A stretch of DNA of 57,963 bases from Candidatus Sulfotelmatobacter sp. (GTDB lineage: Bacteria > Eisenbacteria > RBG-16-71-46). The translations under genes and the position numbers were made by a program. Shown piece after piece: positions 1 to 57,963 of the stretch (its first letter is position 1; the number at the start of each line of letters is the position of its first letter). Location: assembly GCA_035498555.1 (NCBI GenBank), contig DATKAB010000009.1:1-57963 (forward strand), read 5' to 3'. The notes under the pieces were generated by a model. It saw only the letters and a program-made list of their open reading frames with translations, made no database searches and was not told the origin of the DNA.

Positions 1-273
1 GCGCACCTCAAGAATCTGAGCGGGCGTCCATGGTATGTGGCGGCGCTCGCCAGCTGGGGCATCGCGCTGTTCGAGTACCTGCTGCAGGTGCCGGCCAATC
101 GCATCGGGCACACCCAGCTCGCGCTCGGCCAGCTCAAGATCCTGCAGGAGGTGATCACGCTCTCGGTGTTCGTGCCGTTCGCCGTTTTCTACATGCGCGA
201 GCCGGTGCGTCTGAACTACGTGTGGGCGGGCGTGTGCCTGTGCGGCGCCGTGTTCTTCATGTTCCGGCGGTAG
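1..273 (+). CDS. DUF486-family membrane protein (3' part only)
   Basis: The reading frame is open from the first base and ends with TAG at 271-273, so the 5' end lies outside the window. The visible 90 residues contain two hydrophobic segments and the motifs FEYLLQVPANRIG and LKILQEVI, typical of the small DUF486 / DMT-like membrane protein family. Complete family members have about 110-120 residues with four membrane spans, so roughly the first quarter is missing. The family has no proven substrate. The next gene begins 156 bases downstream, and I see no clear shared operon signal. Confidence 0.75.
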   Translation, partial: AHLKNLSGRPWYVAALASWGIALFEYLLQVPANRIGHTQLALGQLKILQEVITLSVFVPFAVFYMREPVRLNYVWAGVCLCGAVFFMFRR

Positions 274-429
274 GTCCGGCGGGGGCGTGGTGGCGACAAG
301 ATTCCCGCTGCCGATTAGAATCCTGCTCGCGTGTCTGCTGTGCGTCGCCGCGATCGCGGGAGTCGTCCTGCTCCTGACGTTCCTCCGCGGCCGGTGACGG
401 CGGCGGAGCATGCGACCGGAGGGACTCCG

Positions 430-654
430 ATGATCAAGAACATGGGCAGCGCGGATCGGATCGTTCGCATCGCGATCGCTCTCGTGATCGGCTGGTTGTG
501 GTTCACCCACCGAATTCACGGCACCCTCGGCATCGTGCTGTGCGTGGTGGCGGTGGCCTTCGTGGTCACCAGCCTGATCGGATGGTGTCCGAGTTACTTG
601 CCCTTCAAGATCTCCACTCACAAGCCATCGGGGGGAGCGCCCGGCGCCCGATGA
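430..654 (+). CDS. DUF2892 (YgaP-like) inner-membrane protein
   Basis: A 74-residue protein with the DUF2892 pattern: an N-terminal MIKNMGSADRIVRI segment, two hydrophobic helices (about residues 12-28 and 32-50), then GWCPSYLPF. The last motif matches the GxCPxY(x)pf signature of the family, which is also the membrane part of rhodanese YgaP. The ATG is chosen because the family motif begins right there; a frame extension upstream has no similarity. The stop codon overlaps the ATG of the next gene (ATGA), which indicates translational coupling with the TMEM175-like protein. Biochemical role unknown. Confidence 0.75.
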   Translation: MIKNMGSADRIVRIAIALVIGWLWFTHRIHGTLGIVLCVVAVAFVVTSLIGWCPSYLPFKISTHKPSGGAPGAR

Positions 655-1226
655 CCAAGGGGCGAATGGAGGCGTTCAGCGACGGCGTGATCGCGATCAT
701 CATCACGATCATGGTGCTGGAGCTCCCGGTGCCGCACCAGGCCAGCGTTCAGGCCCTCCGGCCGCTGGTGCCCAAGCTGCTCAGCTACGTGCTGAGCTTC
801 GTCTACATGGGCATCTACTGGAACAATCACCACCATCTGCTGCAGGCGATCAGAAACGTGAACGGGGCGGTGCTGTGGGCCAATCTGCACCTGCTGTTCT
901 GGCTCTCGCTCGCCCCGTTGGTGACGGCGTGGATGGGCGAGACCCATTTCGCTTCGGTGCCGGTCGTGGCCTACGGCGTGGTGCAGTTCCTCGCGGCGAT
1001 CGCCTATACCATTCTGGTGCGCACGTTGCTGAAGTCGCACGAGCGGGACTCGGCGCTGGCGCAGGCGGTGGGCCGCGACGTGAAGGGCAAGATCTCGGTC
1101 GGTCTCTATCTGGTGGCGGTGCTGATCGCGATCGTCCAGCCGCGGGTGTCGTGCGGAATCTACGCGCTGGTGGCGCTCATGTGGCTGGTGCCCGATCGGC
1201 GCATCGAGCGGACGCTGGCGAGATAG
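651..1226 (+). CDS. TMEM175-family (DUF1211) putative potassium channel
   Basis: A 191-residue protein opening with RMEAFSDGVIAI, the R-x3-FSDGV signature of the first helix of TMEM175 / DUF1211. Five to six hydrophobic segments follow. A YWNNHHHLLQAI stretch sits after helix 3, as is typical for the family. Bacterial TMEM175 proteins form tetrameric potassium-selective channels in the cytoplasmic membrane; potassium conduction here is inferred from family only. Its ATG overlaps the stop codon of the DUF2892 gene, so the two are very likely co-translated. Confidence 0.8.
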   Translation: MTKGRMEAFSDGVIAIIITIMVLELPVPHQASVQALRPLVPKLLSYVLSFVYMGIYWNNHHHLLQAIRNVNGAVLWANLHLLFWLSLAPLVTAWMGETHFASVPVVAYGVVQFLAAIAYTILVRTLLKSHERDSALAQAVGRDVKGKISVGLYLVAVLIAIVQPRVSCGIYALVALMWLVPDRRIERTLAR

Positions 1227-1266
1227 GGTGGGGACGGGTACGCTGCCCGCCCACAGGAGGAATCCC

Positions 1267-1617
1267 ATGAACTCCGATGACGCCGGATTCGACCGCCGCC
1301 GCTTCCTGCAGCTGATGGGCCTGGGACTTTCTTCCGCCGCGCTCGCACTGCCCGCCCGCGCGCTCTCGCAGACGCGGTCCGCCGCCACCACCGCCGCACC
1401 CGCTGATTCCGCAGCCAGGGCCAACATGCCGCCGCCGATCGGCGAGGATGCCCGCTCGCTCGCCGAGATCGTGCGCCGGCGTTACGGCCAGCATCTCACT
1501 CCGGATCAGCTCGAGAGCGTCGCGCGCGAGCTCGATCAGCGCATTCAGACCGGCAAGCGCCTGCGCGATCTCAAGCTCGCGAACGGCGACGAGCCCGACT
1601 TCGTCTTCCACGCCTGA
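1267..1617 (+). CDS. Small Tat-signal protein upstream of amidase
   Basis: The 116-residue product has a twin-arginine signal: DRRRFLQ at residues 9-15, a hydrophobic stretch (LGLSSAALAL) and an ALS cleavage-like site near residue 35. A good Shine-Dalgarno (AGGAGG) precedes the ATG, which fixes the start. The mature part is short, helical and charged, with no metal- or cofactor-binding motif that I recognise. It lies 7 bases ahead of the amidase gene. That spacing suggests the two proteins work together, perhaps with this one as an exported accessory or carrier, but no function can be assigned from sequence. Confidence 0.65.
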   Translation: MNSDDAGFDRRRFLQLMGLGLSSAALALPARALSQTRSAATTAAPADSAARANMPPPIGEDARSLAEIVRRRYGQHLTPDQLESVARELDQRIQTGKRLRDLKLANGDEPDFVFHA

Positions 1618-1624
1618 GGCCGCC

Positions 1625-3031
1625 ATGCTCGACGAAGCCACCTATTTTCTGACGATTCGCGAGTTGTCGGAGAAGCTGCGCGCACGCGATCTCTCTCCGG
1701 TCGAGCTGACCGAAGGCGTGCTCGACCGGCTCGAGAAGATCGGCCCCAAGCTGAACGCCGTCGTGACGGTGATGCGTGACGCCGCGCTGCGCGACGCGCG
1801 CGCCGCCGAGGCCGAGCTCAAGAAGGGCAAGCGCAAGAGCCCGCTCCATGGCATTCCGTTCGGCGTCAAGGACCTGCTGGCGACGAAGGAAGCGCCGACC
1901 AGCTGGGGCGCCGAGCCCTATCGCAATCAGAAATTCGACTACGACGCGGCGGTGGTGGAGCGGCTGCGCAACGCCGGCGCGATCCTGGCCGTCAAGCTCT
2001 CGATGGTCGAGCTGGCGGGCGGCATGGGCTACAACAACGCCGACGCTTCGTTCACCGGTCCGGGACTCACGCCGTGGAACACGTCGTTCTGGAGCGGCGG
2101 CTCGTCCAGCGGCCCGGGTGCGGCGGTGGCGGCCGGACTCGTGCCCTTCGCGATCGGCTCCGAGACCTCCGGCTCGATTCTGACGCCCTCGTCGTTCTGC
2201 GGCGTCACCGGGTTGCGTCCCACCTACGGGCTGGTGCCGCGACACGGCGCGATGGCGCTGTGCTGGACGCTCGACAAGCTCGGGCCGATGACGCGCAGCG
2301 CCGACTGCGCCGGCATCGTGCTCGCGACGATCGCCGGCCACGATCCGCGCGACGAGAGCTCCGTCAGCCGCACCTTCGCCTACACCGCGGCGCCGGTGCC
2401 GAGCAAGAAGCTGCGGGTCGCGATTCCCAAAGGCGTGAGCGACAAGGAACAGCCGGCGGTGAAGCAAAACTTCGAAGCCTCGATCCAGGCGCTTTCGGCG
2501 GTCGCCGAGGTGACGCGCGACGTCGAGTGGCCGGATCAGCCGTGGGGCCCGGCGGTCGGCACCATCGTCGGCGCCGAAGGGGCGGCGGCGTTCCTCGATC
2601 TGATCGAGTCGGGGCGCGTGAAGGAACTTCGCTGCCCGCGCGACAAACAGGGCGGCTACGCCGCCACCCTGATCCCGGCGGTGGACTACCTGCAGGCGAT
2701 GCGCTCACGCCGGCCGATGAAGGCCGCGGTGGCGAAGCTGTTCGAGAAGTTCGACGCCATCGCGGCGCCGACTCGCGCCACCGTGTCCTATCCGATCGAC
2801 AAGAATTTCGAGGACGTCTACCCGGGCATCAGCGGCGGCCCGGCGCTGATCGCGGCCGGGAATCTGTGCGGCCTGCCGGCGATCGCCGTGCCCAACGGAT
2901 TCGGCGAGAACAATCTGCCGACCTCGCTGAGCTTCCTCGGCGCCGCGTTCTCAGAGCGCACGCTGATCACGCTCGGCCACGCCTGGCAAACCAGGTCCGA
3001 TTTCCATCGCCGCCGCCCGCCGGTGGCCTGA
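1625..3031 (+). CDS. Amidase-signature-family hydrolase
   Basis: A 468-residue member of the amidase signature family (GatA, fatty-acid amide hydrolase and relatives). The Ser-cisSer-Lys triad is visible: Lys82 in GVKDLL, the Gly/Ser-rich GGSSSGPG loop at about 158-165, and the nucleophile Ser184 in SETSGSIL. The usual nucleophile motif is DTGGSIR, so Thr-Ser-Gly-Ser is a variant. The domain is complete and close to family length. There is no signal peptide of its own, but the preceding gene encodes a Tat-signal protein 7 bases upstream. No gatB or gatC is nearby, which argues against a tRNA amidotransferase subunit. Substrate unknown; hydrolysis of an amide bond is the safe statement. Confidence 0.85.
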   Translation: MLDEATYFLTIRELSEKLRARDLSPVELTEGVLDRLEKIGPKLNAVVTVMRDAALRDARAAEAELKKGKRKSPLHGIPFGVKDLLATKEAPTSWGAEPYRNQKFDYDAAVVERLRNAGAILAVKLSMVELAGGMGYNNADASFTGPGLTPWNTSFWSGGSSSGPGAAVAAGLVPFAIGSETSGSILTPSSFCGVTGLRPTYGLVPRHGAMALCWTLDKLGPMTRSADCAGIVLATIAGHDPRDESSVSRTFAYTAAPVPSKKLRVAIPKGVSDKEQPAVKQNFEASIQALSAVAEVTRDVEWPDQPWGPAVGTIVGAEGAAAFLDLIESGRVKELRCPRDKQGGYAATLIPAVDYLQAMRSRRPMKAAVAKLFEKFDAIAAPTRATVSYPIDKNFEDVYPGISGGPALIAAGNLCGLPAIAVPNGFGENNLPTSLSFLGAAFSERTLITLGHAWQTRSDFHRRRPPVA

Positions 3032-3043
3032 GGAGCTCGCCCC

Positions 3044-3415
3044 GTGTCCCTCAATAAGAACGTGCTGGCGGTGGCGGTGCTCGCGTTCCTGCTCGCGGTG
3101 GGCTGCTCGAGCGACGTGGCCAAACAGCTCACCTCGGATCCACGGCTTCAGGCGACGGTGATGGACGCGATCGCCAGCAACGGCGGACTGGCGTCCCAGA
3201 TGACCGACCGTCTGATCGCCTCGGACAGCACGCGTGCCCTGCTGGTGGATCGGCTGATGACCAACGCCAGCGGCGTGCAGGGCGTGATGACCGCGGTGGC
3301 GAAGAGCGCCAGCATGATCGACGGCGTGGTCGGCCTGGCCGTTCAGGATTCCGCGATGAAGAATCACCTCATCGCGCTGATGAAGGGGATTCAGATCACC
3401 GGACGGCCGAAGTAG
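3044..3415 (+). CDS. Small hypothetical lipoprotein
   Basis: A 123-residue protein with a lipoprotein signal: positively charged start (MSLNKN), a hydrophobic stretch, then the lipobox LAVGC with Cys21. It starts at GTG with a purine-rich AGGAG about 8 bases upstream. The mature part is alpha-helical, alternating small and charged residues (VMDAIASNGG, DRLMTNA), and has no recognisable domain. The gene begins 12 bases after the amidase stop, so it probably belongs to the same operon. A membrane-anchored periplasmic location is inferred from the lipobox; function unknown. Confidence 0.7.
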   Translation: MSLNKNVLAVAVLAFLLAVGCSSDVAKQLTSDPRLQATVMDAIASNGGLASQMTDRLIASDSTRALLVDRLMTNASGVQGVMTAVAKSASMIDGVVGLAVQDSAMKNHLIALMKGIQITGRPK

Positions 3416-3465
3416 GAAACCAGGCAGGCCGGCACCGTCCCTGGCGCCAGACCTTGCCTGAGCCG

Positions 3466-4503
3466 CTAGTCGTTCTCGGGGGACTCGCTGGGGACGATCT
3501 CGAGCTTCTCGAGATGCGAGTTGCGCAGGATCTCGAGCTGGAGCTTCACGCCGATCTGCGCCTCGGTGAGCATGCGGTGCAGATCGTCGACGCTGGTGAC
3601 GGCGCGCTCGCCGAAGCCCACCAGCACGTCGCCCTCGCGCACGCCGGCGCGTTCGGCGGGACTGTCCTTCTCGACGTGGAGCACCAGGATGCCGGCCTCG
3701 ATCTTGAGCGCGTGGTCGTTCACCAGCCGGCGCTTGAGCCTCGCCGGCTGGCCGCCGAGCCCGAGCCAGGCGCGCCGCACGCGGCCGTCGCGAATCAGCA
3801 GCGACGCAACGAACTCGGCGGTGCGTGACGGAATCGCGAAACAGATGCCCTGCGCCGGCAGGATGATCGCGGTGTTGACGCCGATCACCTGACCGCGCGA
3901 GTTCACCAGCGGACCACCGGAATTGCCGGGATTGAGGGCCGCGTCGGTCTGGATGATGTCGTGCATCAACCGCCCGGTGCGCGAGCGCAGCGAACGTCCG
4001 AGGGCGCTGACCACGCCGGCGGTCACGGTGGCTTCGAAGCCCAGCGGATTGCCGATTGCGACCACCAGCTGACCCGAGCGCAGCGCCGCCGAGTCGCCGA
4101 ACGAGATCGTCGGCAGATCGGTGGCCGACACGCGGATCACCGCGAGATCGGTGTCGGGATCGTCGCCGACGCGGGTGGCCTGCAGGCGCCGGCCGTTCGA
4201 GAGCGACACCTCGATCTCGCGCGCGCGGTGCACCACGTGGCTGTTGGTGAGGATCAGGCCGTCGGGGGTGAAGGCGAAGCCCGACCCGCCGCCGCTGCGG
4301 CGATTGCTCTGCGCCTCGGGCGAACGGCGGCCCGCGCGCACTTCAATGTTGACCACGGCGGGGGACGCAACGTCCACCGCCTGGATCACGGCTTTCGAGT
4401 AAGCATCGAGCAGCCCCGCGTCGTCGAGCGACGACTCGTCGCGCGCGGGTTCCTGGGTATCTTCGGGGGGTTTCGAAGAAATCAGACGGAGTCCGGGGTG
4501 CAT
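3466..4503 (-). CDS. HtrA/DegP-like trypsin-type serine protease with PDZ domain
   Basis: A 345-residue S1C-family protease. The catalytic triad is His89 (TNSHVV), Asp119 (DPDTDLAV) and Ser195 (NPGNSGGPL). A PDZ domain follows at about 245-335. The ATG at 4503 is preferred because a GGGAG lies five bases ahead of it; an open frame extends to a TTG at 4593 but lacks a ribosome-binding site and conserved sequence. No signal peptide or membrane anchor is visible at any candidate start, unlike classical DegP/DegS, so a cytoplasmic location is possible. The family degrades or refolds damaged proteins. It is transcribed alone, convergent with the upstream lipoprotein gene. Confidence 0.9.
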   Translation of the reverse strand: MHPGLRLISSKPPEDTQEPARDESSLDDAGLLDAYSKAVIQAVDVASPAVVNIEVRAGRRSPEAQSNRRSGGGSGFAFTPDGLILTNSHVVHRAREIEVSLSNGRRLQATRVGDDPDTDLAVIRVSATDLPTISFGDSAALRSGQLVVAIGNPLGFEATVTAGVVSALGRSLRSRTGRLMHDIIQTDAALNPGNSGGPLVNSRGQVIGVNTAIILPAQGICFAIPSRTAEFVASLLIRDGRVRRAWLGLGGQPARLKRRLVNDHALKIEAGILVLHVEKDSPAERAGVREGDVLVGFGERAVTSVDDLHRMLTEAQIGVKLQLEILRNSHLEKLEIVPSESPEND

Positions 4504-4662
4504 CACTACTCCCATGCCCGGGACCCGGGTCGCCGCGGGGGAGCGTTCCCGCTGCTGGATCTCGGGCTCCGTCAAGGCTCGCCCGGACCTCAAGGGTTCA
4601 GCGGAACTTCCGGGTCCGGTTTGCTTGACGGGCGTTAGATGCGGGGTGGCCCGGATCGATGG

Positions 4663-4686
4663 AAGAAGGGGATCAAGCCCTCTTCA
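4663..4686 (-). terminator. Hairpin downstream of the DUF4388 gene
   Basis: An inverted repeat of eight base pairs with one bulged base and a seven-base loop (arms GAAGAAGGG and CCCTCTTC on the plus strand) lies 24-47 bases past the stop of the leftward DUF4388 gene. There is no long T-run, so efficiency as an intrinsic terminator is uncertain. Confidence 0.35.
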
Positions 4687-4709
4687 GGCTTCCGTCAACC
4701 GTTTGGCGT

Positions 4710-6071
4710 TCAAGCCGCTTGAGCCATTTCGTCGTCGCCGGACTGGGTTGCCGGAATGGGTCCGGAGGGGTTCACCGGCGACAGCGCCCCGCCGGTCATC
4801 TGCCAGACTTCGAAAGCGATCTGGGGCTCGCCCGCCCCGGTGGCGGTCGCCAGCGCCAGGAACGTCGGCCAGCCGGTGGTGTGGGCGGTCAGGGCCTCGC
4901 GGTCCCTGCCGGAGAAGCGCGTGCGCCACGACGCGCCGACCGAGGCGGCTCCGGCACCCGGCAGGCGGGCCACGATCCTCCGCACCTCGTCGAGCCCCGC
5001 CAGCTGCCCTTCGGCGATGGCGGCGCCCACGTCGAGCAGCAGCGTCTTCGGCTGCGCGGCGAGCAGGCCGGTCGATAGCTCGGCCGGGGAACACTCCGCC
5101 AGGATGCCGGCGCGCTCGGGGTGCCGGTAGACCGGCAGATCCCGCGCCAGCAGCAGGCACTCGTTGGCGCGCGCGTGGAGCTCGGCGAGCACCGCGTGCA
5201 GCACTTCACGGGCCGCCTCGCTGTCGCCGCCGCCGATCAGGAGCAGGGCGCGCGGGAGCGCGAGGATGCGAGTGAGGGCTTCGCGCCCGCCCTTGAGCCT
5301 GGCGGGATCGGGTGGCGCGACGTGCACCGGCCGAAGCCACAGCGCCTCGTCGGGCCCGGGTGCCACCAGCGTCACCGCGACCAGGCGCGGCCCGGGCAGC
5401 GTCGCGAACCGGGTCGGTCGATCGCCGCTCGAGGCCTCGCGGAGACCGGTCGGCCCGAGCAGGCGGAGCTTGAAGTCCTCGTACTCGCTCTGCGAGAGCG
5501 CCGCGTCGTGCACGTCGCGCCATACGCCCTTCACGCATAGCCGGGCCGCGCGATTGGGGCGCAGCACCATGCGATCGCCGGGGCGGCTCATGGCGTCGGC
5601 GAACGCGCCGTAGATCGAGGCCGGCTCGGCGTCGATCGCATGCGCCTCGTGGGCGAGATTCTTGAACACGTCGCGCAGCGCTTCCATCGCGCCCTGGCGC
5701 TCGCGAACGCGCGCCTGGGTGCCGGCTTCCCCGCCGGCTGCCGTGCTGGCCTCGTCGAGCCGCCGCGCCGCCTCCAGCATCAGCGCTTCGCTGCCGACCT
5801 CGATCGAGTCGCCGGGACCGACCGGCTCGTGGGTGAACGTGAAGCGCCCGCTCTTCCATTCGAACACGCGATAGGCGGCGCCCTCGCCCTCGCGGCGCTT
5901 TTCGTCCACCGCGTTGACGATGCGTCCGTCGCGGAAGATCAGCGCGCCGCGTTTGCCATCGGAATCCACCGCCAGTCGGCCGGTGGCGCGGTTGAGGGTC
6001 AGCAGCTGGCCGAGGTCGAACAGGTTGACGAGCCCCAACTCGCCGCTGAGATTGCCGTCGGACTGCGCCAT
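4710..6071 (-). CDS. DUF4388 domain fused to a degenerate PilT-like ATPase domain
   Basis: A 453-residue protein. Residues 1-110 form a DUF4388 domain (GNLSGELGLVNLFDLGQLL, GRLAV, ALIFRDGRIVNA, RVFEWKSGRFTF), a module common in gliding and pilus regulators. Residues 130-430 follow the layout of PilT but without its catalytic residues: at the Walker A position is IGGGDSEA (279-286) instead of GPPGTGKS; DLPVYRHPER (311-320) matches the Asp-box region DPIEYRHVNR; LLLDVG (344-349) stands at Walker B; and IAFEVWQMTGGAL aligns with the PilT C-terminal segment LALEILGSGGAV. The ATG overlaps the pilT stop (TGATG), so the two are translationally coupled. ATP hydrolysis is unlikely; a regulatory or scaffold role at the pilus base is inference. 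Confidence 0.8.
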   Translation of the reverse strand: MAQSDGNLSGELGLVNLFDLGQLLTLNRATGRLAVDSDGKRGALIFRDGRIVNAVDEKRREGEGAAYRVFEWKSGRFTFTHEPVGPGDSIEVGSEALMLEAARRLDEASTAAGGEAGTQARVRERQGAMEALRDVFKNLAHEAHAIDAEPASIYGAFADAMSRPGDRMVLRPNRAARLCVKGVWRDVHDAALSQSEYEDFKLRLLGPTGLREASSGDRPTRFATLPGPRLVAVTLVAPGPDEALWLRPVHVAPPDPARLKGGREALTRILALPRALLLIGGGDSEAAREVLHAVLAELHARANECLLLARDLPVYRHPERAGILAECSPAELSTGLLAAQPKTLLLDVGAAIAEGQLAGLDEVRRIVARLPGAGAASVGASWRTRFSGRDREALTAHTTGWPTFLALATATGAGEPQIAFEVWQMTGGALSPVNPSGPIPATQSGDDEMAQAA

Positions 6072-7144
6072 CAAGCGGCCTCGCGCGCCGCGCCCGACCC
6101 GGGCCCGAGCAGCTCGCGATTGCTGACGTGGATGGACGCTTCCTCGGTGCTGATTACGCCGCTTCGCAGCAATTGCATGACGGATTCGTCCATCGAAATC
6201 ATGCCTTCCTTCTTTCCGGTTTGAATCACTGAAGCCAGCTGGAAGGTCTTGCGCTCGCGAATCAGGGCGGCGACCGCGCCGCCGGAGCCGAGGATCTCGA
6301 GCGCCAGCACGCGGCCCGAGCCGTCCTTTCGCCGCATCAGCCGCTGGGCCAGCACGCCCTTCAGCGATTCGGCGAGCATCAGACGGATCTGCGCCTGCTT
6401 CTCGCCCTCGAACGAATCGAGGATGCGATCCACGGTCTGGGTGGCGCTCATGGTGTGGAGCGTGCCGAATACGAGCTGTCCGGTGGCGGCGGCGGTGACT
6501 GCGAGCCCCATGGTTTCGGGGTCGCGCATCTCGCCGACCAGGATCACGTCGGGATCCTCGCGCAGCGCGCCGCGCAGTGCCTGGGCGAAACTGGGCGTGT
6601 TGCGGCCGACTTCGCGCTGGGTCACCAGCGACTGGCGATTGACGTGCCGGTACTCGATCGGATCCTCGATGGTGAGGATGTGCTTGCGACGGTTGCGATT
6701 GATGTGGTCGATCATGGCCGCGAGCGTCGAGGACTTGCCGGTCCCGGGCGGCCCGGTGACGACGACCAGCCCGCGCGTCAGCTCGGTGAGCCGGGTCACC
6801 AGCGGCGGAAGTCCGAGCTCACCGAGCGACAGGATCTGGTTGGGCAGGATGCGAAAGGCCCCCGCCACGCCTCGCGACTGCTCGTACACGTTGCAGCGCG
6901 CGCGCACCACGCCCGGCACCTCGTACGAGAAGTCCACGTCTTTCACCTGCTCGTAGCGGGCCCGGGTGTCGGCGTCCATGATCTCGAACAGCAGCAGCTC
7001 GTTGATCTCGCGAGTCAGCTCCTCGTAGGGAATCGGAGTGATCTCGCCATTGAGCCGCACGATCGGCGGGGCGCCGGTGGTCATGTGCAGGTCGGAAGCG
7101 CCCTGCTCCTTGACGATCTTGAGGATCGCGTCGATTCTCGCCAT
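6071..7144 (-). CDS. pilT: Type IV pilus retraction ATPase PilT
   Basis: A 357-residue GspE/PilT-superfamily ATPase of normal length. It has the N-terminal PAS-like domain (ASDLHM at 16-21), Walker A GPPGTGKS at 131-138, the Asp box TIEDPIEYRH at 158-167, Walker B DVILVGEMRD around 199-208, the His box GTLHTMSA at 227-234, and the C-terminal AALIRE-type motif. The ATG at 7144 has a strong GGAGG seven bases upstream; the frame remains open further upstream but is not conserved. PilT powers pilus depolymerisation, which drives twitching motility and DNA uptake. The downstream gene, overlapping by one base, encodes a paralogous but catalytically decayed partner. Confidence 0.95.
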   Translation of the reverse strand: MARIDAILKIVKEQGASDLHMTTGAPPIVRLNGEITPIPYEELTREINELLLFEIMDADTRARYEQVKDVDFSYEVPGVVRARCNVYEQSRGVAGAFRILPNQILSLGELGLPPLVTRLTELTRGLVVVTGPPGTGKSSTLAAMIDHINRNRRKHILTIEDPIEYRHVNRQSLVTQREVGRNTPSFAQALRGALREDPDVILVGEMRDPETMGLAVTAAATGQLVFGTLHTMSATQTVDRILDSFEGEKQAQIRLMLAESLKGVLAQRLMRRKDGSGRVLALEILGSGGAVAALIRERKTFQLASVIQTGKKEGMISMDESVMQLLRSGVISTEEASIHVSNRELLGPGSGAAREAA

Positions 7145-7232
7145 GCATCCTCCGGCCGGAACGCGCGCGCGGGACGGGGGTATCCCGGCGGTCCGGCACG
7201 TCCCCAAGGTTTTCGGCAGATCGGGAACCCCG

Positions 7233-7253
7233 CTCCAGCTCTTTAGGCTGGAG
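7233..7253. repeat. Hairpin in the pilT upstream region
   Basis: Perfect seven-base inverted repeat CTCCAGC / GCTGGAG with a seven-base loop, about 90 bases upstream of the pilT ATG and 104 bases upstream of the divergent gene at 7357. It could be an operator or a leader structure; no promoter could be placed with confidence. Confidence 0.35.
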
Positions 7254-7356
7254 TTTCCGCCATGGGCATAGCTCCGCGGCGCAAAGCACGCCGGCTGCTT
7301 CCGCTCAATCCCGAGCCGGACCCGCCGATAACTCCGGGCGACGACGGGAGGGTGGA

Positions 7357-7887
7357 ATGGCGCAATACGTCGAAAAGATCCGCGTCCCGGTGCGCGTGTC
7401 GCAGCCCGGCTGTGCACCCGTGGATGGCTATCTGTCGCTCGGCCCGCAGGCCGAGTTCCATCCCGGCCCCGAGACCATTCTCGAGCGGCTGAACGCGCCC
7501 GATCGCGTGGTGCCGTTTCAGCGCGGCGACGACGAGCAAATCCTGCTGCTCAACCGCCGCGACATCGAGTGGGTGGCGGCCGATCCGGCGGTATCCTCCA
7601 CCCTGGTGTGTCCGCCCAACTATACGGTCACTGCCGAAGAGGATGTCCGCCTCAGGCTGATGGGCGGCGGCGTGCTCGAGGGCCGCGTGCAGATGGAGCT
7701 GCCCGAAGAGATGAACCGCGCCTCCGATTTCATGAACGGGCGCGAGGATTTCTTCCCACTGCTCACGCCGTTCGGGGTGTTGATCGTGAACAAGCAGCGC
7801 GTGAGCAGTTTCGAGCTCTCGAAGCCTTCGCCCGCGCCGCCCGAAAGCGAGCCGGTCCCGAGCTCGAAGGGGAAGCGGAAGAAGTAG
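7357..7887 (+). CDS. Hypothetical protein divergent from pilT (DUF6812-like)
   Basis: A 176-residue soluble protein of mostly beta character, with no signal peptide or membrane segment. The region LEGRVQMELPEEMNRASDFMNGREDFFPLL followed by a VLIVNK strand resembles the small DUF6812-type fold, but that assignment is from memory of the pattern and only tentative. The last 25 residues are Pro/Ser/Lys rich and probably disordered. The start is set by a GGGAGG ahead of the ATG. It is transcribed divergently from pilT across 212 bases, so a shared regulatory region with the pilus genes is possible. Confidence 0.65.
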   Translation: MAQYVEKIRVPVRVSQPGCAPVDGYLSLGPQAEFHPGPETILERLNAPDRVVPFQRGDDEQILLLNRRDIEWVAADPAVSSTLVCPPNYTVTAEEDVRLRLMGGGVLEGRVQMELPEEMNRASDFMNGREDFFPLLTPFGVLIVNKQRVSSFELSKPSPAPPESEPVPSSKGKRKK

Positions 7888-7952
7888 CCGGGGTCGCGCG
7901 CTTCCGCGGCCATCACTGCTGAAAGCGCGCCCGCCGTCCCGACCGGCGCCGC

Positions 7953-10358
7953 TCAGGAATGCGGTCGGGCCGGACGCGCGGGGCAGGGTTCGCTCGTGCC
8001 CCTCACCGCCAGCCACAGGATGCGGTTGAACAGCACCGGATCGGCGCGATCCTCCTCGCGCAGGTCGAGACGGCGCGAGAGTCGCGCCGCGACCGTCGAA
8101 TCCGCGTTCAGCTCGCGTATCGGGATGCCCGGCTCGAGCGCCGCGTAGGCCGAAGTGTCGGGCGCGCTCGCGAACACGTCGTCGAGCGGGCGGCCGAAGC
8201 TGTCGTACTTGGAGAGCGCGCCAAGTTTGAGAATCCGCGCGATCGTCATCACCACGTCGATGGTGTTGGCGTAGCGGTGGATCACGCCGGGCCGGTTGTA
8301 GGGCGAGATCACCAGCAGCGGCGAGCGATGCGAGTCGACGTGATCGGGGCCGTCCTGAGCGTCGTCTTCGAGCACGAAGACCACGGTGCTCTTCCAGTAG
8401 CGCGAGCGGCTGACGGCCTCCACGATGCGCCCAAGCGCGAGATCGTTGTCGGCGACGTAGGCGCGTGGTGTGGGCGATCCGGCACGCCCGCCGGCGGTGT
8501 GATCGTTGGGCAGGTAAACGATGCTGAGCGCCGGAAACGAGTCGATCGCTTCCTGCTCGTGGAAGGCCGCGATCCAGCGATCGGCGCGCACGCTGTCGCG
8601 AATCTCGAGATCCCAGCCGGGATAGCGCGGATCGGTGTGCGCGGCGAGCCAACTCTTGTTGGCGACCCAGCGCCCATCCTTCAGCCGGCGGGTGAACTCG
8701 CCGTAGTTGCGCATCGAGACATAGGAGCGCTGCGCCAGGTTCCAGAGATAGCCGTTCGATGGTTCGTTGACGTCGTTCTCGGGGAGCGAGTCGCGATTGA
8801 GGCCGTCGTAGTCGTAGCTGCGACCGCGACCCGAATAATTGCTGGGGATGGTCTTCTCGACGTAGTCCGAGGCGTAAGCGGCGGTCGACCAGTTGTGCCC
8901 ATCGCCGCTGGCCTCGCCGCTCACCAGGAAGCGATCGAAGATCCCGAAGCGCTCGGCGAGCGCGTGGGCGTTGGGCGTCACGCGGCGCGGGAAGAAGGTG
9001 AGCGACGAATCGGTGTCGCCGGCGCCGAGATCCCCCAGCACCTGATCGAAGGTTCGATTCTCGCGGATCACGTAAATCACGTGCTCGAACGGCGGGAGCG
9101 ATTCGCGCGGCGGCGTCCGGCCCCAGCCGTTGGAGATCGCGACGCGCCGCGACAGCGCCGCCAGCTCGCCGTCGTCGGGGGCGTCGAGGAAGGTCAGCGA
9201 GCCGGCGGTCTGGGCGAGCGTGTACTGGCGCGGGGACTCGGGCCCACGAGTTCCGGGCTGCCGCTTCTTCGGATTGGGGCCGGTCTCGTGGCCCTTGCCG
9301 TTCAGCACCCACAGCGAACGCCCGCGCGCGAGGAGCGCGGTCGGATACCACTCGACCGGGATGCGGCCGATCGGGCCCTCGTTCGCGCCGGCGGCCGACG
9401 GCCGCCCGCCCGCGACGAGCGCGAACACCGAGACGGCGTCGTTGTCGGCCTCGGCGACGTAGAGCCGCCGGCCGTCCGGAGAGAGCGCGAACGCGTTGGG
9501 GGTGCTGCCCTCGCTGGGGCCGCCCGGGGCCGCGCTCGACAGCGCGCCGACCAGCGAGTCGCGCTCGACGTCCACGATCGCGATGCGATCGCTCGACGCG
9601 CACGCGACGTAGAGCCGGCTGGTCGATGGGTCGAACGTCATCGCCGACGGATGCAGGCCGACCTCGATGCGCCCCTGAGCCGCGAGTGCTCCACCACTCG
9701 GCGCAAACCGCGCGACCCACGATCCGCCCCACGCCGACACGAACACGCGCCCGACTCGATCCACCACCACGCCGTACGGATAGCGCCCGGTCGCGAGGCG
9801 CTGCGTCACGCGATGAGTGGCGACGTTCACCACGATCAGCGAGTCGGCGAGGTTCGCGGCCACGTAGAGCCGCGCGCCGTCCGCCGAGCAGGCGAGACCG
9901 GCCGGATAGACGCGGCCGCCGTTCTTTCCCGGCCCCGGCCCAAGCGTGATGCTGTCGGTGAGCGAGGCCGCGTTCTCGCGCCACGCATAGATGTAGATCT
10001 GATCGCGATCGCCCCCCGAAACGAACAGCTTCTCTCCTTCGGGGGAGAAGCAGGCACCGACGAAGGCGGCCGGCTGGACCAGCGTTTGCGTCACGCGCCG
10101 CGCCGCGAGATCCACCACCTGGATGCCCTGCTCGCGATAGCCGCTCAGCACCGCGATCGCGTGGGACGAGTCGGGCGAGAAGATCATCGACACCGGCATC
10201 GAGCCCAGCTCGATCGACGGGCCGGCGGGATCGAGCGCCACGCCGGTCGGGAGGCGGTGAGGATCGGGGGCGGCGCGCTCGCAGCTCGAGAGCAGAGCGA
10301 GCGCGATCGCCGCGATCCAGAGACGTCGCGGGCGTGAGCGGGGCCGGGGCACGAACAT
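7953..10358 (-). CDS. YncE-like beta-propeller / phosphoesterase lipoprotein
   Basis: An 801-residue two-domain protein. The N-terminus is a lipoprotein signal (Arg-rich start, hydrophobic core, LLSSC with Cys26), suggesting an outer-membrane or periplasmic anchor. Residues about 50-390 are YVTN/NHL-type propeller blades (SMPVSMIFSPDSSH, RLYVAEADNDAVSVF). Residues about 430-790 are a PF04185-type phosphoesterase: HVIYVIRENRTFDQVLGDLG, the GDGHNWS segment, VFVLEDDAQDGPDHVD and HRSPLLVISPY hold the metal-ligand motifs of this alkaline-phosphatase-superfamily branch. The fusion is a known architecture. The substrate is unknown; phospholipase-C-like or phosphodiesterase activity would be the family expectation. 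The ATG lacks a clear ribosome-binding site. Confidence 0.85.
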   Translation of the reverse strand: MFVPRPRSRPRRLWIAAIALALLSSCERAAPDPHRLPTGVALDPAGPSIELGSMPVSMIFSPDSSHAIAVLSGYREQGIQVVDLAARRVTQTLVQPAAFVGACFSPEGEKLFVSGGDRDQIYIYAWRENAASLTDSITLGPGPGKNGGRVYPAGLACSADGARLYVAANLADSLIVVNVATHRVTQRLATGRYPYGVVVDRVGRVFVSAWGGSWVARFAPSGGALAAQGRIEVGLHPSAMTFDPSTSRLYVACASSDRIAIVDVERDSLVGALSSAAPGGPSEGSTPNAFALSPDGRRLYVAEADNDAVSVFALVAGGRPSAAGANEGPIGRIPVEWYPTALLARGRSLWVLNGKGHETGPNPKKRQPGTRGPESPRQYTLAQTAGSLTFLDAPDDGELAALSRRVAISNGWGRTPPRESLPPFEHVIYVIRENRTFDQVLGDLGAGDTDSSLTFFPRRVTPNAHALAERFGIFDRFLVSGEASGDGHNWSTAAYASDYVEKTIPSNYSGRGRSYDYDGLNRDSLPENDVNEPSNGYLWNLAQRSYVSMRNYGEFTRRLKDGRWVANKSWLAAHTDPRYPGWDLEIRDSVRADRWIAAFHEQEAIDSFPALSIVYLPNDHTAGGRAGSPTPRAYVADNDLALGRIVEAVSRSRYWKSTVVFVLEDDAQDGPDHVDSHRSPLLVISPYNRPGVIHRYANTIDVVMTIARILKLGALSKYDSFGRPLDDVFASAPDTSAYAALEPGIPIRELNADSTVAARLSRRLDLREEDRADPVLFNRILWLAVRGTSEPCPARPARPHS

Positions 10359-10432
10359 AAGGAGTAGCGGGCAAGATGATGCGATCTCATGAACGTGGCA
10401 AGAAGAACCTGAAAACTCGCGAAGCGAGGCCC

Positions 10433-10457
10433 CGCCGGCGCTCTTGCCGCGCCGGCG
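10433..10457. repeat. Nine-base inverted repeat in the aconitase leader
   Basis: CGCCGGCGC and GCGCCGGCG are separated by a seven-base loop, 74 bases upstream of the aconitase ATG and 75 bases upstream of the divergent lipoprotein gene. It is a candidate operator or leader hairpin. Confidence 0.35.
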
Positions 10458-10530
10458 ACCCCCCGCGTACCATCGCCCCGCGGGCGTCCGCCCCGCGGAA
10501 CACGTGCCGCCAGGGAGCAGAAACCACCTC

Positions 10531-12582
10531 ATGCAGACCATTCAGCCCGCCCGGCTCGAGCCGGGTGTCGATCCCGACACGATCCCCGGCGGCGGTGCGA
10601 CGGTCATCGCGACCGCCGCGGCGCCCATGCCCGGCGCTCAGAAGAACATTCGCGGCCGGGCGTTGATCTTCTGGGACCGGAAGAAGCCGGGCACCAAGCT
10701 CGACGCCATCGACACCGACCAGATCACGCCGGCGGCCGACTGCGTATCCGAGAGCCTCGAGACGCTCGACGAGCGCTGGAAGGCGGGCTCGTTCCGCTAC
10801 CTGATGCCGGATTTCCGAGAGCGCGTGCATCGCGGCGAGACCTTTCTGGTCGCCGGCGATCGCTTCGCGATCGGCAGCTCGCGCGAGATGAGCCCGGCGG
10901 GATTGAAGGGCGTGGCCGAAGAGGCCGGGCTCGAGATGGTGGTGGTGTGCGGCAACAACATGGGCGACATCTTCCGGCGCAATGCCTTCAACCTCGGGCT
11001 CCACGTGATCCAGAGCCCGGAAGCGGTGGCCGACGCTCGCGACGGCGACGAGTTCGAGTTCGATCCCGTGACGCGCGCGCTGCGCAACCTCACCCAGGGG
11101 AAGAGCTACACGCCGGTGCCGCTCACGCCGAAGGAGAACGAGATTCGCGCGAGCGGCGGCATCTTCGCCGTGGGCAAGCGCGAGTTCCGCGATTCGGTGT
11201 CGCGCAAGCCCGAAATCGTCTGGCCCGATGCCGGGCGCGCGCGGCGGATGAGCACCACCGAGCAGATCGTGTGGGCCCATCGCGTCGACAAGGACGCCGA
11301 ATTGAAGCCCGGCGCCACGCTGCGGGTGTACGCCGATCTACTGCCGGCGAGCGACGGGACCGCGCCGTTCTCGATCCACACCTTCAACCAGATCACCGGC
11401 GGCAACACCATCGAGCCGCGGCAAATCGCGATCGCCAACGATCACTTCGTGTTCACCGGGGTCGAGGCCGACGAGAAGCAGACTTCAATCGGGCGCGCGT
11501 TCGCCGAGCGCTTCAAGATCCGCAAGCCCTACTACGCGACTCCGGGCGACGGGATCTTCCACTTCTACTTCCCCGAACAGGGACTGGTGATGCCGGGGGC
11601 GTTCATCCCGGGCGCCGATTCGCACAGCCGCGCTTACGGCGCCTACGGCGCGGTCGGCATCGGCGTCGGCTCGACCACCCTCGGCTTCGGCTGGGCCACC
11701 GGCGCGATCTACTTCACCATGGCGAAGCAGCGCCGCGTCTCGTTCACCGGCAGGCTGCAGCCGTGGGTGACGGGCAAGGACATCGTGCTCGAGCTGTTGC
11801 GCCGCTGGGGCGCGAAGCAGTCACAGGGAATGTCAGTGGAGTTCGTGGATGTCGGGAAGCAGCTGCCGATCGCGTTCCGCAACACCATCGCCAACATGAT
11901 GGCCGAGGGCGAAGCGTTGAACGGCATCTTCGCGGCCGACGAGATCACCTACGAGTGGTATCGCCGGAAGGGGATGAGCGAGCTGCCCTACCCGCGCATT
12001 CGCTGCGGGGAGGACGCGGTGTTCGAGATCGACGAGGCGCTCCCGCTCGGCGACGTGGCGCCGATGATCGCCAAGCCGTTCAGCCCCGGAAACGCGTTTC
12101 CGGCGGGCGAGGTGGCGAAGGAACGCATCACCTTCGACAAGGCGATGATCGGCTCGTGCACCAACGGCGGCTACGACGACCTGCTGAGCGCGGCGCTGGT
12201 GATCCGCGCGGCGCGGGCGGGCGGCGCGAAGCGCGCGGCGCGCGAGTTCGTGATCTTTCCGGGCTCAGGCGGCGTCAAGCAGCAGATCGAGAATCCCGAC
12301 CCGCGGCTGGGTGGCGAATCGATCGCCGACGTGTTCCGCTCGGTGGGCGGGCAGATTCGCCAGTCGTGGTGCGGGCCGTGCTTCGGCCAGGGGCCCGATT
12401 CGCTCAAGCCCGGACAGCGCGCGATCACGTCCTTCAATCGCAACTGGACGAATCGCATGGGTGTCGGCGGCGAGGGCTATCTCGCGTCGCCAAGCGTGGT
12501 CGCCGCCAGCGCGCTCCTCGGCTATATGGGGCCGCCCGACGAGCTGGGTCTTGGCTGGGACGCGGAGAAATTCGGGGTCTAG
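10531..12582 (+). CDS. Aconitase / isopropylmalate isomerase superfamily hydro-lyase, swivel domain first
   Basis: A 683-residue [4Fe-4S] hydro-lyase. The cluster cysteines are Cys543 (GSCTNG), Cys614 and Cys617 (WCGPC), and the large-domain loop PGADSHSRAYGAYGAVGIGVGST is present. The swivel (LeuD-like) domain, with the IGSSRE motif at 114-119, stands at the N-terminus (about 40-220) and the three catalytic domains follow (about 235-675). AcnA has the swivel at its C-terminus; AcnB has it before the catalytic core but with a HEAT domain, which is missing here. The likely reaction is citrate-isocitrate isomerisation, but isopropylmalate, homoaconitate or methylcitrate isomerases cannot be excluded. 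It is single-gene and tail-to-tail with the GNAT gene, the stops sharing CTAG. Confidence 0.85.
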   Translation: MQTIQPARLEPGVDPDTIPGGGATVIATAAAPMPGAQKNIRGRALIFWDRKKPGTKLDAIDTDQITPAADCVSESLETLDERWKAGSFRYLMPDFRERVHRGETFLVAGDRFAIGSSREMSPAGLKGVAEEAGLEMVVVCGNNMGDIFRRNAFNLGLHVIQSPEAVADARDGDEFEFDPVTRALRNLTQGKSYTPVPLTPKENEIRASGGIFAVGKREFRDSVSRKPEIVWPDAGRARRMSTTEQIVWAHRVDKDAELKPGATLRVYADLLPASDGTAPFSIHTFNQITGGNTIEPRQIAIANDHFVFTGVEADEKQTSIGRAFAERFKIRKPYYATPGDGIFHFYFPEQGLVMPGAFIPGADSHSRAYGAYGAVGIGVGSTTLGFGWATGAIYFTMAKQRRVSFTGRLQPWVTGKDIVLELLRRWGAKQSQGMSVEFVDVGKQLPIAFRNTIANMMAEGEALNGIFAADEITYEWYRRKGMSELPYPRIRCGEDAVFEIDEALPLGDVAPMIAKPFSPGNAFPAGEVAKERITFDKAMIGSCTNGGYDDLLSAALVIRAARAGGAKRAAREFVIFPGSGGVKQQIENPDPRLGGESIADVFRSVGGQIRQSWCGPCFGQGPDSLKPGQRAITSFNRNWTNRMGVGGEGYLASPSVVAASALLGYMGPPDELGLGWDAEKFGV

Positions 12583-13451
12583 AGCGCCAGTTCCATCTCC
12601 CACTGGCGGTGGCTCACCGCCGCACCCGCGCGCTCGAGCGCCGCGGCCACGAAGTCGCCCTCGGCCAGGTTGAGGAGCCGCGCGAGCCGCCTGGGATGGG
12701 CGGCGAACAGCGTCGCCAGCGCCTGGTCGAGCGCGGCGTTGGCCGCGGCGTCTGCCTCCGCGTCGCGGCTCCCGCGATCCACCGCCAGCTCGGCGATGCC
12801 AATGCGCTCCGGCGAAACGCGGAACACGATCAGGGCGCGTCCGTCGGAGCTCGCCATCGCGCGAACGTCGGGAAAGCCGCGCCGCACGCCCTCCAGCTCG
12901 CGCTGCCAGGGCGCGCGCTCGGGACGCAATTGCGCGATCCGCGCCGCGGCTTCGTCGATCGCGAGCTCGCGGGCCGGCGCCGCCGGCGTGGCCGGCGCCT
13001 CGATGCTGGCAGCGCGATCCCACACCTCGAGCTTTCTCAGGATGCGAAACTCGAGCGCTTCATAGAGCGGGATCGCCTTCTCGTTCTCGACCAGCACTTC
13101 GAGGCCCAGCGTCTCGAACTGCCGCTTCTGTGACTCCTCGATCAACGCGCGCATCACCCGCTCGCCGTGACCCCGCCGCCGTGCCGAGGGGATTACGCCC
13201 ATGCCGCCCACCCAGCCGCGGCGCCCCCGGACGCCCAGCATGCCGAAGGCAACCGGGCGGCCTTCGGCGACCACGATCCGCGAACCCGCGAAGTCGAGGT
13301 CGAAGCTGCGCTCGAACACCTCGAGGGATTCGACGGTGACCGCGCCCGGGACGTAGTAGTCGGAAAACGCATCGGTCCAAAGGGCTGCAAGATCGGCGCG
13401 CGAGATCCGCGAAGCGGGCAGGACCGTCGTGGTGGTGTCGTGCCGTCCCAT
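12579..13451 (-). CDS. GNAT-family N-acetyltransferase with extended C-terminal domain
   Basis: A 290-residue protein. The N-terminal half is a GNAT fold: a conserved GMLGVRGRRGWVGGMGVIPSARRRGHGERVM segment contains the acetyl-CoA pyrophosphate loop R-R-x-G-x-G-E, followed by LGLEVLVENEKAIPLYEALEF. The second half (about 160-290) is less conserved and resembles the second, degenerate acetyltransferase domain seen in two-domain GNAT proteins. GAGGAG lies ahead of the ATG at 13451. Substrate unknown. Its leader contains a perfect 17-base inverted repeat. Confidence 0.85.
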   Translation of the reverse strand: MGRHDTTTTVLPASRISRADLAALWTDAFSDYYVPGAVTVESLEVFERSFDLDFAGSRIVVAEGRPVAFGMLGVRGRRGWVGGMGVIPSARRRGHGERVMRALIEESQKRQFETLGLEVLVENEKAIPLYEALEFRILRKLEVWDRAASIEAPATPAAPARELAIDEAAARIAQLRPERAPWQRELEGVRRGFPDVRAMASSDGRALIVFRVSPERIGIAELAVDRGSRDAEADAAANAALDQALATLFAAHPRRLARLLNLAEGDFVAAALERAGAAVSHRQWEMELAL

Positions 13452-13474
13452 CGGGGCTCCTCATCGTCACGATT

Positions 13475-13491
13475 GGGCCGAACTTCGGCCC
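13475..13491. promoter_or_regulatory. Perfect palindrome upstream of the GNAT gene, candidate operator
   Basis: GGGCCGAA-C-TTCGGCCC, two eight-base arms around one central base, 24 bases upstream of the GNAT ATG and 108 bases upstream of the divergent TPR gene. Its size and symmetry fit a dimeric repressor site, but no regulator is encoded beside it. Confidence 0.4.
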
Positions 13492-13599
13492 CGGGAAGCG
13501 CATCCTAAACACTCGCCTGCTCCATCTGGAACCCGGGATGCCGATCGGGCAGACTGGCCTCGTCCCCATTCGGACCCCTAGCCCTCGGAGAGTCACCCG

Positions 13600-14208
13600 A
13601 TGAAGAGCGTTCGTTCGCTGTTCCTGGCAGTCCTGGGAGTCGCCATCGCCTCCGCCGCGTTCGCGTCGTTCGGCGGCGGGAGCAAGCCGTCGCCGCCACC
13701 GCCCACCTCGAGCGGCGACAACGAGAGTTCGACCTCGGCGCAGAGCAGCCAGCGCCAGGAGGCCGAGAAGTGGTACGGCGACGCCTACAACGACGTTCAG
13801 AAGGGCAAGGAGTCCGAGCAGAAGAACAAGGCGAACGACGCCGAGAAGCATTACAAACGGGCGCTCGATCGCGGCCAGCACGCCGTCGAGCTGGACTCCA
13901 TGTACCACGAGGCTTGGAACCTGATCGGTTTCACCTCGCGCAAACTCAAGAACTACGACGGCTCGATCGCCGCCTATCAGCGCTGCCTGCGCATCAAGCC
14001 CGACTTCGCGCCGGCGCGCGAGTATCTCGGCGAGGCCTATCTCGAGATGGGCCGGATCGACGACGCCAAGAAACAGCTCGCGATGCTCGATCCGCTCGAA
14101 GCGCCCGAGGAGGCGCGCACGCTCAACACGGCGATTCAGTCTTACGAAACCGCGCATCCCTCGGCGACCGCGTCGGCGTCGTCGAGCGATTCGACCAAGG
14201 CCAGGTAG
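13600..14208 (+). CDS. Exported TPR-repeat protein
   Basis: A 202-residue protein with a Sec signal peptide (MKSVRSLFLAVLGVAIASAAFA), a Ser/Pro-rich low-complexity linker (about 27-55), and two to three tetratricopeptide repeats (HYKRALDRGQHAVELDSMYHEAWNLIG and SIAAYQRCLRIKPDFAPAREYLGEAYLEMG regions). The end is again Ser/Ala-rich. TPR domains mediate protein-protein contacts, and a periplasmic location is inferred from the signal. GGAG precedes the ATG. A strong hairpin terminator follows 20 bases after the stop. Confidence 0.85.
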   Translation: MKSVRSLFLAVLGVAIASAAFASFGGGSKPSPPPPTSSGDNESSTSAQSSQRQEAEKWYGDAYNDVQKGKESEQKNKANDAEKHYKRALDRGQHAVELDSMYHEAWNLIGFTSRKLKNYDGSIAAYQRCLRIKPDFAPAREYLGEAYLEMGRIDDAKKQLAMLDPLEAPEEARTLNTAIQSYETAHPSATASASSSDSTKAR

Positions 14209-14228
14209 CCTGCATCGGCAGAAGGCAA

Positions 14229-14265
14229 AGGCCCCCGGAGCGCGGCTCCGGGGGCCTCTTCATTT
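14229..14265 (+). terminator. Strong GC hairpin after the TPR gene
   Basis: A 13-base-pair perfect stem (AGGCCCCCGGAGC / GCTCCGGGGGCCT) with a three-base GCG loop, followed by the short T-rich stretch CTTCATTT. It sits just after the TPR gene and just before an inverted-repeat element. Confidence 0.8.
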
Positions 14266-14266
14266 C

Positions 14267-14385
14267 GGTTGTGCGGCGAAGACTGTTGACGGGGGCTCTG
14301 AGGCCGCTAAGTCATTGAAATTTCGCGTTCGGGGTGTCCGAAGTAGGCCTGATCGAGAGGCATCAACAGTCTTCGCTGCACAACC
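14267..14385. mobile_element. 119-bp inverted-repeat element (MITE-like), copy 1
   Basis: Terminal inverted repeats of 23 bases (14267-14289 and 14363-14385) match at 22 of 23 positions and enclose 73 bases without a reading frame. The left terminus begins GGTTGTGCGGCGAAGACTG. The element lies directly between a terminator and the convergent yceI gene. Its termini resemble those of a second element at 43758-43897 (16 of 23 positions in the left arm), which suggests a small non-autonomous repeat family. No target-site duplication could be identified with certainty. Confidence 0.45.
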
Positions 14386-14430
14386 CTTTTCATCGCCGCC
14401 GGCGCACGCCGGCGCCGGGCCGCAGATGAC

Positions 14431-15165
14431 CTACTTCCCGCCGCCGCCCTTCGGCGCCGGCTGCTTGCCGGTGGGCTTCGGCGACTCCGACGGCTTCGAG
14501 GTGTCGGAGGGCTTCACCTCCATCGGCTTCGGGCCCGGCATCGAGCCCGCTTCGATGTTGAGCGTGATCGTCACGTCGTCGCCGAGCATGGTGCCGCCCT
14601 GATCCAGCGTCTTGTTCCAGTTGATCCCGTAGTCCTGGCGATTGATGGTCGCGGTAGCGTCGAACCCGGCCCGCGTGCCCATCGCATTGCCGGCGATGCC
14701 GACCGCGCCCATGCCCAGGAACGTCACGTCGAGCGTCACCGGCTTCTCGACGCCGTGCATCGAGAGTGTGCCCTCGACCTTCAAGTGATCGCCGGGATTG
14801 AGCGCGGTCTTGTCGGCATCCAGAACCACCTTGGTGCTCTTGAAGGTCAGCGTCGGGTACTTGTCGACCTCGAAGAAATTGGGGCTGCGCAGATCGGCGT
14901 CACGGCGATCGTTTTCGGTGGTGATGCTGGAGGCCTGAATCGTCACGTCGACCGACGATGCCGCGGGATTCCTGGCATCGAACTCGATCGCACCCTGGAA
15001 GTCCTTGAAGCGCCCGTTCACCTTGGAGAAGAAGTGCCGGATGCTGAAGCCGACATTGGTGTGGTTGGGATCGATGCGGAACGTTTCGGTCGCGGCCGAG
15101 GCGGCCGAGGCGGCGATCGCCGCCGCGAACAGGGTCAGCGCGGACATGCGTAACCAAGACTTCAT
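14431..15165 (-). CDS. YceI-family periplasmic protein
   Basis: A 244-residue protein with a Sec signal peptide ending about residue 24 (AASAASA) and one YceI lipocalin-like domain. The motifs are typical: FRIDPNHTNVGFSIRH, DFQGAIEFD, DLRSPNFFEVDKYPTLTFKS, VEGTLSMHGVEKPVTLDV and INRQDYGINW. YceI proteins bind polyprenyl-type lipids in the periplasm. The last 35 residues (Lys/Pro/Ser-rich, ending GGGGK) are a disordered extension not usual for the family. The ATG at 15165 has a GGAGG ribosome-binding site. Confidence 0.9.
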   Translation of the reverse strand: MKSWLRMSALTLFAAAIAASAASAATETFRIDPNHTNVGFSIRHFFSKVNGRFKDFQGAIEFDARNPAASSVDVTIQASSITTENDRRDADLRSPNFFEVDKYPTLTFKSTKVVLDADKTALNPGDHLKVEGTLSMHGVEKPVTLDVTFLGMGAVGIAGNAMGTRAGFDATATINRQDYGINWNKTLDQGGTMLGDDVTITLNIEAGSMPGPKPMEVKPSDTSKPSESPKPTGKQPAPKGGGGK

Positions 15166-15208
15166 GGCGCAACCTCCAGGTCGGAAGACGGAGCGGCTCT
15201 CGGCGGAT

Positions 15209-15254
15209 GGCGCAGGCTTCGATGCGAGCGGTACGCGAAGCATACTCCTGCGCC
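15209..15254. repeat. Nested hairpin in the yceI upstream region
   Basis: GGCGCAGG (15209-15216) pairs with CCTGCGCC (15247-15254), and just inside it CTTCG pairs with CGAAG, giving a compact nested inverted repeat 44-89 bases upstream of the yceI ATG. It could be an operator or a REP-like sequence. Confidence 0.35.
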
Positions 15255-15338
15255 GGGGTCATTTTGCGCAGGCTTGACGCGGGTTGAGCGGGGCCGGCGC
15301 CGGGAGCCGCTTTCACCGAGGCCAACCGGCGGCTTCGC

Positions 15339-15367
15339 TTGTGGCGCCGATCGGCGCTGGCTAGCAT
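15339..15367 (+). promoter_or_regulatory. Candidate sigma-70-type promoter of the peptidase/ATP-grasp unit
   Basis: TTGTGG (15339-15344), a 17-base spacer and TAGCAT (15362-15367). Only eight bases separate the -10 hexamer from the proposed GTG start, so the transcript would be leaderless or nearly so. Confidence 0.4.
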
Positions 15368-15375
15368 CGCCGGCC

Positions 15376-16389
15376 GTGCCCGCCTTCGAATCCACCTCCG
15401 CCGACGTCCGCGAGCTGCTCGGCAAGCGCATCAGCCAGCTGGGGCTCAGGATCGAGGGCTCGCCGGTCGAGCGCTTCGTGAACCAGCTCTACCGCGAGCT
15501 GGAGCGCAAGGGCCTCCACAAGTTCCGCCCGGTCTGCTACCTGACCGACGAGTGGGGCTGCCCCGACGGGCACCCGGTGATCGGCATTCCGTTCTACCTC
15601 GCAGACCCCAAACTCGCGCGGCTCGAGCGCGAGATGAACGACCTCGAGGACGATCGCGAGATCATGATGTACCTGCGCCACGAGGCCGGTCACGCGTTCA
15701 ACTACGCGTATCACCTGTACGCGACGCCGGCGTGGCGCCGGCTGTTCGGCCCGTTCAATCGGCGTTATCGCGACCACTATCGCCCGGTGCCGTTCAGCCG
15801 CAAGCACGTGCGGCACATCGCCGGCTGGTACGCGCAAAAGCATCCCGACGAAGACTTTGCCGAGACCTTCGCGGTGTGGCTGACGCCTCGCTCCAACTGG
15901 CGCGCGCGCTACAAAGGTTGGCCCGCACTCGCGAAGCTGCGCTATGTTGAGCGGGTCGCCAGAATCGTGGGCGATCGGGATCCACTGGTGCCGAGGGGCG
16001 ATTTCGACATCACTGTCGAGGACATGCGGCTCACGGTCGAGGAGTTCTACCGGCGTGAGGCGCGGCAGAATGGCCGCGGAGTGAACGTCGCGCTCGAATC
16101 CGATCTCGCCGCCATGTTCGTGCCCCGCGGGCGGCGGCGAAAGGGCATTCGCCCGGCCTGGGAGCTGGTCGAGGAGAATCGGCTGGCGCTGACCGACAAG
16201 GTCACCTACTGGACCGGAGTGCAGCGCCCGGTGGTGCGGGCGCTGGTCGAGCGCATCGCGAGGACGTGTCGCGAGAAGGAGCTCTACGCAGAAATGGGTC
16301 GCGAGCCGCAGCTGCTGGTCGAGCTGACGGCGTTCGCCACCACGCTGGCGATGAATTACTTGACGCGCGGAAAGTTCGTGATCAGTTAG
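15376..16389 (+). CDS. Putative zinc-binding metallopeptidase (HExxH type)
   Basis: A 337-residue protein with a zincin signature: HEAGH in the segment MMYLRHEAGHAFNYAYHLY, and a downstream DEDFAETFAVW segment whose Glu could be the third ligand. This resembles the 'putative zinc-binding metallopeptidase' families found as single conserved proteins in several phyla. No signal peptide is seen. GTG at 15376 is proposed from the candidate promoter and the start of conserved-looking sequence; the frame is open back to 15274. The ATP-grasp gene follows after 57 bases on the same strand, and the pair is probably functionally linked. Substrate unknown. Confidence 0.7.
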   Translation: MPAFESTSADVRELLGKRISQLGLRIEGSPVERFVNQLYRELERKGLHKFRPVCYLTDEWGCPDGHPVIGIPFYLADPKLARLEREMNDLEDDREIMMYLRHEAGHAFNYAYHLYATPAWRRLFGPFNRRYRDHYRPVPFSRKHVRHIAGWYAQKHPDEDFAETFAVWLTPRSNWRARYKGWPALAKLRYVERVARIVGDRDPLVPRGDFDITVEDMRLTVEEFYRREARQNGRGVNVALESDLAAMFVPRGRRRKGIRPAWELVEENRLALTDKVTYWTGVQRPVVRALVERIARTCREKELYAEMGREPQLLVELTAFATTLAMNYLTRGKFVIS

Positions 16390-16446
16390 AGTGTGCTTGG
16401 CTGCGCCGGGGAAGGGAATCCCGGGGTCGCAACGGCGAGGATCGCC

Positions 16447-17472
16447 ATGGCGAAATTGCGCATCGGTGTCCTGTACGACTTCTGGTGGGATGAGGACGAG
16501 GAGCGCACGCCCGGCGCGCGCCCCAAGCGCAAGCCGCCCGACGAAGACGTGCAGGAAGTCTACGAGGCGCTGAAGAAGGTCGGGCACAACCCGGTCTTTC
16601 TACGGCTCGACGGCACCGCCGAGAGCCTGGTCGAGCTGGCCCAGTCCGAATCCGACCTGATCTTCAACCTGGTTGAGTCGTTCGGCGGCGACGACAGCCA
16701 CGACAGCCGTGTGGCCGGCTACCTCGAGCTGCTGAATCGCAAGTTCACCGGCAGCGGTGCCCACGGGCTGTACCTCGCGCAGGACAAGGCACTCGCCAAG
16801 AAGATCTTCGCCTTCCACGGTATTCACACGCCCTATTTCGCCACCGTCTATCGCGGGCGCACCGAGCACTCGCACGACATCCAGTTCCCGGTGATCGTGA
16901 AGCCGGCGCGCGAGGACGGCTCGATCGGCATTCAGTTCGGCGCGGTGTGCGGCTCGATCAAGGAGCTGATGGATCGCATCGACTACATCCACGCCGAGTT
17001 CGATTCGCCGGCGCTGATCGAGGAATACATCGAGGGGCGCGAGTTGTACGTCGCGGTGCTCGGCAACGAAAAACCCGAGGCCCTGCCGATCGTCGAGCTG
17101 GATCTGTCGAAGCTGCCCAAGGGCACGCCCAAGATCGCCGGCAGCGAGGTGAAGTGGGAAGAGGATACCGAGGCCTACAAGAAGACCAAGGCCTTCCTGC
17201 CCGAGGATCTCGACGAGGGGCTGGCGGCGCGCATCCAGGACGTGGCCGTGCAGGCCTATCAGGCCCTGCAGCTGCGCGACTACGGTCGCATCGACTTTCG
17301 CCTGGCGTCCGACGAAACCCTGCACGTGCTCGAGGTCAATCCGAACCCCTATCTGCTGCCGAGCGCGGAGTTCTCGATGGCGGCGAAGAAGTCGGGGCGA
17401 AGCTACGCCGATCTCATTGGCGAGATCGCCGACCTGGCGATGGCGCGGTACTCGAACGGGGGAGCCGGGTAG
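16447..17472 (+). CDS. ATP-grasp ligase, D-alanine-D-alanine ligase-like
   Basis: A 341-residue ATP-grasp protein of the Ddl/carboxylate-amine ligase type. Features: an N-terminal Rossmann-like domain (KLRIGVLYDFWWDE), a central segment FPVIVKPAREDGSIGI that holds the ATP-binding Lys and glycine loop, EEYIEGRELYVAVL, and DYGRIDFRL...LHVLEVNPNP, which supplies the Mg-binding Asp/Glu/Asn residues. An acidic/basic insertion (WWDEDEERTPGARPKRKPPDED) near the start is unusual for true Ddl. No mur or van genes are nearby, so peptidoglycan synthesis is not supported. Ligation of a small carboxylate or amino acid is the family expectation. It is paired with the HEAGH peptidase just upstream. Confidence 0.85.
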   Translation: MAKLRIGVLYDFWWDEDEERTPGARPKRKPPDEDVQEVYEALKKVGHNPVFLRLDGTAESLVELAQSESDLIFNLVESFGGDDSHDSRVAGYLELLNRKFTGSGAHGLYLAQDKALAKKIFAFHGIHTPYFATVYRGRTEHSHDIQFPVIVKPAREDGSIGIQFGAVCGSIKELMDRIDYIHAEFDSPALIEEYIEGRELYVAVLGNEKPEALPIVELDLSKLPKGTPKIAGSEVKWEEDTEAYKKTKAFLPEDLDEGLAARIQDVAVQAYQALQLRDYGRIDFRLASDETLHVLEVNPNPYLLPSAEFSMAAKKSGRSYADLIGEIADLAMARYSNGGAG

Positions 17473-17509
17473 ATCGGCCGGTGCCTCTGGCGAGCGGGCC
17501 TGCGCGTCG

Positions 17510-17791
17510 CTACTGGATCGCGACCTTCGCGATCCCGGCCAGCTCATCCGGCATCGCGTCCTCGGAAACGTCGAAGCTCCGCTCGCCCTGATCGTCGATC
17601 AGCGTGACCTTGTAGCGAAACGGATGGATCGGGCTCGCCTGGCTCGCCGAAGCCGCCGCCCCTTCGGGCGACGGCTTCAGCAGCCGATCGAGCGCAGCGC
17701 GTTGCTCGGCGGTCAGGTCCTGCAAGTCCCGCTCGCCGCTCGCGGGCACGCCCGCGAATCCGCCCTTGCGCTCGATCCGGATCCTGCTCAT
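17510..17791 (-). CDS. Emfourin-like inhibitor of the adjacent M4 peptidase
   Basis: A 93-residue protein without signal peptide. The opening IRIERKGGFAGVPASGERDL matches the GGFAGI-type start of the protealysin inhibitor emfourin, followed by a short helix (EQRAALDRLL), a low-complexity linker, and a second conserved block (FRYKVTLIDDQGERSFDV...MPDELAGIAK). Its ATG immediately follows the TAG of the M4 peptidase gene (TAGATG), so translation is coupled. In Serratia, emfourin is a slow-tight-binding inhibitor encoded beside protealysin; the same job is inferred here from context and motif. Confidence 0.75.
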   Translation of the reverse strand: MSRIRIERKGGFAGVPASGERDLQDLTAEQRAALDRLLKPSPEGAAASASQASPIHPFRYKVTLIDDQGERSFDVSEDAMPDELAGIAKVAIQ

Positions 17792-18883
17792 CTAGGCGAC
17801 GTGCGCCCCCAGTGGAAGCTGCACCTGATCCCACGCATCGTGGGCCTTGTTGGCCAGCGTGGCGCCGCCGGTCGAGTCGGCTGCCTCGATCGTGAGCTGG
17901 GCGAAGTCCACGAACGTCGCATTGCTGTGCAGCCGCCTGTCCGTGCAGGCCTTGTACCACACCTTGATCGGCGAATCCCAAGCGTTTCCGCCCACCGACC
18001 GCGCGAACAGCGCGTACGCCTTGTTGGGAATGCCGCTGTTGTCGTGCACGTCGGCCGTCGGATCGAAATGGTCGTACGAGTCGGGTTGCGGCGACAGGCA
18101 GTGCGAGGCCTTGGGATCGACCATGTCACGCAGGCAGGCCTTGTTCGCCTGCTTGGCCCGCGGGCCCATGATGCCGGCGCCGATCAGCCAGCCATCGGCC
18201 CTGCTCACCGGCCACTGGTTGAGCCACTGGTTGAACGTGGCGCCGAACACGTCGCTGATGCTCTCGTTCAACGCCCCCGACTCGCCCTCGTACTGCAGTC
18301 CGCTCTCGTACTGCGTTACGCCGTGCGTCAGCTCGTGGCCGATCACGTCGGGCGAGTTGTAGAACTCGATGAAGACGGTGCCGTCGCCGTCGCCGTACAC
18401 CATCTGCTGCCCGTTCCAGAACGCGTTGTCGAAGTTCTGGCGATAGTGAACGCTCGACACCAGGTCCATGCCGTCGCCGTCCACCGAGTTGCGGCTGAAG
18501 ACGGTCTCGTAGAAATCGGCGACCTTGCCGGTGGTCTTGAAGACGGTCGAAGCCGCTGGATCGTTCGAGACGCCGGGATCGGGGATCGCCATGCCCGGCA
18601 GGGACGAACGATTCTTGCAATCGAACAACAGATCCTGCGGTGCGAGCTTCGGACGCAGCTCGAAGTCCGGGGATCCGATGCCGCCCCGATGCATCAGCGT
18701 CGCGACGCGTCCCGCCTCGCGAATCACGCGCAGCCGCGTGGTTTCGACCAGCGTGTCGCGTAAGTGACCGCGGACCTTCTTGTCCACCGTGGTGTCGTTG
18801 GCCCAGGTGCGCAGCACCTTCAGCGGAACGATGAAGCAGTGAGGACAGCTGCCGTGCGTGTGCCGGTGTTCGCGACCAGACAT
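17792..18883 (-). CDS. Protealysin-like M4 metallopeptidase
   Basis: A 363-residue thermolysin-family protease. The zinc site is HELTH at 183-187 with Glu207 in GALNESISDVFG as the third ligand; DVHDNSGIPNKAYALF carries the substrate-binding His. The pro-region is short, about 60 residues, and contains SCPHCFIVPLKVLRTW, matching the cysteine/Pro-Pro-Leu-type N-terminal motif of protealysins instead of the long FTP-PepSY propeptide of thermolysin. No signal peptide is visible, as in protealysins, which lack one. The ATG has a strong GAGGAGG. The inhibitor gene follows with no gap. Confidence 0.9.
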   Translation of the reverse strand: MSGREHRHTHGSCPHCFIVPLKVLRTWANDTTVDKKVRGHLRDTLVETTRLRVIREAGRVATLMHRGGIGSPDFELRPKLAPQDLLFDCKNRSSLPGMAIPDPGVSNDPAASTVFKTTGKVADFYETVFSRNSVDGDGMDLVSSVHYRQNFDNAFWNGQQMVYGDGDGTVFIEFYNSPDVIGHELTHGVTQYESGLQYEGESGALNESISDVFGATFNQWLNQWPVSRADGWLIGAGIMGPRAKQANKACLRDMVDPKASHCLSPQPDSYDHFDPTADVHDNSGIPNKAYALFARSVGGNAWDSPIKVWYKACTDRRLHSNATFVDFAQLTIEAADSTGGATLANKAHDAWDQVQLPLGAHVA

Positions 18884-19023
18884 TGGATACCTCCTCGCTT
18901 CCTCCGGCTCGGAGTCGGCCGAACCAGATTGCGTCTGAAGCACGCGGGGGCGGGATACAACCGGACGGGGTTCCGGTTCGTGGATCTCGAGCCGAGCTGG
19001 AATGCTTCGGCGCCGCCGAGAGA

Positions 19024-19037
19024 TCTCGTGCACGAGA
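19024..19037. promoter_or_regulatory. 14-base perfect palindrome between the M4 and haem-propeller genes
   Basis: TCTCGTGCACGAGA is perfectly self-complementary, and short AGAT / ATCT flanks add further dyad symmetry. It lies about 140 bases upstream of the M4 peptidase start and 121 bases upstream of the divergent gene at 19159, a fitting place for an operator. Confidence 0.35.
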
Positions 19038-19158
19038 ATCTATGGCGGCGATTCTGTGCCCACAAGGATATTCATGCGCCATTGCGGCAACTCGGATCGT
19101 CCGACTGGGCCGGTTCGCCCGGCGCTCCGCAGCGCCTGGTTGGAGCTACAATTCCCTG

Positions 19159-21246
19159 ATGCTGCGCTCCCGCCTCGCGCTCACGGCGATCGCCGCCCTC
19201 GCCCTCGGCGCCGCGTCTGTGCCAGCCGCGCCCCGCCCGAAGCTGCCGCCGATCGTGCTGGTCTCGCGCCGGCCGATCCCGGGCCACCCCGAGCGGGTCC
19301 CGGGCCTTGGGCCCTACGCGCGCACCGCGGCGCCCGGGGGCCGGCTGCTGGTGCTGGAGCCGGGCGGCGCGATCCGGAATCTGCTTCCCGACGGCCGCTT
19401 CTTCGACGTCAGCGACCCCTGCGTCTCATGGGACGCGAGGCGCATCGTGTTCGCGGCCACCGTGGCGCCGGACAGCGGCTGGCGCATCTGGTCGGTGGGA
19501 GCGAACGGCCGCCAATTGCGGCAACTCACGCGCAGCGATCGCGCGATCGACCTCTCGGGCTATGGGGCCGCGCGCGAGCGGCTCGAGCGCTATGACGACT
19601 TCGATCCGATCTGGCTTCCGAACGGGCAGGTGTGCTTCGCGAGCACGCGATTCCCGATGTTGTCGCAATCCAGCGACCTTCCGGTCTCCAATCTGTGGAC
19701 GGTGAACGCCGACGGCGCTCACGCGACGCGTCTCACCTCCGAGCGCAACGGCGCCGAGGAGCCGAGCGTGGATCCCAACACCGGCCGCATCGTCTACGCG
19801 CGCTGGTGGTTCAACCGCTGGCTGCCGTCCGAGCGGGAATCGAGCGGCATCACGTTGGACCGTGCCGCGGCGGTTCCCGCCGACACCGTCAATCTCTGGC
19901 AGGCGATCAGCATCCTGCCGAACGCCGAAGGGATGAAGCTCGCGGGCGGAGATCCGCGCACGCGCCCGACCACCATGGCGTACCAGCCCCTGGTGCTGAA
20001 GGGCGGGACGATGGTGGGCGTATGGACGACGCCGCTCTCGCTGGGCGCCCCCGCATCCGGCGATGCCGGATCCGGGCGGCCGGGGATCCAGATCTTCCCG
20101 GGCGGGTTCAGTGCGCCGATTCGCGTCGGAGGCGGCGGGAGTGATACCGGCGGGTGCGCGCCGGCAGCACTTCCCGATGGGCGATTGCTGGTCTCGCTCG
20201 ATCCGACAGGCCGGGGCGACTACGGCCTGTGGGTGATGCGCGCGGACGGCCGCTCGCCCAAGCGACTGCTCGACCTGCCCGGGACGCTCGAGCTCGACGC
20301 CGCGGCGCTGGTGGCGCGCCCGCGTCCGCCGCGCGCGAGCGCGCCGCGCCAGGTGCCGCCCGATTCGTTGCCGATCGCCGATCCCGCGCGGCTCACCGAC
20401 CTGATCCACACGTTCCGCTTCGATTGTCTCAACGTGTTCGCCAACGCTGCGCTCGACGCTCCGTTCCCGAGCGCCGTGCCGATGCAGCGCGACGTGCGCA
20501 TCCGCTTCTACGCCACTCTCGCCCGCCCGCGCGAGCCGGGCGGCGATACCGCGGTGCTGGTGCGCGAGGCGAAGGTGACGCCCTCGGGCGGCGTCCACGA
20601 GACCGACATGCCGGGCGACGTCCCGATGTTCGAGCAGCTGGTGGACGCCCAGGGCCACGTGCTGCGATCGGCCATGGGGCCGGCCCACGTCGCCGGCTCG
20701 AACTTCGCACCCATCACCTCGGGCACCAAGTGCGTGGGCTGCCACGTCGGTCACTCGGCGATCTTCGTGCCCATCACCTACACCAATGCCACCTGGATCA
20801 ACGCCTCGCCGTCCGCCGAGGCGACTGCCTCGAGCAGCGCGCCCGCGACCGCCGGGGCGGCCGGGGCGGTGGACCGGCGCACCCGCGGACCGGCCGCCGA
20901 GGTCGGCTGGATCGCGGACGGGGGAGCCGGGGAAAGGCTCCATCTTCGGTGGAGATGGCCCATTGAAGTGCGCGAGATGGTCCTATACCCTTTGCATTCG
21001 AATCCGCAGGAAGGCACGGATTTGCAGGTTCTCGAGGCGGAACTGGTCTTCAGTCGGAACGGTCGCGAAGTGTTCCGCACCACGCTGAGCGGGCCGCTCC
21101 CCGCCGCTGGCGCGCATGCAAAATGCAACGATGTTGAGGTCGACGCCGCGGATATCATTATGAGTCGCCTCGCGGGCCGGGTTCTCGGCCGGGAGGTCGC
21201 GGGGCTCGCCGAAGTCGAAACCATCGCCAGGCTGGTCGAGAAGTAG
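19159..21246 (+). CDS. Exported WD40/PD40 propeller protein with one c-type haem motif (HzsA-related)
   Basis: A 695-residue protein with a Sec signal peptide (LTAIAALALGAASVPAA). The first half has TolB/PD40-type blades (WDARRIVFAATV, YDDFDPIWLPNGQVCFASTR, NLWTVNADG). A CxxCH haem-binding motif is present at Cys525-Cys528-His529 (CVGCH) within a 'GTKCVGCHVGHS' context. The order of propeller then a single haem motif resembles the hydrazine synthase alpha-subunit-related (HzsA-like) proteins widespread in environmental bacteria. No hzsB/C genes or cytochrome maturation genes are nearby, so hydrazine synthesis is not implied. TACAAT lies six bases before the ATG, consistent with a very short leader. 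Confidence 0.7.
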   Translation: MLRSRLALTAIAALALGAASVPAAPRPKLPPIVLVSRRPIPGHPERVPGLGPYARTAAPGGRLLVLEPGGAIRNLLPDGRFFDVSDPCVSWDARRIVFAATVAPDSGWRIWSVGANGRQLRQLTRSDRAIDLSGYGAARERLERYDDFDPIWLPNGQVCFASTRFPMLSQSSDLPVSNLWTVNADGAHATRLTSERNGAEEPSVDPNTGRIVYARWWFNRWLPSERESSGITLDRAAAVPADTVNLWQAISILPNAEGMKLAGGDPRTRPTTMAYQPLVLKGGTMVGVWTTPLSLGAPASGDAGSGRPGIQIFPGGFSAPIRVGGGGSDTGGCAPAALPDGRLLVSLDPTGRGDYGLWVMRADGRSPKRLLDLPGTLELDAAALVARPRPPRASAPRQVPPDSLPIADPARLTDLIHTFRFDCLNVFANAALDAPFPSAVPMQRDVRIRFYATLARPREPGGDTAVLVREAKVTPSGGVHETDMPGDVPMFEQLVDAQGHVLRSAMGPAHVAGSNFAPITSGTKCVGCHVGHSAIFVPITYTNATWINASPSAEATASSSAPATAGAAGAVDRRTRGPAAEVGWIADGGAGERLHLRWRWPIEVREMVLYPLHSNPQEGTDLQVLEAELVFSRNGREVFRTTLSGPLPAAGAHAKCNDVEVDAADIIMSRLAGRVLGREVAGLAEVETIARLVEK

Positions 21247-21269
21247 TCCCCATCGCCCGGAGCTGCCGC

Positions 21270-24200
21270 ATGAATCTCCGCCAACTCGCGCTGCGCATCT
21301 CGTGGGCCGTGCTGGCCCTGTGCTTCGCCCGGCCCGCGCACGCCGGATTCCTGAACGGCGTGTTCTCTCGTGACGGCGTGGACGTCATCGCGGTCGGCGA
21401 CAGCGGCATGATCTATCGCTCGGTGGACGGCGGCGTGCGCTGGGCCAAGAGCTATCAGGGAAGCACGCCGCTCCGTGCGGTGGCGGGTCAGGGGCTGACC
21501 CTGCTGATCGTCGGCGACGGCGGCAAGATCCTGCGCAGCACCGACGCGGGCGGCACCTGGACCACGTTCACCGCCAGCGGCAGTCCCAATCTGCTCGACG
21601 TGGCGATGCCGAACAGCTCGACGGCCTACGCGGTGGGCTCGGGCGGCACGGCGCTCAAATCGGTGGACGGCGGCGCATCGTGGTCGCCGCTCGGTTCCGG
21701 CACCTCCAACACCATCAATCGCGCGCGGTTCGTGGATGCGACCCACGGCTGGATCGTGGGCAACGGCGGCTTCTCGGCGCGCACTCCCGACGGCGGCGTC
21801 ACCTGGTCTCCAAGCGGGCCTTCGACGCCCAATTCCCTCTACGCGGTGGATCAGCTCGGCTCGCGCATCTGGATCGCCGGCGCCAACGGCACATGCTGGA
21901 AGAGCATCAACGACGGCGCGAGCTGGACGCCGATCAATCTCAAGATCGATTCGCGCTCCGACGTGCGCGCGGTCACCATCCAGAGCGCCGATTCGGTGTT
22001 CATCGCCGGCGGCGGCGGCTTCCTCAGGCGCAGCACCGACGACGGCGCCACCTGGACGTTCCTCCAGCACACGCTGATGGGCGAGATCAGCGACATGATG
22101 TGGGTCGGCCAGCGCGGGTTCGTGAGCAGCATCCGCTCGCCGGCGGTGATGCACAGCAACGACGGCGGCAACAGCTGGCTGTGGGCGGTGACCACCAACA
22201 TCAATCAGAACTGGGTGCAGAAGCTGCCGCTTGGCACCGGTCAGATGCGGGGCAGCACCTTCGCGCTCAACGGCATCTATCGGAACGAGATCTACGCCGC
22301 GGTCGGCAACCATTTCTACGAGAGCCGCGACGACGGCGAGACCTGGACGCAGTTCTCGACCCTGCCCAGCACCTACGACCGGGTGAATGCCTTCCTGGTC
22401 TCGCCCAAGGACTCGCTGCAGATGGTGTGCACCGCCAACTCGCCGATGGCCCTGCTCTATTCGAACGACGGCGGCGCCAGCTGGACCACCACGCTGTCTC
22501 ACGCCTTCGGCGAGTACGGCATCCCGCTCGAGATGAACCCCGATCAGCCGGACACCGTCCTGTTCGGCGGCGACAGCGACGCCCTCATTCGCTCCACGAA
22601 CTTCGGCAAGACCTGGTCCACTTTCGGGAGCACGGTGTTCCGCAGCCCGTGCGATCTCATCGTCGTGCCCGAGTCCGACAGCAACGTGGTGCTGGTCGCG
22701 GACGGCATCACCGGGGTCGGCAATGCGAATCTCTGGCGCTCGACCGACGGTGGGGCGCACTTCACCCAGAACTACACCACCACCGGGTCCGAAGTGCCGG
22801 GGATGTCCATGTGCCGCCTGCGCAATACCACCGCGTTCGCCACCAATTGGACCAGCGGCGGCGTCGAGCGCACGCAGAATCGGGGACTCCAGTGGACACA
22901 GATCGCCACCACCGCGTCGGGCTGGGGCACCGACGTCTGCAAGGAAGATCCCAATCTGGTGCTCTACGGCGTCTACAGCGGGGGCGTGAGCTACCTGTCG
23001 TTCGACGGCGGCAACAGTTTCAGCGGGATCTCGCTGGTGGGCTCGAACGAGAGCTTCTACGCGCGTGATCGCAACTGCATTTTCGCGGCGACCGCGGGCG
23101 GCGGCGTCTTCAAGCTGATCACCACCTATTCACTCAGCTCGAACGCCATCCAGACCCTGACCGTGAACTCGGCCAACGGCGGCGAGGTCTGGGCGGGCGG
23201 CTCGGTGCACAACCTCACCTGGACCGCGTCCAACGTGGTGCTGGCGAAGATCGAATATCGCCGTACGCCGGCGGATTCGTGGCAGCTGGTGGCGACCGTG
23301 CCGGGCTATTACGGCAGCTATGCGTGGACCGTGCCCTTCGACGCCACTACCAGCGCCAGCATTCGCGTCAGCGACGCCTGGGACGCGACCCCGAGCGACA
23401 CCTCCGACGCCCAGTTCACGATCGCCACACCGATGATCTCCACCAGCAAGCCGAGCTTCGACTTCGGCAGCCACCCGATCGGCAGCATCACGCCCGATAG
23501 CATGACGGTCACCAACACCGGCACCGGGACGCTGCACATCACGACGATCTCCACCGCGGCGCCCGGCAACTTCCCGACGTCGCCGTTCAACATGACGGTC
23601 GCGCCGGGACTGCAGTACTCCGTATACGTGGCCTTCGCGCCGACCGCGGTGCATCCCTACGCCGACACGCTCACGATCGCGAGCGATGCTGCCAATACGC
23701 CCAACAGCCGCACGCCGCTGGCCGGCGTCGGCCTCGACACGTTGAGCCTGGCGATGGTGCTGCCGAACGGAGGGGAAGTGTTCCCGTACGGGACCAGCCA
23801 GAAACTGGTGTGGACGAGCATGCTGGTGCCGAACGTCGATCTCGACTACCGGGTCGGGCCGACCGCTCCGTGGCTGCCGATCGCCAGCAACGTTCCGGCG
23901 GCCGGGCACAGCTACGTCTGGACCGTGCCCAACGCGCCCACCAGCACGGCGCGGGTGCGCATCACGCAGAGCGGTGGCGGCCCCCAGGATCTGAGCGACG
24001 CCGATTTCAGCATCGTGGTGCCGCAGTTCGCCTCGTCGCCGATGAGCGAGATGGATTTCGACAAGACCGTGGTCGGCCTGCCGGTGGATGACTCGCTGCG
24101 CATCACCAACGCCGGCACCGGACCGCTCAGCATCCTGATGATCTCGAGCAGCCAGCCGCGCTTCGTGCCGCACCGCACCTCGCTGACGATTCCGCCGGGC

Positions 24201-24635
24201 GGCAGCGACACCGTGGGCGTGACCTTCACGCCGGTCGCGGCCGGGTTCGACACCGCCACCATCACGTTCACCACCAACGATCCCGGCAACCCGCATGCGC
24301 TCCGCGCGGTGGGAGTGGCCGGGACTCAGAGCAGCGTGGGCGGGCCGACTCCCACCCAATTCGCCCTGATGCAGAATCAGCCGAATCCTTTCCGCACCAC
24401 GACCGTCATTAGGTACGGGCTGCCTCGGGATTCGGACGTGTCGCTCGAGCTGTTCAATCTGCAGGGCGAGCGCGTGGCCACGCTGGTGCGCGGATCGCAG
24501 TCGGCGGGCAACTACGCGGTCGAGTTCGATCCGTGGCATGCTGCCCACGGCACCGCGCTTTCCACGGGCGTCTACTTCTATCGATTCCGCGCCGGGGAGT
24601 TCTCGGCGACCAAGAAGATGCTGTTGATGCGCTGA
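21270..24635 (+). CDS. Large secreted Ycf48/BNR-repeat protein with choice-of-anchor and FlgD-like sorting domain
   Basis: A 1121-residue surface or secreted protein. After a signal peptide (cleavage near ARPAHA-G) it has many Ycf48/BNR-like blades, each carrying SxDGGxxW (SVDGGVRW, STDAGGTW, SNDGGASW), over about residues 25-620. Two Ig-like segments and two ASPM-SPD-2-Hydin / choice-of-anchor D blocks (FDFGSHPIGSITPDSMTVTNTGTG) follow. The C-terminus is a FlgD/T9SS-like sorting domain: QNQPNPFRTTTVIRYGLP...VSLELFNLQGERV...GVYFYRFRAGEFSATKKMLLMR. Adhesion, gliding or extracellular polymer binding would fit. It follows the haem-propeller gene by 23 bases and may share its transcript. Confidence 0.8.
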   Translation: MNLRQLALRISWAVLALCFARPAHAGFLNGVFSRDGVDVIAVGDSGMIYRSVDGGVRWAKSYQGSTPLRAVAGQGLTLLIVGDGGKILRSTDAGGTWTTFTASGSPNLLDVAMPNSSTAYAVGSGGTALKSVDGGASWSPLGSGTSNTINRARFVDATHGWIVGNGGFSARTPDGGVTWSPSGPSTPNSLYAVDQLGSRIWIAGANGTCWKSINDGASWTPINLKIDSRSDVRAVTIQSADSVFIAGGGGFLRRSTDDGATWTFLQHTLMGEISDMMWVGQRGFVSSIRSPAVMHSNDGGNSWLWAVTTNINQNWVQKLPLGTGQMRGSTFALNGIYRNEIYAAVGNHFYESRDDGETWTQFSTLPSTYDRVNAFLVSPKDSLQMVCTANSPMALLYSNDGGASWTTTLSHAFGEYGIPLEMNPDQPDTVLFGGDSDALIRSTNFGKTWSTFGSTVFRSPCDLIVVPESDSNVVLVADGITGVGNANLWRSTDGGAHFTQNYTTTGSEVPGMSMCRLRNTTAFATNWTSGGVERTQNRGLQWTQIATTASGWGTDVCKEDPNLVLYGVYSGGVSYLSFDGGNSFSGISLVGSNESFYARDRNCIFAATAGGGVFKLITTYSLSSNAIQTLTVNSANGGEVWAGGSVHNLTWTASNVVLAKIEYRRTPADSWQLVATVPGYYGSYAWTVPFDATTSASIRVSDAWDATPSDTSDAQFTIATPMISTSKPSFDFGSHPIGSITPDSMTVTNTGTGTLHITTISTAAPGNFPTSPFNMTVAPGLQYSVYVAFAPTAVHPYADTLTIASDAANTPNSRTPLAGVGLDTLSLAMVLPNGGEVFPYGTSQKLVWTSMLVPNVDLDYRVGPTAPWLPIASNVPAAGHSYVWTVPNAPTSTARVRITQSGGGPQDLSDADFSIVVPQFASSPMSEMDFDKTVVGLPVDDSLRITNAGTGPLSILMISSSQPRFVPHRTSLTIPPGGSDTVGVTFTPVAAGFDTATITFTTNDPGNPHALRAVGVAGTQSSVGGPTPTQFALMQNQPNPFRTTTVIRYGLPRDSDVSLELFNLQGERVATLVRGSQSAGNYAVEFDPWHAAHGTALSTGVYFYRFRAGEFSATKKMLLMR

Positions 24636-24654
24636 TCCAGCGCCGGAGATCATC

Positions 24655-26262
<1,608 letters not shown>

Positions 26263-26340
26263 GAATCCCGCTGGCGGTGTTGCTCAGCCGCTCCTCGCCG
26301 CGAAGTAGCCTCGTCTTTCGCCCGCTTGCCATCGGGCTTC

Positions 26341-27084
26341 TCAGCCCGAGCCTCCTCCGGTCCTGGACGCCTCCAGCCTTCTCGCTCTCACCAAGAATGC
26401 GGTGAGCGCGAGGCCGAGCGCGACCGCCAGCAGCAGGTTCCAGAGGGCGAATGAGACCAGCCCGCCGGGCGTCATCACCCAGCCGGGCCGGATCGCCGCG
26501 AGCAGGGCGCCCGCGACGCTCAGGGCGCAATTGGTGATGAAGAGAGCGGCTACGGCGCGCTCGAGCGGCGTATCGAAGAACACCGGCGCCGCAAGCCCAG
26601 TGGCCAGGCCGAACAGCCCCCAGCCCCACATCTCGATCGCCCAGGCGAGAGACTTGGGATTTGACATCGAAAGCGTCGCGATCACCTGGGAGTTGCGATC
26701 GTCGAAGGGCTGAACGAGCGCCGGGATGAAGGTGGACTGGATCGCGTAGTTGAGCGTGATCAGCGCGGCGAAGGCGGCGGTGAAGGCGAGGGCCGCGGAA
26801 GTGAGCGCCCGGTGCGCCGGGCCCGCGATCCCGGGGATGCTTGCCATCATCACCACCAGCGAGCCGACCAGCACGATCCCGCCCAGGTAGGGCAGGCTTT
26901 GAATCGGATGGTAGTGGCGCGCGAAGATCTCGGCGTCCTGCCACGCCGGTTGCGGGTGCATCGCGCGGACCACGAGCAGCGCCAGCGGGCCCGAGAGCAC
27001 GACGCCGAGCAACGCGCCGGCCGCGCTCCAGGCGCCGGTGCGGCAGGCGCCCGCCTGCGGGGAAGGAAAGTGGTCGCCCGTCAC
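26341..27084 (-). CDS. Conserved multi-pass membrane protein
   Basis: A 247-residue protein with about seven hydrophobic helices (TGAWSAAGALLGVVLSG, GGIVLVGSLVVMMA, ALAFTAAFAALITLNY, the WGLFGLATGLAA region and others). A conserved loop, NYAIQSTFIPAL, carries polar residues. I cannot name the family. Its GTG start at 27084 overlaps the stop of the preceding membrane-protein gene (GTGA). It is the last member of a leftward unit ligA-polX-membrane protein-membrane protein. Function unknown. Confidence 0.7.
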   Translation of the reverse strand: MTGDHFPSPQAGACRTGAWSAAGALLGVVLSGPLALLVVRAMHPQPAWQDAEIFARHYHPIQSLPYLGGIVLVGSLVVMMASIPGIAGPAHRALTSAALAFTAAFAALITLNYAIQSTFIPALVQPFDDRNSQVIATLSMSNPKSLAWAIEMWGWGLFGLATGLAAPVFFDTPLERAVAALFITNCALSVAGALLAAIRPGWVMTPGGLVSFALWNLLLAVALGLALTAFLVRARRLEASRTGGGSG

Positions 27085-27578
27085 CTGGCGCGCGCCTGGA
27101 GAGTGATGCCGCCTGCGATCATCCCGCACGAGACTAGCACCGGCACCCACACGGGCTGATTCCAGAGCGAACTCGGCGGAATCAGGAACAGGACGTCCCG
27201 GTCGGCGAGCGTCCTCGGCCAGCCGATCAGCGCGTGGAGCCCGAGGTAGTAGGTGATGTCCCAGATGCCGAAGCAAGTGAGGAACGCGCCCAGACGCCCC
27301 CGCCACGACCTCGCTGCGAGCCAGCCCACCGCGGCCAGCATCACCAGGGTCGCGGCCTCGCGGCCCTGCTCGGTGGGCATCAGCCAGGGCAAGCTTCGAA
27401 AGCGCTCCATGACGCCGGCTTCGTCGGGCATCGCCTGCGCGTGCGCGAGCCCGATCACGGCGCGGATGTAGACCACCACCACCGCTTCGAGCCAGCCCAT
27501 TCCGGCCGCGTAGCCGATCAGCGCCGCGAGCGTCGGGCCGAACGGGCGTTGGGCTCGAGCGGTGGGAGCGACGCTCAT
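27081..27578 (-). CDS. Conserved small membrane protein
   Basis: A 165-residue protein with four to five predicted membrane helices. The conserved stretch FGIWDITYYLGLHALIGWP, followed by DRDVLFLIPPSSLW, is a pattern I associate with an uncharacterised membrane-protein family in several phyla. The ATG overlaps the polX stop codon (ATGA), and its own stop overlaps the next GTG. The tight coupling shows that three genes are translated in sequence. Function unknown; involvement in DNA repair is not implied by sequence. Confidence 0.7.
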   Translation of the reverse strand: MSVAPTARAQRPFGPTLAALIGYAAGMGWLEAVVVVYIRAVIGLAHAQAMPDEAGVMERFRSLPWLMPTEQGREAATLVMLAAVGWLAARSWRGRLGAFLTCFGIWDITYYLGLHALIGWPRTLADRDVLFLIPPSSLWNQPVWVPVLVSCGMIAGGITLQARAR

Positions 27579-29557
27579 CCGCGGCGCTTGGAGGATCCCG
27601 AGCGCTTCGCCGCGGGCTTCGAAGACACCCTGGGCGCGACGGTCTTCCGTGCCGTCGCCTTCCCGGCCGGCTTCTTCCCGCTCTTCGCTTCGCTTCGAGC
27701 CGGCTTGGGCGACTTCGAGGGCTTCGCGGCCGACTTCCGCCGCCCCTCGGCCTTGACCACGATCACCTCGGGCGATGGTCCGGAGCCATTGCCATCGCCC
27801 TCGGCCGCCCGGGGACTGGCGTGCGCCGCCGGCCGGCGGTGGCGCTGCTTTTCGAGCATCGCCGAGAAGTGGCCCCAGTCGCGCGTGTTCCACACGTCCT
27901 TCTTCGTGAGTCCCGCGCGGCGCGCCTGGAACACGCCGAAGCGCAGGTTGTCGAGATGCGACACGGCATGGGCGTCGGTATCGATCACGAAGCCGCAGCC
28001 CTTCGACCTGGCGAGCCGGGCATTGTTGTCGCTGAGATCGAGCCGTTCCGGCGAGGCGTTGATCTCCATGAGAATGCCGCGCCGCGCGGCCTCCTCACAG
28101 GCGCGCTCGACGTCAAAGGGGAGCGGCGGACGCGAGCCGATCAGACGCCCGGTCGGATGCGCGAATGCGTTGACGTACGGATTCGCCAGCGCCTTGAGCA
28201 CGCGTTCGTTCGCCGCCCTGGGCGCCATCTCCAGGTGGGAGTGAAGCGCGATCAGCACCCAGTCGAGCAGTGCCAGCGTGTCGTCGTCGAGGTCCAGCTC
28301 GCCGTCGGCCAGGATGTCCACCTCGAGGCCGTGCAGGATGTGGATCCGCGGGAACTCGCGCCGCGCCGCCGCGATTTCGTTCACCGACTTGCGCACGCGT
28401 GCCGCGTCGAAGCCGAACGTCATCGGCAGCGCCTTCGAGTGCTCGGTGATCGCCATGTATTCGTAGCCATGCTCGATCGCGGCCTTGACCATCGACGCGA
28501 TCGAGTCGCGGCCATCGGTTCGAGTGGTGTGCATGTGGAGATCGGCGCGCATGTCTTCGAGCTCGAGCAGCTCGGGGAGCTGGCCGTAGCGTGCCATTTC
28601 GATCTCGCCGTGGGATTCGCGCAGCTCGGGCGGGATCCAGACCGCGCCGAGCGCGCGATAGATGTCCTCCTCGGTGTGCGAGGCCACCACCTTCTCGCCG
28701 CGAGTGAGCCCGTATTCGTTGAGGCTCATGCCCTTCTCGATCGCGATCTTTCGCAGCTCGATGTTGTGCTCCTTGCTGCCGGTGAAATAGAGCAGGGCCG
28801 CGCCGAACGAGGATTCGGGCACGTGGCGCAGATCCACCTGCAGGCCGTTGCTCAGCCGTACCGACGACTTGGTGTCGCCTTGTCCGAGTACCTCGGTTAC
28901 GGAGCGATGCGTGACGAACGCCTTCATCACCGCTTCGGCGCTCCCACCGCAGGCCAGCACGTCGAGATCGCCGACCGTTTCCTTCCGGCGGCGGAACGAG
29001 CCGGCCACCTCCACTTGCTTCACGCCCTTCACCTGCCGGAGGTGCTCGGCGAGCTCCATCGCCACCGGCCAGGCGGAGGCGAGCATCAGGCGACCGGCCC
29101 ACTGGCTGGCATTGGCGAGTGATTTCAAGACATTGAGCTCGACCTTCTCGCCGAATCCCGGCAGGTCGCGAAGCTTGCCCGCCCTGGCCGCCTTCTCGAG
29201 GCCGGCGCGATCACGGATGCCGAGCACCTCGTGCAGCGTTCCGACGCGCTTGGGGCCGAGCCCGTGGAGCTCGGTCAGCTCCACCAGGCTGATCGGGTAC
29301 TTCTTCTGGAGGTCGCGGTAGATCTCGGTCGAGCCGGTGGCGGCGAGATCGCGAATCTTCTGCGCCAGGTCCTTGCCGATCCCCGGAAGCTCCTCGAGCG
29401 CGCCGGGCGTCTCGGCCAGCGTCGCCATGGATTCGCCGCTCGCGCCGATCACGCGCGCCGCTTCGCGATAGGCGCGCACGCGGAACACGTTGGCGCCCTC
29501 CATTTCGAGCATCACCGCGAGCCGCTCGAACACCTTGCTCATCTCGGCGTTGGTCAC
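27575..29557 (-). CDS. polX: Family X DNA polymerase / 3'-5' exonuclease PolX with basic tail
   Basis: A 660-residue protein. It has an N-terminal helix-hairpin-helix region (ELPGIGKDLAQKI, LHGLGPKRV), the polymerase X palm with GSFRRRKETVGDLDVL supplying catalytic aspartates, and a C-terminal PHP domain (ADLHMHTTRTDGRDS, ITEHSKAL, VIDTDAHAVSHL), all typical of bacterial PolX, a gap-filling repair polymerase. Family proteins usually end near residue 575; here about 85 further residues rich in Lys, Ala, Pro and Ser (KSGKKPAGKATARK) form a histone-H1-like tail. GTG start with GAGGAGGAG. ligA is 34 bases upstream in the same direction. Confidence 0.95.
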   Translation of the reverse strand: MTNAEMSKVFERLAVMLEMEGANVFRVRAYREAARVIGASGESMATLAETPGALEELPGIGKDLAQKIRDLAATGSTEIYRDLQKKYPISLVELTELHGLGPKRVGTLHEVLGIRDRAGLEKAARAGKLRDLPGFGEKVELNVLKSLANASQWAGRLMLASAWPVAMELAEHLRQVKGVKQVEVAGSFRRRKETVGDLDVLACGGSAEAVMKAFVTHRSVTEVLGQGDTKSSVRLSNGLQVDLRHVPESSFGAALLYFTGSKEHNIELRKIAIEKGMSLNEYGLTRGEKVVASHTEEDIYRALGAVWIPPELRESHGEIEMARYGQLPELLELEDMRADLHMHTTRTDGRDSIASMVKAAIEHGYEYMAITEHSKALPMTFGFDAARVRKSVNEIAAARREFPRIHILHGLEVDILADGELDLDDDTLALLDWVLIALHSHLEMAPRAANERVLKALANPYVNAFAHPTGRLIGSRPPLPFDVERACEEAARRGILMEINASPERLDLSDNNARLARSKGCGFVIDTDAHAVSHLDNLRFGVFQARRAGLTKKDVWNTRDWGHFSAMLEKQRHRRPAAHASPRAAEGDGNGSGPSPEVIVVKAEGRRKSAAKPSKSPKPARSEAKSGKKPAGKATARKTVAPRVSSKPAAKRSGSSKRRG

Positions 29558-29591
29558 AATCTCCTCCTCGCGCGGATGCCCGCCCTCGCTC

Positions 29592-31801
<2,210 letters not shown>

Positions 31802-31843
31802 GCGCGAAGGTTAGTCACCGCCACACGGAGGTGCAACCACACC

Positions 31844-32248
31844 ATGCGATTTCCCGAAATGGCTCGCGAAGCGATCCTGCGACATGTGCCCGAGGCCCGC
31901 ACCGAGGCGGCCGAGTGGGGCCGGGCGCCGGGACTGGTGTGGGTGCGCTGGCAGCGCGCGGACGGCAAGCACGTTTCGATCGGATTGCGACGCCATCTCG
32001 ACTGGGTGACCGGCGAGATCGGCATGTCGCCCGACCCGGTCGCACACGACGCCCTGCCGCTCGAGCTGGGCGAGAGCTTCGAGAAGGCTGCGTTCCGCAT
32101 CCGACTCGGCGTGCTGCTGCACGAAGAAGACCGCTGGTGGCCGGTGGGCGAGACCACGCGCGAGATCCGCGAGCACCTGGAAGGCCTGGTGCTTCAGCTG
32201 CGCGTGCGCGCCGAGACCCTCGGCACCAAGGTGGCCGCGAAGAAGTAG
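31844..32248 (+). CDS. Hypothetical protein
   Basis: A 134-residue soluble protein preceded by CGGAGG eleven bases before the ATG. It is a mixed alpha/beta protein with a Trp-rich middle (GLVWVRWQRADGKHVSIGLRRHLDWVTGEIG) and a helical C-terminal end with Lys-rich last residues. I do not recognise the family. It is monocistronic, divergent from ligA and convergent with the AmrB-like gene. Confidence 0.6.
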   Translation: MRFPEMAREAILRHVPEARTEAAEWGRAPGLVWVRWQRADGKHVSIGLRRHLDWVTGEIGMSPDPVAHDALPLELGESFEKAAFRIRLGVLLHEEDRWWPVGETTREIREHLEGLVLQLRVRAETLGTKVAAKK

Positions 32249-32270
32249 TTGCGCCGTTCCTGGACGGAGC

Positions 32271-33698
32271 CTAGGGCCACACCATCGCCGCCACGCTGAC
32301 CAGCGACGTGTCCGCCTCGTGCGACTGCTCGTAGTGGAGCAGCCGCCCGGCGCCTGGCTCGGCGCAACGCAGCAGCGCGTATACCGGTGCCAGCCCGCAG
32401 ATCCGAGTCGAGTCGGCATGGCCGGCGATCGCCGCATACCACCCGTCGGCGTCACCGCGCCCGGCCGCATCGATCGCAACGCGATCCACCTTCTCGAGCT
32501 CGGGATGAACGCGCTCATCCACCTTGGGGTCACCGAAGCGCGGCCCCACGTGCGAAAAGTCGACGCCGGCGAGATACATCGTGGTGCCGGCGGAGGCGCG
32601 CTCGGCCTCGCGGACCGCCGCGATCAGCTGCTCGAACTCGGGATCCTCGCGCGGCGTCTTGCCCTCGTCGATCAGCGCGTGGAAGCCGCCGCACAGGATC
32701 GGCACCAGGGTCAGCGGCCGATCGCCGAAACGGTGCTTGAGGAACAGCGCCACGAATTCGATCGAGTGTTCGTCGCGGTGCGCGAGCTCGGAGCGGTAGG
32801 CTGATTCGCCGAGCCTCGATGCCACCGCGTCCACGAACGCGGTGTCGGTTGGAATCTTGCCGAGCGGCGTTTCGAAGTGCTTGCGCGTGAGCGCGAAGGG
32901 GTCCTCGAACAGCTGGTGCCCGGTGCCGAGCACCACGATGCGCAGCGGTCCTCCGTCGAGGCCGACCTCCTCGATCGCGCGCGCGATCGTCGCCCCCGAG
33001 CGGCGCGGGTCGAGATGCGGGGCGAGCACGGCCCGTGGGCGCGCGTTCGACGCCGGCGCCGGTACCCCGGCCTCGGTCCGTTGCTGGTCGGCGGCGGCGA
33101 ACCGTTCGTCGAGGAACTTGCGCAGCTCCGCCGGGTCTTCCGGATAGGCGCGGCCGGCCAGCGCCGCCGGCCGGATCTCCAGCTCGTGATACTCGTGCCG
33201 CAGCTCGCGGTACGCCTCGGCGAAGCGCGGCGAGTCGAGCATCAACAGCTGATCGAGCTGTGCCACGAAGTCCTTCACCATGTTGGCGATGCGAAGGTCC
33301 TTGCTCTCGCGCATCAGCGCGGTGGAGAGATCCTGGACCGACACCGTGCCATCCATGAGCTGGAGGAGCGGCAGCGCCTCCATGCCGAGCACCGGCTGGC
33401 TGCGCATCACGCCGAGCGGATCGGTCACCAGCAGCAGCTCGCGCCCGCCCTCTCGCACCGGCACGATGACCAGCGGTCGCACCTTCGGGTACTCGGGCAG
33501 GTCTTCGGGAGTTTCTCGCGCCACGCCCGGCGGCAGCACGATCCGCGACGGCTGGCCGCGGGATTCCTGCGCCTCGTCTTCCGCCTCGCTCGGCAGCACC
33601 AGCCGCGATCCTCCCGAGGGCGTGGGCTCCTCGGGCTCGTCGCCGGGCACGATCAAGCGCCCCGGGCGCGGCGGTTCTTTGGGACTCTCGGGTGACAT
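32271..33698 (-). CDS. amrB: AmmeMemoRadiSam system protein B (MEMO1 family) with N-terminal extension
   Basis: A 475-residue protein. The C-terminal 270 residues are a MEMO1/AmrB domain, related to nonhaem-iron class III extradiol dioxygenases: APHLDPRRSG, VLGTGHQLF, RDEHSIEFVALFLKH, PILCGGFH, GVDFSHVGPRFGD and CGLAPVYALL. The N-terminal 70 residues are acidic and disordered. Residues about 75-165 (VTDPLGVMRSQPVLG, LLQLMDGTVSVQDL) resemble a PqqD-like peptide-binding fold, an arrangement seen in some long AmrB proteins. The AmrA and radical-SAM partners are not in the window. A strong GAGGA precedes the ATG. Function of the system is unresolved. Confidence 0.85.
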   Translation of the reverse strand: MSPESPKEPPRPGRLIVPGDEPEEPTPSGGSRLVLPSEAEDEAQESRGQPSRIVLPPGVARETPEDLPEYPKVRPLVIVPVREGGRELLLVTDPLGVMRSQPVLGMEALPLLQLMDGTVSVQDLSTALMRESKDLRIANMVKDFVAQLDQLLMLDSPRFAEAYRELRHEYHELEIRPAALAGRAYPEDPAELRKFLDERFAAADQQRTEAGVPAPASNARPRAVLAPHLDPRRSGATIARAIEEVGLDGGPLRIVVLGTGHQLFEDPFALTRKHFETPLGKIPTDTAFVDAVASRLGESAYRSELAHRDEHSIEFVALFLKHRFGDRPLTLVPILCGGFHALIDEGKTPREDPEFEQLIAAVREAERASAGTTMYLAGVDFSHVGPRFGDPKVDERVHPELEKVDRVAIDAAGRGDADGWYAAIAGHADSTRICGLAPVYALLRCAEPGAGRLLHYEQSHEADTSLVSVAAMVWP

Positions 33699-33786
33699 GG
33701 TTTCCTCGACGGGAGGGTGGCGGCAAGACCCGGCAGTCTACCGAATTGTTGCCACGGCGGCACGGTTTCCTTCAAGATGCGCCGCC

Positions 33787-34653
33787 ATGAATCCCAGCGT
33801 CGGGTCCGTTGCCGCCAATCGCATTGAAGTGCGCATCGATCGCGGGACCTTGCTCCCCGGCCGCGCCTGGTGCGCCGATCGTCCGCGCGCGCTGGTGGCC
33901 GTCATCCACGGCCTCGGCGAACACAGTGGCCGCTACGCGGCGCTGGCCGCCGAGCTGGTGAGGGCGCGGTTCACCGTGGTGAGCCTCGATCTGCCCGGAC
34001 ATGGCGAGTCGCCCGGGCCGCGGGGCGACATGAAGTCATGGATCGAAGTGCGCGAGCAGGCGATTCCCGCCATGTTCAGCGCCTCGCGCGGGCTTCCGGG
34101 CCAGCCCTCGGATCTCCCGCATCTGCTGGTCGGCCACAGCATGGGCGGCCTCATGGCGCTCGACTATGCGCTGGCGCATCCGCGTAACCTCGCCGGCGTC
34201 GTCGCCTCGGGGCCGGCGCTCAGCGCCGCCATGCCGCCGTGGTGGAAGCTGGCGCTCGCCAACGTGGCACGTGTCACTGCACCCACGAACGGGTTTCCCG
34301 ACGGCATCGAGATTGCCGCGCTCTCGCGCGATCAGGAGGCGATGCGCGCGCGTCGCGACGATCCGCTGGTGCACGACAAGATCTCGCCGCGGCTCTACTT
34401 CGCGTTCGAGGAGGCTCGCCAGCGGGTGCTGCGCGATGCGCGGCGGCTCTCGGTGCCGGCGCTGCTGCTGCATGGCGCCGCCGATCGCGTCACCGACCCC
34501 AAGGGTACGCTCGAGTTCTGCGGCCACGCGCCGCACGAGAAGGCGCGCTACATCACCTACCGTGACGCCTACCACGAGATCTTCAACGACCTCGGCCGCG
34601 AGCAGGTGATCAGGGACATGATCGGCTGGTTCGATCTCGTGCTGGTGGTGTGA
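33787..34653 (+). CDS. Alpha/beta hydrolase, monoacylglycerol lipase-like
   Basis: A 288-residue serine hydrolase of the Hydrolase_4 / serine aminopeptidase S33 type. Oxyanion motif HGLGEHSGRY, nucleophile elbow GHSMGG, acid GAADRVTDP and histidine in AYHEIFND are all present. The same set is seen in bacterial monoacylglycerol lipases and lysophospholipases. No signal peptide. The start ATG lies 8 bases after a weak -10-like CAAGAT with TTGCCA 18 bases further up, so the mRNA may be leaderless. The MOSC gene follows after 13 bases. Confidence 0.88.
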   Translation: MNPSVGSVAANRIEVRIDRGTLLPGRAWCADRPRALVAVIHGLGEHSGRYAALAAELVRARFTVVSLDLPGHGESPGPRGDMKSWIEVREQAIPAMFSASRGLPGQPSDLPHLLVGHSMGGLMALDYALAHPRNLAGVVASGPALSAAMPPWWKLALANVARVTAPTNGFPDGIEIAALSRDQEAMRARRDDPLVHDKISPRLYFAFEEARQRVLRDARRLSVPALLLHGAADRVTDPKGTLEFCGHAPHEKARYITYRDAYHEIFNDLGREQVIRDMIGWFDLVLVV

Positions 34654-34666
34654 GAGAGCGCCGGCC

Positions 34667-35350
34667 GTGAAGGAAGATTCCGGGCGCATCGTCTCGGTTC
34701 GCGTCGGGCTCGCCGCGCGCTATCCGCGTCCCAAGTGGGACAAGACCTCCGGCACCACGTGGACCAGCGCCTATGTGAAGTCTCCCGTCAACGGCCCGGT
34801 CCGGGTCGGTCCCGAGGGTCTGGAAGGCGACCAGCAGTACGACCGTCGGGTTCACGGCGGCCCCGAAATGGCGCTGCTCGCCTACGCCGACGAGCACTAC
34901 GAGTTCTGGCGCGACGACCTCTCGATCGCCGAGATGGGCCCGGGCGGTTTCGGCGAGAACCTCACCGTCGAGGGCATGAACGAGAGCAACGTGTGCGTCG
35001 GCGACGTGTGGGCGGCCGGCGAGCCGCGGCTTCAGGTCTCGCAGCCGCGCGGACCCTGCCTGAACATCGCTCGGCGCTGGGACCGGCAGGATCTCATGGA
35101 CCGGGTGGTGAAGACCGGCTGGGGCGGCTGGTATCTTCGCGTGCTCAAGGGCGGCATGATCGCGGTGCGCCAGCCGATCAAGCGCATCCAGCGGCCGAAT
35201 CCCGATTTCACGATCGAGGTCGTGTTCCAGCTGGCGTACGGCCAGCGGAAGGATCCGGCGATGGTGAAGAAGCTCGCGAAGTGCAAGGAGCTGTCGCGGC
35301 CCTGGCGCGAGAAGTTCGATCGCATCGCCTCGGGAGGGGAGACCCCGTGA
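34667..35350 (+). CDS. MOSC-domain protein (YiiM-like)
   Basis: A 227-residue MOSC-domain protein. The beta-barrel motifs GPEGLEGDQQYDRRVHGGPEMALLAY, GPGGFGENLTVEG and CVGDVWAAGEPRLQVSQPRGPCLNI are complete, with the conserved Cys in RGPC that in relatives contacts the molybdenum cofactor or its sulfur. A C-terminal helical extension follows. YiiM-type proteins reduce N-hydroxylated compounds with molybdenum cofactor; activity here is inferred. GTG start, 13 bases after the hydrolase. The stop overlaps the start of the following lipoprotein gene. Confidence 0.88.
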   Translation: MKEDSGRIVSVRVGLAARYPRPKWDKTSGTTWTSAYVKSPVNGPVRVGPEGLEGDQQYDRRVHGGPEMALLAYADEHYEFWRDDLSIAEMGPGGFGENLTVEGMNESNVCVGDVWAAGEPRLQVSQPRGPCLNIARRWDRQDLMDRVVKTGWGGWYLRVLKGGMIAVRQPIKRIQRPNPDFTIEVVFQLAYGQRKDPAMVKKLAKCKELSRPWREKFDRIASGGETP

Positions 35351-35748
35351 GCGCGCGCCTGCGGCTGCTCCTGCTGATTGCCCTCGTCGTGCCGGGCTGC
35401 AAGAGCTATTCGCTCCCCGGGCATTGGTCGCCGGTTTCCGCGCAGCTCGGGGGCGCGGACTTCCCGGTCTCGCAGTTCGAGGGAGCGACCCTGCAGCTGA
35501 CGAAGAACAGCTACGAATTCGGTGGCGACAAGGGCACGATCGAGATCATCCGTGGCCCGCTTCCGGCGCAGATGGACATCCACGGGAAGGAAGGTCCGAA
35601 CGCCGGGAAGACGATTCCAGCGATCTATCTGGTCGAGGGCGACTTCCTCACGGTCTGCTATCAGCTCGGCACCGGAGATCGTCCGAAGGACTTCGTCTCG
35701 CCCCCGGGCACGAAGGTGCTGCTGATCCACTACAAGCGCATTCCGTAG
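35347..35748 (+). CDS. TIGR03067-like lipoprotein
   Basis: A 133-residue protein starting at GTG in a GTGA overlap with the MOSC gene. The signal has a lipobox-like VVPGC with Cys18. The mature part follows the TIGR03067 pattern: GHWSPVSAQLGG, a middle beta region, PAIYLVEGDFLTVCYQLG, RPKDFVSPPGTKVLLIHYKR. This domain is frequent in Planctomycetes and other environmental bacteria, and its function is unknown. The overlap shows co-translation with the molybdenum-cofactor-related protein. Confidence 0.75.
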   Translation: MSARLRLLLLIALVVPGCKSYSLPGHWSPVSAQLGGADFPVSQFEGATLQLTKNSYEFGGDKGTIEIIRGPLPAQMDIHGKEGPNAGKTIPAIYLVEGDFLTVCYQLGTGDRPKDFVSPPGTKVLLIHYKRIP

Positions 35749-35755
35749 TCGGCTC

Positions 35756-36904
35756 ATGACGCTCGTGCGCGCCACCGAAGCCGCCCACGATCCGGCCTTG
35801 CCGCCGCCGCTCGTCCAGGGTGAGGCCATCGTCTACCGCTTGTACGACGTGGGCTACGAAATCGACCTCGATCGCGCATTCGATCTGCTGGGCGGCAGCG
35901 CCCCCGAGCGCGCGCGGCCGGTCCGAGGCCAGGCGCAGGCGATCCAGATCCTGAATCCGCCAGTCACGGCGCGACTCGGCGTCGAGAAGGTGACGATCGA
36001 AGGCGAGGCGCGCGAGGTCGAGTTCTCGGCCCGGGTCTTCGACTTCGGGGTGGTGTCGATCCGCGCGCGAGTGGCGGCCACGCCCGACCTGCGCTGGGAC
36101 GAATACGTGCACTTCGGGCTCGCGGTGGCCTCGACGCCAGCGTGGCGCGACTCGTTCGGCGCGGCTCGCGACCGCCTGATGAGCCGCATCGGCCCCGCGG
36201 TGCGCAATCCCGGCGAGGCTCCGGTGTCGGAGGACTACGTCGTGTTCCGGGTGCACCGGCTGGCCGACGAGGAGGGTCGCCGGCTGCCGCTCACCTGTCT
36301 CGCCGACGACGACGTGGCGCGGTTGCTGGTCGGCGAGTCCCGCCCGCTTTCGCCGGCCTGGCGACGCGATTTGCTCTCGCAGCGCTTCTCGTACTTCGAG
36401 GACGATCTGGCGGTGCTGGCCTGGAACAGCGCGCTGGTGGTGGAGCCGGTGGCCGAAGACACCGACGTCCAGTACGTGCTCGAATTCGCGAATGCCCAGC
36501 TGCTCGAGCTGCGCTTCTACGACGCCACGCTCGACCGCGAGCTGCCGCGGATCTACGACCGCATCGAGGAGGCGCGACACGGCTTTCATTTCATGGGACG
36601 GCGCTACAGCCGGCTGCTCTCGTCGCTCCAGACCCGGGTCGCCGACGCCACCGAGCTGGTCGAGCGCGTCGAGAATTCGCTGAAGGTGACCGACGACGTG
36701 TTCCTGGCCCGGATTTACGCGGCAGCGCTCGAGATCTTCCGCGGACGCACCTGGAGGTCCGGCATCGACGGCAAGCTGGCGATCATCCGGGATGCCTACT
36801 CGATGTTGAACGCGGAGTCCCAGGCGCGACGCGCCGAGATCCTCGAGATCATCATCGTGCTGCTGATCGGGATCGAGCTGGTGCTGGGGCTGCTCAAGCG
36901 CTAG
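35756..36904 (+). CDS. RMD1/YagE-family (DUF155) membrane-anchored protein
   Basis: A 382-residue protein with the DUF155 pattern: the aromatic block RFSYFEDDLAVLAWNSALVVEP, then LEFANAQLLELRFYDATLD, a long helical region, and a single C-terminal membrane helix (IIIVLLIGIELVLGLL) ending with KR. Eukaryotic relatives (RMND1, Rmd1/Sif) act in mitochondrial translation or meiotic division; the bacterial role is unknown. It follows the lipoprotein gene by 7 bases and probably closes the hydrolase-MOSC-lipoprotein operon. The C-terminal anchor implies a cytoplasmic body tethered to the membrane. Confidence 0.8.
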   Translation: MTLVRATEAAHDPALPPPLVQGEAIVYRLYDVGYEIDLDRAFDLLGGSAPERARPVRGQAQAIQILNPPVTARLGVEKVTIEGEAREVEFSARVFDFGVVSIRARVAATPDLRWDEYVHFGLAVASTPAWRDSFGAARDRLMSRIGPAVRNPGEAPVSEDYVVFRVHRLADEEGRRLPLTCLADDDVARLLVGESRPLSPAWRRDLLSQRFSYFEDDLAVLAWNSALVVEPVAEDTDVQYVLEFANAQLLELRFYDATLDRELPRIYDRIEEARHGFHFMGRRYSRLLSSLQTRVADATELVERVENSLKVTDDVFLARIYAAALEIFRGRTWRSGIDGKLAIIRDAYSMLNAESQARRAEILEIIIVLLIGIELVLGLLKR

Positions 36905-36967
36905 CCCGCGCCGGGCGGGGCGCGGGCCGCGCTGGTCACGGCCCGCCAATTCCGCACTGGCTTTTTT
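36904..36967 (+). terminator. Candidate terminator after the RMD1/YagE gene
   Basis: A nine-base-pair stem GCCCGCGCC / GGCGCGGGC with a six-base loop begins at the stop codon (36904-36927), and a six-T run (36962-36967) after a weaker GCCA...TGGC hairpin lies 35 bases further. Together these are a plausible operon end. Confidence 0.4.
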
Positions 36968-36973
36968 CGCCGC

Positions 36974-36998
36974 GCGAACCGATCCTGTGCCGGTTCGC
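36974..36998. repeat. Inverted repeat upstream of the M13 peptidase gene
   Basis: GCGAACCG and CGGTTCGC are perfect eight-base arms with a nine-base loop, ending 34 bases before the M13 peptidase ATG. It may be an operator or leader hairpin. Confidence 0.3.
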
Positions 36999-37032
36999 CG
37001 CCTGACCCCGGGGCCTCAGGAGATCGTCCACC

Positions 37033-39075
37033 ATGAAGCGCTTTCACCTGCCGCTCGCCGCTCTGATCCTGCTCACCGCCGCCTCGCTGCCGAGTTCGAC
37101 CTCGAGTACCGGCGACGTGAGCCACTACCTCGACAACTTCATCGACAAGTCGGTGAAGCCGGGGGACGACTTCTTCCAGTACGCGGTGGGCAAGTGGTTG
37201 CGCGAGCATCCGATTCCGGCGAACGAACGCTCGTGGGGTATCGGGCACGTGGTGCAGGAAGAGACCTACTCGCGGCTGGTCTCGATCAGCGAAGACGCCG
37301 GCCGCTCAGGCGCGGCGACGGGCACCAACGCCCAGAAGATCGGCGATTTCTGGTACGCCGCGATGGACACCAACACCATCCTCAAGCAGGGCATTCAGCC
37401 GCTGGCCGATGAATTCGCGCGCATCGAGGCGGTGAGAGACGTGCCGGGCCTGCTCGACGACATCGCCCATCTTCAATACATCGGCGTGGGCGCGCTGTGC
37501 CAGCTCGCGATCTTCCAGGACGAGATGAACAGCGAGAAGGTGGCGCTGCATCTCTACCAGGGTGGACTCGGGCTTCCGAATCGCGACTATTACTTCGACA
37601 CCGACGATCGCTCGAAAATGCTGCGCTCCGAGTACGTCAAGCACGTGGCAGCGATGTTCGGCCTGCTCGGCGATGACGCCGCCAAAGCCAAGGCCAATTC
37701 GGAAACCGTCATGAAGATCGAAACCGAGCTGGCCGGAGCTTCGCGCAAACTCGAGGACCTCCGTGACCCGCGTGCCAACTATCACTCGATGAGGACCGAC
37801 TCGATGTCCCGGCTCACGCCCTCCATTCGGTGGAAGGACTTCCTGGCCAAAGGGAACATGCCGGGAATCGACACCGTGATCGTGGGGCAGCCCGAGTTCT
37901 ATCAGCAGGTCGAGAAGTCCCTGCACGGCCATGCGCTTCCCGAGTGGAAGACCTACCTGCGCTGGCAGCTGGTGACCGCTTACGCGGCGGAGGCCGGAGG
38001 CAAGTTCGACCAGGAGAACTTCCACTTCTTCGGCACCATCCTCAACGGAACGCCCGAGCAGCGGCCGCGGTGGAAGCGCATGCTCGACGAGGAGGAGAAT
38101 CATCTCGGCTACGCGCTCGGCCAGCTCTACGTGCAGAAGTACTTCTCACCGGCCACCAAGCAGCGCTACGAGAAGCTCACCGACGACATCTTCGCGGCGT
38201 TCCGCGAGCGCATCAAGAACGTCGACTGGATGAGCGAGCCCACCAAGCAGCGTGCGCTCAAGAAGCTTGCGGCCGTCACCAAGAAGGTGGGATACCCCGA
38301 CAAGTGGCGCGACTACTCGAGCTACGACGTGGATCGCGCCTCGTTCCTTGGGAACTGCGTGCGCGGCAACGCCTGGCTGAGCGACTACGAGATCAAGAAG
38401 CTCTACAAGCCGGTCGATCGCACCGAGTGGGACATGACGCCGCAGACCTACAACGCCTACTACAACCCGTCGAACAACGAAATCGTTCTGCCGGCCGCGG
38501 CCTTCATCCTGCCCGGGATTGCCGACTCGCTGGTGGATGACGCGATCGTCTACTCGTACGCCGGTGGCAGCACGATCGGGCACGAGATCACGCACGGCTT
38601 CGACGACCAGGGCCGGCAGTTCGACGAGAAGGGCAACCTGCACGAGTGGTGGACGCCTACCGACGAGAAGGAGTTCAACCGCCGCGCCGCGCTGATCGTG
38701 CGCCAGTTCAACGACTACATCGCGACCGGCAACCTTCACGTGAACGGCAGTGCGACGCAGGGCGAGAACATCGCCGACCTCGGCGGCATCGTGCTGGGCT
38801 GGGAAGCGTTCAAGAAGACCCAGCAGTACAAGGAGAATAAGCCGATCGGCGGCCTGACGCCCGCGCAGCGCTACTACATTGGCTGGGCGCTGAGCTGGAT
38901 GACGCAGCTGCGGCCCGAGAACCTCGCGGTGCGGGTCAAGACCGACGTGCACTCGCCGAGCTTCCTGCGCGTGATCGGCCCGGTCTCGAACCAGGTGTCG
39001 TTCTACGAGGCTTACGGGGTCAAGCCTGGCGACAAGATGTGGCGGGCCGACTCGGTGCGCGTGAAGATCTGGTGA
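37033..39075 (+). CDS. M13-family (neprilysin/PepO-like) metallopeptidase
   Basis: A 680-residue secreted endopeptidase of standard length. Signal peptide MKRFHLPLAALILLTAASLPS; N-terminal M13 domain beginning DNFIDKSVKPGDDFFQYAVGKW. Zinc site HEITH at 517-521, GENIADLGG at 577-585 with the third Glu ligand, and NAYYNPSNNEIVLPAA for substrate backbone binding. It ends with the usual Trp (VRVKIW). The family cleaves peptides below about 40 residues in the periplasm or outside the cell. A hairpin follows, and the convergent gene is a prolyl oligopeptidase. Confidence 0.95.
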   Translation: MKRFHLPLAALILLTAASLPSSTSSTGDVSHYLDNFIDKSVKPGDDFFQYAVGKWLREHPIPANERSWGIGHVVQEETYSRLVSISEDAGRSGAATGTNAQKIGDFWYAAMDTNTILKQGIQPLADEFARIEAVRDVPGLLDDIAHLQYIGVGALCQLAIFQDEMNSEKVALHLYQGGLGLPNRDYYFDTDDRSKMLRSEYVKHVAAMFGLLGDDAAKAKANSETVMKIETELAGASRKLEDLRDPRANYHSMRTDSMSRLTPSIRWKDFLAKGNMPGIDTVIVGQPEFYQQVEKSLHGHALPEWKTYLRWQLVTAYAAEAGGKFDQENFHFFGTILNGTPEQRPRWKRMLDEEENHLGYALGQLYVQKYFSPATKQRYEKLTDDIFAAFRERIKNVDWMSEPTKQRALKKLAAVTKKVGYPDKWRDYSSYDVDRASFLGNCVRGNAWLSDYEIKKLYKPVDRTEWDMTPQTYNAYYNPSNNEIVLPAAAFILPGIADSLVDDAIVYSYAGGSTIGHEITHGFDDQGRQFDEKGNLHEWWTPTDEKEFNRRAALIVRQFNDYIATGNLHVNGSATQGENIADLGGIVLGWEAFKKTQQYKENKPIGGLTPAQRYYIGWALSWMTQLRPENLAVRVKTDVHSPSFLRVIGPVSNQVSFYEAYGVKPGDKMWRADSVRVKIW

Positions 39076-39082
39076 GTTGAAG

Positions 39083-39111
39083 GGGGGAGCCGCTCCGCGG
39101 GCGGCTCCCCC
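39083..39111. terminator. GC hairpin between convergent peptidase genes
   Basis: An 11-base-pair perfect stem (GGGGGAGCCGC / GCGGCTCCCCC) with a seven-base loop lies between the stops of the M13 gene (39075) and the convergent S9 gene (39118). There is no T-run, but its position fits a bidirectional terminator. Confidence 0.6.
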
Positions 39112-39117
39112 GCGGCT

Positions 39118-41250
39118 TCAGTGCTGCGTCGCGCTGGAGGCCACCCCACTCGTGCCCGCCTTCGCGCTCCCCAGCTGCTTCCAGAGGAAGGTGTAGGACA
39201 GCGCGTCCATGAACGCGCGTTCCTTGTTGGTGGCCGAGCCGCCGTGGCCGCCTTCCACGTCCTCGTAGTAGAGGACGTCGTGACCCTGAGCCTCCATCTT
39301 GGCCACCATCTTGCGCGCGTGTCCGGGATGCACGCGATCGTCGCGCGTCGAGCTGGTGAAGAGCGTGCGCGGGTACTTCACGTCTTTCTTCACGTTCTCG
39401 TACGGCGAGAACCCCTTGATATACGCCCACTCGTCGGGCTTGTCGGGATCGCCGTACTCGCTCATCCACGAGGCGCCGGCCAGCAGCTTGTGATAGCGAT
39501 GCATGTCCAGCAGCGGCGACTCGCACACGATCGCGCCATACAGATCGGGCCGGCGGGTGAGCATGTTGCCCACCAGCAGCCCGCCGTTCGAGCCGCCCAT
39601 GCAGCCGAGATGCGGAGGGCTCGTGACCTTGCGTCTGACCAGATCCTCGGCGACCGCGATGAAGTCCTCGTAAGCCCGCGGCCGATTCGCCTTCATAGCG
39701 GCCTGGTGCCACCTGGGTCCGAATTCGCCTCCGCCGCGGATGTTGGCGACCACCAGCACGCCGCCCTTCTCGATCCAGCCGGCTCCCTCGACGCCGCTGT
39801 AGTACGGAAGGATCGGGATCTCGAAGCCGCCATAGCCGGTCTCGAACGTGGGATTGCGGCCGTCGAGCTTGAGATCCTTGGGGTCGACTTCGAAATAGGG
39901 AACCTTCGTTCCGTCCTTCGAGATCGCCTCATGTTGCGAAACCACCGAGTGGCTGGCGTCGAAGAACGCGGGCGACTGCTTCAGGCGCTCGGGCGTACCG
40001 CCGCCGACCTGGCCCAGGCTCAGGCTCGCGGGCGTGAGGAAGTCGGTCATCCGCAGCCAGAAGTCGTCGCTAGTGTAGCTGTCCACGGCGCTCGCTTCGA
40101 TTTGGCCCAGTTCGGGCAGACCCGGCACCGGGGTCAGGGTCCAGGCGCCCGATGCGGGCCGCGCCACCACCACGCGGCTCTTCACGTTGTCGAGCGTATT
40201 CAAGAGGAGCGCGCTCTTCGTGGTCTCGAAGCTGACGAGCGAGGTGCGGTCGGTCGGCTTGAACACCACGCTGATCTGCCGCTGGCCCTTGAGGAAGTCC
40301 TCGAGCCTGGCCGAGACGAGTGATCCCGCGGGGTAGGTCTGGCCGCCGACCTTCCAGTCGGTGCGCAGCTGCATCAGCAGCCATTCGTGCCACACGCCCG
40401 CATCGGCGTCGATCGGCTTATCGATCTTTACCAACTTGCCGTCGCGGACCAGAAAAAATTCGTTCGCGTAGAACGTAATCACGCGCTGGACGAAATCGCG
40501 CTCGAATCCGGGAGTGTGATCGCGGTACCCGCCCGCCGTGACGTCGGACGGAATCGTCTCGTAGATCGTCCGGGCGGCGCTCATCGGCGTACCGCGCGTC
40601 CAGATCTTCACCAGACGCGAATAGCCGGAAGTGGTCATGGTGGTGGAATCGATCGCCGGCTCCAGGAACAGGTGGTCCTTGTCCATCCAGTTAACGTCGC
40701 TCTTCGACTCCGGCACCGTGAAACCCCCGGCCACGAACTTCTTCGTGCCGAGGTCGAATTCGCGAATCACGGTGGCGTCGCCGCCGCCGCGCGAGAGCCG
40801 GATGAGGCAGCGCGTGTAGTCGGGAGGCAGCACCTGGACCTGATTCCAGATCCAGTTCTCTTTTTCCTGTTTCGCGACGGCGTCGAGATCGAGCACGGTC
40901 TCCCAGGCGGGGTTCGGCTTGCGGTACTCGGCCAGCGTCGTGCGCCGCCAGATTCCCTTCTCGTGCTGGGCGTCGCGCCAGAAGTTGTAGTACCGATCGC
41001 CGTACCGGGTGACGTAGGGAATCTTCTCGTTCGAGTCGAGGATCTTGCGAAACCGATCGCTCATGGCGGTGAAGGCCGGCGTCTCGGCCAGCTCATGGGT
41101 GCTGATCTTGTTCTGCTGTCCGACCCAGTCGAGCGCCTTCTTGCCCTCCACCGATTCCAGCCACAGGTAGGGATCCGAGTCGGCAGGGGCGCTCGAGGTC
41201 GGCGCCGGCACGAACAGCAACGCGAGCAACAACAGGCGAAGTCGATTCAT
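39118..41250 (-). CDS. Prolyl oligopeptidase-family (S9A) peptidase
   Basis: A 710-residue secreted peptidase. Signal peptide MNRLRLLLLALLFVPAPTSS, a seven-bladed propeller (about 60-440) and an alpha/beta-hydrolase domain. Nucleophile in GGSNGG, acid in STRDDRVHPGH, and His in EGGHGG. Motifs ANIRGGGEFGPRWHQAA and PYYSGVEGAGWIEKGG are typical of S9A. It starts at ATG 41250 with a GGAGG site. The family hydrolyses prolyl bonds in short peptides. It is an obvious partner to the M13 peptidase in peptide use. Confidence 0.93.
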   Translation of the reverse strand: MNRLRLLLLALLFVPAPTSSAPADSDPYLWLESVEGKKALDWVGQQNKISTHELAETPAFTAMSDRFRKILDSNEKIPYVTRYGDRYYNFWRDAQHEKGIWRRTTLAEYRKPNPAWETVLDLDAVAKQEKENWIWNQVQVLPPDYTRCLIRLSRGGGDATVIREFDLGTKKFVAGGFTVPESKSDVNWMDKDHLFLEPAIDSTTMTTSGYSRLVKIWTRGTPMSAARTIYETIPSDVTAGGYRDHTPGFERDFVQRVITFYANEFFLVRDGKLVKIDKPIDADAGVWHEWLLMQLRTDWKVGGQTYPAGSLVSARLEDFLKGQRQISVVFKPTDRTSLVSFETTKSALLLNTLDNVKSRVVVARPASGAWTLTPVPGLPELGQIEASAVDSYTSDDFWLRMTDFLTPASLSLGQVGGGTPERLKQSPAFFDASHSVVSQHEAISKDGTKVPYFEVDPKDLKLDGRNPTFETGYGGFEIPILPYYSGVEGAGWIEKGGVLVVANIRGGGEFGPRWHQAAMKANRPRAYEDFIAVAEDLVRRKVTSPPHLGCMGGSNGGLLVGNMLTRRPDLYGAIVCESPLLDMHRYHKLLAGASWMSEYGDPDKPDEWAYIKGFSPYENVKKDVKYPRTLFTSSTRDDRVHPGHARKMVAKMEAQGHDVLYYEDVEGGHGGSATNKERAFMDALSYTFLWKQLGSAKAGTSGVASSATQH

Positions 41251-41402
41251 CGAAGCCTCCGGAATTGTGCGGGACGAGAACCCCGCGACCCTCTCAGATG
41301 GACCGCGACGCAGCAACGGGAAACGCGCGGAGCTCGAATCCCCGCACTCACCGGGCGAGCCCCGCACTCACCGGCGCGAAAGCGACGCTCGGCGCTCGGC
41401 CC

Positions 41403-41430
41403 TTGAGCGATTGTCCGGTCCGGCTAGATT
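41403..41430 (+). promoter_or_regulatory. Candidate promoter of the DUF5916 gene
   Basis: TTGAGC (41403-41408), a 16-base spacer and TAGATT (41425-41430). The ATG begins only ten bases later and no Shine-Dalgarno fits, consistent with a leaderless or nearly leaderless mRNA. Confidence 0.4.
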
Positions 41431-41440
41431 TCCAGCACTC

Positions 41441-43678
41441 ATGACCCGGCGCCTGGCCGTTCTCGCATTGCTGTGGATTCCCGCGGCCGCCCAGGCGGCA
41501 AGCCCCAAACCCGGTCCGCCGCTCACGATTCGCCGAGTGAGCGGTCCGATCACGCTCGACGGGGACCTGTCGGATCCGGGCTGGAAGGGGGCGGACTCGG
41601 TCACCACCTGGTTCGAGACCCGGGTCGGCGACAACGTGGAGCCCCAGGTTCGCAACCTCGGGTTCCTCGCCTACGACGATCACTATCTGTACGCCGGCTT
41701 CCACTTCGAAGACCCGAATCCGAAGCGGATTCGCGCCCCAATCGGCGATCACGACGCCATCCAGGGCTCCATGGACTATGGCGGCGTCATTATCGACAGC
41801 CGCAACGACAGCAAGACGGCGCGGATGTTCCTCGCCAATCCTCATGGAGTTCAGTACGACGCCGTCACCAGCGACGTCACTGGCGAGGACAGCTCGCCCG
41901 ATTTCTACTGGGACGCGGTGGGGAAGATCACGCCGACCGGCTGGAATCTCGAGATCCGGATTCCGTTCTCGTCGCTGCGCTACGCGAGCGACTCGCTGCC
42001 GACCTGGGGCATCCTGCTCTACCGCAACTACCCGCGCGATCGTCACTATCAGTTCTTCTCGGCGCGCTTGCCGCGCGACGTCTCGTGCTTCATCTGCAAT
42101 TCGAGCAAGCTGACTGGTCTCGCCGATCTGCCGCACGACTCGCACCTGGTGGTGGCACCGTTCGCGACCGCCGAGAAGAAGGACGAACTGACCGGCGACG
42201 CCGGCTCGCCTCTCGAGGACCATCCGGTCAAGGGCGACGGCGGCGTGGATGTGAAGTGGAATCCGGCCGGCGATCAAGCCATCGACGGCGCCTGGCGCCC
42301 CGACTTCTCACAGGTCGAATCCGACGCCGCGCAGATCACCGCCAACGAGCGCTTCGCGGTTTTCTACCCCGAGAAGCGCCCGTTCTTCCTCGAGGGCATC
42401 GACCTCTTCAGCACGCCGTTTCAGGCAGTCTACACGCGCACCGTCACGGCCCCCGACTGGGGCGTACGCGCCACCGGCCGTTTCGGAACCTCGGCCTACA
42501 CCGTGCTCGCCACGCACGACCGCGGTGGCGGCAGCGTGATCATTCCGGGCCCCCAGGGATCGAATTTCGCGCCGCAGGACTTCGCCTCCGATGTCGGCAT
42601 CGTCCGGATCCGGCACGACATGGGCCAGTCGTTCGTGAGCGTGCTCGGGACCGCGCAACAGGTCGATGGCGGTGGACACAACTACGTGGGCGGCCCCGAC
42701 CTTCAATGGCGACCGCGGCCGACTGACGCCTTCACCGGGCAGGCACTGTGGAGCCAGACGCAGACCCCGGCGCGTCCGGACCTCGCCGGGGAGTGGGACG
42801 GGCGCACGCTCGACGACCACGCCGCACTGCTCAACTGGTCGCACAACACGCCGCACTTCGACTGGTTCCTGCAGGGTCAGGATCTCGGACCCGACTTTCG
42901 CGCCAACAACGGCTTCATACCGCAGGTCGGATTTCGCGAGGCGTTCCTCGACGGCGGCTATACCATCCGCCCTGGGAACTTCTTCATTTCACGCCAGCGC
43001 TTCTTCACCACCGACTATCTCGATCTCGACCCCTCGGGAAACACGCTCGCTCGGCACATCGCCCTCGGCACCGGCGGCGACGGGAAGCTCAGCACGTTCT
43101 TCCGGCTCGAGCTGAACCACGACGACATCCTGGTGAGTGATACGTTGCTGTCACGGTTCCGGCCGCGCTTCTACGTCGAGGCGAGCCTCGGCCGCTTCAT
43201 CAACTTCATTTCGCTGGACAGTTACTTCGGTCAGGAGATCGACTTCGACAACGCCCGGCGGGGCACCGGCGCGACGCTGATCGGCAGCGTCACGCTTCGC
43301 CCTTCCGACCATTTGGAGCTGCGTGGCGATGGGAGCACGCGCTGGATCAACGAGACTACGCCGGATGGCCATTCGGGCCGGCTGTTCCTCGCCGACGTCG
43401 GCCGCCTGCGCCTCACCTGGTCGTTCAGCTCGCGTTCGTACGTCCGCCTGATCGGGCAGTTCGTCAAGACCACGCGCGACACCTCGCTTTACACGTTCGA
43501 GATCGAGCCCAAGGACGCCGACCTCAGCGGCTCGGCCCTGTTCGCCTACAAACTGAACTGGCAGAGCGTGCTGTTCCTGGGCTACGGCGACGACCGGACG
43601 TTTGCCGACCTCACCGGCCAGTACACGATCTCGGCCCGGCAGGCCTTCGCCAAGATTTCGTACGCGTTCCAGATATAG
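41441..43678 (+). CDS. DUF5916 outer-membrane-type protein with carbohydrate-binding-9-like domain
   Basis: A 745-residue protein with a signal peptide (LAVLALLWIPAAAQAA). The N-terminal 200 residues are a CBM9-like domain: ITLDGDLSDPGWKGAD, FLAYDDHYLYAGFHFEDP, WNLEIRIPFSSLRY. The rest is a DUF5916 region with NERFAVFYPEKRPFFLEGIDLF and alternating beta strands that fit an outer-membrane beta-barrel, ending in an aromatic/hydrophobic residue pattern (ISYAFQI). Members are frequent in Gemmatimonadota, Bacteroidota and Acidobacteriota; no enzymatic or transport function is proven. Confidence 0.85.
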   Translation: MTRRLAVLALLWIPAAAQAASPKPGPPLTIRRVSGPITLDGDLSDPGWKGADSVTTWFETRVGDNVEPQVRNLGFLAYDDHYLYAGFHFEDPNPKRIRAPIGDHDAIQGSMDYGGVIIDSRNDSKTARMFLANPHGVQYDAVTSDVTGEDSSPDFYWDAVGKITPTGWNLEIRIPFSSLRYASDSLPTWGILLYRNYPRDRHYQFFSARLPRDVSCFICNSSKLTGLADLPHDSHLVVAPFATAEKKDELTGDAGSPLEDHPVKGDGGVDVKWNPAGDQAIDGAWRPDFSQVESDAAQITANERFAVFYPEKRPFFLEGIDLFSTPFQAVYTRTVTAPDWGVRATGRFGTSAYTVLATHDRGGGSVIIPGPQGSNFAPQDFASDVGIVRIRHDMGQSFVSVLGTAQQVDGGGHNYVGGPDLQWRPRPTDAFTGQALWSQTQTPARPDLAGEWDGRTLDDHAALLNWSHNTPHFDWFLQGQDLGPDFRANNGFIPQVGFREAFLDGGYTIRPGNFFISRQRFFTTDYLDLDPSGNTLARHIALGTGGDGKLSTFFRLELNHDDILVSDTLLSRFRPRFYVEASLGRFINFISLDSYFGQEIDFDNARRGTGATLIGSVTLRPSDHLELRGDGSTRWINETTPDGHSGRLFLADVGRLRLTWSFSSRSYVRLIGQFVKTTRDTSLYTFEIEPKDADLSGSALFAYKLNWQSVLFLGYGDDRTFADLTGQYTISARQAFAKISYAFQI

Positions 43679-43979
43679 CCGGCCTGCCGGTGAGTCGCGT
43701 CCTGTCAAACTCGCTCGAAGAATCGTGGCAAATGACGCCCCTCCGGCGCATCCTGAGGGTCGTGCTCCGAAGATTGCAGCTGGCGGGTGGCTACTGGTTG
43801 TGGCGCGGGATCCTAGCGTGATTCTTGCCGAGGACCGCCGGAAACCAAGGTACGACTTGGGCTTGTGCCAGCCAACCGCAATCTTCGGAGCAAGACCTAT
43901 CGGGTGTCCTGCACCCGGACGGTGCCCTGCCCGAGGCCCTCGGCGGGGTCATCAAGTTCCTTCATCGCGGAGTAGGACC
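43679..43979. other. Intergenic region with inverted-repeat element
   Basis: 301 bases without a supportable gene between the DUF5916 gene and the sorting-domain protein. It contains the 140-bp inverted-repeat element described separately; the final 80 bases lead into the next gene, whose ribosome-binding site is a weak GGAG. Confidence 0.6.
43758..43897. mobile_element. 140-bp inverted-repeat element (MITE-like), copy 2
   Basis: Arms 43758-43784 and 43871-43897 match at 24 of 27 positions (GGTCGTGCTCCGAAGATTGC against GGTCTTGCTCCGAAGATTGC) and enclose 86 bases without a reading frame. Two further bases outward also pair. The termini are related to those of the element at 14267-14385, sharing GGTnGTGC and CGAAGAnTG. 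A non-autonomous transposable element is the best guess; a structured RNA is an alternative. Confidence 0.45.
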
Positions 43980-44927
43980 ATGTCCCATACGGATCGCCGA
44001 GTTGGATTGCGGTTTCGGGCCGTTCCCCGCGGGGCGGTGCTCGCCGGGTTGCTTGCCCTGACCGCCTGTTCCGCGCGCGTCGCGCGCGCAGACGCCACGG
44101 CCGGGTTCGTCGAGCACTGGAGCAGCAGCGCCTTCGCCGGCTGGGGAGGCGGCTCGAGCTATTCGAACCCCGGCACCGGCGGAGCACTCGGCGCAGGCGA
44201 CGGTTTTCTGATCATCTCGAACGCCACGCCGTTCAATCTCGGGGCCAAGTCGAGCGGTCCCAACTACACCGGCGATTGGCGGGCGGCGGGGATCGGAAAG
44301 GTCCAGTTCTCGCTCAAGGACGTGGGCAACCCCGATCCGCTCGAGATCCACTTCACGCTCGGCAGCCAGTCGACCTTCTACCAGTGCAACACCGGGTTCG
44401 TCCCAACGTCGGACTGGTCGACCTTCACGGTCGATCTCTCGGACACGGCCAACTTCACGCGCATCATCGGTGTGGGCACCTTCAGCAGCGCGATCACCGC
44501 GGTCGACAGGGTCTTGATCCGGCACGACGTCTCGCCCTTCGTACAGTCGCCCGATCCGATCGCCGCGGACTTTGGGCTCGACGAGTTCACGTTCGTCGCT
44601 GGCAGCACCGGTGTCCCGCTCCCGGGCCCGGCGGTCGCGCTTCCGATCGAGCTCGCTCCGCCCTATCCCAATCCGTCGCGTGGCCCGGTCGCGCTGTCGC
44701 TCCAGTCGCACGACGCGTCGGCGATCACGATTCAGGTCGTTGACGTGAGCGGACGCCTCATCCGGCGCGCTACTCTCGCCGCGGCCTCGCCGGGCCCGCG
44801 GCTCTGGACCTGGGACGGGCGGAGCGACGCGGGCGACGTGGCGCCGGCGGGCTACTACCGCGTGCGCGCGTTCAGCGCGGCGGGCGGAACGAGCCAGCCG
44901 CTGGTACGGCTGGCGGGGGCGAGGTAG
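43980..44927 (+). CDS. Secreted protein with FlgD-like C-terminal domain
   Basis: A 315-residue protein. The signal sequence contains both a lipobox-like LTAC and a downstream ARADA cleavage-type site, so lipidation is uncertain. Residues about 40-215 are a beta-rich domain with aromatic and Gly residues (EHWSSSAFAGWGGGSSY, TDWSTFTVDLSDTANFTRIIG region), probably a carbohydrate-binding-type sandwich. The C-terminus, PYPNPSRGPVALSL...VVDVSGRLIR...WDGRSDAGDVAPAGYYRVRAF, is a FlgD Ig-like / sorting module. Its role is probably at the cell surface; no enzymatic motif is visible. Confidence 0.75.
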   Translation: MSHTDRRVGLRFRAVPRGAVLAGLLALTACSARVARADATAGFVEHWSSSAFAGWGGGSSYSNPGTGGALGAGDGFLIISNATPFNLGAKSSGPNYTGDWRAAGIGKVQFSLKDVGNPDPLEIHFTLGSQSTFYQCNTGFVPTSDWSTFTVDLSDTANFTRIIGVGTFSSAITAVDRVLIRHDVSPFVQSPDPIAADFGLDEFTFVAGSTGVPLPGPAVALPIELAPPYPNPSRGPVALSLQSHDASAITIQVVDVSGRLIRRATLAAASPGPRLWTWDGRSDAGDVAPAGYYRVRAFSAAGGTSQPLVRLAGAR

Positions 44928-44942
44928 CGGTCGGGGGCGAGG

Positions 44943-46445
44943 CTACGGCGCGAGCAGGGCGGACACCGCCCTGTTCCACCGCTCCATCTCGGCGCGCCGC
45001 CAGACGGCGCCGTGCTGAGGCCTGAACACCCGCTCGATCTCGCGCGCGTGGTCCACTTCGCGAGCGCTCTTCCAGAACCCGACGGCCAGGCCAGCGAGCA
45101 GCCCCGCGCCGAGCGCGGTGGTCTCGATCACGCGCGGGCGCTCGACCGGCACGCCGAGCAGATCGGCCTGGATCTGCATCAAGAGATCGTTGGCCGATGC
45201 GCCGCCATCCACGCGCAGCCGCTTCACGCGCACGCGCGCGTCGCGCTCCATCGCCTCGACCAGCTCGCAGGATTGAAACGCCAGTGACTCGAGGGCGGCA
45301 CGCACTAGATGAGCGCGCGTGGTGCCGCGGGTAAGGCCGATGATGGCGCCGCGCACGTCGGCGCGCCAATGGGGAGCGCCCAGGCCGACGAATGCCGGCA
45401 CGAACACCACGCCGCCCGAATCCGGAACGCTGCGCGCCAGCGCCTCGCTCTCATCCGCCTGGCGCAAGAGCCCGAGCCCGTCGCGCAGCCACTGGATCGC
45501 AGCGCCGGCGATGAACACGCTCCCCTCGAGCGCGTAGGCGATCTCGCCACGTGAGCCACAGGCGATGGTGGTGAGGAGCCCGGCCTTCGAAGCCACCGCG
45601 CGGGCCCCGGTGTGGAGCAGCAGAAACGCCCCGGTGCCGTAAGTGTTCTTGGAGCTGCCCGGCGTCACGCAGCCCTGGCCGAACAGCGCCGCCTGCTGGT
45701 CTCCCGCGATCCCGGCGATCACGACCCCGTCCGGCACGAATCCAGCGCCGCGCGTCACGCCGAATCGTCCGCTCGACGGGAGCACCGCCGGCAGCACGCG
45801 CGCCGGCACGCCGAACCGGCGCAACAGCGCCGCGCTCCAGCGTCGCTCACGAATATCGTAGAGCATGGTGCGTGAGGCGTTGGTGGGATCGGTGGCGTGG
45901 ACCGCACCACCGGTCAGCTTCCAGAGCAGCCACGAATCGACGGTCCCGAACGCCAACTCGCCACGGTGCGCGGCGGCGCGTCGAGACGCCGACTCGCGCA
46001 GCAGCCATTCGAGCTTGCTCGCCGAGAAGTAGGGATCGAGCACCAGGCCGGTGCGGCGTCGGATTCCGATCTCGAGGCCCCGTCGTTTCAAAGCCTGGCA
46101 GCGCTCGTGCGTTCGCCGGTCCTGCCACACGATCGCGCGCGCCACCGGCCGCCCCGTGCGGCGGTTCCAGAGCACCGTGGTCTCGCGCTGATTGGTGATG
46201 CCGATTGCCGCCACGCGCGCGCCCGGACCATCGCCCGCCGAGCGCAGCGCCTCGCGCGCCGCGCGCTCCACACTGGCCCAGATCTCGAGTGCGTCGTGTT
46301 CGACCCAGCCCGGCTTCGGGAAATGCTGGGGCAGCTCGGCGTAGCCGCGCCCCACCACGCGCCCGCGCCGGTCGAGCAGCAACGCGGTGCTGCCGGTCGT
46401 GCCCTGGTCCAGCGCCAGCACGAATGCGGGCCTCGCTGGCCTCAC
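44943..46445 (-). CDS. glpK: Glycerol kinase
   Basis: A 500-residue FGGY-family kinase. DQGTTGSTALL near the start binds ATP phosphates, GITNQRET and VWQDRRT match the glycerol site, DPTNASRTMLYDI, GDQQAALFGQ, NTYGTGAFLL and the VDGGASANDLLMQ region complete the fold. It phosphorylates glycerol to glycerol-3-phosphate. GTG start at 46445, seven bases after glpD. Compared with typical GlpK, Arg and Ala are unusually common, which reflects the genome's GC content. No glpF channel gene is present in the window. Confidence 0.95.
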   Translation of the reverse strand: MRPARPAFVLALDQGTTGSTALLLDRRGRVVGRGYAELPQHFPKPGWVEHDALEIWASVERAAREALRSAGDGPGARVAAIGITNQRETTVLWNRRTGRPVARAIVWQDRRTHERCQALKRRGLEIGIRRRTGLVLDPYFSASKLEWLLRESASRRAAAHRGELAFGTVDSWLLWKLTGGAVHATDPTNASRTMLYDIRERRWSAALLRRFGVPARVLPAVLPSSGRFGVTRGAGFVPDGVVIAGIAGDQQAALFGQGCVTPGSSKNTYGTGAFLLLHTGARAVASKAGLLTTIACGSRGEIAYALEGSVFIAGAAIQWLRDGLGLLRQADESEALARSVPDSGGVVFVPAFVGLGAPHWRADVRGAIIGLTRGTTRAHLVRAALESLAFQSCELVEAMERDARVRVKRLRVDGGASANDLLMQIQADLLGVPVERPRVIETTALGAGLLAGLAVGFWKSAREVDHAREIERVFRPQHGAVWRRAEMERWNRAVSALLAP

Positions 46446-46452
46446 GCGGGCC

Positions 46453-47934
46453 TCACGCTGGCCACCCGGCCTGATCGATCAGCCGGTCTTCGGCGTGAAG
46501 CGCGAGGTCCCAGTCGATGATCTCGTCGCGCTCGCGCTCCCCGCTCCAGCCGAGCAACCGCGCCATGGTCTTCGCGACCGTCGGCGCGGTCGCAAGCCCG
46601 CGATCGGGCGCCAACCACAACGCCGAGCGGCGGCGCATCACATCGGCGAGCCGGCGAGCGAACGCCTCGCGCACCGCCCACTCGACCCGCTTCTCGAGCG
46701 GCGGATCGCCGGCGAGCGGCGCGGGCAGCGGGGCCTCTGGATCCAGCAACACCGGCTGCGTCTGGCCCTGCCGCGCCAGCACGCGCGCCAGCGCATCGCG
46801 CGCCATCACCCGGAAGGTCGTGTACTTGCCGCCCGCCACCACCACGGTGCCGTTTTCTTCGATCACGAGATGCTCGCGCGACAGCTCGCCGGCCGGACCT
46901 TCGGCCCGCACCAGCGGCCGCAGCCCCGACATGACCGAGCGCGGCCGGATGTTCGCCACCGACGGGAGTACCCGCTCCAATCCACCGCGCAGGTAGCGCA
47001 GCTCGTCGAGGTCGGCCTCGAACGCCCCGGGAGGCGGCGGGCTCGGCACTTCCACCTCGGTGGTGCCGACCAGCGAGTGCTCGGCGAACGGGATCACGAA
47101 GAACACCCGGCCGTCCTCGCGCGCCAGCAGCACCAGCCCGTGGCCACTGGTGATCGGCGGATAGAGCAGGTGGGTTCCGCGCGAGGGTCGCAGCAGCGGC
47201 GAGGGCGGCGGCAGTCGCGGGTCGATGCCGGGTGTGATGCGACGGCGCACCTGATCGGTCCAGGCGCCGGCCGCGACCAGGATGTTGCGCGCGGCGATCA
47301 TGTCTTCTTCGCCGGTCAGGGCGTCGCGCAACAACAGCTCGCGCGCGCCGGCGGCCGGGCGCACGTTGGTGACCTCGGTCCAGGTGCGGATCGTGGCGCC
47401 GTGAGCGGCGGCATCGCGCGCCACCGCCACGCCGAGCTGGGCGTCGTCCATCACCACGTCGGTGTAGAGCCCGGCGCCGCGAAGGCCCGAGGGCTCGAGA
47501 GCGGGCTCGAGCTGGAGCGTTTCAGACGCGCGCGTCATGGCATGCGGCGCGAACGCGGCACGCCCGGCCAGCAGGTCGTAGCCGGTGAGGCCGAGGCGCA
47601 GCTTCCATGGCTCGACGCGATCGCCGCGATAGAGCGGCACCACGAAGCGCACTGGCCGGGCCAGCGCCGGCGCCATGCGGGACACCGCGGCGCGTTCGCG
47701 CAGCGCCTCCCGCACCAGACCGATACGAGCCTGCTCCAGATATCGGAGGCCGCCGTGCAGCATGTGGCTCGAGGCGCTGCTCGCCCCCGACATCAGGTCG
47801 GCGCGCTCGACCAACGCGACGCTCAGGCCCTGACGAGCAGCGAGCCGCGCGACGCCGGCGCCGGTGATTCCGCCGCCGATCACGGCAAGATCCACGGGCG
47901 TCCCGTTGTTCGGCCGGGGGCCACCGTTCATCAT
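46453..47934 (-). CDS. glpD: FAD-dependent glycerol-3-phosphate dehydrogenase
   Basis: A 493-residue flavoprotein. The N-terminal Rossmann motif VIGGGITGAGVARLAARQGLSVALVE binds FAD, SSASSHMLHGGLRYLEQ is the GlpD/GlpA signature, and VVAGGKYTTFRVMA lies near the flavin. The C-terminal helical domain ends with LLGWSGERERDEI. It oxidises glycerol-3-phosphate to dihydroxyacetone phosphate at the membrane, passing electrons to quinone. The start at 47934 is the first of two adjacent ATGs, with AGGGA upstream. It is upstream of glpK, as one operon. Confidence 0.95.
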   Translation of the reverse strand: MMNGGPRPNNGTPVDLAVIGGGITGAGVARLAARQGLSVALVERADLMSGASSASSHMLHGGLRYLEQARIGLVREALRERAAVSRMAPALARPVRFVVPLYRGDRVEPWKLRLGLTGYDLLAGRAAFAPHAMTRASETLQLEPALEPSGLRGAGLYTDVVMDDAQLGVAVARDAAAHGATIRTWTEVTNVRPAAGARELLLRDALTGEEDMIAARNILVAAGAWTDQVRRRITPGIDPRLPPPSPLLRPSRGTHLLYPPITSGHGLVLLAREDGRVFFVIPFAEHSLVGTTEVEVPSPPPPGAFEADLDELRYLRGGLERVLPSVANIRPRSVMSGLRPLVRAEGPAGELSREHLVIEENGTVVVAGGKYTTFRVMARDALARVLARQGQTQPVLLDPEAPLPAPLAGDPPLEKRVEWAVREAFARRLADVMRRRSALWLAPDRGLATAPTVAKTMARLLGWSGERERDEIIDWDLALHAEDRLIDQAGWPA

Positions 47935-47960
47935 GCGCGTCCCTGCGCTGCGCTCAACGC

Positions 47961-50081
47961 CTAGGGCTCCTGCGTTCCGCTCGCGACCGACGAGGTCTTC
48001 TCGGGCTTGCCGTTCATCCTCACCTTCTGAGGCTGATCGAGCGTGTACTTGTCGAGCCAGTCGAGGTGCCACTGCTGAACGCTCTTCAGCAGTCTCGGCT
48101 CGCGCGGTCCATGCGGCTGGCGCGGCAGAAGCAGCAGATCGGTCGGCACGCCGACCTTGCGAAGCGCGGTGTAGAACTCCCAGCCCTGCGAAGTCGGGAC
48201 GCGCTCGTCGGCTTCGCCGTGCACCATCGAGGTCGGCGTCTTGACGTTGCCGGCGTGGAACAGAGCGGAGTGATCGACGTAGGTCTGCGGGTCCTCCCAC
48301 GGCCACGCATCGAAGTAAGAGCGATTGAAGTCGGGAATGTCGCAGGTGCCGACCATCGAAGTGAGATTGATGACGCCGCCGCCCACCACCGCGGCCTTGA
48401 AACGGTCGGTCTTGGTGACGATGGTCGAGGTCATGTAGCCGCCGTACGACCATCCGCACACCGCCAGGCGATTGGGATCGGCGATCCCTTGAGCGATCAT
48501 CGCGTCCACGCCGTCCATGAGATCTTCGTAGTCCTTGCCGCCCCAGTCGCGAACGTTGCTCTTGCGAAACGCTTCGCCGTATCCGCCGCTGCCGCGGGGA
48601 TTCGGCATCAGGATCGCCCAGCCCTTCTGCGCGAACAGCGGCCACGGGTAGAGCTTCGAAGCCACCGTGCAGGTGTTGGAGTGCGTTCCGGCCGGTCCAC
48701 CGTGCACGTTGAGCAGCAGCGGCACTCGGGTGCCCTTCCGGTAATTCGCGGGCAGCACCAGCAGACCTTCGATGTCCATGCCGTCCGCGCCCTTCCAGTG
48801 GACGAGCTGCTTCGCGTAGGAGGGATGCTCGCGGGTCTCGGGATTGGTGTCGGTGATGGCGTGCGGCGTGCCGGCGCCGACCAGGCTCTCGACCCACACT
48901 TCGCGCGGATGCTCGCTGTCCTCGCGAACAAACGCGAGCCAGTTGCCGGCGCCGTCCACCGAAGCGCTGCCGTTCATCTCGGGACCCGAGGTCAAAGCGC
49001 TCACCCGGCCGTCGAGATCGGCGCGGAACAGATGTTGCGCGGTGCGCTGCGAGGCCTGGAAGACCAGACCCTTGCTGTCCGGCGTCCACGCGAGGGTCAT
49101 GCCGGCGAGACCCTCCACGCGCTCGTCGAAGTCCCGGGTGAGGTTGCGAGGCGCGCCGCCGCCTGCCGGCACCACGCACACGTAGTTGTTGAGGTACCAG
49201 TCCGTGCCACGCCCGTCCTGGGAGACGAAGGCGATCCACTTTCCGTCGGGCGACCACTGCGGCGAAGCCTCGACGCCCTTTCGCTGCACCAGGGGCTGGA
49301 GCGCGCCGCCGCTCGAAGCGACCGTGAAGAGGTCCGACTGGTATTGATCGGGAAGCAGCGGCGTGGGCTGCGCCGCGACGGCGATGCGCTTGCCGTCGGG
49401 TGAAAGCGAGTAGTCGGTCACGTGCAGATTGCCGGAGGTGAGCTGAATCGGATTCGTTCCGTCGGCGCTCATCACCCACAGACGGTTCCAGGCGTATTTC
49501 TCGGACGGCGTCCAGGCGTCGTCCCTGTCCTTCTCCTGCTTGCGGCGCTCGTTGCTCTTCGGCTGCCGCGACAGAAAGACGATCTGCCTGCCGTCGCGCG
49601 ACCACTGGAAGCTCGAGACGCCGCCCCTGGCGCTCGACGCGACCCAGGCCTCGCCTCCGTCGGGATGGATCATCCAGATCTGACGCCTGCCCTCGTCGTC
49701 GCGCGCGGCGTCGCCGGCGGGACCGCCCGGGCGCGGCCGATCGGAGAGAAATGCCAGCGTGCTGCCGTCCGGCGACCAGCGGGGGAATTCGTCGGCGACC
49801 GGCGAGGTGGTGAGGCGTCGCGCAGCGCCGCCGGCTACGGCGGCCAGCCAGATATCGGTCTGGTAGTCCGAACGGTCGTCGGTCAGGGCCGACACCACGT
49901 AGGCGACCCAGTGTCCATCCGGCGAGATCTGCGGATCGGTGACGACTCGCATCGCCAGGATGTCATCGCTCGTCCATGGCTTGGGCGAGCTGGCGGCGAC
50001 CGCGCCGAGCGTCGCCAACGTGGTGATGAACGCGGCCAGACTCAGGGGCAGCCCGAGTCGGAGAGTGGAGAGACGCTGCAC
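47961..50081 (-). CDS. S9-family peptidase (acylaminoacyl-peptidase / DPP IV-like)
   Basis: A 706-residue secreted peptidase. Signal peptide LGLPLSLAAFITTLATLGAVAA; PD40/WD40 propeller blades (PQISPDGHWVAYVVS, PRWSPDGSTLAFLSDR, PQWSPDGKWIAFVS); alpha/beta-hydrolase domain with nucleophile GWSYGGY, acid in HGEADERVP and His in QPHGPREP. NPRGSGGYGEAF and LLNVHGGPAG are typical of S9B/S9C peptidases. It starts at GTG 50081 with a GGAGG eight bases upstream. The stop lies 26 bases before glpD, so possibly one transcript with the glycerol genes, but a link in function is not evident. Confidence 0.93.
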   Translation of the reverse strand: MQRLSTLRLGLPLSLAAFITTLATLGAVAASSPKPWTSDDILAMRVVTDPQISPDGHWVAYVVSALTDDRSDYQTDIWLAAVAGGAARRLTTSPVADEFPRWSPDGSTLAFLSDRPRPGGPAGDAARDDEGRRQIWMIHPDGGEAWVASSARGGVSSFQWSRDGRQIVFLSRQPKSNERRKQEKDRDDAWTPSEKYAWNRLWVMSADGTNPIQLTSGNLHVTDYSLSPDGKRIAVAAQPTPLLPDQYQSDLFTVASSGGALQPLVQRKGVEASPQWSPDGKWIAFVSQDGRGTDWYLNNYVCVVPAGGGAPRNLTRDFDERVEGLAGMTLAWTPDSKGLVFQASQRTAQHLFRADLDGRVSALTSGPEMNGSASVDGAGNWLAFVREDSEHPREVWVESLVGAGTPHAITDTNPETREHPSYAKQLVHWKGADGMDIEGLLVLPANYRKGTRVPLLLNVHGGPAGTHSNTCTVASKLYPWPLFAQKGWAILMPNPRGSGGYGEAFRKSNVRDWGGKDYEDLMDGVDAMIAQGIADPNRLAVCGWSYGGYMTSTIVTKTDRFKAAVVGGGVINLTSMVGTCDIPDFNRSYFDAWPWEDPQTYVDHSALFHAGNVKTPTSMVHGEADERVPTSQGWEFYTALRKVGVPTDLLLLPRQPHGPREPRLLKSVQQWHLDWLDKYTLDQPQKVRMNGKPEKTSSVASGTQEP

Positions 50082-50209
50082 GGGCGGCCTCCGGGAATGA
50101 GGGAAGAATCGAGTGGGACCGGCGGAGTCTAGCACCGGCGCGCCCACCGGCGGCGTGCGAACTGGGCCCCACGGATCCGCTCGCGCGGCGTGCTCGGACC
50201 GGGCCCAGC

Positions 50210-51202
50210 CTAGATCGAATCCCTCATCGTCGCCTTGCTCATCCCGGGCTTGGCCGAGCCCGGAGCGGGAGCCGGCTGCTTCATCTGCTGCTCGAAGCGC
50301 CACCCCAGAGTCTGGTTGAGCTTCCAGTCCCACGGAATCACCCCGAAGGTTCCGCGCTGCACATAGGGTTCGAGTTTGTCGCTGGTTTCCTTCGAGACGT
50401 AGCGCTGGATCCAGGGGATCACCTTCATGGCGCCGCCGAAGTCGGCGATGTACCAGCCGAAGATCGAGGAAATCTGAAACGCGGGTGGATCGGATCGCAA
50501 GATCAGGTGCTTGGGGCTCGCGAGCGACTGGCGAACCGCTCGGTCGAGCTGGATGTCGAGCGACTCGGGCTTGAACGCGCGCGGCTGGAGGGGCGCGGCG
50601 CCGAGCGACCCGTTCACGGCCGCGAAATGGACGCGGGGATCGAGCCCGGAAGGCGGCTGAGTGTTGATGCCGTGATCGAAGTCGAGATACAGGAAGTGCT
50701 TCTCGAACTCGTTCAGGGTGTATTTCACCGAGTCCACGGTAACGAACGGATAGTCGAAGAAGTGGACACCCTCGATCACGATGTCCTTCACGCTCAAGTA
50801 TCGCTGCCGGAACTTGTCGGGGATCAGCAGATACTGGCTGGCATTCTCGAGCACCAGGTAGTTGTAGAAGTTGATCGCCCACGCGAGCCGGGTGTTCGCG
50901 TCCATCTTGCTCGGGGAAACCGCGAGAAACGCCCCGCGGATCTTCTCGGCGCGGGCGTCCCGACCCGATTGGTCGTGGTAGGCCTCGTAGTTGAAGCGCG
51001 TCTCGAGCGGCTCACCCGGCTCGGAGATGACGCTCAGATGCTCGTTGAGGAGTTGCTGGTAGGGCGTGTAGTCGATCCGGACCCCAGCCGCCGCTCGCGG
51101 CCCCGGCGCGGTCTTGGTGGCCTTCGCGGCCGGCGCCGCGACCGCCCGATGCGGCGCCAGGGTGAGGCCGATCAGGATCAGCAAACGCCATCCGTCGCGC
51201 AT
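50210..51202 (-). CDS. DUF547-domain exported protein lacking the usual cysteine
   Basis: A 330-residue protein with a signal peptide (MRDGWRLLILIGLTLAPHRAVA). It carries DUF547 motifs: LAWAINFYNYLVLENA (family WxNxYN), NEFEKHFLYLDF, DPRVHFAAVNGSLGAAPLQPRAF and LDIQLDRAVRQSL. DUF547 usually has a Ser/Cys-Pro step, as in 'CASISCPPL'; here the segment reads NGSLGAAPL, so the conserved Cys is replaced. ATG 51202 is preferred over a TTG at 51250 because it begins the signal peptide. The gene lies 51 bases from the start of the neighbouring oxidoreductase's stop. Function unknown. Confidence 0.75.
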   Translation of the reverse strand: MRDGWRLLILIGLTLAPHRAVAAPAAKATKTAPGPRAAAGVRIDYTPYQQLLNEHLSVISEPGEPLETRFNYEAYHDQSGRDARAEKIRGAFLAVSPSKMDANTRLAWAINFYNYLVLENASQYLLIPDKFRQRYLSVKDIVIEGVHFFDYPFVTVDSVKYTLNEFEKHFLYLDFDHGINTQPPSGLDPRVHFAAVNGSLGAAPLQPRAFKPESLDIQLDRAVRQSLASPKHLILRSDPPAFQISSIFGWYIADFGGAMKVIPWIQRYVSKETSDKLEPYVQRGTFGVIPWDWKLNQTLGWRFEQQMKQPAPAPGSAKPGMSKATMRDSI

Positions 51203-51253
51203 GGCCCACGATGGGCTCGCGATTCGCGGGGACTCGAGGCTCGAGCTCAAGCG

Positions 51254-53590
51254 TCAGGCTCCTTCGGGGTGGGAGCGAACCAGTGCGGGTGCCGGTTCGC
51301 GGACGGATTTCGCGGCCGCGGGTTCGTGCGCGGGAAGCGGCCGCATGCCGGGAATCGAACGAACCGGCTCCAGCACGACCAGCGCGTTGTAATCGGGTTC
51401 TCCGGACACCGGATCGAATCGGCGCGGAATGAGCACGTTGGCTTCCGGCCAGTAGGTCTGGACGTGACGCCGTTTCATGGGCGCCGGGCGCGTGAGGCCG
51501 ATCCAGACCCCGGTCTCCGAACGCAGCTGCACCTCGTCGCCGGCCTTGAGTCCCAGCTCGATGGCGTCATCGGGATGGATCAACACGTCGCGTCGCGTGA
51601 CGCTGCCCACCAGATAGTCGCGCTCGCCATGACTCATGCTGTTGAACTGCTTTCCGCGCCGCGTACTCATGTAGAACCAGCCCGGTGGAATCGAGATCTC
51701 GGGGATGCGAACGGCGGTGAAGCGTGCGCGGCCCTCGGGCATGCGGGTGAAGCCGTCGGTGAACAGGCGCGCGCCGCCCCACTGCACCCACTGCCCTTCC
51801 CGCTCGAGCGCCTCGATCCCCGCGTAGATCGGCATGGCATTCGCCATCTCGGCTCGAATATCGGCGGTGCCGCGCCACGGAAACGATGCGGCCAGCGACG
51901 GGCGCACCGCGCGCGCGAAGCGCACCGGGATCTCCCATTCGGGAAGCGCCTCGGGGATCCTCGGGCCCGCGATCTCGGGCGTGTAACGGATGCGTCGCTC
52001 GGTGCTGGTGGCGGTGCCGCCGCCGGGGGTCTCGTAGCGGGTCTGCGCGGGAAGAAGCAGCACCGCCGGCCCGGACAGCAGCGCCGAGGTGTTGAGCACG
52101 ATGTCCTGATGGACGCGCAGTTTCACGCGGGAGAGCGCCCGATCCATGTAGGCGCGATCCGGCATCGTCTCGAGCAAATTGCCGCCCAGCGAGTACAGAA
52201 ATTCGATCTCGCCATCGTGCGCGGCCTCGAGCATCTGCAGGGTGCGATAGCCCTTGTGCGCCGGCAGAGGCGCGCCCCACAGCGCCTCGAATCGCGCGCG
52301 GTCCTGCCGATTCGCCACCTCGAAGCCGCCGGGCAGCTTGTCGGGATCCACGCCGCACTCCCCGCCGCCCTGAACGCCGGAGTGGCCGCGAATCGGCATG
52401 ATGCCGCACTTTTCGCGGCCCAGCATGCCGCGGGCGAGCGCCAGATTGACGAGCGCCTTCACGTTGTCCACGCCGAAGCGATGCTGAGTGAGACCCATGC
52501 TGTACACGAACACGCACGTCCGCGCGCGCGCCAGCAAGCCGGCCAGGCGCTCCATATCGGCGCGCGTGAGGCCCGAGAGCCGCTCGAGCGTCTCCCAGGG
52601 CGTGCCGAGCACGTGGGCCTTCACCTCCTCGAATCCGGTGGTGTGGCGCCTCACGAACTCGGCGTCCACTGCGTCCCTTTCGATCAGGGCCCGCAGGACG
52701 CCGTTCATGAACGCGATGTCGCCACCCACCGACACCTGAAAGAATTCGTCCATCAGGCGCGTGCCGAAGATCGCGGAAGCCCAGTCGCTCGGCACCCAGT
52801 AGCGCTCGAGGCCAGGCTCGCGCATCGGATTCACCACGGCGATGCGCGTTCCCTTGCGCTTGGCGTAGGTCAGATATTTCATGGTGACCGGTTGATTGTT
52901 GGCGAGGTGCGAGCCGAGGATCACCACGAGGTCCGCGCCGATCATGTCCGAGAGCGAGCAGGTGGGCGCCGGCACGCCGAGCGTGTCCTTGAGCCCCGAG
53001 ACGCTCGCCGCGTGGCAGAGGCGCGCGCAGAGGTCCACGTGGTTCGAGCCGAGGAGCCGCGCCGCCTTGGTGAACGCGTAGTAGGTTTCGTTGACCACGC
53101 CGCGCGAGGTCGCGAAGAAGCCCAGGCGCTCGCCGGGCGTGTCGGCGAGCGTCTCGGCCGCGATGCCCATCGCCTCGTCCCACGACAGACGGTGCAGACG
53201 GTCGCTGCCCGCTCGATGGATCATCGGGAACGGCAGCCGGCCCAGCCGATGCAGCTCTTCATTCGAGAGCGAGCGCAGTCCGGCGAGATCGCGCAGCCGC
53301 TCCTCGGGGACCGGACCCATGGTGTTCAGCCGCAGGAGCTTGAGCCTCGTCATGCACAGATGGACGCCGTCGATGACGTCGTCGCGCAACCCGCGTGGTC
53401 CCAGCGAGCACCCGTCGCAGACGCCGTGATTGAGGATGCGCCAGGCGTAGCCGAGGTTGTCGCGATTGTCCCAGGCGATCTGGGCCATCTCGAGAAACGG
53501 GCGAGGGCGCGGATGGCGTGCGGGGCCGAACGGGATCAGGTCGCGAAGGCGGAAACGGCCGCCGCTCGAGGTCATGGGGCTGGGCGACAT
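51254..53590 (-). CDS. FdhF/YdeP-family molybdopterin oxidoreductase
   Basis: A 778-residue bis-MGD oxidoreductase of the YdeP-type formate dehydrogenase-like family. The N-terminal CDGCSLGPRGLRDDVIDGVHLC has the family's Cys pattern. Molybdopterin-binding segments include GDRLHRLSWDEAM-type sequence, ILGSHLANNQPV, GIMPIRGHSGVQGGGECG and YMSTRRGKQFNSMSHGERDY, and the C-terminal molydopterin dinucleotide-binding domain is complete (LGLKAGDEVQLRSETG). No signal peptide; cytoplasmic. ATG 53590 is chosen, with a second ATG at 53575 possible; neither has a strong ribosome-binding site. Substrate unknown; in E. coli YdeP relates to acid resistance. fdhD and the Moco biosynthesis genes are not seen. 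Confidence 0.88.
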   Translation of the reverse strand: MSPSPMTSSGGRFRLRDLIPFGPARHPRPRPFLEMAQIAWDNRDNLGYAWRILNHGVCDGCSLGPRGLRDDVIDGVHLCMTRLKLLRLNTMGPVPEERLRDLAGLRSLSNEELHRLGRLPFPMIHRAGSDRLHRLSWDEAMGIAAETLADTPGERLGFFATSRGVVNETYYAFTKAARLLGSNHVDLCARLCHAASVSGLKDTLGVPAPTCSLSDMIGADLVVILGSHLANNQPVTMKYLTYAKRKGTRIAVVNPMREPGLERYWVPSDWASAIFGTRLMDEFFQVSVGGDIAFMNGVLRALIERDAVDAEFVRRHTTGFEEVKAHVLGTPWETLERLSGLTRADMERLAGLLARARTCVFVYSMGLTQHRFGVDNVKALVNLALARGMLGREKCGIMPIRGHSGVQGGGECGVDPDKLPGGFEVANRQDRARFEALWGAPLPAHKGYRTLQMLEAAHDGEIEFLYSLGGNLLETMPDRAYMDRALSRVKLRVHQDIVLNTSALLSGPAVLLLPAQTRYETPGGGTATSTERRIRYTPEIAGPRIPEALPEWEIPVRFARAVRPSLAASFPWRGTADIRAEMANAMPIYAGIEALEREGQWVQWGGARLFTDGFTRMPEGRARFTAVRIPEISIPPGWFYMSTRRGKQFNSMSHGERDYLVGSVTRRDVLIHPDDAIELGLKAGDEVQLRSETGVWIGLTRPAPMKRRHVQTYWPEANVLIPRRFDPVSGEPDYNALVVLEPVRSIPGMRPLPAHEPAAAKSVREPAPALVRSHPEGA

Positions 53591-53664
53591 CCGTACAAGA
53601 TTACCGGCCCGGGCCGCAGCTGAAAAGCGCGGGAGACCCGAAGGGGCGTGCCGATAACAGTCGC

Positions 53665-55692
53665 ATGTCTCGTCGGCGTCAGGTCTCGTGCCTCGCGTGC
53701 CTGGGGCTGCTCGCGCTCGCCCTCGGTGGCTCGCCCGCGCATGCGGCAAGGGCCGGCGCGACCGCCCCAGGCCTGCTCCCGATGCCTCGGGAAATGCGTT
53801 CGACCGGCAGGGGAGCGAAGCTCGATTCCACCTGGGTCGTATGCGCTGGCTCGCGGCAGGATCGCGGGGCCGCCGAGCTGATCGCCGCCGAGGCGCGCCG
53901 GTGCTTCGGCTGGCAGTGGCCCACCTCGGGCTCGGTCGTCGGGCCATCGAAGACCTCGCGCGTCGAGCTGCGCGCGATTCCGGCGCACGCCTCCGATCCG
54001 CCGCTCGATGTGGCCCAGGGATACCGGCTGACGATCGAGCCCGGCCGCATCGTCATCGAGGGGGTCTCGCCGCTCGGGCGCTTCTACGGGGCGCAGACCC
54101 TGAGGCAGCTGATACGCGCTTCGACGCGTGGCGAGCTCTCCGGCCTCGAGATCCGCGACTATCCGGCGCTCGAATGGCGCGGCGTCTCGGACGACCTGGT
54201 GCGCGGGCAGGTCTCGACCATGGCCGACTTTCGCGAGCTGATTGAGCAGCTCGCGTACTACAAGCTCAATCTCTATCAGTTCACGATCGAAGAACTTTCG
54301 GCGCTCGACGCCGAACGGGAAGACGGGGCGGTCTCGACTTCGCTCACCCGCATTCAACTCCTCCAGCTCACCAACGAAGGACTTCGCAATCACGTCGTGA
54401 TCTCGCCCATCTTCCAGACCCTCGGGCACGAGGAACGCCTGCAGGCGCTCGGGGAGGCGTTCAGCCGCGAGTCGGGCGCGCGCGGCCCGGCGAAGCGATT
54501 CGAACCCGAGCAACCCGGAGCCGCCGAGTTCGTCGGCAAGGAAGCCGTGCGGATCGCCGAATGCACCCGTAGCCCGATGATCAACCTGGGAGGCGACGAG
54601 TGGCCGCCCGCGCGCGCCGAGGGCGACGAGCGTCCGCTCGACCGGCGCCGGGCTGCGATCGCCTACAGCGACTACCTCGGCGAGATCTCGACGCGCCTGC
54701 GCGAGCGATTGGGCTGCCGGACGATGATCTACAGCGACGTCATCCTGCGCTGGCCGGAGGCCGCGGACTCGTTGCCTCGGGACATGATCGTCGTGGACTG
54801 GCACTACGATCAGCAGGATTCGGTGCCCAGCCTGAGGCAGCTTGCGGCGCTCGGCTTCCAGGACGTCTTCGTGAGCCCTGGCATGTGGAATTGGACCACG
54901 TTCTATCCGAACTACGCGCGCGCCGTTCCCAACATCGCCGCGCTCGCGCGCGCCGCGAAGTCCGCGAAGGCGTCCGGCCTGGTGCTCTCCTCATGGGGGG
55001 ACAGCGGCGCCGAATGCCTGCGCGAGAACAACTGGGCCGGGTACGCGTTCGCGGCGGCCTCGGCCTGGGAACCCGCGACGCCGCCGGTTGACGCATTCCT
55101 GCCCCGCTTCGTCAGCACGTTCTACGGGCCGGAAGCCTCAGGGATGGTGGAGGTCGAGCGCATCCTCGGCTGGCAGGACTTCACCGGCCTCACCACGGTC
55201 GGGCGTGTCTTTCACCACGCCTTGCTGGTCAAACCCGCCCATGCCGAATGGCGCGTTCGCATGAAGACGTTGCTGGCCGACATGGCGGTGGCGGAATCGC
55301 GATTGCGGCAGGCCACGGGGTCGATTCGGTACCACCGCGACCACGCCGCCTCTCTCGCTCACGCGATCCGGGGATTCCGCTTTCTGGCCGAGCGCGAGCT
55401 CGCGCTCGATGGGCTCGGTCGCGAGCTTCGCGGGCGCACGCTCGGCCTGCTCGATCGGGCGAGCCGAGATCAGGCGGTGCTCGAGCTCGATCGGCTGCAC
55501 GCGGAGTTGCTGGCGCTCGACCAGGAATTCGCGCGGCTGTGGCTGCAGCGCAACCGGCCGCCGGTCTCGCCGTTCGTGGAGGACCGGCTGGAGAAGCAGG
55601 CCGCGATGATCGATCGCCTCCGGCGACTGGCGCGCGCCGGCCGGCTGACCGCGGACGAGTCCTTCACGAACCTCCAGGCCGGGCGCTACTGA
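53665..55692 (+). CDS. GH20-like beta-N-acetylhexosaminidase
   Basis: A 675-residue secreted protein. Signal peptide LGLLALALGGSPAHAA; a GH20 N-terminal alpha/beta domain (about 40-165, LLPMPREMRSTGR, GYRLTIEPGRIVIEG, GRFYGAQTLRQLI); then the TIM barrel. The GH20 catalytic Asp-Glu pair is at 311-312 (NLGGDEWP). The C-terminal 130 residues are helical (ELDRLHAELLALDQEFARLW) and extend beyond the minimal family. The family removes terminal GlcNAc/GalNAc from chitin-like or glycoprotein glycans. It is divergent from the molybdopterin enzyme. Confidence 0.8.
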   Translation: MSRRRQVSCLACLGLLALALGGSPAHAARAGATAPGLLPMPREMRSTGRGAKLDSTWVVCAGSRQDRGAAELIAAEARRCFGWQWPTSGSVVGPSKTSRVELRAIPAHASDPPLDVAQGYRLTIEPGRIVIEGVSPLGRFYGAQTLRQLIRASTRGELSGLEIRDYPALEWRGVSDDLVRGQVSTMADFRELIEQLAYYKLNLYQFTIEELSALDAEREDGAVSTSLTRIQLLQLTNEGLRNHVVISPIFQTLGHEERLQALGEAFSRESGARGPAKRFEPEQPGAAEFVGKEAVRIAECTRSPMINLGGDEWPPARAEGDERPLDRRRAAIAYSDYLGEISTRLRERLGCRTMIYSDVILRWPEAADSLPRDMIVVDWHYDQQDSVPSLRQLAALGFQDVFVSPGMWNWTTFYPNYARAVPNIAALARAAKSAKASGLVLSSWGDSGAECLRENNWAGYAFAAASAWEPATPPVDAFLPRFVSTFYGPEASGMVEVERILGWQDFTGLTTVGRVFHHALLVKPAHAEWRVRMKTLLADMAVAESRLRQATGSIRYHRDHAASLAHAIRGFRFLAERELALDGLGRELRGRTLGLLDRASRDQAVLELDRLHAELLALDQEFARLWLQRNRPPVSPFVEDRLEKQAAMIDRLRRLARAGRLTADESFTNLQAGRY

Positions 55693-55722
55693 GCATCGTC
55701 CATCGGACGCGCACCGAGCGGG

Positions 55723-55751
55723 CTGACGCCCGGCTCGAGTCCGGCTAGACT
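55723..55751 (+). promoter_or_regulatory. Candidate promoter of the aldo/keto reductase-modA unit
   Basis: CTGACG (55723-55728), a 17-base spacer and TAGACT (55746-55751). The ATG at 55793 is 41 bases further, with a GGAG Shine-Dalgarno at 55782-55785, so this transcript would have a normal leader. Confidence 0.4.
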
Positions 55752-55792
55752 CTCCGTTCCTCGTTTCGTTCACCCTCATCCGGAGTTCCCCC

Positions 55793-56896
55793 ATGAATTA
55801 CCGCGCCCTCGGCAAGACCGGCCTCAAGGTTTCGGAGCTCTCCCTCGGGTCGTGGACCACCTATGGCGGATCGGTGGCCAACGACGACGCGATCCAGATC
55901 GTGCGCAAGGCGTTCGATCTCGGCGTCAATCTGTTCGACACCGCCGACGTCTACGTGCGCGGCGGCGCCGAGAACCTGCTCGGGCAGGCGATCGTCGGAT
56001 TGCCGCGCGAGCAGCTGGTGATCGCCACCAAGTGCATGGGCCGCGTGTGGGACGGTCCGCTCGGCGCGGGGCTATCGCGCAAGCACATCTTCGACGCCAT
56101 GGACCAGAGCCTGCGCCGGCTTGGCGTCGACTACGTGGATCTCTATCAGGCGCACGCGCCCGACGCCGGCACGCCGATCGAGGAAACGCTGCGGGCGTTC
56201 GAAGATCTGGTGCGCATGGGGAAGGCGCGCTACGTCGGATTCTCGAACTTCGACCGCGAGCCGGCCCTGGCGCGGCGCGTGGTCGAAATCCAGGGCGCGC
56301 GCGGCTGGGATCCGATGATCTCGAGCCAGCCGCGCTACAACCTGGTGGACCGGCACGTCGAGCGGGAGCACATCGCCTTCTGCAAGAAGAACGGCATCGG
56401 CATGATCGTCTACTCGCCGCTCGCGCAAGGCGTGCTCACCAACAAGTATGCCGGCGGCGCCCGCCCCGAAGGCAGCCGTGCGAATACGAACTTCGCGCAC
56501 TTCCTCACCGCCGAGAAGGCGTTGACTCCCGAAAACGTCGCCTCGGCCGAGCGCTTCGCGGCGTGGTGCTCCAGGCAGGGTGCGGGAACCCCGGCGCAGA
56601 TCGCCCTTGCCTGGGTGCTGCGCGAACCGCAGGTGTCGAGTGCGATCACCGGCGCCACGAGGCTCGAGCAGCTCGAGGAGAATCTCAAGGCGGGCGAGAT
56701 CAAGCTCGCGGACTCCGAGTGGAAGGAAGTCGAGGCCGCGATCTCGGGTGCGCCTGCCCGCACGAGCCACGCCCGGTCCAATGGCAACGGCGCCGCCCCG
56801 AAGAAGAAGGCGCCGACGGCGAAGAACGCGCCGAACGCGAAGAAGGCGCCGACCGCGAAAAGGGCGCCGAAGCTGGTCCGGGCGCGAAGCCGCTGA
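55793..56896 (+). CDS. Aldo/keto reductase with lysine-rich repeat tail
   Basis: A 367-residue protein. The first 320 residues are a complete AKR of the Kv-beta/YghZ type: YRALGKTGLKVSELSLG, NLFDTADVYVRGGAE (Asp and Tyr of the tetrad), IATKCMG (Lys), YQAHAPD (His), GFSNFD, IVYSPLAQGVLTNKY, and ITGATRLEQLEENLKA for NADPH binding. The last 40 residues are a Lys/Ala/Pro-rich tail made of six-residue repeats (KKAPTA, KNAPNA, KKAPTA, KRAPKL), which is not part of the family. It reduces carbonyl compounds with NADPH; substrate unknown. The stop overlaps the modA start (TGATG). Confidence 0.9.
   Translation: MNYRALGKTGLKVSELSLGSWTTYGGSVANDDAIQIVRKAFDLGVNLFDTADVYVRGGAENLLGQAIVGLPREQLVIATKCMGRVWDGPLGAGLSRKHIFDAMDQSLRRLGVDYVDLYQAHAPDAGTPIEETLRAFEDLVRMGKARYVGFSNFDREPALARRVVEIQGARGWDPMISSQPRYNLVDRHVEREHIAFCKKNGIGMIVYSPLAQGVLTNKYAGGARPEGSRANTNFAHFLTAEKALTPENVASAERFAAWCSRQGAGTPAQIALAWVLREPQVSSAITGATRLEQLEENLKAGEIKLADSEWKEVEAAISGAPARTSHARSNGNGAAPKKKAPTAKNAPNAKKAPTAKRAPKLVRARSR
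56804..56872 (+). repeat. 18-bp tandem repeat encoding the K-x-A-P-x-A tail
   Basis: Almost four consecutive 18-base units encode KKAPTA, KNAPNA, KKAPTA and KRAPK at the 3' end of the aldo/keto reductase gene. The repeat keeps frame throughout, so the tail is translated. Confidence 0.85.
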
Positions 56897-57696
56897 TGCG
56901 GGGGTGGTTGCGGTCGGCGACGGCGTTCGCCCTGGTCGCCGCGCTGGCCTTCACGGTGCTCGGCGCGGCCGGCCGGCCGGTCACCGATACCTCGATTCAG
57001 GGGGCGATCCACGTCTATAGCACGTCATCGCTCCAGAACGTGATGCTCGAGATCGGCAACGCCTTCCGCGCCCGATACCCGAATGCCTCGGTGATCTCGA
57101 GCTTCGCGGGAACCGCCGAGATGCGCGAGCACCTCGAGCAGGGAGCCAACGCCGATGTGTTCGTTTCAGCCGACACGGCAACCAGCGCCTTGCTCTTTCG
57201 CCACGGGTTGCTGCTGGCGCCCCGAGTGATCGCCCGCGGGCGCGTGGGCGTGATCGCGCGCGCCGGCGGGCCGGTGACCCGCCTGCAGGATCTGGCGAAG
57301 CCCGGGGTCCGGCTGCTGATCGGCGCCCCCAATACCCCGGCCGGCCGTTACGCCACTCAGGTGCTGGATCGCATGGCGAGGGCGCGCGGGCTGGGGAAGA
57401 GCTACGTGCAAAAGGTGCGGGCCAATCTCGTCGACCGGGTGAAGAGCGCGCGTGACGGGGTGTTGCGGGTCGCCAAAGGCGACGCCGACGCCTGCTTCGC
57501 CTACGCCACCGACGCCGAGATGTCGAAGATCAAGATCGTGCCGGTCGAGATTCCCGATTCATTGCAGGCGCCGGTGCTCTTTTCCGCCGCCGTGGTGCGC
57601 GCGACCAGCGCGCCGGAGCTGGCGACGAGGTTCACCGCCTGGCTCGGGGACTCGTTCGCGCGCGCTCGCTTCGAGCGCCACGGATTCAAGCCGTGA
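56896..57696 (+). CDS. modA: Molybdate ABC transporter periplasmic binding protein (ModA-like)
   Basis: A 266-residue protein with a signal peptide (LRSATAFALVAALAFTVLGAAG). Periplasmic-binding-protein fold of the ModA type: IHVYSTSSLQNVMLEIGNAFRARYP, FAGTAEMREHLEQGANADVFVSAD (the usual GSS/SADxxxM oxyanion region), GAPNTPAGRYATQVL and ARDGVLRVAKGDADACFAYATDA. The Ser/Thr positions that bind the tetrahedral oxyanion are plausible, so molybdate or tungstate is the expected ligand. It overlaps the aldo/keto reductase stop. modB and modC are not seen within the 267 bases left in the window. Confidence 0.85.
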   Translation: MRGWLRSATAFALVAALAFTVLGAAGRPVTDTSIQGAIHVYSTSSLQNVMLEIGNAFRARYPNASVISSFAGTAEMREHLEQGANADVFVSADTATSALLFRHGLLLAPRVIARGRVGVIARAGGPVTRLQDLAKPGVRLLIGAPNTPAGRYATQVLDRMARARGLGKSYVQKVRANLVDRVKSARDGVLRVAKGDADACFAYATDAEMSKIKIVPVEIPDSLQAPVLFSAAVVRATSAPELATRFTAWLGDSFARARFERHGFKP

Positions 57697-57963
57697 GTTG
57701 CACGCGTTCGAGTATCCGATTCTCGAGCGCCGGCGCATCAGCGCCATGATCGGCTTCGACGAGTTCCAGTTCCGCGCGAAGTCGCCTGGAACGCCGGTTC
57801 CCGGCACGTCCGACAGAACGGACCCGGCGGCGTTGCCGAGGAGGGCATCTTCATGCTGGCGCCTGCGCGGGAAATGGCGGGGAGGACGGCGTCCGCCCCG
57901 TGCTCCACTACCAGCGCGGCGGCTGAGCGAAGCCCAGCTCGCCCCGTTCGCGCTCCCACACCC
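57697..57963. other. Window end without a convincing gene
   Basis: After the modA stop, 267 bases remain. Several short frames exist, but none shows a recognised domain or a convincing ribosome-binding site with strand-consistent codon bias. A gene fragment is possible, for example around 57780-57860, but no call is made. Confidence 0.4.

Follow-up and report, generated by a model that had tools for sequence, protein, structure and literature searches.

A DUF4388 protein with a catalytically dead PilT-like domain, encoded directly behind pilT: a candidate regulatory subunit of one PilT subtype

In the 57,963-nucleotide stretch of Candidatus Sulfotelmatobacter sp. DNA analysed here (hereafter the window), the gene of PilT, the enzyme that reels in type IV pili (bacterial surface fibres), is followed directly by a gene whose product joins an N-terminal DUF4388 domain to a C-terminal part homologous to PilT and stripped of its catalytic residues. 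The pair of pilT and this dead copy is kept across two phyla, which suggests that the working retraction motor is probably under the control of its dead copy. The reading favoured here, with reasonable confidence, is that a catalytically dead PilT paralogue has been turned into a dedicated regulatory subunit of one PilT subtype.

The pilT–partner locus and the DUF4388 domain

The coordinates of the locus and of the parts of the 453-residue protein are collected in Table 1. The upstream pilT product begins with MARIDAILK and has intact motifs (Walker A GPPGTGKS, IEDPIEYRH, DPDVILVGEMRD, and TLHT). Translational coupling of the two genes, claimed by a sequence-only reading of this DNA, is borne out by the one-base overlap in TGATG and by the junction type conserved in relatives, in which the frames of pilT and its partner overlap or nearly abut. 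Directly downstream of the pair, positions 3466-4593 of the minus strand encode an HtrA/DegS-type serine protease with a PDZ domain. A larger conserved operon was looked for, and no neighbour beyond pilT and its partner is common to all loci compared. Within the window, scans for Rfam families and for tRNAs returned no matches, and no match was found in the plasmid records searched. As a separate observation, both products of the pair end in -AA (last codons at 6074-6079 for pilT and 4713-4718 for the partner), an ending shared by 13 of 17 partner PilTs, 9 of 14 complete pseudo-PilTs, and most other PilT paralogues in the phylum (L023-L037, L085-L098), and absent from the 17 other long open reading frames sampled in the window; to judge from their letters, such tails may resemble ClpXP degrons.

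Table 1. Positions of the paired genes, their junction, and the parts of the pseudo-PilT protein in the window
Feature	Position	Strand	Details
pilT, active-type PilT/PilU-family ATPase, 357 aa	6071..7144	minus	TIGR01420 429.7 bits, cut-off 319.1
Overlap of pilT stop and partner start, TGATG	6069..6073	minus	TGA 6073-6071 and ATG 6071-6069, one base common to both
DUF4388-pseudo-PilT gene	4710..6071	minus	453 aa; ATG at 6071, stop 4712-4710; homologues from 15 further genomes aligned
DUF4388 (PATAN-type) domain, residues 9-108	5748..6047	minus	PF14332, E 3.4e-20
Pseudo-PilT N-terminal (N2D) part, residues ~165-250	5322..5579	minus	alignment begins at PilT residue 16; P 0.034 on its own
Pseudo-PilT RecA-like (CTD) part, residues ~263-432	4776..5285	minus	P 1e-5 on its own; AlphaFold2 and Foldseek
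Walker A relic GGGDSEAAR, residues 280-288, no lysine	5208..5234	minus	alignment to PilT
YRHPER, residues 315-320, opposite PilT YRHVNR	5112..5129	minus	alignment to PilT
Walker B-equivalent strand PKTLLLDVG, residues 341-349, without catalytic Glu	5025..5051	minus	joint alignment

By score, the window protein is a DUF4388 protein (72.7 bits against a PF14332 gathering cut-off of 25), and the domain was matched by Pfam in all 14 relatives. From the InterPro name (PatA-like N-terminal), we take DUF4388 to be, probably, the PATAN domain. In keeping with this, in the sampled genomes DUF4388 is found fused to response-regulator receiver domains, and among the controls it was matched in Synechococcus, Thermus, and Deinobacterium, with no match in E. 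coli. A solved structural relative of the domain was sought and none was found. In six proteins from outside the phylum (L069, L071, L072, L074, L076, L077), the C-terminal part behind DUF4388 looks, by eye, like a degenerate small-GTPase domain. In Synechocystis, the direction of movement is set by PATAN regulators, which bind PilB1, a pilus motor, and the platform protein PilC (PMC12288463, PMC10519157, PMC7690835). The window protein resembles the known regulators PatA, PixG, PixE, and LsiR in having a DUF4388-type domain that acts, by inference, on type IV pilus motors (PMC12288463, PMC7690835). However, these are fused to receiver domains, whereas the window protein is fused to a pseudo-PilT and has no receiver domain, the Pfam search of it matching DUF4388 alone.

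Homology to PilT and state of the active site

The sequence-only reading had described a fusion of DUF4388 to a dead PilT-like domain, and had named profile search and structure prediction as checks. Single-sequence searches (Pfam, NCBIfam, and phmmer against the PDB) detected DUF4388 only and no homology to PilT, a miss from which no conclusion is to be drawn; NCBIfam gave no match to the window protein up to an E-value of 10, and the best value among 14 relatives (0.0028) did not reach the TIGR01420 cut-off. For profile comparison, relatives were collected from whole genomes of the same phylum. The hhalign comparison of 14 C-terminal regions of the family with 15 partner PilTs gave a P-value of 9e-8 over 213 collinear columns, against 0.59 for the reversed alignment and 0.78-0.96 for five column shuffles. 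With only 8 family-level sequences, the P-value was 1e-5, and omitting the single aligned member that bears a Walker A motif left the result unchanged. The separate comparisons of the two halves (Table 1) place the signal mainly in the RecA-like one, and removal of the P-loop columns weakened the match (P 0.0017). When the profile was compared with all PDB sequences, Thermus PilT (5fl3) was found at 3.1e-16, followed only by PilT, PilU, GspE, and DotB to an E-value of 0.07; with members from a second phylum included, 5fl3 was found at 2.9e-17 and PilU at 1e-12. Profile searches of both kinds thus match the PilT/GspE superfamily.

Structure prediction likewise returned a PilT-type RecA-like fold in the region singled out by the sequence-only reading. 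The AlphaFold2 model of the window protein, built from 14 aligned sequences (mean pLDDT 81.0, pTM 0.62), consists of a beta-rich DUF4388 domain, helices at 94-143, and an alpha/beta region spanning residues ~165-432; its best Foldseek matches among solved structures were DotB (2.4e-13), PilT4 (4.5e-12), and PilT2 (1.4e-11). For the AlphaFold2 model of a second-phylum member (pLDDT 80.5), PilT2 was found at 1.9e-17, followed by PilT4, PilU (8.5e-17), and DotB, with approximately 340-370 alignment columns. The C-terminal part of the window protein therefore shares homology with PilT in both the N2D and the RecA-like domain. The earlier claim that it ends in a segment matching LALEILGSGGAV fared less well: L-INS-i puts AFEVWQM on the strand of this C-terminal segment, the window model has strands at 418-432, and the second-phylum alignments are of the length given above, whereas the hhalign profile alignment of the window protein ends at about residue 386. 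On the alignment and the model, the match is plausible and less secure than the rest.

The catalytic motifs can be placed within this alignment. IGGGDSEA lies opposite TGPPGTGK and YRHP opposite the YRHV of PilT, with no gap between them, which agrees with the replaced Walker A motif and with the equivalence of YRHPER to YRHVNR, both noticed from the sequence before. The Walker A lysine is absent in 15 of the 16 aligned members (the window protein has IGGGDSEAAR where PilT has TGPPGTGKSS), the catalytic glutamate (VGE) in 14 of them, again including the window protein, and both residues in 13. The His-box histidine (TLHT), for which no recognisable counterpart had been seen, is missing in every member covering the box, the window protein included. 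None of the members has the complete set of ATPase motifs. Judged by these motifs, ATP hydrolysis looks lost in all members, and two members of the second phylum may keep the catalytic glutamate as LPE. Two further members keep a canonical Walker A motif without the His box, namely L032 in genome G037 (GGRGTGKS) and the contig-truncated L022 in genome G026 (L022 / L111; GPPNSGKS). This combination suggests that nucleotide binding may persist in some members, and that some lineages may be ATP-binding but non-hydrolysing.

The likeness to PilT and PilU (TIGR01420; PDB 5fl3, 6ojx, 9n32) thus covers the order of the N2D and RecA-like domains, the collinear course through Walker A, Asp box, Walker B, and His box, and the predicted fold. 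The protein differs from them by its lost catalytic residues, a score below the family cut-off, the added N-terminal DUF4388 domain, and, in the window lineage, a reduced C-terminal part. Because it fails on the catalytic features and on the family cut-off, the window protein should not be filed as PilT or PilU.

Distribution, constraint, and alternative explanations

The pair of pilT and dead partner was found in 15 of 47 sampled genomes of the home phylum (Candidatus Eisenbacteria). In the second phylum, the dead partner occurs in 6 of 7 genomes and stands behind pilT in five of these six carriers. In the sixth carrier (G293, locus L110), pilT and the pseudo-PilT gene are both frameshifted, by sequencing error or joint decay. 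A survey of 290 genomes across bacteria gave near full-length matches outside the home phylum from one family only (f110), which belongs to the second phylum. Overall, the dead partner lies directly behind pilT at every locus that is complete at this point. The scores of the partner-PilT profile are bimodal (at least 596 bits in 16 genomes and at most 498 in the rest), and the dead partner is kept in 15 of the 16 home-phylum genomes with a partner-type PilT. In the exception, G015, the gene directly downstream of the partner-type pilT encodes an HtrA-family protease, like the gene behind the window pair, so only the partner appears to have been lost there; since G015 keeps its partner-type PilT, the partner is not essential to this PilT type. 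All partner PilTs, those of G015 and of the second phylum included, form a single clade (support 100/99).

Constraint is graded along the pair. Median identity between species is 59% for PilT, 45% for DUF4388, and 20% for the pseudo-domain (76, 56, and 31% within the family), which indicates that PilT is strongly constrained, DUF4388 next, and that the dead domain drifts yet retains its fold. W382, P341, and R247 are near-invariant in the pseudo-domain. In a tree among PilT paralogues, its end branches reach up to 10 changes per column, too long for a secure placement. Tandem pilT pairs are common in the home phylum, and it tends to be their downstream member that receives the highest score from the pseudo-domain profile, which is taken as a hint only. 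One genome (G000; C126, C81, C161, C9) has six PilT-family matches, two of them in tandem on C126. Outside the home phylum, two single open reading frames carry two tandem PilT domains each (L094, 2675-5875, in G174; L095, 2110-4335, in G081), with Walker A intact in both domains and the two domains falling in different PilT groups.

The much better conservation of DUF4388 than of the pseudo-domain can also be read in another way. The protein could work mainly through DUF4388, as an adaptor or localisation factor at the base of the pilus, with the PilT-like part as a structural leftover or a docking handle and the catalysis and ring of PilT left untouched. Such an adaptor is favoured by the lack of PilT's extreme C-terminus in several family members, and by PATAN proteins that bind pilus motors with no PilT domain of their own (PMC12288463). 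However, fold, reading frame, and pairing have all been preserved in both phyla, only one PilT clade takes part in the pairing, and the near-invariant residues persist in the pseudo-domain; an adaptor of this kind is therefore rather unlikely, while remaining the strongest of the alternatives.

It is more doubtful still that the protein is a PilU-like accessory retraction motor, forming its own ring and binding nucleotide in some lineages, with the window protein as the nucleotide-free extreme. PilU is likewise a PilT paralogue encoded directly downstream of PilT (PMC6762196, PMC6821130), and the canonical Walker A motifs of L032 and L022, the match of the second-phylum model to PilU, and the high profile scores of downstream genes in tandem pairs point the same way. 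On the other hand, PilU has a conserved Walker A lysine, acts as an ATPase, and has no DUF4388 domain, both members with a Walker A motif lack the His box, and the lysine and the catalytic glutamate are jointly missing in most of the family; phylogenetic placement was blocked by the very long branches. It is possible that the protein works like PilU, as a PilT-dependent partner; that it is PilU is not supported. The last alternative, a decaying pilT duplicate kept by chance, would account for fast divergence, motif loss, and the partner missing beside the G015 PilT, but such a pseudogene is refuted in practice by the distribution, with intact frames and the same junction type in 15 genomes of the home phylum and at least 5 of the second, with identities of 20-40%, and by the conservation of the fused DUF4388 domain.

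Proposed role in pilus retraction

Of the roles suggested by the sequence-only reading (stator, inhibitor, or hetero-oligomer partner), a stator has no specific support, and co-inheritance with one PilT clade is the basis on which a role of this general kind may be proposed. For the dedicated regulatory subunit preferred here, one mechanism is quite possible, namely that a pseudo-ATPase subunit with PATAN-type input is co-translated with its partner PilT, assembles with it, and gates retraction. Co-production of both proteins from one coupled mRNA is strongly suggested by the junctions. The pseudo-PilT would then bind the partner PilT via the retained PilT fold, as exclusive co-inheritance and fold retention suggest, either as a subunit inserted in the PilT ring or attached to it, or as a companion resembling PilU, in a mixed ring, a stacked ring, or a cap. 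The DUF4388/PATAN domain would serve as the input, linking the complex to the pilus platform or to a signalling protein, and retraction by the partner PilT would be switched, positioned, or throttled by a pseudo-subunit that itself would hydrolyse no ATP.

In V. cholerae, PilU can still drive retraction when PilT carries a Walker mutation, and the two proteins interact (PMC6821130, PMC6762196), which means that an inactive member of the family can matter mechanically. However, in vitro the two V. cholerae proteins assemble into homohexamers of their own (PMC6821130), and this argues against a mixed ring. The drift of the pseudo-domain also seems unusual for a tight ring subunit, which counts against the regulatory-subunit reading, as does the lineage of G015, whose PilT does without the partner. 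In the open-access literature searched, no published dead or pseudo-PilT, and no DUF4388 with PilT, was found; as subscription journals were mostly outside the scope of this search, it is only weak evidence of novelty. If gating is the correct reading, the protein would be, to our knowledge, the first regulatory pseudoenzyme of the PilT family.

As far as we know, the control of pilus retraction timing is poorly understood, and the regulators described so far mainly target the extension motor PilB. That a dead PilT is kept beside an active one in both phyla points to control of retraction by a built-in subunit. DUF4388 is tied directly to a pilus motor by its fusion to the pseudo-PilT and by the conserved coupling, independently of the cyanobacterial PATAN work, and the pair offers a simple two-gene system for testing retraction-side control.
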